Shown: piece by piece, positions 1 to 35,001 of the stretch
Position numbering within the stretch: the stretch's first letter is position 1
How the letters are laid out: every line of letters begins with the position of its first letter
Source: Alphaproteobacteria bacterium
GTDB lineage: Bacteria; Pseudomonadota; Alphaproteobacteria; Rhizobiales; Rhizobiaceae
Assembly (NCBI GenBank): GCA_018829385.1
Contig: JAHJUC010000670.1
Coordinates: 1-35,001, forward strand
Length of the DNA stretch: 35,001 nucleotides
Direction of reading: 5' to 3'
The notes under the pieces: generated by a model
Told to the model about the DNA's origin: nothing
What the model saw: the letters and a program-made list of their open reading frames with translations, nothing else
Database searches by the model: none
Made by a program: the position numbers and the translations under genes

Positions 1-1
1 C

Positions 2-76
2 CGCGAACCCAAGGCCAATGTCGAACGCTATGACGGTCTGCGCACGCAGATTGCCGGAGGCCGCCATGCGTCATGA
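2..76 (+). CDS. istA: IS21-family transposase IstA, C-terminal tail (cut by window edge)
   Basis: The open frame from the window edge reads 24 residues ending [11 protein letters not shown] before TGA. It overlaps the start of istB by 11 bases, the usual istA-istB arrangement of IS21 elements. Only the tail is visible, so integrity of the transposase cannot be judged. The identification rests on position next to istB rather than on a domain. Confidence 0.7.
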
Positions 77-860
77 TCCTGCCAGCGGTGCCATCGTCAT
101 CATGCTTCGCAGCCTGAAGATGCACGGCATGGCGCAAGCCGCCACCGACCTCATCGATCAGGGTGCTCCGGCCTTTGAAGCAGCCATTCCTATCCTGTCG
201 CAGCTGCTGAAGGCCGAATTGGCCGAACGAGAGGTTCGTTCCATTGCCTATCACATGAAAGCCGCACGCTTCCCGGCCTACAAGGACCTGTCCGCCTTCG
301 ACTTCGCCGCCAGCGAGATCAACGAGGTCACGGTGCGGACGCTGCATCGCTGCGAGTTCATGGACGGCGCGCAAAATGTCGTCCTGATCGGCGGTCCGGG
401 CACCGGCAAGACCCATGTCGCGACCGCCCTGGGCATACAGGCCATCGAGCATCACCGTCGAAAGGTTCGCTTCTTCTCGACTATCGAACTGGTCAACGCG
501 CTGGAACTGGAAAAGGCGAAGGGTAAGGCTGGACAGATCGCCGAAAGCCTGACCCGACTCGATTTGGTAATCCTGGACGAGTTGGGATACCTGCCGTTCA
601 GCACCTCGGGCGGCGCGCTGCTATTCCACATGCTGAGCAAGCTTTACGAGCGCACAAGTGTTGTCATCACCACCAACCTGAGCTTCAGTGAATGGGCTAC
701 GGTCTTTGGCGATGCCAAGATGACCACCGCACTGCTCGACCGACTAACGCACCGTTGCCACATCCTGGAGACTGGAAACGACAGCTTCCGCTTCAAGGCA
801 AGCTCAGCAGCAGCCACCAGAAAACATAAGGAGACTAATCATGCCTTGACCTCAGCATGA
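66..860 (+). CDS. istB: IS21-family helper ATPase IstB
   Basis: A 264-residue AAA+ ATPase that assists the IstA transposase in target selection and strand transfer. The Walker A motif GGPGTGKTH lies near residue 110 and Walker [10 protein letters not shown] near residue 165; both are intact. The ATG at 66 is preferred over the upstream ORF-track start at 18 because it follows a GGAGG ribosome site and gives the standard IstB N-terminus with the short overlap with istA. Length is normal for the family. The element's right end follows directly (861-933), so this half of the IS21 copy looks intact; the left half lies outside the window. Confidence 0.93.
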
Positions 861-933
861 GCAGAAATCCATACTCAAAAGTGGCTCACTTCTCGATGGA
901 AACCCGGGGCTCAGTTCTGAGCGGAAATCAACA
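861..933 (+). mobile_element. Right end of the IS21 element
   Basis: Downstream of istB come repeated units of the form TGAGCrGAAATC and GGCTCAsTTCT, ending in AAATCAACA with terminal CA at 933. IS21-family ends carry such tandem terminal repeats. The last 26 bases (908-933) recur with one mismatch at 19815-19840, marking a second, otherwise deleted IS21 copy. The element abuts an IS3 orfB fragment in frame, so IS21 inserted into that IS3 copy. Confidence 0.75.
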
Positions 934-1218
934 CCGTTGGGGCCAAAACGGCATACATCGAGCCTGGATCGCCCTGGGAGAACGGATACTGCGAGAGCTT
1001 CAATGGCAGGATGCGGGATGAATTACTGAACGGCGAAATCTTCTATTCGCTACGCGAGGCCCAGATAATCATCGAAAGCTGGAGGACCCACTACAACACC
1101 AAACGACCCCACCGTGCTCTGGGCTACCGCCCGCCTGCGCCAGAGGCCATCGTCCCGATGGACCAAAGGCCGACCATGAACTAACTTTCAAATTGGACCA
1201 CTCAAGTGGGGCTGCTCA
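934..1218 (+). pseudogene. IS3-family transposase OrfB, C-terminal remnant with right end
   Basis: The frame from 936 reads VGAKTAYIEPGSPWENGY, then ESFNGRMRDELLNGEIFY and HYNTKRPHRALGYRPP, ending at TAA 1182-1184. This is the C-terminal part of the DDE integrase core with its catalytic glutamate (WENGYCESFN). The 5' portion is absent because the IS21 element ends immediately before it. The probable right inverted repeat, GGACCACTCAAGTGGGGC and a few further bases, ends near 1218. Not on the ORF track because no start codon remains. Confidence 0.85.
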
Positions 1219-1288
1219 CTGCAATCAAACAGGCTGCCTAACGGCGGGACAAACTAGTTACAACACAAGACTGGCATCGCGCGTTTGT

Positions 1289-1354
1289 AGCAGGCTTGCC
1301 TGCGACCGCACGAAATCCGTTCGTTGCGAAACATCGAAGTCAATAGCAAGATAA
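1289..1354 (+). pseudogene. Worn remnant of an IS5-family transposase C-terminus
   Basis: The frame from 1289 reads SRLACDRTKSVRCETSKSIAR then stop. It aligns with the C-terminus of the IS5 transposase at 18414-19411 (NRMLACGRPKSVRCQASAGATK), in the opposite orientation. Nucleotide similarity is strongest over about 1291-1337. Sequence upstream is too diverged or frameshifted to extend the match, so this is an older and more decayed relative than the IS5 copies at 18360, 30693 and 34732. Confidence 0.6.
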
Positions 1355-1448
1355 CTAACCTATCATTGGCCGAACTCCGCACATTTGCTGACCCCCACCA
1401 ACGCCCCTGACAACACATTTGCAGTAGAGCCGCTGTTAGCGTGGTGAA

Positions 1449-1486
1449 GGATCTCATCGCAAGTCAAATTGATGGCGATGAGATCC
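1449..1486. repeat. 12-bp perfect inverted repeat
   Basis: GGATCTCATCGC and its exact complement GCGATGAGATCC are separated by 14 bases. It lies 73 bases beyond the stop codon of the chemoreceptor (minus strand). There is no T-run after the stem on either strand, so it is not a typical intrinsic terminator. It could still act as a 3' stabilising stem or be an IS/attachment remnant. The remaining bases from 1355 to 1558 show no gene. Confidence 0.5.
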
Positions 1487-1558
1487 TGCTTCCTTCATAT
1501 TAGGAACTTGAACGAGCGCCGCTACATTGACAGCGGACACGGCAAGCGGCTTGCGAGT

Positions 1559-3911
1559 TCAGAATTCCTCCCACGCTTCAGCTGTCCCGGAGGCCGTACC
1601 GGTTTTCCGGCCGACGGCATTCGCAACTTTCTGGATCAGCGCGCGCGCCGGAGAACGTAAGGCTGATGCTGGCCGATGTTCCTTCCCACGTGTTTCTCCG
1701 AATTTGAACCGGGCGAGCAGACCGTTGAGAGCCGCGGCTTCCGAAGCAAGGCTGTGGCTGGCTGCCGATGTCTGCTCCACCATGGCGGCGTTCTCTTGGG
1801 CGCTCTGATCCATGAGGTTTACGGCCTTGTTGATTTCCCCGAGGCCAACGGACTGTTCCTTGGCGGCCTCGACAATTGCGACGACGTGCTGGTTGATTTC
1901 CTGCACCTCGGCGACGATCTGCTTCAAGGCATCTCCGGTTTCCCCGACAAGCGAAACACCGGAACTGACTTGCTCTGACGAACTCATAATCAGAGATTTG
2001 ATGTCTTGAGCCGCACTTGCCGATCGTTGAGCGAGTTCACGCACTTCCTGGGCAACGACCGCGAAGCCCTTGCCAGCGTCACCTGCGCGCGCCGCTTCAA
2101 CACCTGCATTCAAGGCCAAAAGATTGGTCTGGAAGGCGATACCGTCAATTACTCCGATGATGTTGCTGATTTCATGCGAAGAGGTCTCGATTGCGGCCAT
2201 AGCCGCTACCGCCTGCTCGACCACGGTACCCGAGTGTTCCGCCTGCTGACGGGTGCGGGCAACCAGATCGCCCGCCTCACCGGCTCTCGCGCTTGTATCA
2301 CGAACAGCTGTCGTGATTTGTTCGATCGCCGCCGCAGTCTGTTCAACAGAAGCAGCCTGTACTTCAGTACGCTTTGCAAGATCGTCGGCAGCGGCACGGA
2401 TCTGCTCGGACCCGGAATGAATTGCAGCGGCGTTGTCTCCAACCATGCGCAGAGCCTCTTCCAATCGTTCCGCAGACTGATTGAAGTCTAGCCGGATCTG
2501 ATCGAGAGAATCGACGAACGGAACCTCGATCCGGTGACCCACATCTCCTTCGGCAAGATGACCAAGCGCCGTTCCGAGCGTATCCGTCGCTGTCTTCAAC
2601 TGTTGGGCTTCAGCGGCCTTCTGCGCCTCTCGCTCCTGCCTTTCACGTTCCGTCAGTTCACGTCCTTCTGCTGCGGCTTCCTCCAGGCGACGATTATTGA
2701 GGCCGGCCTCGCGGAACACCTCGACTGCGCGCGCCATCTGACCGATCTCGTCACCACGCTCAACGGATGGAATGGCAATGTCGAGGTTGCCATCCGCTAG
2801 CCTGGACATGGTCCCTGTTAGTGACTGAATCGGCCGCGCGATGCGCATCACTACGATCCAGAATGCAAATGCACCGATCGAAATAGCCAGGAGCAGGCCT
2901 ATAGCGCTAATCATAACATCAAAACGCCCGCTGCTTTCCACCTGATTTGTGTAGCTACCGGCAGATGCTCCGATGGAGTCCGAAAGTGCAAGCAAGCTGT
3001 CGATTGCGTTCGTCGCTGCACTGATCCATTGGTCTCCCGTCAGCGGATAGTCACGCGCTTCCGCGCTGGCCGCATAAACACTTTTCCGCGTATTCTCATA
3101 AGCGGTGAAAAACGTCTGCCGAGCGTTATCAACGGCGGAGATGACAGATGAACTTGCAAAATCGCGGCTGGAATAAAGGTCCACTGAAGCCCATGCCTGT
3201 TCAAGCCGGCCACGGTAGTCGGCAAGCATTGCCATCTGTTGGGGATTGAGCTGGGCACCCCTTGCTATAGCACCACCGATCACCGCGCGTTCCCGTCCAG
3301 CATATTCCGTGATCACCCACATGGCCTCTCGCAGGTCAAGCAGTATCTGGGTCCGCGCAAGCGCACTTGTCGGTACCGTCTGCGCTGCCTTCCTCAGGTT
3401 CTGAGAGGACATGATCACTGCGGTGATGCTGGGCACCCATTGGGCCATTGTTTCCTGATCGCGAACGGCGACGTCGAGAGACAGTTGCTGATCCGCCTTG
3501 TTCCGGATGTTCTCAAGAGTTGCCCTGTTCTTGGATACCAATGAGAGTAGGGCATCCTTACCCTTGAACTCAGGCGAGTTGGCTACTTGCGCCAGCGCCG
3601 CGTCCAATGCCCGATCCCCGCGTTGGCGAAGGTCGGCGATGCGAGCAAGCAGCTCGGCCGGTGCCTTCGCTGAACTGGAAAACGCCGTGTTGGTGATCCC
3701 CCTTTCTTGCGCGAGCGAACCTGCGCTCGCAAGGAAGAAATCGCCGGTTTCATTGTTGCTGCGCATGGCTTGCGCGCTCTGCATTCGGTCCCAAGCCGAC
3801 AACATGTTGATGACAGCAAGGACAAGCAACCCTGCGACGAGAGTTGAGAGGATCGCGATCAATGTGGCCCGGATGCTGATCGATTTCCGGCGGGTCGGCG
3901 TGGCGGCATGC
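1559..3911 (-). pseudogene. Methyl-accepting chemotaxis protein, start codon lost to an IS
   Basis: A transmembrane chemoreceptor. The reading frame continues upstream of the ORF-track start (a TTG at 3862) to the IS junction at 3911, coding HAATPTRRKSISIRATLIAI, the expected cytoplasmic tip before TM1. Order: TM1, a long helical periplasmic region with an AQERGITNTAF segment reminiscent of nitrate/nitrite-sensing (NIT) domains, TM2 (SAIGLLLAISIGAFAFWIVV), a HAMP domain, and the signalling domain with the hairpin-tip sequence NLLALNAGVEAARAGDAGKG. The protein ends in WEEF, resembling the C-terminal xWxxF pentapeptide that tethers CheR. No in-frame ATG is left near the junction, so only the start codon and promoter seem lost. 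Expression would need a fortuitous start such as TTG 3862. The NIT assignment is tentative. Confidence 0.85.
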
Positions 3912-4145
3912 TCGCGGCAATGCTGTCCTCACCACGCAGGCCCTCCAGCACGATACGGATTTTGTCCTCGGAGGAATGGTGTTTGCGCGTCGCGCGGCGA
4001 ATGTCCTTGATCGTCTTCTCTGCCGCCGATGTCTGCGGCCCGGTTTTCTGTCTCATCTTAGCTTCCTTTGAGTGAGCTACGATGAGCCGAAAATCCTCTC
4101 TTCTCAATTAAACCAAATCTGTCTCAAGGGCGCTGATGTCGGACA
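3912..4145 (-). mobile_element. Left-end fragment of an IS3-family element, with 5' part of orfA
   Basis: Read on the minus strand, this begins with the inverted repeat TGTCCGACATCAGCGCCC at 4145. It continues through the orfA start (ATG at 4056, MRQKTGPQTSAAEKTIKD) and stops in GLRGEDSIAA. It closely matches the first 234 bases of the complete copy at 32605-34155. The rest of the element is gone; sequence from 3911 belongs to the chemoreceptor. Its left end is fused to the 3' end of ftsH. The orfA frame runs 53 bases into chemoreceptor DNA, out of frame with it, before stopping at 3859. Confidence 0.85.
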
Positions 4146-5999
4146 TGGACCAAGGCAGGCCTTGATCGCGTCCAGATCCAACGTTTCCTCAGCCTCTAGC
4201 CTGACAACAAGTCGCATAACCTGATCACGGTGCTCGTCGATCAGGTGAACCGCCTGTTTTTCGGCTTCATGCAGTAAGGTGATCACCGCTTGATCGACCC
4301 GTGCAGCGGTTTCGTCTGCGAAAGTCCGAGGCTGAGCGATCTGTTGCCCGAGGAACGGATGATCCTCGCTTTCACGCAGATCGACCGGGCCGATTTCGGG
4401 GTCCATCCCCCAGCGCGCGACCATTGAGCGTGCCAGCGTTGTTGCTCGCCCGATGTCGTCATCAGCACCGGAACTGACCGATCCGAGCAACACCTTTTCG
4501 GCAGCCCGACCAGCCAGTAGCGTGGTAAGTTGACCCCGCAGGTAGGCTTCCGGCAGTGTGTGGCGTTCATGTTCAGGCAACATATGCGTGCTGCCAAGGC
4601 TGCGTCCGCGCGGGATGATCGTGACCTTGTAGAGCGGGTCAGCACCGGGATTGTAAAAAGCGGCGGCAGTATGGCCGGCCTCATGCACCGCCAGACGGTG
4701 CTTTTCATCTGGCATAATCGCTAGCGTGCGGACAGTGCCCATCATCACCTTGTCTCGCGCCTCGTCCAGGTCGGCTGACTTGATATCCGACCCCGATCGA
4801 CGCGCAGCGGTTATCGCGGCTTCGTTCAGCAGGTTTTTCAAATCTGCCCCAGAAAATCCCGGCGTGCCTGCAGCGACCAGATCGAGATCGACATCAGGGT
4901 GCAGGGGCAAGTCCTTGATATGCACATTCAGGATTGCGCGACGAGCAGGCTTGTCGGGCAGCGATAGGGTTACATGGCGGTCGAAGCGGCCCGGACGCAA
5001 CAGCGCCGGGTCCAGCACATCCGGGCGGTTGGTTGCGGCCAGAACCACAACCGCCTCGCGTGCACTAAACCCGTCCAGTTCCGCCAGGATCTGGTTCAAC
5101 GTCTGTTCACGTTCATCATGACCGCCACCAAGACCCGTACCACGGGTGCGCCCGATACTGTCCAACTCGTCGATGAAGATGACGGACGGTGCCTGTTTTC
5201 GTGCCTCCTCGAACATCTTGCGCACACGGCCAGCGCCGACCCCCACGAAGACCTCGATGAATTCCGAACCCGAGGTGGAGAAAAATGGTACATCCGCCTC
5301 ACCGGCCAGCGCGCGGGCAAGCAGGGTCTTGCCGGTGCCCGGTGGACCCATCATCAGGACTCCATGAGGCACTGTCGCGCCAACCTTCTGGAATCGATCG
5401 GGATCGCGCAGAAACTCCACGAGTTCGGAAACCTCGCGCTTGGCCTGATCCTGCCCCGCCACATCATCGAAGGTGACCTTGCTGTCCGGTTTGGTGGCTT
5501 TCGAAGCTCGCCCGCTAAGGAAATCACCCATGCCGCCGGGCAATCCACCGCTCATGCCGCCACCGAACCCACTGCCCATCATTCGGCGGCTGAGCCACAG
5601 GTAGAACCCTACAATCAGTATCCAGGGCAGCAGCGAGCTCAGCACCGAAGCTGTCCTTGGCTCTTCGGCGGTCACGATGACGCCCATTTTTTCAAGCAAC
5701 GGCAACAGCTCCGGGTCTACCTGCTGTGGGGTGACAGCACGCACCTTCTCTGCGCCTTCTGCGGGTGGCTTGCGCAGTACCGCGACAATGGCCGAAGCCT
5801 CGAGCGTCGCCTCACCGACAGCGCCCTGCCGGATCATCTCCTTGATTTCGGTGTAGGACACGGTCCTTACTGCGGTTGCACCACCCGGCCATTGCGTCGA
5901 CATGACGAAGAAGGTCATCAGTCCCGCCACCACTGCCAATAGCATTTGTGCCAGAACATCGGATCCAGGCTTCTCCGGCGGATTTGCGTGGTTGGCCAT
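4104..5999 (-). CDS. ftsH: ATP-dependent zinc metalloprotease FtsH, C-terminus replaced by IS-encoded residues
   Basis: Membrane-anchored AAA+ protease for misfolded membrane and regulatory proteins. Visible: TM1 ([18 protein letters not shown]), a periplasmic stretch, TM2 ([14 protein letters not shown]), Walker [11 protein letters not shown], Walker [12 protein letters not shown], second region of homology [20 protein letters not shown], zinc site HEAGH and third ligand region SSGADDD. The ORF track starts at a TTG at 6014; ATG 5999 is preferred because AAAGG lies 5 bases before it. Native sequence runs to [10 protein letters not shown]; the last 13 codons ([13 protein letters not shown]) are the inverted repeat of the IS3 fragment. 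FtsH tails beyond this point are poorly conserved, so the protease may still work. Being beside stress genes, it may be an accessory rather than the housekeeping copy. A palindromic FNR-like site lies about 100 bases upstream. Confidence 0.93.
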
Positions 6000-6095
6000 A
6001 TCGGCCTTTCCCAATTATCGCATTACTGTTTGTCGCAGTTTGCTGCCTGTCACATTGTATGTGTTGAACATTCCCACAAGAATCCCGGCACCGCC

Positions 6096-6109
6096 TTGAC
6101 ACAGGTCAA
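6096..6109 (-). promoter_or_regulatory. Candidate CRP/FNR-family operator upstream of ftsH
   Basis: TTGACACAGGTCAA is a perfect palindrome of the form TTGAC-N4-GTCAA, one base per half-site away from the FNR/FixK consensus TTGAT-N4-ATCAA and similar to sites used by alphaproteobacterial Nnr/Dnr-type regulators. Its centre is 103 bases before the ftsH ATG. A possible -10 (TACAAT on the minus strand, 6054-6059) would put the start of transcription about 55 bases from the centre, not an ideal activator spacing. Which regulator binds is unknown. Confidence 0.5.
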
Positions 6110-6421
6110 CGGCTCGGGCTCCGTGCGACGGGGCGCGTCGGTCATGCCGCGGCGCGGACAGAAACCGGATCGTGTCCCAAGGCGTTCTCTAATCGCCGTG
6201 GTCAAGGGCTGATCCTTCTGCGCCTTGATTCGCGTGCCGGGCTCTTGGGTTCTCTCCGCGGTCGTCGCTTTGGACGCCGTATGTTTGCGTTCAGGGTTGG
6301 GTGGATCGAAGTGGTGTGCGCGGTCTTGGCCGCATAGCGCGGAGCGATCTCACGCTCGCCGCGCGTCCCGGCTGGACGCATTCCGTTGCGTTGAGGATCA
6401 ACGTCGTTTTGATTTCTGGGC
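6110..6421. other. Gene-free stretch between the ftsH promoter and an IS110 remnant
   Basis: Several short overlapping open frames occur on both strands here, but none has a recognisable product or a good ribosome site. GC is high and the frames are mutually exclusive shadows. It may be worn mobile-element DNA adjoining the IS110 fragment; nothing specific can be supported. Confidence 0.4.
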
Positions 6422-6943
6422 CTATGCCATGGCCGCCTCCCGGAAGGGCGTGTTGGTGCGCCACATGGCATGCAGGGTCACAGCCAGCTTCCGCGCTGAC
6501 GCAACCTTGGCTTTCCGGGGGCCAGTCCGCTCTGCAATCGCTCTGGCCCAGCTGCGCAGGCGCGGGCCACCCAGGTTTCGGCAGAAGATCGCGTTTGCCG
6601 CCTCGTAGAGGCACTTTCGGGTGAACCCGTCCCCGAGCTTGGAGACCCGTCCATTTCGGCTGATCTCACCGGATTCATATCGCCTTGGCGTGAGGCCGAG
6701 ATAGGCTCCCGCGCTCGATGACTTGCGGGACCTGTCTGCGTCATCAAACGCCGCAACGACCGCCATGGCGGTTATCGGCCCCACGCCAGGGGCCGTCATC
6801 AGCAATCTGACCGTCGCATGGCACTTGGCAATCGCCCGGATTCGAATGTCGAGCGCAGCAATCCGAGCCAGGATGTCGCTGCGTGCCTGCATCAGGGCCT
6901 CGAAGATCGGCACTAGTTCCGGGGTGACAGCCAACGCAGTCAC
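6422..6943 (-). pseudogene. IS110-family transposase, C-terminal fragment
   Basis: About 173 residues covering the C-terminal Transposase_20 domain, with the family signature LLMTAPGVGPITAMAVVAAF followed by SAGAYLGLTPRRYESGE and GDGFTRKCLYEAANAIF. The N-terminal RuvC-like DEDD half (roughly 160 residues in the family) is missing, and upstream sequence (6944-7200) does not continue it. The open frame begins at a GTG, but this is a truncation point rather than a true start. 6944-7200 contains no recognised gene. Confidence 0.85.
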
Positions 6944-7201
6944 GCTAATTGTTCAGGGTGAAATCCGGCCCTACGAAAATGTTCGGTCGAGCCGACGTAT
7001 GAACGAAATGCGGCTAATCGAACTGCTATGGCCCATCGAAATCCTTCAGGAACTCGGCAACACGCCCGTGACGCTGAGAATTGCGCTCAGCACCTTCATC
7101 GCCCCAAACCCGTCTGAAACGGCCAGAGGAAAAAACTACGGTATGCGTCTCATGGCCTTCGGTTCAAACTGAAAGGCGCGGATGAAGACGTTGACCGGTT
7201 T

Positions 7202-7927
7202 GTGCGCCGGGTCGGGAGAGTATCTACAGTCTGGCTCTATTATCGGTTTCCTCTGAGCCTGCGTGACGTTGAAGACCTGCTTGCTGAGCGTGGCATTGAT
7301 GTCTCGTTTCAGACCATCTCCGAGTGGGTTGCAAAGTTCGGCAGCAAGTTCGCGCATCGACTCCGGCGACAGTCGCGAGGTAGCTTTGCCGACAAGTGGC
7401 ACCTTGATGAGATGGTTGTGTCCATCAAGGGACAGAAATACTGGCTATGGCGCGCCGTCGATGCCAACGGATACGTCCTCGAGGCTATCCTGCAAAGCCG
7501 CAGAAATCGGAAGGCCGCTCTCCGGCTGATGCGAAAGCTGCTGAGAGCCCAAGGTATCACGCCACGTGTAATGATTACCGACAAGCTGCGCTCCTATTCG
7601 GCCGCGAAAGCTGAGCTGATCCCAGGCGTCGAGCATCGCTCGCATAAGGCTTGAACAATCGCGCAGAGAACTCTCACCTTCCTCTGCGACGACGAGAAAA
7701 GCGTATGATGCGGTTCAAATCGGCGCGCCAATGCCAGGGTTTCGTCTCAAACCACGGTCAGATCGGCAATCTCTTCCATCTTCATTGAAAACATCTTACC
7801 GCAACCGATCATCGCCAACTTCGCGCCCATGCCACTACGGCCTGGCGGGAGATCGCCATGTTGATCGAGGCCTGAAAGCTCTGTCAAAGACTGCTTTCAC
7901 CCCAGACACGATTAAGGCGACGCTACC
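7202..7927 (+). pseudogene. IS6-family transposase, frameshifted and stop-interrupted
   Basis: The DDE transposase of an IS6-type element. First frame (from 7202): FPLSLRDVEDLLAERGIDVS (helix-turn-helix), then WHLDEM and MITDKLRSY carrying the first two catalytic aspartates. At about 7648 one G is missing: HRSHKG becomes CATAAGGCTTGA and the frame ends. The next frame continues NNRAENSH (third catalytic residue), then QCQGFVSNHGQIGNLFHLH with a second stop (CATTGA for CATCGA), and ends WREIAMLIEA. The N-terminal residues before WLYYRF look degenerate. A likely right inverted repeat ends in GACGCTACC at 7927, similar to the IS6 end at 18071. Dead copy. Confidence 0.85.
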
Positions 7928-7953
7928 ATCGAAGGTTCCTTGCGTCGTGACAT
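7928..7953 (-). pseudogene. Start of an unidentified gene cut by the IS6 element
   Basis: On the minus strand AAGGAGACCCAAT precedes an ATG at 7953, a strong ribosome site with good spacing. The frame reads MSRRKEPS up to the IS6 end at 7927 and stops shortly afterwards inside the IS. It follows the L,D-transpeptidase gene on the same strand, so it may be the first codons of the next gene, lost when the IS6 element arrived. No function can be given. Confidence 0.3.
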
Positions 7954-8036
7954 ATTGGGTCTCCTTCTTACCCATTATGCCCATCCGCAAACGAAATTCA
8001 TGACAGTCCCTGATGGTTCGTGTGTTTCCTGATGCA

Positions 8037-8594
8037 TCACAACACCACCACCTTTGCACCAACCGGCACTCTTTCATAAAGGTCTTCGACATGTGCATTG
8101 ATCATGCGAATACAGCCGTTGGAGACCGAGCGCCCAATCGACGAGGGCTGTGTCGTGCCGTGGATGCGGTAGTAGGTGTCGCGTCCGTTCCTGTAGAGAT
8201 AAAGCGCGCGTGATCCGAGCGGATTGCCGGGACCGCCGGGGACACCCTTGGCATATTTTGCGTATTTGCCGGGCTGGTGCCGGATCATGTTCTTCGTCGG
8301 CGTCCAGCTTGGCCATTTCGCCTTGCGAGCAATCGTGGCAGTCCCTTTGAAAGTAAGGCCCGCCTTGCCAACACCCACGCCGTAGCGGCGTGCAATTCCA
8401 TTGCTCAGTTGCAAGTAGAGAAAGTGGTTCGTTGGGTCGACGATAACGGTACCGGGCGCGTATCCCGAGAATGCTACTGATTGTGGCTCAAACTTGGGGT
8501 CGAGCTTGAATAACTTTACATGCGCGTGAGCCTGCGGTGCCGACATCAATGCCAAAGCCGCAAAGCCCAACATGAGTTTTCGTTTGGAGATCAT
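8037..8594 (-). CDS. L,D-transpeptidase (YkuD domain), exported
   Basis: A 185-residue cell-wall cross-linking enzyme acting in the periplasm on peptidoglycan tetrapeptides. A Sec signal ([24 protein letters not shown]) is followed by the YkuD fold with the catalytic signature: histidine in [13 protein letters not shown] and the cysteine in SNGCIRM. The ORF track extends this frame upstream to 8930, but that part is a fragment of a membrane transporter. ATG 8594 is chosen because it follows GAGGTAATC and starts the signal peptide. It could instead carry out protein anchoring, as some YkuD proteins do. Length is typical for a single-domain secreted family member. Confidence 0.92.
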
Positions 8595-8930
8595 GATTAC
8601 CTCGTGACTGATCAAATTCCGGAAGCGCCCGTTGGCGCGGCTATCCGTGATCAGGACAGCCCAGAATAGCGCGAACTCAATCCCATGTAGCAGCATGATG
8701 GCAAACGAAACCGCTCCAAGGATCAGGTTCACAACGGTCTTGACGAGCAGATACTGCCCAATCCGTTCGTATATTCGTGATGGAAGCGAAATTGCGCGGC
8801 CATCGGCCCCTTCGCCGCCCAGTGCAATCACCATCTTCTGCGTCATCACGCCGCGTTCGGCCATGAAGAAGCTGGCATAGAGCACCACGAGGAAGAGGGT
8901 GCCGTTAAAAATGGAAGGATTACCGTCCAA
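8595..8930 (-). pseudogene. Fragment of an AI-2E-family (PF01594) membrane transporter
   Basis: In frame with and directly upstream of the L,D-transpeptidase lies about 100 residues of a polytopic membrane protein: [20 protein letters not shown], then [20 protein letters not shown] and [19 protein letters not shown]. This spacing of helices and the Y-L-L-V-K-T region resemble the middle of AI-2E-family permeases. Both the N-terminal helices and the C-terminal half are absent; after FWAVL the sequence ([13 protein letters not shown]) is unrelated. The frame opens at a TTG with an in-frame TGA a few codons upstream. The merged 297-residue ORF is therefore an artefact of deletion. Confidence 0.6.
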
Positions 8931-8932
8931 CG

Positions 8933-8946
8933 TCGATCTAAATCAA
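8933..8946 (-). promoter_or_regulatory. Weak FNR/FixK-like site
   Basis: On the minus strand TTGATTTAGATCGA matches TTGAT-N4-ATCAA except at one position. It sits in the 109-base gap between the flavoprotein gene and the transporter fragment. It may have served the gene now reduced to that fragment. Weaker than the other sites; listed because three better ones occur within 6 kb. Confidence 0.3.
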
Positions 8947-9039
8947 CGATCTCGAACCGGTTCGCGGTGCGATCGACACGACCGCATTACACCTCAGAGC
9001 CAGCGTCCCGGCCAGACCGTAGTCCAGCCGGAATAGGCC

Positions 9040-10524
9040 TTATCGGATGCCCGCGACCGCTTCTCGTCCGGCTATGCGCCCCATAACCAGACAGTTGGCG
9101 AGTGAGCCGCCGCCGACATAGTCATCATAGAACACGTGTCCGGCACCTTCACCAGCGGCATAGAGACCGGGGATCACCCTGCCGTCCGCCTCAAGCACTT
9201 CGGCCTTTTCGTTGATCATGATCCCTCCAAACGTGAGGGTGACACCTGGAGCCAGCGAACGAAATGCATAGAAAGGCGCCGTCTCGATCTTGCCTGCAAG
9301 TGCGGCTTTCGGCGGCGAGGCCTTCGGCGCGGTGCCGTTTTCGACACTAGTGTTGAACTCGTTGACTGTCGCCACCAGCGCGTCCGCTGGCACACCAATC
9401 TTCTCAGCAAGTTCTTCCAGAGTTGCGGCCTCGGCCATTTCGATTCCGAGCCTACGGAAGGTGCCCATTGTTGTCTGCGAGGGTGGTAGTTCAGCGATCT
9501 GTTGATCGAAGACCAAGGATGCGCGCTGGCCAGGCTGAGCCAGAACGGCTTTGCCGTGCGCAACATATCCCTTCGATTCGTCGATGAAGCGCTTGCCCTC
9601 CTGATTCACGGAAATGCAGTAGGGGAGAGCGGCAAACGGATTGCCTGCGGCTGTTTCGACCGCGTCGACCGCCGCGATGTGAAGGGCCATGATTCCGCCC
9701 ATTCCGCGCAAGCCGGCACCGACCTCTTCTGCCAGGACAAGTCCGTCGCCGGTCGCCCATCCGATTCCACGTACCATCATGGCTTCGGCATTGGGATCGG
9801 AGTAGGCGGCAATGATCTGAGGATTTCCCGCATAGCCCCCGGTGGTGATTACCACCGATCTTGCCGCCAATTCCACGACACCTGCAGGGCCAACCGCTCG
9901 CACCCCGGAAACCGCTCCCTTGCCATCAATCACCAGCTGTTTCGCCTTCGTGTCAAAGAAGAAGCGGCCGCCCATACCCGTGATCTTCTTGCGTAGGTCG
10001 GCCAGCGTCCGAGGCATACCCATGTACGGACCGGGTGCGGTCGTGGCGGTCGCGATCCGGTAGGGTGGCATCGTTCCCTCCGGAAGAAATTCGACGCCGT
10101 GGCTGCGCAGCCAGTCCACGTCGGCACGCGCCGCCTTGGCCATGAGTTCGTAAACTGTGCGATTCCCGCGGCCTTTGCCCTTTGCCACAAAGTCTTCAAG
10201 AAAGGCATCTTGATCGCCAGCGGACTGGGAAGCGGGCATTGCGATAATGCCTGCTGAAAAGGCGGAGTTTCCTCCCGCGCGATTTTCAGGCGCCTTCTCC
10301 ACGATGGCGACCTTTGCTCCGCTCGAGGCTGCCTCAAGCGCAGCGACGGTTCCCGCCAAACCGGTTCCGATAACTACGACGTCGAACGTTTCGACAGTCT
10401 CAGGCGACGGCAGGTCAGCGGCCTTGGCCGATGTCACCGCTCCCAACCCGGCGAGGCCGGCGCCGGCTCCGAGTGTTGCGAGCATGCTTCTCCGGCTGAA
10501 CGTGTTTTTTGTGCTGTCAGTCAT
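9040..10524 (-). CDS. Tat-exported FAD flavoprotein, fumarate reductase/flavocytochrome c-like, substrate unknown
   Basis: A periplasmic FAD enzyme, 494 residues from ATG 10524 (GGAG six bases upstream; preferred to the track start 10536). A twin-arginine signal (FSRRSMLATLGAGAG) precedes the FAD-binding motif VVVIGTGLAGTVAALEAA and the C-terminal FAD contact IPGLYAAGEGAGHVF. The fold is that of the flavin domain of Shewanella flavocytochrome c3. By my alignment the equivalent of H365 is kept (MALHIA), but R402 becomes Y (ESKGYVAH), H504 becomes L (GVTLTFGG) and R544 becomes Y (DDYVGGGS). It is therefore probably not a fumarate reductase; related reductases use urocanate, methacrylate or other enoates, and related dehydrogenases use steroids. 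The neighbouring tetraheme cytochrome, 31 bases upstream in the same operon, is its likely electron donor. Confidence 0.85.
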   Translation of the reverse strand: MTDSTKNTFSRRSMLATLGAGAGLAGLGAVTSAKAADLPSPETVETFDVVVIGTGLAGTVAALEAASSGAKVAIVEKAPENRAGGNSAFSAGIIAMPASQSAGDQDAFLEDFVAKGKGRGNRTVYELMAKAARADVDWLRSHGVEFLPEGTMPPYRIATATTAPGPYMGMPRTLADLRKKITGMGGRFFFDTKAKQLVIDGKGAVSGVRAVGPAGVVELAARSVVITTGGYAGNPQIIAAYSDPNAEAMMVRGIGWATGDGLVLAEEVGAGLRGMGGIMALHIAAVDAVETAAGNPFAALPYCISVNQEGKRFIDESKGYVAHGKAVLAQPGQRASLVFDQQIAELPPSQTTMGTFRRLGIEMAEAATLEELAEKIGVPADALVATVNEFNTSVENGTAPKASPPKAALAGKIETAPFYAFRSLAPGVTLTFGGIMINEKAEVLEADGRVIPGLYAAGEGAGHVFYDDYVGGGSLANCLVMGRIAGREAVAGIR

Positions 10525-10555
10525 GGCTATCTCCATACTCAGCCACCAGTGGCGG

Positions 10556-10903
10556 CTATTTGATCTGAAACTCGAATCCCCGGTGACACATCACACACGT
10601 CACCTCGGATTCGCGGTGGATCTTGTGGCAGTCGTTGCAGGCTGGAATTTCGTCCGGTCCCAGATGGGGAGACCGGTGAGGATCGGGGAACACTGCCGGG
10701 GCATCCTGCCCCAACATTGCTCCGTGACAGGCGACGCAAACTGCATTCGGGGGCGCGACCGCAGCCGGCTCCTCCTTGTGGCAAGCGGTGCAGGCAACAC
10801 CGGCTTCTTTGTGCACGTCATGGAGTGCCTGTCCCTGCGCCATCGGCAGTATCGCCAAAACCCCTGCCAAGGTTGCGACAAGTGTTGCAATTCGTAACCA
10901 CAT
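10556..10903 (-). CDS. Periplasmic tetraheme cytochrome c
   Basis: A 115-residue exported electron carrier. A Sec signal (MWLRIATLVATLAGVLAILPMAQGQA) is followed by four CxxCH heme sites: CTACH, CVACH, CNDCH and CVMCH, with extra histidines (HDVHKEAG, DPHRSPH, HKIHRES) able to serve as distal ligands. The layout matches the N-terminal tetraheme domain of flavocytochrome c3, here as a separate subunit encoded just before its flavoprotein. GGAGGAGAAACATAC before the ATG is a strong ribosome site. It would pass electrons from a membrane quinol dehydrogenase (none in the window) to the flavoprotein. An exact FNR-consensus site lies in the 54-base gap upstream. Confidence 0.93.
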   Translation of the reverse strand: MWLRIATLVATLAGVLAILPMAQGQALHDVHKEAGVACTACHKEEPAAVAPPNAVCVACHGAMLGQDAPAVFPDPHRSPHLGPDEIPACNDCHKIHRESEVTCVMCHRGFEFQIK

Positions 10904-10936
10904 GTATGTTTCTCCTCCAGTCAGGTCATTCCCGCA

Positions 10937-10950
10937 TTGATGGAAATCAA
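10937..10950 (-). promoter_or_regulatory. Exact FNR/FixK consensus box before the cytochrome gene
   Basis: TTGATGGAAATCAA matches TTGAT-N4-ATCAA at every specified position. It lies between usp (stop 10958) and the cytochrome gene (start 10903), both on the minus strand. The centre is about 40 bases from the start codon and only about 20 bases from the ribosome site, closer than expected for class II activation at -41.5. It may repress, or drive a very short leader. No convincing -10 is seen at the expected distance. Confidence 0.65.
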
Positions 10951-10957
10951 CGAATGT

Positions 10958-11842
10958 TCACGCCTGACTGATAGCTTCCCGTCGAGTGTATGTTGGGGGA
11001 ACGACAAGCACATCGCATTCGGCGCTGCGCAGCACGTTTTCGGCCACACTGCCGAGAAAGAGCTTCGCAACGCCACTTCGGCTATGGGTTCCGATGATGA
11101 CGAGATCCGCCGTTTCTTCCCGTGCCGCCATGAGTATCTCGTCGGCCGCAGAGTGCTGCAACTGACGAACCTTTTGTCGAATGGAACGCAACTCCAGCCT
11201 GTTCACGAAGTCGGCGAGGCTGCGTGCCGCCGCCTTTCTCTGATCGTCAAGATAAGTCTGTCGCTCCTTTGTCCGCATTGTATAGCTCATGGCCAAATGA
11301 ACCGCCGGAGCATCAAAGACATGCAGAAGCGAGGCTCGGGCTCCTCGCGCTATCTCCAGTGCCACGCCGGTTTTCACCACGCGCTCGGACCCCTCGGACA
11401 AGTCGGTGGTGATCATCACATGCCCGTAGGGGGCGACAGGCGGGGCGTTGACCATGAGCACGGGACAGGTGACGGAACGTATTGTTCGCTCGGCCGTCGT
11501 GCCGACGAACACATCCCGCAATGCCTGCCGTCGATGTGGTCCGATGACAAGGAGGTCCGGCATTTCCTCCTCGGCCGCTTGGGCGATCCCGGCGAAGGGA
11601 TCGGAAAGCACCACACGGGACTCGCAGATGACTCCATCGACATTCTTCACCGTGAGCTGCAACTCCCGGAGCAGTACGGAGGCCATATTGCGTTCGTTAT
11701 CGACAATGCGCTGCGGTTGGTCGTCATCGACAACATGAACAATCGACAGAGAAGCGTCGAACTGCTGGGCAAGCAAGGTCGCACGCCGGAGTGCGCGATC
11801 CGACCTCTCGGATAAGTCGGTGGCCAGCATGATCTTTTTCAT
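10958..11842 (-). CDS. Tandem-domain universal stress protein
   Basis: Cytoplasmic stress protein of 294 residues made of two Usp domains (about 1-140 and 150-290). Each starts with the family pattern (KIMLATDLSERSDRAL; HVMITTDLSEGSERVV). The second domain keeps the ATP-binding signature GTHSRSGVAKLFLGSVAE; in the first the motif is altered (GPHRRQALRDVFVGTTAE, the second glycine replaced), so nucleotide binding may be asymmetric. AAGGAGT five bases before ATG 11842 supports the start. The gene is divergent from the HTH-antiporter operon across a 136-base region with an FNR-type box. It is followed by the cytochrome-flavoprotein pair on the same strand, and could be co-transcribed with it. 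Tandem Usp proteins are frequent members of FNR and DosR hypoxia regulons. Confidence 0.93.
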   Translation of the reverse strand: MKKIMLATDLSERSDRALRRATLLAQQFDASLSIVHVVDDDQPQRIVDNERNMASVLLRELQLTVKNVDGVICESRVVLSDPFAGIAQAAEEEMPDLLVIGPHRRQALRDVFVGTTAERTIRSVTCPVLMVNAPPVAPYGHVMITTDLSEGSERVVKTGVALEIARGARASLLHVFDAPAVHLAMSYTMRTKERQTYLDDQRKAAARSLADFVNRLELRSIRQKVRQLQHSAADEILMAAREETADLVIIGTHSRSGVAKLFLGSVAENVLRSAECDVLVVPPTYTRREAISQA

Positions 11843-11908
11843 ATCGTACTCCTTGCCGAAGCGCCGGTGATGACGTGTTCAGCAAACCATGTCGAAGGGG
11901 TTTTTCAT

Positions 11909-11949
11909 TTGATTCAGATCATCTCAATTGCACACAGCATCGCTATTCT
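11909..11949 (+). promoter_or_regulatory. FNR/FixK-type box and -10 in the usp/HTH divergent promoter
   Basis: TTGATTCAGATCAT (11909-11922) matches TTGAT-N4-ATCAA except the last base. On the plus strand a -10-like TATTCT occurs at 11944-11949. A start at about 11956 would place the box centre near -41, the class II activation position for FNR/CRP proteins, with a leader of about 22 bases to ATG 11979. The same box could serve usp in the other direction, but no clear -10 is visible there. Confidence 0.6.
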
Positions 11950-11978
11950 GCACCAAAGAACACCAGACAGGGCACAAG

Positions 11979-12227
11979 ATGGCGCGTGATCAGTATCAGA
12001 CGGTGAAGGATGTAGCCGACCGCCTGAAGGTCAGCGAAGCGACGGTCCGTGGCTGGATCAAGGACGGAGAATTGCGAGCGATCGAGATCGGCAAGGGCTG
12101 GCGGATTGCCGACATCGACCTGGATAGCTTCCTTTCCAAACATGCGACGCGTGCGCGCGAGACCGGCGCGAAGGCAGGAGTGTCGTCCAACCTTGACCCG
12201 ATGACCGGTAGCGAGAGCGGTGAATGA
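11979..12227 (+). CDS. Small excisionase/MerR-type helix-turn-helix protein
   Basis: An 82-residue DNA-binding protein (HTH_17/excisionase family). Nearly all of it is one winged-HTH domain: YQTVKDVADRLKVSEATVRG is the helix-turn-helix and WIKDGELRAIEIGKGWRI the wing. The tail (about residues 50-82) is polar and unstructured. The ATG at 11979 replaces the longer track start at 11928 because it begins the domain normally and follows ACAGGG. The stop overlaps the antiporter start (ATGA), so the two are translationally coupled. It probably regulates its own operon or the divergent usp; no phage genes are nearby that would suggest a real excisionase. Confidence 0.85.
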   Translation: MARDQYQTVKDVADRLKVSEATVRGWIKDGELRAIEIGKGWRIADIDLDSFLSKHATRARETGAKAGVSSNLDPMTGSESGE

Positions 12228-13936
12228 TCGACACCCTGCTTCACTCGCCCTTTGCCGAGGTCGCTGTCCTGCTCGTTATGGCCGCCGCCATTGGCCTGTT
12301 CGGCATCTTGCTGCGCCAGCCGCTGATTGTCAGCTTCATCGCAGTCGGCCTGGTTGCCGGACCGTCCGCGCTTGATGTGGTCCATTCCGACGAGCAGATC
12401 GATCTGCTTTCCGAACTCGGCATCGCCGTGCTACTGTTTCTTGTCGGCATCAAGCTCGACGTGAAACTCATCCGGTCGCTCGGCCAGGTGGCGCTGATGA
12501 CCGGCCTCGGCCAGGTCGCGTTCACCTCGATCTTCGGATACCTGATCGGGCTGACCGTGGGGCTGGGGCATGTCACCAGCCTATATGTCGCCGTGGCACT
12601 GACCTTTTCCTCGACGATCATCATCGTGAAGCTGCTGTCGGACAAACGTGAAATCGACAGTCTGCATGGACAGATCGCGCTCGGTTTCCTGATCGTGCAG
12701 GACCTCGTTGTGGTCCTGGCGATGATCGTGCTGTCGGCCATCGGCATCGGTGCCGCAGGCGACGGCGGCCATGGCGGCGGGTCGGTTCTGTCGGTGCTGG
12801 TCTCCGGTGCCGCGATGGTGGCACTTGTCGTACTGTTCGTTCGCTACATGGCCAACCCGCTCACCGAACGGCTCGCGCAGGTGCCGGAGCTGCTGGTGAT
12901 CTTCGCTATCGCGATGGCGGCGATGTTCGCGGCAATCGGCGGTTTTGTCGGCCTCGGCAAGGAGGTGGGCGGTCTTCTGGCGGGCGTCGCGCTTGCGTCG
13001 ACGCCCTATCGCGAGACCATCGCCGCCCGGCTCGCGCCGCTCAGGGATTTTCTGCTCCTGTTCTTCTTCATCGCGCTTGGAGCAACACTCGACTTGTCGC
13101 TGCTCGGAGCCCACGTCACCGGCGCTATAGTCTTCTCGTTTTTCGTGCTCATCGGCAACCCGCTGATCGTGCTCGCGATCATGGGAGCGTTGGGCTATCG
13201 CAAGCGCACGGGCTTCCTTGCCGGGCTCACCGTGGCGCAAATCAGCGAGTTCTCCCTGATCTTCGTGGCCATGGGCGTCTCACTTGGACACGTGCAGGAG
13301 GACGCACTCGGCCTCGTAACCATGGTGGGGCTCGTCACCATCGCGGTCTCCACCTACATGATCACCTATTCGCACCAGCTCTACGCCGTGTTCGAGCCAC
13401 TGCTCGGCGTGTTCGAGCGCAAGGGCACGCCGCGCGAACCGTCCGAGGCGGGGGCGCATCGTGAGGACGGTTACAGGGTAGTTCTCTTTGGGCTCGGACG
13501 GTTCGGCACCGCGATCGGAATGCGCCTGCAGAAGCGGGGCGTCCGGGTGCTCGGTGTCGACTTCAACCCTCTGGCCGTGCGCCGCTGGCGCGAGCTTGGT
13601 CTCGAGACCGAGTTCGGCGACGCGACCGACCCGGAATTCGTGGCCGAGCTACCGCTGTCGCGGGCCGATTGGGTCGTCTCGACCGTGCCGATCCACCCGA
13701 CAGGTCTCAGCCACGAAGACACGCGCACGACGTTGATCCAGCTGGCACGCAGCTCCGGCTTCCGTGGGCGTGTGGCCGTGGCCTCGCATCACCTCAAGGA
13801 CACCGAGGAACTGTTCGCTTCTGGGGCGGACATGGTGCTGGAGCCGTTCCAGGACGCCGCTGACCGAGCCGTCGATCTGCTCTGTGGCGCACCTGAAGAA
13901 GAGCGGACAGAGATCCCGTCCATCGAAACCGAGTGA
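12224..13936 (+). CDS. CPA2-family monovalent cation/proton antiporter with TrkA-N domain (KefB-like)
   Basis: Inner-membrane antiporter of 570 residues. Residues 1 to about 390 form the Na/H-exchanger membrane domain with around a dozen hydrophobic helices (for example LLVMAAAIGLFGILLRQPLI, FSSTIIIVKLLSD, LGFLIVQDLVVVLAMIVLS). After a polar linker, a cytoplasmic Rossmann RCK/TrkA-N domain begins at VVLFGLGRFGTAIGMRLQ. Such proteins exchange potassium or sodium for protons and are gated by nucleotide or glutathione adducts. No KefF/KefG partner is adjacent, so glutathione gating is uncertain. It starts inside the HTH gene's stop codon and is followed 28 bases later by the CNNM gene. Confidence 0.9.
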   Translation: MIDTLLHSPFAEVAVLLVMAAAIGLFGILLRQPLIVSFIAVGLVAGPSALDVVHSDEQIDLLSELGIAVLLFLVGIKLDVKLIRSLGQVALMTGLGQVAFTSIFGYLIGLTVGLGHVTSLYVAVALTFSSTIIIVKLLSDKREIDSLHGQIALGFLIVQDLVVVLAMIVLSAIGIGAAGDGGHGGGSVLSVLVSGAAMVALVVLFVRYMANPLTERLAQVPELLVIFAIAMAAMFAAIGGFVGLGKEVGGLLAGVALASTPYRETIAARLAPLRDFLLLFFFIALGATLDLSLLGAHVTGAIVFSFFVLIGNPLIVLAIMGALGYRKRTGFLAGLTVAQISEFSLIFVAMGVSLGHVQEDALGLVTMVGLVTIAVSTYMITYSHQLYAVFEPLLGVFERKGTPREPSEAGAHREDGYRVVLFGLGRFGTAIGMRLQKRGVRVLGVDFNPLAVRRWRELGLETEFGDATDPEFVAELPLSRADWVVSTVPIHPTGLSHEDTRTTLIQLARSSGFRGRVAVASHHLKDTEELFASGADMVLEPFQDAADRAVDLLCGAPEEERTEIPSIETE

Positions 13937-13964
13937 AAACGGGCATCATGGAGGTGCATATTCC

Positions 13965-15245
13965 GTGTTTGTTGAAGTCGCACTTGTCTTGCTCCTGATC
14001 TGCCTGAACGGACTGCTGGCGATGTCAGAACTCGCCATCGTCTCGGCGCGACCAGCCCGTCTCAAGGTCCAGGCCGACCGAGGCAACCGGGGCGCACGCA
14101 CGGCTTTGAATTTGGCAGCCGATCCCGGACGCTTCCTCTCAACGGTTCAGATCGGCATAACCCTGGTTGGGATCCTCGCGGGCGCGTTCTCTGGCGCAAC
14201 GATTGGTGTGCGGTTGGCGGACGTCCTTCCCGATCTCGGCGTACCCGAAAGAATGGCGGACGAAGTCGGCGTCGGGCTCGTCGTCGTCGCCACGACTTAC
14301 CTATCGCTGATCATAGGCGAACTGGTGCCCAAGCAAATCGCGCTCGCGGCGCCCGAAACTGTCGCCTGCCGCGTCGCGGCAGCTATGTACCTGTTGTCTC
14401 GGATCGCCGCGCCGGTGGTCTGGTTGCTCGACCGGTCGGGCAAAATGGTTCTTCGACTGCTTGGCCAGTCGGGCCGGCGGGAGGCCTCAGTCAGCGACGA
14501 GGACATCCGGATGATCCTCTCTGAAGCTGCTGGAGCCGGCGTTATTCACAGGGCCGAGAAGGAACTGATCGGCGGTGTGATGCGCTTCTCGGATAGGCGT
14601 GCCCGCGGCCTGATGACTCCGCGTCATAATGTCGAAATCGCAAAGGCGGGCGAGACGCGCACAGAGATTCTCGCGCGGTTTCGCGCGTCGGGCCATTCCC
14701 TTCTTCCGCTGCGCCGGGGTGGCCGGGACGACATCGTCGGGGTCATTCACAGCCGCGATCTTCTGACGACGACAGTCAACGATCTCGATGCAATGGCGCT
14801 GATGCGTCCCGCTCCGGTGATCCAGGATAACTTGCCGGCGCTCGACGTGATCGAGCGCTTGCGCAATTCCCCGTGCCATATGCTCCTGGTCTACGACGAG
14901 TACGGACATTTTGAGGGAATCATCACGCCCATGGACATTCTGGGTGCTATCGCGGGCGGGTTCGACGAGACCGATGCGGACGAGCCGAAATTCGTCGAGC
15001 GAGAGGGCGGATCATTGCTCGTCGCCGGCTGGATGCCGATCGACGAATTCGCGGAGCGCCACGATCTCGTTATCGAGGGAGAACCGTCTTATGAAACGGT
15101 GGCAGGTCTGGTACTCGAACGTGTCGGAGAGGTTCCCGCAGTTGGGCAAAGCATTACGGTCGACGGCTGGCGGATTGAGATCGTCGACATGGACGGCCTG
15201 CGCATAGACAAGCTGCTCGTCAGCCGGATTCCTGAAAGTACTTGA
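13965..15245 (+). CDS. CNNM/CorC-family membrane protein with CBS pair (hemolysin-like)
   Basis: A 426-residue membrane protein of the DUF21-CBS-CorC_HlyC architecture, usually annotated hemolysin; characterised relatives mediate magnesium or cobalt efflux. Four hydrophobic segments in about the first 190 residues (FVEVALVLLLICLNGLLAMS first, carrying the SELAIVSARPARL motif) make the DUF21 domain. A CBS pair follows (LMTPRHNVEIAKAG; DIVGVIHSRDLL), then the CorC_HlyC domain (DEFAERHDLVIEGEPSYETV). The track ORF opens at 13764 inside the antiporter; the real start is GTG 13965, with GGAGGTG eight bases upstream. Its stop precedes the ATPase start by 11 bases, so the two are in one operon. Confidence 0.9.
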   Translation: MFVEVALVLLLICLNGLLAMSELAIVSARPARLKVQADRGNRGARTALNLAADPGRFLSTVQIGITLVGILAGAFSGATIGVRLADVLPDLGVPERMADEVGVGLVVVATTYLSLIIGELVPKQIALAAPETVACRVAAAMYLLSRIAAPVVWLLDRSGKMVLRLLGQSGRREASVSDEDIRMILSEAAGAGVIHRAEKELIGGVMRFSDRRARGLMTPRHNVEIAKAGETRTEILARFRASGHSLLPLRRGGRDDIVGVIHSRDLLTTTVNDLDAMALMRPAPVIQDNLPALDVIERLRNSPCHMLLVYDEYGHFEGIITPMDILGAIAGGFDETDADEPKFVEREGGSLLVAGWMPIDEFAERHDLVIEGEPSYETVAGLVLERVGEVPAVGQSITVDGWRIEIVDMDGLRIDKLLVSRIPEST

Positions 15246-15256
15246 GGTCAAAATCG

Positions 15257-18004
15257 ATGTCTGATCGTCCACAGCAATTTGCAGCTCACGCCATACCGAT
15301 CGACGCAGTGCTTCGGTCTCTCGATGCCTCGGCCAAGGGACTGAGCTCCGAGGAAGCGGCAACGCGTCTGGACAGATACGGAGCGAACAGGCTGCCCGAG
15401 CCGCCGAGGCGCAGCGCGCTTCTGCGGTTTCTCTCTCATTTCCACAATGTGCTGATCTACGTGCTGATCGCATCCGCCGCGGTGACGGCGGCAATGCAGC
15501 ACTGGGTGGACACCGGCGTGATCCTCGCAGTGGTAATCGTCAACGCGGTGATAGGTTACATTCAGGAAGGCCGTGCCGAGCAGGCAATGGATGCAATCCG
15601 GGGAATGTTGGCGCCGAGGTCGGCCGTGCTGCGCGACGGGCGACGGATCGGCGTCGATGCGGCCGAGCTCGTGCCGGGCGACATCGTGCTGATCGAGGCA
15701 GGCGACCGGGTGCCCGCCGATCTTCGGCTGATCGAGGGGCGCGGGCTGAAGGCGGAAGAGGCGATCCTGACGGGCGAGTCCGTGCCGGTGGACAAGGGCA
15801 CTGCCCCGGTGGCGGAAGACGCGGCTCTCGGCGACCGGACCTCGATGCTGTTTTCCGGCACGCTGGTGGCGGCGGGCGCGGGGCGTGGCGTGGTCGCCGC
15901 CACCGGACCCGGTACCCAGATCGGCCGGATCAGCGGCATGCTCGCCCGCGTCGAGACGCTGACGACGCCGCTCGTCGCCCAGATGGACGGCTTCGCCCGC
16001 TGGCTGACCGTCTTCATCCTGATCATGGCCGGCGCGCTCCTGGCCTATGGCTATTTCGTCGGGCATCTGCCCTTCTCGGAACTCTTCATGGCGGTCGTCG
16101 GCCTGTCGGTTGCCGCGATCCCCGAAGGACTGCCGGCGGTTCTGACGATCACGCTGGCCGTGGGCGTGCAGGCCATGGCGCGGCGCAACGCCATCGTTCG
16201 CCGCCTGCCGGCGATCGAGACGTTGGGCTCGGTCTCGGTTATCTGCACCGACAAGACCGGCACGCTCACGCGCAACGAGATGATGGCGGCGACGCTGGCT
16301 GCGGCCGAGCATGTCTATTCGGTCGGTGGCAGCGGCTATGCACCCGAGGGCGCGGTGCGCTGGCGCGAGGCGGACGCGCATCCCGACGAGCATGCCGTGC
16401 TGATGGAGTTCGCGCGCGGCGCGGGACTGTGCAACGACGCGATGCTGCATGCCCATAACGAGGGCTGGCGGGTCGAAGGCGACCCGATGGAAGGCGCGTT
16501 GATGGCGCTTGCTGGCAAAATCACCGGCGACGGCCCCGAGCCTTTCCGGCAATGGACGCGGACCGACTCGATCCCCTTCGACGCCGCCCATCGCTACATG
16601 GCGGTCCTGCACCACGACCACGGGGACCACGCCTGCATCCACGTCAAGGGTGCCCCCGAAGCGGTGGTGGCTCTGTGCGCCGACCAGCGTGCCGCAGACG
16701 GAGGATCGGAGCCGCTCGATGTCGACCACTGGCATGGAATGGTGGAAGAACTGGCCGCCGAAGGTCAACGGGTGATTGCTGTGGCGGTATGGGCGGTGCC
16801 GCAAGAGCAAACGATCCTGAACATTGCTGATCTGGAGGGGCAACTCACGCTGATCGGATTGGTCGGCCTGATCGATCCGCCGCGGACCGAAGCCATCGAC
16901 GCCGTGGCCGAGTGCCACGCCGCCGGTATCCGGGTGAAGATGATCACCGGGGACCACGCAGCCACCGCGCGCGCGATTGCGGGCATGATCGGGCTGAAGA
17001 ACCATGACCGCGTGTTGACCGGTGCCGATCTCGAAGCGATGGACGACTCCGCCCTGGCGGATGCGGTGATGGAGACAGACATCTTCGCCCGCACTTCCCC
17101 CGCTCACAAGCTGCGCCTCGTAACCGCCCTGCAGGCGCGTGGCCTGACTGTGGCAATGACCGGCGACGGGGTGAACGACGCACCAGCCCTCAAGCGCGCC
17201 GATGCCGGCATCGCCATGGGGCTTAAAGGCAGCGAGGCGGCGAAGGAGGCTGCCGAATTCGTGCTTGCCGACGACAATTTCGCCTCCATCGCCGCCGCGG
17301 TGCGCGAGGGGCGCACCGTCTACGACAACATCAAGAAGGTGATCAGCTGGACCCTGCCCACCAATGCGGGCGAGGCGATGACGATCATCGTGGCGCTCTT
17401 CGCCGGCATGGCGCTGCCGATCACCGCAGTGCAGATCCTGTGGATCAACCTGATCACTGCCGTGACGCTCGGCCTCGCACTCGCCTTCGAGCCATCCGAG
17501 CCCGGCACCATGTGTCGGCCGCCCCGCCCGCGAGATGAGTCGTTGCTGACGGCCGAACTCGTCTGGCACATCGTGCTCGTCTCGACCCTGTTTCTGACGG
17601 CGGTGTTCGGCATGTATTTTTACGCGATCGATCGTGGCTATCCGGTGGCGCTTGCCCAGACCATCGCCATGAACACGCTGGTGGTGCTCGAGATCTTCCA
17701 CCTCTTCTTCATCCGCAATATCTACGGCACATCGCTCACCTGGGCAGCAGCGAGGGGTACCCGGATCGTTTGGGCCTGCGTGATCGCCGTCACAGCTGCG
17801 CAGTTCGTCATCACCTATCTGCCGCCCCTCCAGGCGGTCTTCGGAACCCAGGGCGTGCCACCGTTCGACGGCCTCCTGATCGTGGGGGTGGGAGCCGTCT
17901 TCTTCGCGTTGATCGAGACAGAAAAGCAGATGAGGCTTGCATTCCGTACCCCACATTCGGAACGTCGCATCGAGACAGGTGGAATTCCACCTATGGCTCA
18001 GTAG
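15257..18004 (+). CDS. P2A-type cation-transporting ATPase
   Basis: Inner-membrane P-type ATPase, 915 residues. Visible: N-terminal cation-ATPase domain, M1-M2, actuator motif LTGESVPVDKG, M4 motif PEGLPA, phosphorylation site CTDKTGTLT, nucleotide-domain KGAPE, MITGDHAATARAIA, and the hinge TGDGVNDAPALK. M5 keeps asparagine and glutamate (TNAGEAMTI), but M6 reads WINLITAVTLGLALAFEP: the position of SERCA Asp800 is alanine, so one calcium ligand is missing. The WIN-x-x-TAV form resembles mycobacterial CtpF, as I recall it. ATG 15257 is chosen over TTG 15242 because GAGGT precedes it. The IS3 end begins 10 bases after the stop, so the C-terminus looks intact. Cation: possibly calcium, unproven. 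Confidence 0.92.
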   Translation: MSDRPQQFAAHAIPIDAVLRSLDASAKGLSSEEAATRLDRYGANRLPEPPRRSALLRFLSHFHNVLIYVLIASAAVTAAMQHWVDTGVILAVVIVNAVIGYIQEGRAEQAMDAIRGMLAPRSAVLRDGRRIGVDAAELVPGDIVLIEAGDRVPADLRLIEGRGLKAEEAILTGESVPVDKGTAPVAEDAALGDRTSMLFSGTLVAAGAGRGVVAATGPGTQIGRISGMLARVETLTTPLVAQMDGFARWLTVFILIMAGALLAYGYFVGHLPFSELFMAVVGLSVAAIPEGLPAVLTITLAVGVQAMARRNAIVRRLPAIETLGSVSVICTDKTGTLTRNEMMAATLAAAEHVYSVGGSGYAPEGAVRWREADAHPDEHAVLMEFARGAGLCNDAMLHAHNEGWRVEGDPMEGALMALAGKITGDGPEPFRQWTRTDSIPFDAAHRYMAVLHHDHGDHACIHVKGAPEAVVALCADQRAADGGSEPLDVDHWHGMVEELAAEGQRVIAVAVWAVPQEQTILNIADLEGQLTLIGLVGLIDPPRTEAIDAVAECHAAGIRVKMITGDHAATARAIAGMIGLKNHDRVLTGADLEAMDDSALADAVMETDIFARTSPAHKLRLVTALQARGLTVAMTGDGVNDAPALKRADAGIAMGLKGSEAAKEAAEFVLADDNFASIAAAVREGRTVYDNIKKVISWTLPTNAGEAMTIIVALFAGMALPITAVQILWINLITAVTLGLALAFEPSEPGTMCRPPRPRDESLLTAELVWHIVLVSTLFLTAVFGMYFYAIDRGYPVALAQTIAMNTLVVLEIFHLFFIRNIYGTSLTWAAARGTRIVWACVIAVTAAQFVITYLPPLQAVFGTQGVPPFDGLLIVGVGAVFFALIETEKQMRLAFRTPHSERRIETGGIPPMAQ

Positions 18005-18013
18005 ACCCACGCC

Positions 18014-18070
18014 TGTCTGACATCAGCGCCCTTGAGACAGATACGGCTTAATTGAGAAGAGAGGATTTCT
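18014..18070 (+). mobile_element. Left-end scrap of the IS3-family element
   Basis: TGTCTGACATCAGCGCCC and the following 38 bases match the left end of the copy at 32605 (to GAGAGGATTT), then stop abruptly at an IS6 end. It is the same end as at 4145 but in the opposite orientation, so the two flank the 4146-18013 block as inverted repeats. Confidence 0.8.
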
Positions 18071-18359
18071 GGTGGCGTTGTCACGTTAAGTTTGGCAGGC
18101 TGAGAAGGGCCGGACGTTCCGGAATTTTCAGGCGATGCAGGCCGCAATTTTCCATGCGTCGAGCGCTTCGAAGCGATGGTAGCGAATTGTTTGTGCGGCA
18201 CGGCGGCGGGATGGAATTGAAAAGCAATTGCGGATAGCCGAGTGCATGGAGACGAACCGTTGCAGCGCTCCCGGCGACCGGTGGCCTTGCATTGTTCGTT
18301 CTCGCTTTCGAAACGGCAAGTGACTGTTTTCGGCCCGATTGTTGAGACCCTTGTGCGAC
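18071..18359 (-). pseudogene. IS6-family transposase, C-terminal fragment with one end
   Basis: On the minus strand the frame reads SHKGLNNRAENSHLPFRKRE and then GHRSPGALQRFVSMHSAIRN, ending ALDAWKIAACIA. This is the last third of an IS6-type DDE transposase including the catalytic glutamate. GGTGGCGTTGTCACGTTAAG at 18071-18090 is the likely terminal repeat. The 5' two-thirds are missing and the fragment abuts an IS5 end at 18360. It is a different lineage from the copy at 7202 by sequence, but the frames align. Confidence 0.8.
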
Positions 18360-19487
18360 GGCGTTGGTGCGCGGATCAGCCGATGAGCGGAGCTCGTTCT
18401 TTGATGGGTCCGCTTATTTGGTTGCTCCCGCCGATGCTTGGCAACGAACGGATTTCGGGCGTCCACAGGCAAGCATTCGGTTAAGTATGGCCACGCCGAT
18501 CGCAGCCTCTGTCTGTTGAGCAAGGAATGAGCGAGCACGCAAACGCGGCCCGATAACGCCCTTGTATCGACCCATCGCGGTTTCAACCAAAGCTCGCTTG
18601 CCATAGCCGGTTGATGCCTGCCATTTCAGCCGGCCATCTATCTGCATGGAGGTTATGTGGTCATCTCTCTGGCAGCATGCTTGGGCGGTAGGCCGTTCAA
18701 CCGCGTTCGATCGCGGTGGAATGACGACCCTTGCGCCTGCGCTGTGATGGAAAACAGCGTCGTAGGTGGGAGTACCATCATAGGCTCCATCGGCAGTGAA
18801 CTGGCCGATCTCATCGTCGATCTGAGCCAGCAATGGCTCCATCTGCGAGGTATCGCCGGCTTCCTGATCTGTCAGGCTATGTGCAATGATCTCACCACTG
18901 TCGGCATCAACCGCCAAGTGCAATTTTCGCCAACCACGCCGGCACTTCGCCCCATGCTTTTCTTCCAGCCATTGGCCAGCACCATAGATCTTTAGCCCGG
19001 TGCTATCGACCAGAACGTGAATGGGCCCGTCAGCCGCATGCGGTCGGTCGTTGCCTCTGGCCAATGGCCTCCAGGTTCTGGCCCTCCGGCTCAGCGTGGT
19101 GTGATCGGGCACAGGCAGATCCAATGCCATCATATCAAACACCGAACACAAAAGCCCTTCGCTCTGGCGCAACCGTAATCCGAATACCATGCCCAGCATC
19201 AGCGTCGTTTCGATCGCCAGATCAGAGTAACGCGGCTGCCTCCTCTCGTCATGCGCCGTGGGGCGGCCCAGCCTGCCAGCGTTTCCGGTGTTATCCAAAG
19301 TGTCAAACTGCCACGGCGGCTAAGACCCGCCTCGTACTCCGCCCAGTTCGTCACTTTGAATTTCATCTTACCGATGTGATGGCGGCCGGCGGCGTTATGT
19401 TTGTGCGGCATGCTGGATCAATCAAGCTATTTCCGATCCCGGTCGCATAGATGCAAAACGTTGAAATTTGATCCCTGCACCAATGCC
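18360..19487 (-). mobile_element. Complete IS5-family element with frameshifted transposase
   Basis: Inverted repeats GGCGTTGGTGCGCGGATCA (18360) and, at the other end, the complement of GGCATTGGTGCAGGGATCA (ending 19487) enclose a single transposase region of 1128 bases in total. The same ends recur at 30640-30683, 30693-30851 and 34732. The flanks do not show a clear target duplication; the left flank is an IS6 fragment and the right flank is unrelated, so deletions followed insertion. Confidence 0.85.
18414..19411 (-). pseudogene. IS5-family transposase, split by one frameshift
   Basis: The N-terminal frame starts MPHKHNAAGRHHIGKMKFKV at 19411 and runs to GWAAPRRMTRGG. Near 19235-19245 the homologous reading switches frame to QPRYSDLAIETTLMLGMVFG, which continues to the stop at 18414. 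One base appears deleted in the GGAGGCAG stretch. The rest includes the DDE core: HVLVDSTGLKIYG, FTADGAYDG and the C-terminal KRALVETAMGRYK. Programmed frameshifting occurs in some IS5 subgroups, but this type usually has one continuous ORF, so mutation is more likely. Confidence 0.85.
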
Positions 19488-19530
19488 ATTCTGATAGAGG
19501 AGCCCATTATCGCTGGCCCGGCTGACTTAC

Positions 19531-19808
19531 CCGGATCAGCGAAGCGAAACTGGTTCGCTCGATGTCGCGAAAGGGCTGCTCACAAGATAATGCCGCGTGC
19601 GAAGGCTTCTTCGGCCGGTTGAAAACGGAACTCTTTTATCCACAAGACTGGAAGACCATCACAATCGAACAGTTCGTCGCCGAGGGAGATGCCTACATCC
19701 GCTGGTACAATGAAAAGCGCATCAAGATATCGTTGGGATCGCTCAGCCCGGTCGAGTATCGAAAAGCCTCGGCCTTACCGTATGAAACAGTCCAACTTTT
19801 TGTCCGCA
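19531..19808 (+). pseudogene. IS3-family (IS150-like) transposase OrfB, C-terminal fragment
   Basis: The frame reads LVRSMSRKGCSQDNAACEGF, then FGRLKTELFYPQDW, YIRWYNEKRIKISLGSLSPV and EYRKASALPYETVQ. This is the end of a DDE integrase core with the catalytic glutamate in NAACEGFFG. The likely terminal repeat GTCCAACTTTTTGTCCGCA ends at 19808. The upstream part was lost at or before the junction with the IS5 element. It differs from the 934 and 32605 IS3 copies, so it is a third IS3 lineage. Confidence 0.85.
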
Positions 19809-19814
19809 TCCCCC

Positions 19815-19840
19815 GGCTCAGTTCTGAGTGGAAATCAACA
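19815..19840 (+). repeat. Orphan IS21 right end
   Basis: GGCTCAGTTCTGAGTGGAAATCAACA without any istAB genes. It matches the end of the IS21 copy at 908-933 in 25 of 26 bases. It follows the IS3 end by six bases. Confidence 0.65.
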
Positions 19841-19855
19841 CTGACGATCAATTAA

Positions 19856-19912
19856 AGAACTTACATCGAGGTGCGCGGGCAGTGGATGTATCTTTACCGT
19901 ACTATGGACAGT
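19856..19912 (+). pseudogene. Short IS6-family transposase fragment
   Basis: Nineteen codons, RTYIEVRGQWMYLYRTMDS, match the (D)ETYIxVxGQWxYLYRAxD segment next to the first catalytic aspartate of IS6/IS26-type transposases. Nothing of the element remains on either side; 19913-19973 has no recognisable content. Confidence 0.55.
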
Positions 19913-19973
19913 TCCCCGGCTGCGCATAGCAACTGACGAGAGCATCAACGCGGGCGGAGGAGAAGAGGAAAGC

Positions 19974-20399
19974 CTAGCCACCGTCAGCTGTAAATCCAGC
20001 CCCTTCAATTGCTGCAATTGCACAGGCTTCGTCATTGTCCGACGAGTCACCCGTAATGCCCACCGCACCCAACAGCGTGCCATCGCGTTTTATCAACACC
20101 CCGCCCGGTACCGGGACGAGCGATCCTGAGGCCAGACTGTTCATTGCCTGAATGAAGAACGGTTGCGATTGGGCACGCTCAAAAAGCGCACGTGAGCCCA
20201 AACCCATGGCGACAGCGCCGCGAGCCTTTCCCTGCGCTATTTCGGGGCGCAGGTTGCTCACGCCATCTTCTCGCAACAGAGTAATAAGGAAGCCACCACT
20301 GTCGAGAACCGCGACGGTAAGGGGCTTCATGTTCTTTTCTTTACGCCATTCCAGCGCAAACGAAACAATGGACTGTGCGGTCTCTAGATTGAGTTCCAA
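19974..20399 (-). CDS. GlcG/HbpS-family (DUF336) protein
   Basis: A 141-residue cytoplasmic protein of the GlcG/HbpS family. Recognisable segments: LTVAVLDSGGFLITLLREDG, then IAQGKARGAVAMG, PVPGGVLIKRDGTLLGAVGI and the C-terminal DEACAIAAIEGAGF. Members are found beside glycolate oxidase genes (GlcG) or bind heme (HbpS); the biochemical role is not settled. It is the last gene of the minus-strand catabolic run, 130 bases after the CoA-transferase, and may have its own promoter. Its presence supports a 2-hydroxyacid substrate for the island. Confidence 0.9.
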   Translation of the reverse strand: MELNLETAQSIVSFALEWRKEKNMKPLTVAVLDSGGFLITLLREDGVSNLRPEIAQGKARGAVAMGLGSRALFERAQSQPFFIQAMNSLASGSLVPVPGGVLIKRDGTLLGAVGITGDSSDNDEACAIAAIEGAGFTADGG

Positions 20400-20447
20400 G
20401 ACTTGATCTCCCCGTATCTGATCACTCGAATAGCGCTGATTTTCGTC

Positions 20448-20462
20448 GCCGGGTATCCCGGC
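20448..20462. repeat. Short GC hairpin between CoA-transferase and glcG-like gene
   Basis: GCCGGG-TAT-CCCGGC forms a tight 6-bp stem in the 130-base gap. No T-run follows on the minus strand, so a weak pause or processing site is as likely as a terminator. Confidence 0.3.
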
Positions 20463-20529
20463 ATACGTCCAATATCTGCTGCTGACAGCCGAAGCTGCAG
20501 GTCACCATAAATCCAGGACCGGCAACAGA

Positions 20530-21735
20530 TCAGGTTGAAATGACTGCCTCGGTGCGGATCAATTCATCAATGTCCGCGGTATCGTAACCTATCTCGACCA
20601 GGACCTCTTTTGAATGCTGACCCAGAAATGGGGCCGCTCGGGTAATTCTGGCAGGGGTTTCACTGAATTTTACCGGGTGTCCCAAAGTCTTGACCTGCCC
20701 CGCCCTCGGGTGATCAACCTCGACAATCATGTCACGGGCCAGAGCCTGGGGGTCCTCATGCATTTCGAGAATTTCCAGAACCGGCCCGGCGGGCAATTTT
20801 GCCTCTTCCATCCTGGCCAGCCAGTTCGCGGTGGTGTCTTTCTTGAGAAAATCATCAAGTATCCGCACCAAGGCAGGCAAATTCTTCATCCGCTGCAGGT
20901 TTGAGGAAAACCGCGGATCGGCGTCGAGTTCAGGGGCGGAAATCACACCCAGGAATCTGAGCCAATTGCTTTGATTGGCAGCCCCCACATTGATCCATCC
21001 ATCGCTGGTCTCGAAAGACTGGTAGGGTGCGTTCAAGGGATGGGCCGACCCCATCGGCTTCGGATTTTCGCCTGTTGCAAAGGCAATCGCGGATTGCCAG
21101 TAGGTCTGGACGATTGCCGCCTCGAACAGCGACGTGTCAACCTTCTGCCCGCGTCCGGTCTTGAGCATGTTTGCATAGGCCGCGGACACCCCCATGGCCG
21201 CCAGGATACCGGCATTGATATCGGATATCGGAGCGGCGACCTTCACCGGCGGACGCCCGGGTCCCTCGCCCGTGATGGACATCAGCCCGGACATGCCCTG
21301 GGCAATCAGGTCAAACCCGCCGCGTTGCGAATAGGGCCCGGTCCGGCCGAAACCCGAAATCTCGCAATAGATCAGGCGCGGGTTGATTTTCGAAAGTTCT
21401 TCATAGCCGAGCCCCAGCCGCTCCATCGTGCCCAGCCTGTAATTTTCAATGACAACGTCTGCATCCAGCAACAGCTTGTGCAGCACCTCGACCGCCGCCG
21501 GATCCTTGAGATTGAGCGCAATGCCGCGCTTGTTGCGGTTCATCATCATGTAGGCTGCGGATTCACCTTCGATGTCAGGCGGTACGAACCTGCGGCTGTC
21601 GTCACCACTGGGTTTTTCCACCTTGATCACATCCGCGCCCATGTCGGCCAGCATGAGCCCACACACCGGACCTGCCATGATGTGAGCCAGTTCGATGACT
21701 TTCATACCTTTGAGTGGGCCGGTTTGTGCGGTCAT
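20530..21735 (-). CDS. Class III CoA-transferase (CaiB/BaiF family)
   Basis: A 401-residue enzyme that moves CoA between carboxylic acids through an aspartyl-CoA intermediate. The N-terminus (GMKVIELAHIMAGPVCGLML, ADMGADVIKVEKPSGDDSRR) and GRTGPYSQRGGFDLIAQGMS are typical; the probable catalytic aspartate is in VAAPISDINAGILAA. ATG 21735 is chosen because it overlaps the crotonase stop (ATGA); the track start at 21747 would overlap more and lacks support. It presumably activates the acid imported by the TRAP system, or a product of it, for the crotonase. Known relatives act on oxalate, itaconate, mesaconate, carnitine or succinate; the sequence by eye does not decide. Confidence 0.92.
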   Translation of the reverse strand: MTAQTGPLKGMKVIELAHIMAGPVCGLMLADMGADVIKVEKPSGDDSRRFVPPDIEGESAAYMMMNRNKRGIALNLKDPAAVEVLHKLLLDADVVIENYRLGTMERLGLGYEELSKINPRLIYCEISGFGRTGPYSQRGGFDLIAQGMSGLMSITGEGPGRPPVKVAAPISDINAGILAAMGVSAAYANMLKTGRGQKVDTSLFEAAIVQTYWQSAIAFATGENPKPMGSAHPLNAPYQSFETSDGWINVGAANQSNWLRFLGVISAPELDADPRFSSNLQRMKNLPALVRILDDFLKKDTTANWLARMEEAKLPAGPVLEILEMHEDPQALARDMIVEVDHPRAGQVKTLGHPVKFSETPARITRAAPFLGQHSKEVLVEIGYDTADIDELIRTEAVIST

Positions 21736-22517
21736 TTGCCCTTCCATTCCGGCTTGGTCTTGCCGAGAAAGGCCTCCATGCCCTTGCGAAAATCATCACT
21801 CATGTAGCACATGGTAATCAGGTCGGAATCATCCACCTTTGTCGCCACCCGGTTGCGGCGCATGGCCTCCTTGGTTGCCCGCAAGGTCAGCGGCGCCATG
21901 GAGCCTACATGATTTGCGAGTTCCTCGGCCCGGACCAGCAATGCTGCCTCGTCTGCCAGGATCTCGCTGACAAGGCCAACCGAAACGGCTTCATTGGCGG
22001 TCATCAGCCTGGCTGTAAAAACCATCTCCCGGACGCGACCTGCACCAACCAGATCTGAAAGACGCTCAAGATTTGCCGCGGCCAGACAATTGCCCAGAGT
22101 CCTGGCGATCGGAAATCCGAATTTCAGACTGGCCGAGCCAATCCGCAGGTCACATGCCGCCGCAATCGATGCGCCACCCCCGGTGCAGGCACCGTTGATG
22201 GCCGCGATCGTCGGCAGCGGGCACTGCTCGACCGCATCAAGAACGCTGTTGATCCGCGTTTCATATTCCAGCGCATCCTGGGCCGTATCAAACGCCCGGA
22301 ACTGGGTCATGTCGGTTCCGGCAGCAAAGGCCTTGCCGCCAGCGCCGGAAAGCACAATCGCGGTGATGGAGCCGTCTGTCGGCGCGTCCCGGCAGATCCT
22401 GGCGAGCGCCTCATACATCTCAAATGTCAGCGCATTGCGGCTTGCCGGGCGGTTGAACGTCACCCAGAGCGTCTTGCCGCGCAATTCCTCAGTCAGGTCA
22501 GGCGTGATCTCGCTCAT
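21732..22517 (-). CDS. Crotonase-superfamily protein lacking the usual hydratase glutamates
   Basis: A 261-residue CoA-ester enzyme. The oxyanion-hole segments are present (GGKAFAAGTDM; INGACTGGGASIAAACDL), so it should bind acyl-CoA thioesters. The two catalytic glutamates of enoyl-CoA hydratase (Glu144 and Glu164 of the rat enzyme) appear as serine in GGGASIAAACD and isoleucine or alanine in FGFPIARTLGN. It is therefore unlikely to be an ordinary hydratase and may be an isomerase, lyase or hydrolase. It overlaps dctM upstream and the CoA-transferase downstream by four bases each, so all three are translationally coupled and probably act on the same compound. Confidence 0.9.
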   Translation of the reverse strand: MSEITPDLTEELRGKTLWVTFNRPASRNALTFEMYEALARICRDAPTDGSITAIVLSGAGGKAFAAGTDMTQFRAFDTAQDALEYETRINSVLDAVEQCPLPTIAAINGACTGGGASIAAACDLRIGSASLKFGFPIARTLGNCLAAANLERLSDLVGAGRVREMVFTARLMTANEAVSVGLVSEILADEAALLVRAEELANHVGSMAPLTLRATKEAMRRNRVATKVDDSDLITMCYMSDDFRKGMEAFLGKTKPEWKGK

Positions 22518-23794
22518 CGGTAGAAATACTCCACAAGGTACATCGGAACCGCGGGTACGTAGGTACAGAGCATCAGCACCGCCAGAAGCACCCCGACAAA
22601 CCAGATATTGACCTTCGAGACTTCCCAGATGTTGGCCCGGGCCACCGAGCAGGCGGTGATCAGAACCGAGGCAACCGGTGGCGTCTGCTGACCGATGGCA
22701 AGATTGAGCGTGACAATGAGGCCGAAATGGACGGGATCAATGCCTGCAGCCGTAATCAGCGGAATCACGATCGGGATAACCAGGATGATGGCGGCGGCCG
22801 AATGCAGGAAAAAGCCAATGATCAGAAAGAAGAAATTCAGGATCAGCAAGATTGCCCATTGTTCGGTGGTGATCGACAGGATGCTTTCGGCCAAATGCTG
22901 TGGAATCTGGGCGCGGGTCAGAAAGCCACCCATGAGAACCGACGCTGCGACCAGAAGCATGACCACTGCAGTCTGGATGCCGCCGTCCAGCATGGCCCGC
23001 CGCAGGTGGCTCCAGTCGATGTTTCGGTACCATGCCGAGACAACCAGGGCAGCCAGAACAGCAAGGCCTGCAGCTTCAGTCGCCGTGACAAATCCGCCGA
23101 AGATGCCACCAAGGATGATCATCGGCAGGGCAAATGCGGGAAGAGCATCAACAAATGTTTCGCGCACACGCGGCATGTTGAAGGCTTCTTCGGTCGGAAA
23201 ATTGTACCGCTTCGCAAAGAGGTAGGCGACGCCCATCAGCCCTGCGGCCCCCAGAAGACCAGGCACCACACCGGCGACAAAAAGCTGTTCAACCGATGTA
23301 TTGGCCGATGCTGCGTAAAGGATCATCGGAATGGACGGCGGAATGATGATGGCGAGAGACGCAGACGATGAGGTGACCGCCGCCGAGAACTCCTTGCTGT
23401 ACCCGCGCTTCTTCATTTGCGGGATCAGGATCGACCCCATGGCCGCAACGTCCGCTACCGCCGAGCCGGAAATTTCGGCAAAGAACAGGGACACCCCGAT
23501 ATTGACCATGGCAAGCCCGCCACGGACAAACCCGATCAGGCTGGAGACAAAATTGATCAGCCGGTCTGTGATGCCGCCGGCATTCATGATGGCGCCGGCC
23601 AGAACAAACATCGGGATTGCAATAAGCGAGAATTTGGTCGAGCCGTCATACATGTCAAGCGCGATGGTCACTAGACTGTCGACGCCTTCGGTCAACACGA
23701 GACCTATGACACCACACATGGCAAGGGCCACGGCGATGGGAACATTGATGCAGATCATCAGCATCAACCCGACAAAAATGGCGAATATCAGCAT
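22514..23794 (-). CDS. dctM: TRAP transporter large permease DctM
   Basis: The 426-residue sodium-driven permease subunit of a tripartite TRAP importer. Around 12 hydrophobic helices are visible. Typical family stretches are NIGVSLFFAEISGSAVADVA, SASLAIIIPPSIPMILYA and LNLAIGQQTPPVASVLITAC. It shares one base with the dctQ stop (TGATG) and overlaps the crotonase start by four bases. It works with DctQ and DctP to import an organic acid. Full length and undamaged. Confidence 0.95.
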   Translation of the reverse strand: MLIFAIFVGLMLMICINVPIAVALAMCGVIGLVLTEGVDSLVTIALDMYDGSTKFSLIAIPMFVLAGAIMNAGGITDRLINFVSSLIGFVRGGLAMVNIGVSLFFAEISGSAVADVAAMGSILIPQMKKRGYSKEFSAAVTSSSASLAIIIPPSIPMILYAASANTSVEQLFVAGVVPGLLGAAGLMGVAYLFAKRYNFPTEEAFNMPRVRETFVDALPAFALPMIILGGIFGGFVTATEAAGLAVLAALVVSAWYRNIDWSHLRRAMLDGGIQTAVVMLLVAASVLMGGFLTRAQIPQHLAESILSITTEQWAILLILNFFFLIIGFFLHSAAAIILVIPIVIPLITAAGIDPVHFGLIVTLNLAIGQQTPPVASVLITACSVARANIWEVSKVNIWFVGVLLAVLMLCTYVPAVPMYLVEYFYR

Positions 23795-24360
23795 CAGACA
23801 CGATCCTTGTTTTTTGCAAGCTCAGCTTCGACTTCTTCCTCGATCTCGGCGTGTTCGATCGAAATCCCCGCTGCAGTGGTCTTCCAGTAACCAGGCAGAC
23901 TGAGAAGTTGGCTCAGAATATACAGCAGGGCGCCAATCGGGATAACCGATTGCGTCAACTGCACTGGAACCCAGGTAATCGAAATCAGTGTATCGCCTTC
24001 AAGTACTTCGAGGACCCGAAATCCCGCACGCGCCATCAAGATGAAGAACACCAGAACAATCGCTTCGCCCAAAAGCAACGCAGCCATCCGCAATGTGCGG
24101 GGCAAAGCCAGCAAAACAGTATCAAACCCGATATGACGACGGTGCAACGCCGCAAGCGCCGATCCGTAATAGGTAATCCACGCCAGCATGATCGCAGCCA
24201 CTTCATCATACCAGGAAAAGCTTTGACCCAGCAGGCGCGCGATAACGGCAAGCGTCACGATCACGGTCAGGGCGACCATGAGAGATATGGTAATCCACTC
24301 GAGTATCTTGCCCAGGACCAAAATGATCTTAGGCAGAATTGAGGACGAGGTTTGCTCCAT
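23794..24360 (-). CDS. dctQ: TRAP transporter small permease DctQ
   Basis: A 188-residue membrane protein with four hydrophobic helices (WITISLMVALTVIVTLAVIA; EVAAIMLAWITYYGSALAAL; LLLGEAIVLVFFILMARAG; SVIPIGALLYILSQLLSL) and the conserved WYDE/WITYYGSA region of DctQ. The C-terminal tail is rich in acidic residues (EHAEIEEEVEAELAK). It scaffolds DctM for docking of the binding protein. The ribosome site before ATG 24360 is weak, and a strong hairpin stands between it and dctP. Confidence 0.92.
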   Translation of the reverse strand: MEQTSSSILPKIILVLGKILEWITISLMVALTVIVTLAVIARLLGQSFSWYDEVAAIMLAWITYYGSALAALHRRHIGFDTVLLALPRTLRMAALLLGEAIVLVFFILMARAGFRVLEVLEGDTLISITWVPVQLTQSVIPIGALLYILSQLLSLPGYWKTTAAGISIEHAEIEEEVEAELAKNKDRV

Positions 24361-24445
24361 TGCGGACCTGTCTATTCTGATTTTCAGGAAGATTCCGGGT
24401 GGTCAAGCGAGCTGTGGCCACCGCACGACGTCCTCTTTTGAGGTG

Positions 24446-24476
24446 ATCGGGCAACGGGCCAAGCCCGTTGCCCGAT
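24446..24476 (-). terminator. Strong hairpin between dctP and dctQ (partial terminator or mRNA-processing stem)
   Basis: ATCGGGCAACGGGC and GCCCGTTGCCCGAT form a perfect 14-bp stem around a 3-base loop, starting 6 bases after the dctP stop. There is no T-run, so complete termination is unlikely. Binding-protein genes are often followed by such stems, which stabilise the 5' message and give more binding protein than permease. Confidence 0.7.
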
Positions 24477-24482
24477 GACAAT

Positions 24483-25463
24483 TCAGTTGCCCTTGGCAAG
24501 ACCGAGTACTTGGTCGATCATTTCCTGACCACCGTCCACTTCATCGGCAAACGCCTTGTAAATCGGCTTGGAGGCTTCAATGAAAGCAGCCTTGTCGGCC
24601 TCGTTGACTTCGACACCTGCGGCCTTGATGACGTCCAGGAGTTCAGTTTCAAGCTGTGCCGCCGTTTCGTAGGTAAAATCCTGCGTTTTGCTGGCACAGT
24701 CGGTCAACATCGCCTGCACATCCTCAGGAAGTCCTGAAAAACTTTTCTGTGAGGCGAGGATATAGGCCGGTGTGTAGACATGACCGGTAATGGACAGATA
24801 CTTCTGCACTTCCTGGAATTTTGCAGAGGCAATCTGCGCATAAGGATTTTCCTGCCCATCCATCACACCGGTCTGCAAGGCGGTAAAGACGTCCGAAAAG
24901 GCCATTGGCGTCGGGTTGGCTCCGTAGAGCTTGAACATCGACACACGCCATACACCGTTCGGGGTGCGCAGCTTGATTCCTTCAAGGTCTCCAGGAACGT
25001 TGATTGGGCGGGTGTTGTTGGTGATATGGCGGAAGCCGTTCTCTGCAAGACCGACGATGTGGTAGCCTTTTGCCTCGGCTGCAGACTGGAACTTGTCCAT
25101 CATTGCACCCTGAACCCGGCGCATATGGTCACGATCGGAGATAATGTAAGGCATTTCAAAAATGCCAAACACATCATCCACCGAAGACATCACAGATGAT
25201 GGCAAGGCGAAGTCGACCTGACCGAGCTTGAGCTTCTGCAAAAGCTCCTTGTCCTTGCCGAGCTGCGAGGAACCGAAGGTCTGGACTTCAACCTTGCCGC
25301 CACTTGTCGAGTTCACGCATTCTGCAAAATTGTTGGCACTGGCTTCAAACAACGACCCAGGCGCACCAACGTGCCCGAATTTCATTGTCATGTCCGCGGC
25401 AAGAGCGCTGCTTGCCATTCCGATTGCTGCAGTCGTTGCAAGAATTTTTGCGATGATTTTCAT
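24483..25463 (-). CDS. dctP: TRAP transporter periplasmic substrate-binding protein DctP
   Basis: A 326-residue exported binding protein. Signal peptide MKIIAKILATTAAIGMASSALA is followed by MTMKFGHVGAPGSLFEASAN and the family core including PGDLEGIKLRTPNGVW, whose arginine normally pairs with the ligand carboxylate, and AFSDVFTALQTGVMDGQENP. GGAGG seven bases before ATG 25463 supports the start. It sets the specificity of the importer, but the ligand cannot be named from sequence; a carboxylate (2-hydroxy or 2-oxo acid) fits the neighbouring genes. It follows the aminotransferase by 38 bases. Confidence 0.94.
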   Translation of the reverse strand: MKIIAKILATTAAIGMASSALAADMTMKFGHVGAPGSLFEASANNFAECVNSTSGGKVEVQTFGSSQLGKDKELLQKLKLGQVDFALPSSVMSSVDDVFGIFEMPYIISDRDHMRRVQGAMMDKFQSAAEAKGYHIVGLAENGFRHITNNTRPINVPGDLEGIKLRTPNGVWRVSMFKLYGANPTPMAFSDVFTALQTGVMDGQENPYAQIASAKFQEVQKYLSITGHVYTPAYILASQKSFSGLPEDVQAMLTDCASKTQDFTYETAAQLETELLDVIKAAGVEVNEADKAAFIEASKPIYKAFADEVDGGQEMIDQVLGLAKGN

Positions 25464-25501
25464 AGTTCTTCCTCCCAGTAGACTATTCAGATTTCGTGAT
25501 C

Positions 25502-26689
25502 TTACTCCGCCGCAATGCTTGATTGATTCACCCCCTGAAGCGATTGCATTGCAGCGCTTACTCCCCCGGCGTTGTGGGGAACGTCAGCCTTTTTCAGGCC
25601 CATTTCCACACCAGCCAGAGTGGCCATCAACATCAGGTCGTTGAAGTCGCCAAGATGGCCGATCCGGAACACCCGGTCGGCCACTTTGGACAGGCCGTTG
25701 CCCAGTGACATGTTGTAATTTTCCAGGGTTTTCGCCCGGAACTGGTCAGCGCTATGCCCCTCCGGCATGAGAACGGCAGTCAACACGCCACTTTCCTGGC
25801 CCTGTTTCGAACACAGCACTTCAAGACCCCACGCCCGAACAGCAGCGCGGGCTGCCCTTCCATGGCGCTGATGCCGCGAAAACACGTTGTCGAGCCCTTC
25901 CTCATGCAACATGTCGATCGCTTCATTGAGCCCGTAGAGAAGGTTTGTGCTTGGCGTGTAGGGAAAATAGCCATTCTTGTTGGGGCCGACCATGTCCGCC
26001 CAATCCCAATACGAGCGCTGCAAGCCGGCCGTCTTGTTGGCAGCCATTGCCTTTTCGCTGACCGCATTGAACGAAAGCCCGGGCGGCAACATCAGCCCCT
26101 TCTGGGATCCCGACACGGTGACATCAACACCCCATTCGTCATGATTGTAGTCAAGCGAAGCAAGGCCGGAGATCGTATCGACCAGGAACAGCGCAGGGTG
26201 CCCCGCATTGTCGATTGCCTTTCGAATGGCGGCAATTGGCGAGACCGATCCGGTCGACGTCTCGTTGTGCACGACACAAACGGCTTTGATTTCATGTGCT
26301 TTGTCTTCAGCCAGATAGGCTTCGATCAGGTCAGGGTCTGCGCCGCCGCGCCAGTCACCCTCGATAAACTCAGCTTTCAGCTTGAGTTTTTCGGCAATCT
26401 GTTTCCACAGGGTCGCAAAATGTCCGGTCTCGAACATCAGGACCCGATCACCCGGTGAAAGTGTATTGACCAGTGCCGCTTCCCAGGCGCCGGTACCGGA
26501 CGACGGATAGATGATGACATTCTGTTCCGTCTTGAAGATCGCCTTCAGGCCGTTCAGCGCTCGCATCCCGACTTTCGCAAAATCCGGGCCGCGGTGGTCA
26601 ATGGTCTGCGCCGAGATCGCCCGCAGAACACGTTCGGGAACCGAACTCGGTCCGGGTATTTGCAAGAAATGATGTCCTGTCTGTCTCAT
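25502..26689 (-). CDS. Class V PLP aminotransferase, serine/aspartate-glyoxylate type
   Basis: A 395-residue cytoplasmic transaminase. The N-terminus FLQIPGPSSVPERVLRAISA, TIDHRGPDF and SSGTGAWEAALVNTLSPGD are hallmarks of the serine-glyoxylate/alanine-glyoxylate group. The PLP lysine is in VSGSQKGLMLPPG and the cofactor aspartate in FLVDTISGLASLDY. It would transfer an amino group from serine or aspartate to glyoxylate or a similar 2-oxo acid. It is the first gene of the minus-strand operon and is divergent from the FAD/Fe-S oxidoreductase, which would make the 2-oxo acid. The related BhcA of the beta-hydroxyaspartate cycle is an alternative, but no BhcB-D genes are present. Confidence 0.9.
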   Translation of the reverse strand: MRQTGHHFLQIPGPSSVPERVLRAISAQTIDHRGPDFAKVGMRALNGLKAIFKTEQNVIIYPSSGTGAWEAALVNTLSPGDRVLMFETGHFATLWKQIAEKLKLKAEFIEGDWRGGADPDLIEAYLAEDKAHEIKAVCVVHNETSTGSVSPIAAIRKAIDNAGHPALFLVDTISGLASLDYNHDEWGVDVTVSGSQKGLMLPPGLSFNAVSEKAMAANKTAGLQRSYWDWADMVGPNKNGYFPYTPSTNLLYGLNEAIDMLHEEGLDNVFSRHQRHGRAARAAVRAWGLEVLCSKQGQESGVLTAVLMPEGHSADQFRAKTLENYNMSLGNGLSKVADRVFRIGHLGDFNDLMLMATLAGVEMGLKKADVPHNAGGVSAAMQSLQGVNQSSIAAE

Positions 26690-26770
26690 GATCCCCCCGG
26701 GATTGTCTCCGCGTCTTACCTGATCTCAATGGTCTGATCGGGGTCACGCATAAACTTTGTCGTTGTGCAG

Positions 26771-26799
26771 ATTACATTTTGAATTCATAATTAAGTCAA
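26771..26799 (-). promoter_or_regulatory. Candidate sigma-70 promoter of the aminotransferase-TRAP operon, with palindromic spacer
   Basis: On the minus strand TTGACT (26799-26794), a 17-base spacer and TGTAAT (26776-26771) form a good sigma-70 promoter, giving a leader of about 75 bases before ATG 26689. The spacer contains the palindrome TGAATTCA, a plausible operator for the GntR protein encoded downstream of the divergent gene. The divergent start at 26815 lies just beyond, so one bound repressor could control both directions. Confidence 0.5.
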
Positions 26800-26814
26800 C
26801 AAGAATCTCGTCTC

Positions 26815-29742
26815 ATGATTTCTGGCCAGGTGAATCACTTGTCGAACATTGCTCAAATCCTTTCCAAGCGCGTACAGGGCGACATCATGTTCGACCGGTA
26901 TTCCCGTGGTCGCTATGCAACGGACGCTTCCTTCTATCAGATGATGCCGCTGGGAGTTTTGTGCCCCAAATCCGAAGATGACATCAGCGCCGCTATCGAT
27001 ATTGCGCGCGAGCAAGGCGTGCCCATCCTCGCCAGAGGTGGAGGAACGTCCCAATGCGGCCAGACCGTCAACGAAGCCTTGGTTCTGGATAACACGCAAT
27101 ATTTCAATGGCATTCTGGAGCTCGACATTGAAAACCGGCGGTGTGTAGTCCGTCCAGGCATCGTCCTGGATGAGTTGAACCGAGCACTAAAACCCCATGG
27201 CCTTTGGTTTCCCGTCGATGTTTCCACCGCTTCCCGGGCAACCATCGGAGGCATGACTGCGAACAATTCCTGCGGCGGCAAGTCGCTTCACTACGGGATG
27301 ATGCGCGACAACGTTCTGTCAATTAAGGCCTTCATGGCTGACGGAAGCCACCATCATTTTGGTCCGGACAACACTCACCAGTCCGAGCTCTACGCCGCGC
27401 TGTCAGCTGATCTTCTGGCCTTGGGAGCGCGGGAGGCAGCTGAAATCGATGCCCGTTTTCCAAATGTCATGCGCCGGGTTGGCGGGTATAATCTCGATGC
27501 CCTTGTCCCGAAGGCGACCCCCAACAATCTTTCACATCTGCTGGTCGGTTCAGAAGGTACGCTTGCCTATTCGACCGCGATCGAACTGAAGCTGTCACCA
27601 CTGATTTCAGGCAAGGCGCTCGGCGTTTGCCACTTCCCGACATTTTACAAGGCCATGGATGCGGCACAGCATCTGGTAACCCTGATGCCACAGGGCGTGG
27701 AGTTGGTGGATTCGACAATGATTGCGCTGGCGCGCGACATTCCGATGTTTAAAAGCACCATCGAGAACTTTGTCACCGGCGACCCTGAAGCACTCTTGCT
27801 GGTGGAATTCATCGAGGAGGATAAGGCCAATAACGCGGTCAAGCTGCGTCAGCTCGAGGAGATGATGGGAGATCTCGGCTTCTCCTGGTCGGGAACAGGT
27901 GACCGCTGGGGCGGGGTGACACCGGTCACCGATCCGGTTCTGCAAAGCCAGATCGCCGAGCTTCGCAAATCCGGGCTGAACATCATGATGTCGATGAAAA
28001 CGGACGGAAAACCGGTCTCCTTCGTCGAGGATTGTGCAGTAGAGCTGCCAGATCTGGCTGAGTATACGGCAGGCCTGACAGACATTTTTGAGAAACATGG
28101 CACCAAGGGCACATGGTATGCCCACGCCTCGGTCGGATGCCTCCATGTGCGACCGGTGCTGAATCTGAGGCTCGACAAGGACGTCAAAACGATGCGCGCC
28201 ATTGCCGAGGAATGTTTTGACCTCGTTGCCCATTACAAGGGGTCGCATTCCGGCGAACACGGTGACGGTCTTGTGCGCTCCGAATTCCACGAGAAAATGT
28301 TCGGATCGCGGATGGTCGCGAATTTCGGTGAGGTCAAAAAGCGGTTTGACCCCAGCGGCCTGTTTAATCCGGGAAAGATAGTCTCTCCGCCGAAGATGGA
28401 TGATCGGCGGCTCTTTCGCTATGGACCGGACTACGCCGTTCCCGACATGCATACAGAGCTTGACTGGTCAGAATGGACCGGCAGTGGCGGTGGCTTTCAG
28501 GGTGCCGTTGAGATGTGCAACAACAACGGCGCCTGCCGCAAGCTCAAAGGCGGTGTGATGTGCCCGTCATTCCGCGTCACCCGCAAGGAAAAGGACCTGA
28601 CGCGAGGGCGGGCAAACACTTTGCGGCTCGCAATTTCCGGGCAACTTGGTGCGGATGCATTCGCCTCCGATGAGATGGCTGAAACCATGAAGCTTTGCGT
28701 GTCCTGCAAGGGATGCAGGCGCGAATGCCCCACAGGTGTGGACATGGCCCGCATGAAGATCGAGGTGCTGTCTGCGCGCGCGAAGAAAAACGGCCTCGGT
28801 CTACATGACCGGCTGGTCGGTTATCTGCCACACTACGCAGTCTGGGCTTCAAGAATTCCATCCCTCATGAATTTGCGTGACCAAATTCCCGGACTGGCTG
28901 GACTGTCCGAAAAGCTCACGGGCTTCACGGCAAAGCGCGCGCTGCCGCAATGGAGTGCTACCCCCTTCAAGGACAGCGAGCTAAAAGACAGTCCGGCTCC
29001 ACAGGCGGTGCTGTTTGTGGACAGTTTCAATCGCTATTTTGAGCCTGAGAACCTGCGGGCAGCGATCCGCGTGCTGCAGGCGGCTGGCGTATCGCTTGAC
29101 GTGGTAAAGGCTGTCGACCGTGGCAGGCCGCTTTGCTGCGGTCGCACCTTTCTGTCCGTCGGGCTGATCGACAAGGCGAAGGAAGAAGCGCAGCGTCTCG
29201 TCGACGCATTGCTTCCCTATGCCGAAAAGGGTCTGCCCATTATCGGCCTTGAGCCAAGTTGCTTGTTGACCTTGCGCGACGAGATACCTGCACTCTTGCC
29301 CGGCAAGCAAACGGCATTGATTGCAAAAAATGCCTTCATGTTCGAGGAGTTCATTGCCGACCAATCTGAAAATTCGGCTTTCCGTCTGGAATTGAAATCG
29401 CCAGCTGCAAAGATCGTCTTGCACGGGCATTGCCATCAAAAGGCAATGAACGTGATGTCGAGCGTTGAGCGGGTGTTGGCGATGATACCGGACACGTCGG
29501 TTGAAAAAATTGAAAGCAGTTGCTGCGGCATGGCAGGTGCATTCGGCTACAGCGCAGACACCCATGAGATATCTCTGCAAATGGGCGAGATGGATTTACT
29601 GCCAGCGGTGCGCGCTGCAAATTCCGACGCAATCATTGTCGCCGATGGTACCTCTTGCAGGCATCAAATCGCCGACAATACAGATCGCAAACCGATGCAC
29701 GTCGCCCGACTTCTCGACATGGCACTAAAACAGGATGCCTGA
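26815..29742 (+). CDS. Fused FAD-binding / Fe-S 2-hydroxyacid oxidoreductase (GlcD-GlcF or YdiJ type)
   Basis: A 975-residue fusion that oxidises a 2-hydroxy acid (D-lactate, glycolate or 2-hydroxyglutarate in relatives) and passes electrons to the quinone pool. Order: FAD_binding_4 domain (GVPILARGGGTSQCGQTVNE; TIGGMTANNSCGGKSLHYGM), FAD-oxidase C-terminal domain with SGEHGDGLVRSEF, a 4Fe-4S region (CNNNGACRKLKGGVMCPS; CVSCKGCRRECPTG), and two CCG domains (RPLCCGRTFLSV; SSCCGMAGAFGYS). Length fits the fused family (about 1000). The start ATG 26815 lies in the divergent promoter region. The GntR gene follows after 6 bases. Together with GlcG and the glyoxylate-type aminotransferase, glycolate is one candidate, but residues deciding substrate were not identified. 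Confidence 0.93.
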   Translation: MISGQVNHLSNIAQILSKRVQGDIMFDRYSRGRYATDASFYQMMPLGVLCPKSEDDISAAIDIAREQGVPILARGGGTSQCGQTVNEALVLDNTQYFNGILELDIENRRCVVRPGIVLDELNRALKPHGLWFPVDVSTASRATIGGMTANNSCGGKSLHYGMMRDNVLSIKAFMADGSHHHFGPDNTHQSELYAALSADLLALGAREAAEIDARFPNVMRRVGGYNLDALVPKATPNNLSHLLVGSEGTLAYSTAIELKLSPLISGKALGVCHFPTFYKAMDAAQHLVTLMPQGVELVDSTMIALARDIPMFKSTIENFVTGDPEALLLVEFIEEDKANNAVKLRQLEEMMGDLGFSWSGTGDRWGGVTPVTDPVLQSQIAELRKSGLNIMMSMKTDGKPVSFVEDCAVELPDLAEYTAGLTDIFEKHGTKGTWYAHASVGCLHVRPVLNLRLDKDVKTMRAIAEECFDLVAHYKGSHSGEHGDGLVRSEFHEKMFGSRMVANFGEVKKRFDPSGLFNPGKIVSPPKMDDRRLFRYGPDYAVPDMHTELDWSEWTGSGGGFQGAVEMCNNNGACRKLKGGVMCPSFRVTRKEKDLTRGRANTLRLAISGQLGADAFASDEMAETMKLCVSCKGCRRECPTGVDMARMKIEVLSARAKKNGLGLHDRLVGYLPHYAVWASRIPSLMNLRDQIPGLAGLSEKLTGFTAKRALPQWSATPFKDSELKDSPAPQAVLFVDSFNRYFEPENLRAAIRVLQAAGVSLDVVKAVDRGRPLCCGRTFLSVGLIDKAKEEAQRLVDALLPYAEKGLPIIGLEPSCLLTLRDEIPALLPGKQTALIAKNAFMFEEFIADQSENSAFRLELKSPAAKIVLHGHCHQKAMNVMSSVERVLAMIPDTSVEKIESSCCGMAGAFGYSADTHEISLQMGEMDLLPAVRAANSDAIIVADGTSCRHQIADNTDRKPMHVARLLDMALKQDA

Positions 29743-29748
29743 GACGAA

Positions 29749-30465
29749 ATGGACGCAATGACCGATACCAATGCAATTGAACGAAGGTCGCTTCATCTCG
29801 AATTGGTGGAGCGCATTCGTCCGCTCATCGTTGAAAGCCAACTGAACCCCGGAGACAAGGTGCCGGAAAAGGTCCTGTGTGAACGCTTTGGCGTTTCACG
29901 CACGCCGATGCGCGAAGCCCTCAAGGTGCTGGCAGCCGAAGGCCTTGTCAGGTTGGAACCCAATCGCGGGGCATGGGTGACGTTGGTCACTGTTGAAGAG
30001 GTGGAGGAAGTGTTTCCGGTTCTGGGTGCTCTCGAGGCATTGTCGGGAGAGCTCGCCTGCACCAACATCGCCGATGCAGAGATCAGTCACATCCGTCGGC
30101 TTCATGACCAGATGATGGATAGTTACCGCGACAGAAATCTTGTTGATTATTTCAAGACCAACCAGGAAATTCACCGGGCCATTCTCCTGGCCGCAAAAAA
30201 CCAGAGCCTGACAAATACCTGCCAGGCGCTGTCAGCCCGCATGCAAAGGGCCCGTTACGCTGCCAATTTGTCCGAGGAACGCTGGGCCGATGCAGTTGCC
30301 GAACACGAACAGATAATCCGATCCCTCGAGGCCCGCAATGGTAGGGAATTAGGCCAGATCTTGAGGCAGCACATGAAAAACAAGCAGGAATCAGTCTTGA
30401 AATGGCTGAGAAAAACAAACACAGACCAAGAGTCTGAATGTGCAGGTCCTGGTCAGCAGTGCTGA
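29749..30465 (+). CDS. GntR-family (FCD/FadR subgroup) transcriptional regulator, altered C-terminal tail
   Basis: A 238-residue repressor or activator. The N-terminal winged helix has LNPGDKVPEKVLCERFGVSR and TPMREALKVLAAEGLVRLEP; the FCD effector domain has the metal-ligand pattern in YFKTNQEIHRAI, AVAEHEQIIRSLEARN and LRQHMKN. It most likely responds to the organic acid processed by the island and controls the divergent promoters at 26690-26814. The last residues (about SECAGPGQQC) are antisense to a resolvase gene fragment, so the native end was replaced at a junction near 30425; the conserved domain is complete before it. ATG 29749 or 29758 are both possible starts. Confidence 0.9.
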   Translation: MDAMTDTNAIERRSLHLELVERIRPLIVESQLNPGDKVPEKVLCERFGVSRTPMREALKVLAAEGLVRLEPNRGAWVTLVTVEEVEEVFPVLGALEALSGELACTNIADAEISHIRRLHDQMMDSYRDRNLVDYFKTNQEIHRAILLAAKNQSLTNTCQALSARMQRARYAANLSEERWADAVAEHEQIIRSLEARNGRELGQILRQHMKNKQESVLKWLRKTNTDQESECAGPGQQC

Positions 30466-30490
30466 CGCGAGCATATCCAATGCGTGCCAT
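30426..30490 (-). pseudogene. Serine recombinase (resolvase) N-terminal fragment
   Basis: From ATG 30490 on the minus strand the frame reads MARIGYARVSTADQDLHIQT, the classic start of Tn3-type resolvases and invertases including the catalytic serine in RVSTADQD. It breaks off at about 30426, inside the tail of the GntR gene. The rest of the recombinase is absent. This marks an old transposon or plasmid-resolution end at the border of the catabolic island. 30491-30639 holds nothing recognisable. Confidence 0.8.
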
Positions 30491-30639
30491 TTGCAACTCC
30501 AGCTTCTAGTGGATAGCGCCTGACAGAAGAGTCCGTTTTGGGATTCCTTTTTGGGCGTCGGCGTGCGATTCAATGTCATGCGCACAGGGATCACATTTAG
30601 AGTTTCGCCGCCTGACCGCCTCCGCCTTGAGCGTTTGGC

Positions 30640-30683
30640 AGCATTGGTGCAGGGATCAAATTTCAACGTTTTGCGTCTATGCG
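30640..30683 (+). mobile_element. IS5 end (transposase-start side), orphan
   Basis: AGCATTGGTGCAGGGATC and the bases up to TCTATGCG match the complement of 19444-19487, the 5' end of the complete IS5 copy, with about two mismatches in 44. No transposase follows. Nine bases later an opposite end of the same IS begins. Confidence 0.75.
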
Positions 30684-30692
30684 GTGGGGATC

Positions 30693-30851
30693 GGCGTTGG
30701 TGCGCGGATCAGCCAATGAGCGGAGCTCGTTCTTTGATGGGTCCGCCTATTTGGTTGCTCCCGCCGATGCTTGGCAACGAACGGATTTCGGGCGGCCACA
30801 GGCAAGCATTCGGTTAAGTATGGCCACGCCGATCACAGCCTCTGTCTGTTG
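30693..30851 (-). mobile_element. IS5 end (transposase 3' side), fragment
   Basis: GGCGTTGGTGCGCGGATCAG and the next 140 bases match 18360-18518 closely, covering the last codons of the IS5 transposase. The match stops at TCTGTCTGTTG. With the piece at 30640 it forms a head-to-head arrangement that cannot come from one simple internal deletion. Confidence 0.8.
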
Positions 30852-30876
30852 CAGCCCTTTAACCTAACGGTACCAT

Positions 30877-31857
30877 TCAAACCGCCCGGAAGCGATCGAC
30901 CGCCGTCAGATGTTTGACAGATGGATCGGCATCCCAGCGATAGATCTCCATCCGCAGAAAATGCAGCTCCTCGTCGAGCTTCTCTTCAGGCAACTCCACC
31001 CACCAGGATTTCGGTCGCCCGTCGGAGCCGTCCGACCAGCGGTAGCCGCGCGCCTTAAGATGATCCTTCATGTCGAATGGGGAATTCTCCGCATAAATGC
31101 GGACCCGTGACCACTGGCTGGCTTGATGGAGCTCCGCAAATGGCGTTGCTATCGATCCGGGCCGTGTCTGCCCGAGAACTTCCAACAGCGCGAAACAATC
31201 GTCGACAGCGCGGTGCCCATCGTGAAAATATCCCGACTGTCCGATCAGGTCCCCGAGCTTGCTTCCCTCAAAGCCGCGCGCCGACCAATCTATCTCGGAA
31301 ACCGAACAAGCCCAGGGCTTGTTGCAAAACATCGGCGAAAATGTTTCGCAAAAGGGCCGGTCGAAACCTGCGTTGTGAGCAATGATCAGGTCAGCCGGCT
31401 CAATGAAGTATTTGAGGCGGCTAACGTCGATCGCCCGACCGGCGACCATGTCGTCGGTAATGCCGGTCAGCCGTGTGATTTCGGCTGGGATGGGAACTGT
31501 CGGCTGCTGAAGTCCGCCATAGACACCAGTGACATCGCCAATGTCACCTGCGTCATTGAAGCTGAAAGCGACTACGCCGATTTCGATGATTTCGTCGGAT
31601 CGGTAGTTGAGGCCGGTGGTTTCCGGGTCGAGAATCACTCCCTGTCGTGGAAATTCGGGTCGAGCATGCTCGACAACTGATCGGGGCGAGAGCCTTCGCA
31701 AGATGCGATAGTTTCCGGTCGCTTCCAGATGGTGGGCCATGGCCTCATCATCAGAACCAAAGCCGCCTTGTCCCCTTCCAGTAATAGCCTCCGGCTTGGC
31801 CACTTTCGTGGTGGCCGACAAAACAGGAGCTGCAAAGAAGTCGAGTTGCGAGGTCAT
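30877..31857 (-). CDS. 3'-5' exonuclease, DnaQ-like DEDDh
   Basis: A 326-residue protein with an RNase T/DnaQ exonuclease domain. Catalytic acids are visible: ILDPETTGLNYRSDEIIEIG (first D and E), LIIAHNAGFDRPF (D) and GHRAVDDCFALLEVL (H and D). The C-terminus contains a WSDGSDGRPKSWWVEL segment found in alphaproteobacterial DNA polymerase III epsilon-like proteins. The ORF track starts at 32181, but the first 108 residues are low-quality; ATG 31857 (MTSQLDFF) is the likely start, though the ribosome site is weak. It lies alone between IS debris and a divergent broken amidohydrolase. Role: DNA or RNA trimming, exact substrate unknown. Confidence 0.88.
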   Translation of the reverse strand: MTSQLDFFAAPVLSATTKVAKPEAITGRGQGGFGSDDEAMAHHLEATGNYRILRRLSPRSVVEHARPEFPRQGVILDPETTGLNYRSDEIIEIGVVAFSFNDAGDIGDVTGVYGGLQQPTVPIPAEITRLTGITDDMVAGRAIDVSRLKYFIEPADLIIAHNAGFDRPFCETFSPMFCNKPWACSVSEIDWSARGFEGSKLGDLIGQSGYFHDGHRAVDDCFALLEVLGQTRPGSIATPFAELHQASQWSRVRIYAENSPFDMKDHLKARGYRWSDGSDGRPKSWWVELPEEKLDEELHFLRMEIYRWDADPSVKHLTAVDRFRAV

Positions 31858-32101
31858 TGTATTCCGATCCGGTCGCGGCATGGTTGACGCACAATACGCA
31901 TCAGAACAGGCGCAAGCAACGACCCGCCCGATCGGGTGCACGCCGTACGGAGCCTGGGACCCCTTCATATCCCCAGCACCCCAGTGACCGGATTGCGTGT
32001 TGCATTTGCGAGCCGGAATACTGAACTTGCCCAACGTCCCACTTGACCGTAAACCCTGGGCAATTGTGATATTAACGAGCGAACGTCTTTGGAGCAGCCG
32101 G
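31858..32101. other. Divergent intergenic region
   Basis: Separates the exonuclease and the M20 fragment. A TTGACC at about 32043 with an ATATTA some 20 bases later could be a weak plus-strand promoter. No other motif or small ORF could be supported. Confidence 0.3.
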
Positions 32102-32626
32102 TTGACCCTCCCTATAGATCCAGACAGGTTCCTTGCCGACCTCCACACCCTTCGCGGTTTCGGAGCTTCAGGTGTCGCCAAGGGAGTGGCGCGGCAGGCA
32201 TATTCGGCTGCAGACGTTGCTTCCCGATCTTGGTTGGTGGATCAGTTCGCCGCAGCCGGCCTTGAGCCTGCTGTTGACCCTATAGGGAATATTTTCGGAC
32301 TGGCGGGAAGCCGCTCGCTTCTCGTTGGTTCGCACAGTGATACCCAACCGGAGGGAGGCTGGCTGGACGGTGCGCTCGGCGTAGTCGCCGGACTGGAGAT
32401 CGCACGGGCGGCGAAAGAGGCCGGTGGGCCGCCAATTTCGGTCGTATCCTTCCAGGATGAAGAGGGACGGTTTGGGGCGATTGCCGGTTCAGCCGTGTTT
32501 GCCGGCTTGCTGGCCCAAGACGAGGCGGATCAATTGGTCGATGCTGACGGCATAAGCCTCGCGGAAGCTCGACTGGCGATGAACCAATTGGTCACCGGGC
32601 CTATTGTCCGACATCAGCGCCCTTGA
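32102..32626 (+). pseudogene. M20-family amidohydrolase (allantoate/N-carbamoyl amino acid type), cut by IS3
   Basis: The first 167 or so residues of a zinc or manganese amidase. [20 protein letters not shown] gives the metal-binding histidine and aspartate and FQDEEGRFG the acidic pair, as in allantoate amidohydrolase, ureidoglycolate hydrolase and N-carbamoyl-L-amino acid hydrolase. TTG 32102 with GGAG nearby is the probable start; the track start at 31997 adds an unlikely N-terminus. Native sequence ends at 32604; the last seven residues (VRHQRP preceded by the junction codon) come from the IS end. About 60% of the protein is missing. Confidence 0.88.
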
Positions 32627-32693
32627 GACAGATTTGGTTTAATTGAGAAGAGAGGATTTTCGGCTCATCGTAGCTCACTCAAAGGAAGCGAAG

Positions 32694-33068
32694 ATGAGAC
32701 AGAAAACCGGGCCGCAGACATCGGCGGCAGAGAAGACGATCAAGGACATTCGCCGCGCGACGCGCAAACACCATTCGTCCGAGGACAAAATCCGTATCGT
32801 GCTGGAGGGCCTTCGTGGCGAGGAGAGCATTGCCGCAATCTGCCGCCGCGAAGGCATCGCCGAGAGCCTGTATTATAGCTGGTCGAAGGAATTCCTCGAA
32901 GCAGGCAAGAAGCGTCTTGCCGGTGATACTGCCCGCTCGGCAACCAGCGACGAGGTGAAGGCGCTGCGCCGTGAAAGCCGCGACCTGAAGGAGGCGCTGG
33001 CCGACCTCACCCTGGAAAACCGCCTGCTTAAAAAAAGCATGATCGGGGATGGGGGCGACGAAGAATGA
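32694..33068 (+). CDS. IS3-family OrfA
   Basis: A 124-residue DNA-binding partner of OrfB. The helix-turn-helix is IRIVLEGLRGEESIAAICRR followed by EGIAESLYYSWSKEFLEAGK, and a leucine-zipper-like helix ends it (ALRRESRDLKEALADLTLEN). ATG 32694 follows AAGGAAGCGAAG; the track's TTG start at 32643 is less likely. Its stop overlaps orfB (ATGA), consistent with translational coupling or -1 frameshifting to OrfAB. Confidence 0.92.
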   Translation: MRQKTGPQTSAAEKTIKDIRRATRKHHSSEDKIRIVLEGLRGEESIAAICRREGIAESLYYSWSKEFLEAGKKRLAGDTARSATSDEVKALRRESRDLKEALADLTLENRLLKKSMIGDGGDEE

Positions 33069-34082
33069 GATATCCTGCCACTGAAAAGCTTGAGATCATC
33101 CGGTTGGTCGAGCAGTCGCATCTGCCGGCAAGGCAGACACTCGAAAAGCTCGGCATCCCAAGGCCGACCTTCTACCGCTGGTATGATCGGTTCCTGACAC
33201 ACGGTGTCGAAGGGCTGGAAGACCGGACATCCGCGCCGTCACGGGTGTGGAACCGCATTCCTGACGATGTCAGGGATCGCATCATCGCACTCGCGCTTGA
33301 TCATGCCGATCTGTCGCCGCGCGAACTGGCCGTGAAGTTCACTGACACAGAAAGCTATTTCGTGTCAGAGGCTTCGGTCTATCGCCTGCTGAAGGCCCCT
33401 CTCAGCGATGCTTTGCATCGCTTGCCGGGCAGTGCATGACCTGATCACGTCACCAGCCTATATCGTCATCAAGGCCAACGACGCGTTCAAGGACAAGACC
33501 ACGCAGCCGAACGAGATGTGGCAGACTGACTTCACCTATCTGAAGGTCATCGGTTGGGGATGGTTCTACCTGTCGACCATCCTCGACGACTTCTCGCGAT
33601 ACATCATCGCCTGGAAGCTATGCACCAGCATGAAAGTGGACGACGTCACCGACACCCTCGACTTGGCACTGGCCGCCTCGGGCTGTGACGAGGTCAAGGT
33701 CGAACACCGCCCACGCCTGCTATCGGACAACGGTCCGTGTTACGTCGCCTCCGATCTTGGCGAATGGCTGGAGAAATACAAAATCGATCAGGTCCACGGC
33801 GCTCCCGGCCATCCTCAAACCCAGGGCAAGATCGAACGCTGGCACCAGACGCTGAAGAACCGCATCCTGCTGGAAAACTACTTCTTCCAGGAGGACCTCG
33901 AAGCCCAGATCGCGGCCTTCGTCGAGCATTACAATCATCGACGATACCACGAGAGCCTCGACAATCTCACCCCAGCCGACGTCTACTTCGGACGCGGCCA
34001 GACCATCCTGCTCGAACGTGAAAGGATCAAACGAGACACAATCAGACAGCGACGCTTGAACCACCAAGCCAAAGCAGCTTAA
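33065..34082 (+). pseudogene. IS3-family transposase OrfB, broken by a 37-base insertion
   Basis: The N-terminal frame (33065-33439) contains LGIPRPTFYRWYDRFLTHGV and ends soon after SVYRLLKA. The second frame resumes at HDLITSPAYIVIKANDAFKD and carries the DDE core: MWQTDFTYLK, PRLLSDNGPCYVASDL and HPQTQGKIERWHQTLKN, ending HHQ-like NHQAKAA. In related elements KA and HD are contiguous; here 37 extra bases (33398-33434) separate them and shift the frame. The transposase is therefore inactive unless the gap is bypassed. Confidence 0.88.
33398..33434. repeat. 37-base palindromic insertion inside orfB
   Basis: The inserted segment holds the perfect inverted repeat AGCGATGC-TTT-GCATCGCT (33404-33422), with outer GCCC and GGGC able to extend the stem. 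No second copy was noticed in the window. Compatible with a tiny REP/MITE-like element or a templated repair insertion. Confidence 0.6.
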
Positions 34083-34155
34083 ATCAACCCGCAAACCGAG
34101 CCGGAAACTCCATTCTTCCAGAGCCCCAGAAGTCTCAAATCATTCGACGACGGAC

Positions 34156-34621
34156 ACCCGTCGCAGGTCTCGGCGCAGCCTTCGAGCTTGCCGCCCGCAC
34201 GACACCACCCATCAACGACATATCGACCGATGTCGAAGATCCGCCGGTATTCTGGTTCACGATCACTCCGACGGACTACCCGGCGGCAAACGGCGAGCTT
34301 CAGCGTGCCGCTTACCCCAAGGTGCAGCCGATCGACCTACCGCTCACGTTTGAAGAGGCCCTCGCCGCGGCGCTGGCTCTCATCGAGGATCGCGGATGGG
34401 AGGTGCTTTCCGCCGACCCCGCGGAAAGCCAGATCGAAGCAATTGCAAAAAGTCACCTATTCGGCTTCGAGGACGAGGTCGCGGTGAGGATTGCCGTGAC
34501 TGACAGTGGCACCCGCATCGACATGCGCTCGCGTTCCCGCCTCGGCCAGATCGACCGCGGCGCCAACGCCCGCCGCATCGAGTCGTATCTCGCCGATCTC
34601 GAAACCCGCGCCCTGGAATGA
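34156..34621 (+). pseudogene. DUF1499-family protein, 5' end lost to the IS3 element
   Basis: An open frame continues from the IS boundary through INDISTDVEDPPVFWF and YPKVQPIDLPLTFEEALAAA to RDRGANARRIESYLADL-type C-terminal sequence, ending at TGA 34619-34621. The INDISTD and YPKVQPI motifs are typical of DUF1499. The ORF track begins only at GTG 34322, but coding sequence clearly extends upstream to the IS, where the signal or membrane N-terminus would have been. Function of the family is unknown. Confidence 0.82.
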
Positions 34622-34637
34622 AGACCTTTCAACGAAT

Positions 34638-34731
34638 CACCTGATCCTGCTCAACGACCCGCCTCACGGCACCCAGCCCAGATTCAACGGCTTGCGCATG
34701 GCCGATGCGCAGGTGAAGAACAACCCGGAGG
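34638..34731 (+). pseudogene. DsrE-family protein, N-terminal fragment cut by IS5
   Basis: The frame reads HLILLNDPPHGTQPRFNGLR and MADAQVKNNPEG, matching the LxILNDPPYGTERxxNxLRLA start of DsrE/DsrF-like sulfur-relay proteins. It ends at the IS5 boundary at 34731. No start codon is visible in this frame; an ATG at 34618 is one frame away, so a small indel may also be present. It directly follows the DUF1499 gene, so the two probably formed an operon. Confidence 0.55.
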
Positions 34732-35001
34732 GGCGTTGGTGCGCGGATCAGCTAATGAGCGGAGCTCGTTCTTTGATGGGTCCGCTTATTTGGTTGCTCC
34801 CGCCGATGCTTGGTAACGAACGGATTTCGGGCGCCCGCAGGCGAGCATTCGGTTAAGAACGGCGACGCCGATCGCAGCTTCTGTCTGTTGAGCGAGGAAT
34901 GACCGAGCGCGCAAACGTGGTCCAATGACGCCTTTGTATCGACCCATCGCTGTTTCAACCAAAGCTCGTTTGCCATAGCCCGTAGATGCCTGCCATTTAA
35001 G
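34732..35001 (-). mobile_element. IS5-family copy, transposase 3' half, cut by window edge
   Basis: Begins with GGCGTTGGTGCGCGGATCAG and follows the 18360 copy to the window end, coding the C-terminal part of the same transposase on the minus strand (reading ATGRYKGVIGP-like sequence in reverse, to NRMLA). It is somewhat more diverged than the 30693 fragment. Whether this copy is complete lies outside the window. Confidence 0.85.

Follow-up and report, generated by a model that had tools for sequence, protein, structure and literature searches.

A Rhizobiaceae gene pair for a Tat-type flavoprotein and a tetraheme cytochrome: a TcuA-side branch with a predicted tyrosine active site and a possible role as a respiratory reductase

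The window analysed here is a 35,001-nucleotide stretch of a Rhizobiaceae contig (JAHJUC010000670.1, positions 1 to 35,001). It carries two adjacent open reading frames on its reverse strand, a cytochrome upstream and a flavoprotein downstream, separated by 19 bp and lying exactly where the earlier note had put them. The features discussed below, in which 'four members' means the window protein and its relatives L167, L168 and L065, are as follows.

10937..10950, reverse strand: candidate FNR/FixK-type palindrome TTGATTTCCATCAA, centred 40 bp before the cytochrome ATG; exact match to TTGAT-N4-ATCAA
10556..10903, reverse strand: tetraheme cytochrome c, 115 aa, Sec-type N-terminus; PF14537 (Cytochrom_c3_2), 7e-13
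9040..10536, reverse strand: flavoprotein, 498 aa, FAD_binding_2, Tat-type; PF00890, 3.5e-51
10420..10536, reverse strand: Tat-type signal region of the flavoprotein, residues 1-39, with the motif SRRSMLA and the end SAKAA; read from the translation
9679..9681, reverse strand: codon of H286, facing FccA H365 with a one-residue gap and the histidine of the TcuA 'GCHAV' motif without a gap; MAFFT and profile-profile alignments, invariant in the four members
9565..9567, reverse strand: codon of Y324, at the FccA R402 and KSTD Y318 position; alignments, invariant in the four members
9238..9240, reverse strand: codon of T433, at the FccA H504 position; alignments, invariant in the four members
9118..9120, reverse strand: codon of Y473, at the FccA R544 and KSTD Y487 position; alignments, invariant in the four members

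The cytochrome has CXXCH motifs at residues 38, 56, 89 and 103, and histidines 28, 31, 76, 80 and 96 are possible second haem ligands. In the PDB it best matches the flavocytochrome c haem domain (7.5e-6), and it is the sole PF14537 match found in its assembly. The earlier description of a tetraheme cytochrome and a Tat-exported flavoprotein encoded by separate genes is thus borne out by PF14537, PF00890 and the SRRSMLA motif. An AlphaFold2 model of the flavoprotein, built from an 83-row alignment, had a mean pLDDT of 90.1 and a pTM of 0.90, with one uncertain loop at precursor residues 153-171; its best PDB match was UrdA (6t86, TM 0.85), followed by UrdA 6t85 and FccA/IfcA and, lower down, by KSTD and cyclohexanone dehydrogenase. 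The predicted structure confirms the FAD_binding_2 fold; as FAD is absent from it, alignments alone served to map the active site.

A two-row profile search of 378 genomes of the family identified two orthologous pairs in other genera, which shows that the two ORFs are not there by chance. In L167 (complete genome G1621) the flavoprotein and the cytochrome are 79% and 64% identical to those of the window, and in L168 (genome G1741) they are 60% and 61% identical. Both loci have the cytochrome directly upstream of the Tat flavoprotein, with gaps of 7 and 15 bp, and both retain RRSML in the flavoprotein and, in the cytochrome, the haem motifs together with H28, H31, H76, H80 and H96. The neighbours differ: a Usp gene in the window, Nqr-type subunits and ApbE in L167 and, in L168, a reverse-strand ORF upstream of the pair, truncated close to the end of the contig, in which the C-terminal domain of an AMP-binding protein is joined to an enoyl-CoA hydratase (L168:7052-8338). 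Two congeners of the window genome also have this Usp gene, but there the next gene is one that we take to be DadA-like, and neither cytochrome nor flavoprotein follows; a protein with several CXXCH motifs is encoded near this locus in the congener G004 (L155:914-2020). Judged by sequence and gene order, the pair is a conserved, self-contained module.

Contamination or misassembly of the contig is disfavoured, as the Usp, KefB and ATPase neighbours are 73-75% identical, and an L,D-transpeptidase about 90% identical, to their counterparts in congeners, and the pair recurs in two other genomes of the family. A chimeric ORF at 8037-8930 on the reverse strand joins a fragment of an AI-2E transporter to an L,D-transpeptidase, parts that match separate places in congeners, and looks like a rearrangement scar. 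Parts of mobile elements (IstB/IS21, IS110-type, DDE IS240-type and DDE_Tnp_1) are found along the contig at 18-860, 6422-6943, 7202-7654 and 18414-19298. A dispersed 55-bp repeat, about 93% identical between copies, occurs three times in the window (4091-4145, about 18014-18068 and 32605-32659), and similar copies are present in G001 and at other places in this genome.

Upstream of the cytochrome gene, the FNR/FixK-type palindrome matches a consensus for which 0.037 sites would be expected per window. The orthologous loci have a box 41 bp before the cytochrome start, TTGACGAAGATCAA with one mismatch in L167 and TTGATGCAGATCAA with none in L168, in upstream regions (110 bp) that are 25-36% identical to one another without gaps. 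By shuffling, the chances of such a box at that place were 5.5e-5 and 5e-6. A second FNR-type box with one mismatch lies at 11909-11922, upstream of the Usp gene (10958-11842), and its counterpart in two congeneric genomes likewise has one mismatch. Proteins with CRP-type HTH domains are encoded in the window genome, but the same family was matched in all control genomes too, so this says little. The position of the box counts against oxygen control: with the centre 40 bp before the ATG, a class II transcription start would coincide with the start codon, an unusual arrangement next to a possible ribosome-binding site. Recognized by its consensus alone, the candidate box probably places the pair under an FNR/FixK-type regulator and hence suggests expression at low oxygen.

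The nearest relative outside the family, among the matches listed in an alignment-based scan of named genomes, is L065 from Pigmentiphaga kullae, with 43% identity to the window flavoprotein. There the flavoprotein is fused, as the C-terminal half, to an AMP-binding, acyl-CoA synthetase-like domain (L065:2297-5386). It has neither a cytochrome nor a Tat signal, which implies that the chemistry of the subfamily does not need a cytochrome. Its neighbours are two MmgE/PrpD genes, an SMP-30-like gene, an FAA hydrolase and a glyoxalase/dioxygenase-like gene. The subfamily is rare. No relatives above 38% identity were found in 150 relatives (at 1e-60) or in 385 and 399 genomes of the class and the phylum (at 1e-35); these strict cut-offs were validated by known members, which scored about 1e-286 or lower, and by the nearest TcuA paralogue at 5.8e-71. 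Nor were relatives found in 392 genomes of the order of G808, in viral contigs or in a single-sequence scan of genome contigs, and 250 relatives of Pigmentiphaga yielded nothing beyond the genome of L065 itself. The window cytochrome had no match in plasmids, and none of the 80 related loci among the matches listed contained an ORF with at least two CXXCH motifs. Among other members of the family, a brief search for Tat signal motifs turned up spurious matches only.

To which side of the family the flavoprotein belongs was addressed with family models and trees. The best NCBIfam model was TcuA (NF006130) at 265 bits, below its cut-off of 369, and the second best was the flavocytochrome c model TIGR01813 at 239 bits, below its cut-off of 285. 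In IQ-TREE analyses the window protein grouped with the Pigmentiphaga relative (100/100), and this group was sister to TcuA-like proteins (100/97) and apart from flavocytochrome c and UrdA (100/99); KSTD formed the outgroup, with the window protein outside its clade. Forcing the protein into the flavocytochrome c/UrdA clade was rejected (AU p=0.0018; p=0.0012 with two more members). In the structural comparison and the phylogeny called for in the earlier note, the fold is nearest to UrdA and FccA and the tree position is on the TcuA side; the description of the genes as the two halves of flavocytochrome c3 does not hold for the flavoprotein. Identity with TcuA proper was also rejected, since the NF006130 cut-off is not reached and the basic motifs of TcuA-like proteins, FQKHSYP and DFRNYTYAKYGR, are absent, with a five-residue deletion at the latter; what the protein does have is the Y/T/Y active-site set of TcuA-type proteins. 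Gain of the tetraheme partner by the window lineage independently is the likeliest history. Plasmid-borne split, cytochrome-linked Tat-like flavoproteins from Tropicibacter oceani and Salmonella fall with flavocytochrome c. The locus on the environmental Salmonella IncFIB plasmid (L170:2289-4937) has genes for a Tat-like FAD-binding protein that differs at two of three FccA positions, a cytochrome c3 and a NapC/NirT protein in a row.

Next, we compared the active-site residues. The phmmer, MAFFT and profile-profile alignments agreed in placing Y324 at FccA R402, T433 at H504 and Y473 at R544. Both arginine-to-tyrosine changes read by hand in the earlier note are thus upheld, while its change of H504 to leucine was one position off, L434 facing H505. 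The H365 equivalent that it considered kept is H286 if a one-residue gap is allowed, but L285 stands there in the gapless phmmer alignment. FccA R381 is also missing, and the residue at E378 varies within the subfamily. The earlier note had placed a tyrosine at the R402 position of urocanate reductase, which is incorrect: UrdA has Arg411 there, and its Tyr373 replaces H365 (PMC7921117). Across the family, Y/T/Y occupies the R402, H504 and R544 positions in 98 of 149 rows and R/H/R, the flavocytochrome c/UrdA type, in 26. As Y/T/Y is ordinary on the protein's own side of the family, the changes do not represent a loss within a fumarate reductase. The carboxylate-binding arginines of FccA are nevertheless missing as had been proposed, also relative to UrdA and Mrd. 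The earlier note's view that the changes at H504 and R544 are at odds with a dicarboxylate survives in part: a C4-dicarboxylate acceptor is unlikely, but TcuA-type proteins share Y/T/Y and TcuA oxidises a tricarboxylate (PMC10468695). By alignment, Y324 and Y473 also correspond to Y318 and Y487 of KSTD.

On this basis we propose, with a probability of roughly 0.55 and largely by analogy, that the pair is an oxygen-controlled periplasmic module acting as a terminal reductase for an unsaturated carbonyl compound. Falling oxygen would lead a CRP/FNR-family regulator to turn the operon on, and electrons from the quinol pool would pass through a donor to the tetraheme cytochrome and on to FAD. The substrate, an alpha,beta-unsaturated carbonyl compound, would receive at its beta carbon a hydride from N5 of the reduced FAD; its carbonyl oxygen would be held by Y473 and nearby glycine NH groups, and its alpha carbon would be protonated by Y324. 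This would be ketosteroid dehydrogenase chemistry reversed and used as anaerobic respiration. The missing FccA arginines and TcuA basic motifs argue against a C4-dicarboxylate or tricarboxylate, and an enone, lactone or monocarboxylic enoate is more likely than fumarate as the substrate. The suggestion that the natural substrate may be undescribed is supported. The occurrence of the same pair in the same order in three genomes, despite unrelated neighbours, supports this module. A more specific version, in which an oxygen-regulated, cytochrome-coupled respiratory reductase arose independently on the TcuA side, has tyrosine in place of arginine as its proton donor and serves an undescribed electron acceptor, is put forward tentatively, at odds somewhat short of even.

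TcuA and KSTD run in the other direction, as dehydrogenases. For the pair, reduction is the likelier direction, to judge from FccA, Mrd/Mcc and Cgr1/Cgr2 as analogues and from the oxygen-type box. FNR/FixK boxes govern microaerobic genes too, and a periplasmic dehydrogenase, which would oxidise a saturated ketone or acid and pass electrons through the tetraheme cytochrome to the respiratory chain at low oxygen, is an unlikely but serious competitor. The assembly, which is 76% complete, yielded no quinol-oxidising cytochrome of the NapC/NirT type; this counts against a quinol-fed reductase and for the dehydrogenase. Small bis-His tetraheme cytochromes, on the other hand, are low-potential carriers, which disfavours it. 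TcuA (PMC10468695) and KSTD (PMC5348764) work as dehydrogenases with the same tyrosines, but reduction is the reaction of the characterised pairs of Tat flavoprotein and tetraheme cytochrome and of the fused flavocytochromes c with this fold (PMC4427408, PMC5953540, PMC7921117).

Distinctly less probable is an enzyme for a di- or tricarboxylate such as aconitate or tricarballylate, in which R160, K/R322 and K329 take over carboxylate binding. The sister position of TcuA-like proteins fits this, as do the two MmgE/PrpD genes beside L065 and the conservation of these residues in the four members (R160 and K329 invariant, position 322 always K or R); R160 and K/R322 could bind one carboxylate, so that the case named in the earlier note as refuting its reading, arginines from elsewhere at the same positions, may yet apply. 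The missing basic motifs and the unreached TcuA cut-off stand against it, and no TRAP-like or TcuC-like transporter and no TcuB adjoins the pair in the window. The reading put forward in the earlier note, a genuinely split flavocytochrome c from the FccA lineage whose fumarate-binding residues were lost, is very improbable: the tetraheme partner and the overall fold resemble FccA, but the tree, the AU test, the TIGR01813 cut-off and a residue set ordinary on the other side of the family lead us to reject it.

Periplasmic flavoprotein/cytochrome reductases extend the range of organic compounds that bacteria respire or inactivate, such as fumarate, urocanate, methacrylate and digoxin. FccA, UrdA and Mrd have one arginine/histidine active site in common, to which Cgr2 is the known exception. 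The window pair, as read from its sequence, appears to be a second branch, on the TcuA side, that is tetraheme-coupled, has tyrosines in its active site and is preceded by a conserved control site of the oxygen type.

Compared with known systems, the window protein is closest in the tree to TcuA, with which it has Y/T/Y and a histidine at matching positions in common; unlike TcuA it is predicted to be exported, has a cytochrome partner and lacks FQKHSYP, DFRNYTYAKYGR and TcuB. With the flavocytochromes c3 FccA and IfcA, the pair has in common the fold, the FAD domain, a tetraheme c3-type partner and the periplasm, and with Mrd/Mcc the combination of a Tat flavoprotein and a Sec cytochrome (PMC4427408). 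Mrd retains Arg353, His461 and Arg501 (PMC4427408), whereas the window protein lacks the residues equivalent to R402, H504 and R544 and belongs to a different clade from FccA and Mrd. UrdA is the best structural match and retains Arg411, His520 and Arg560, with Tyr373 at the H365 position (PMC7921117), but the window protein shows the reverse at all four positions and has no FMN-binding domain; a UrdA-like identity was rejected because the residues differ at every diagnostic position. Catalysis by KstD1 relies on Tyr487 and Gly491 to polarise the ketone; the proton at C2 is abstracted by Tyr318 and Tyr119, and the hydride at C1 goes to FAD (PMC5348764). The KSTD structures (KstD1, 4c3x; 7p18) align Y318 and Y487 with Y324 and Y473 of the window protein, the counterparts mapped being those of these two tyrosines and not of Y119, but KSTD is a distant outgroup and has no cytochrome partner. 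L065 has the subfamily signature (DESKGYVAxGKA, TLTFGG and DYxGGxSLxNCLVMGRIAGREA) in common with the window protein, from which it differs in its fusion to an AMP-binding domain and its lack of a Tat signal and a cytochrome. Like the window pair, Cgr1/Cgr2 consists of a PF14537 cytochrome and a Tat flavoprotein, the latter from the same Pfam family as that of the window (PMC5953540). Cgr2 also lacks the FccA residues and has a tyrosine and a glycine in common with KSTD, but by its description it is set apart from the window protein, with a [4Fe-4S] cluster and closest homologues less than 28% identical (PMC5953540). By its predicted features, the window pair fits, in three genomes, the functional class of Tat flavoproteins paired with Sec multihaem cytochromes (Mrd/Mcc and Cgr type), which is not a clade. 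The two-component periplasmic flavoprotein/cytochrome kind is known; what is new, on the evidence of the alignments and trees, is a separate flavoprotein branch with a predicted tyrosine active site.
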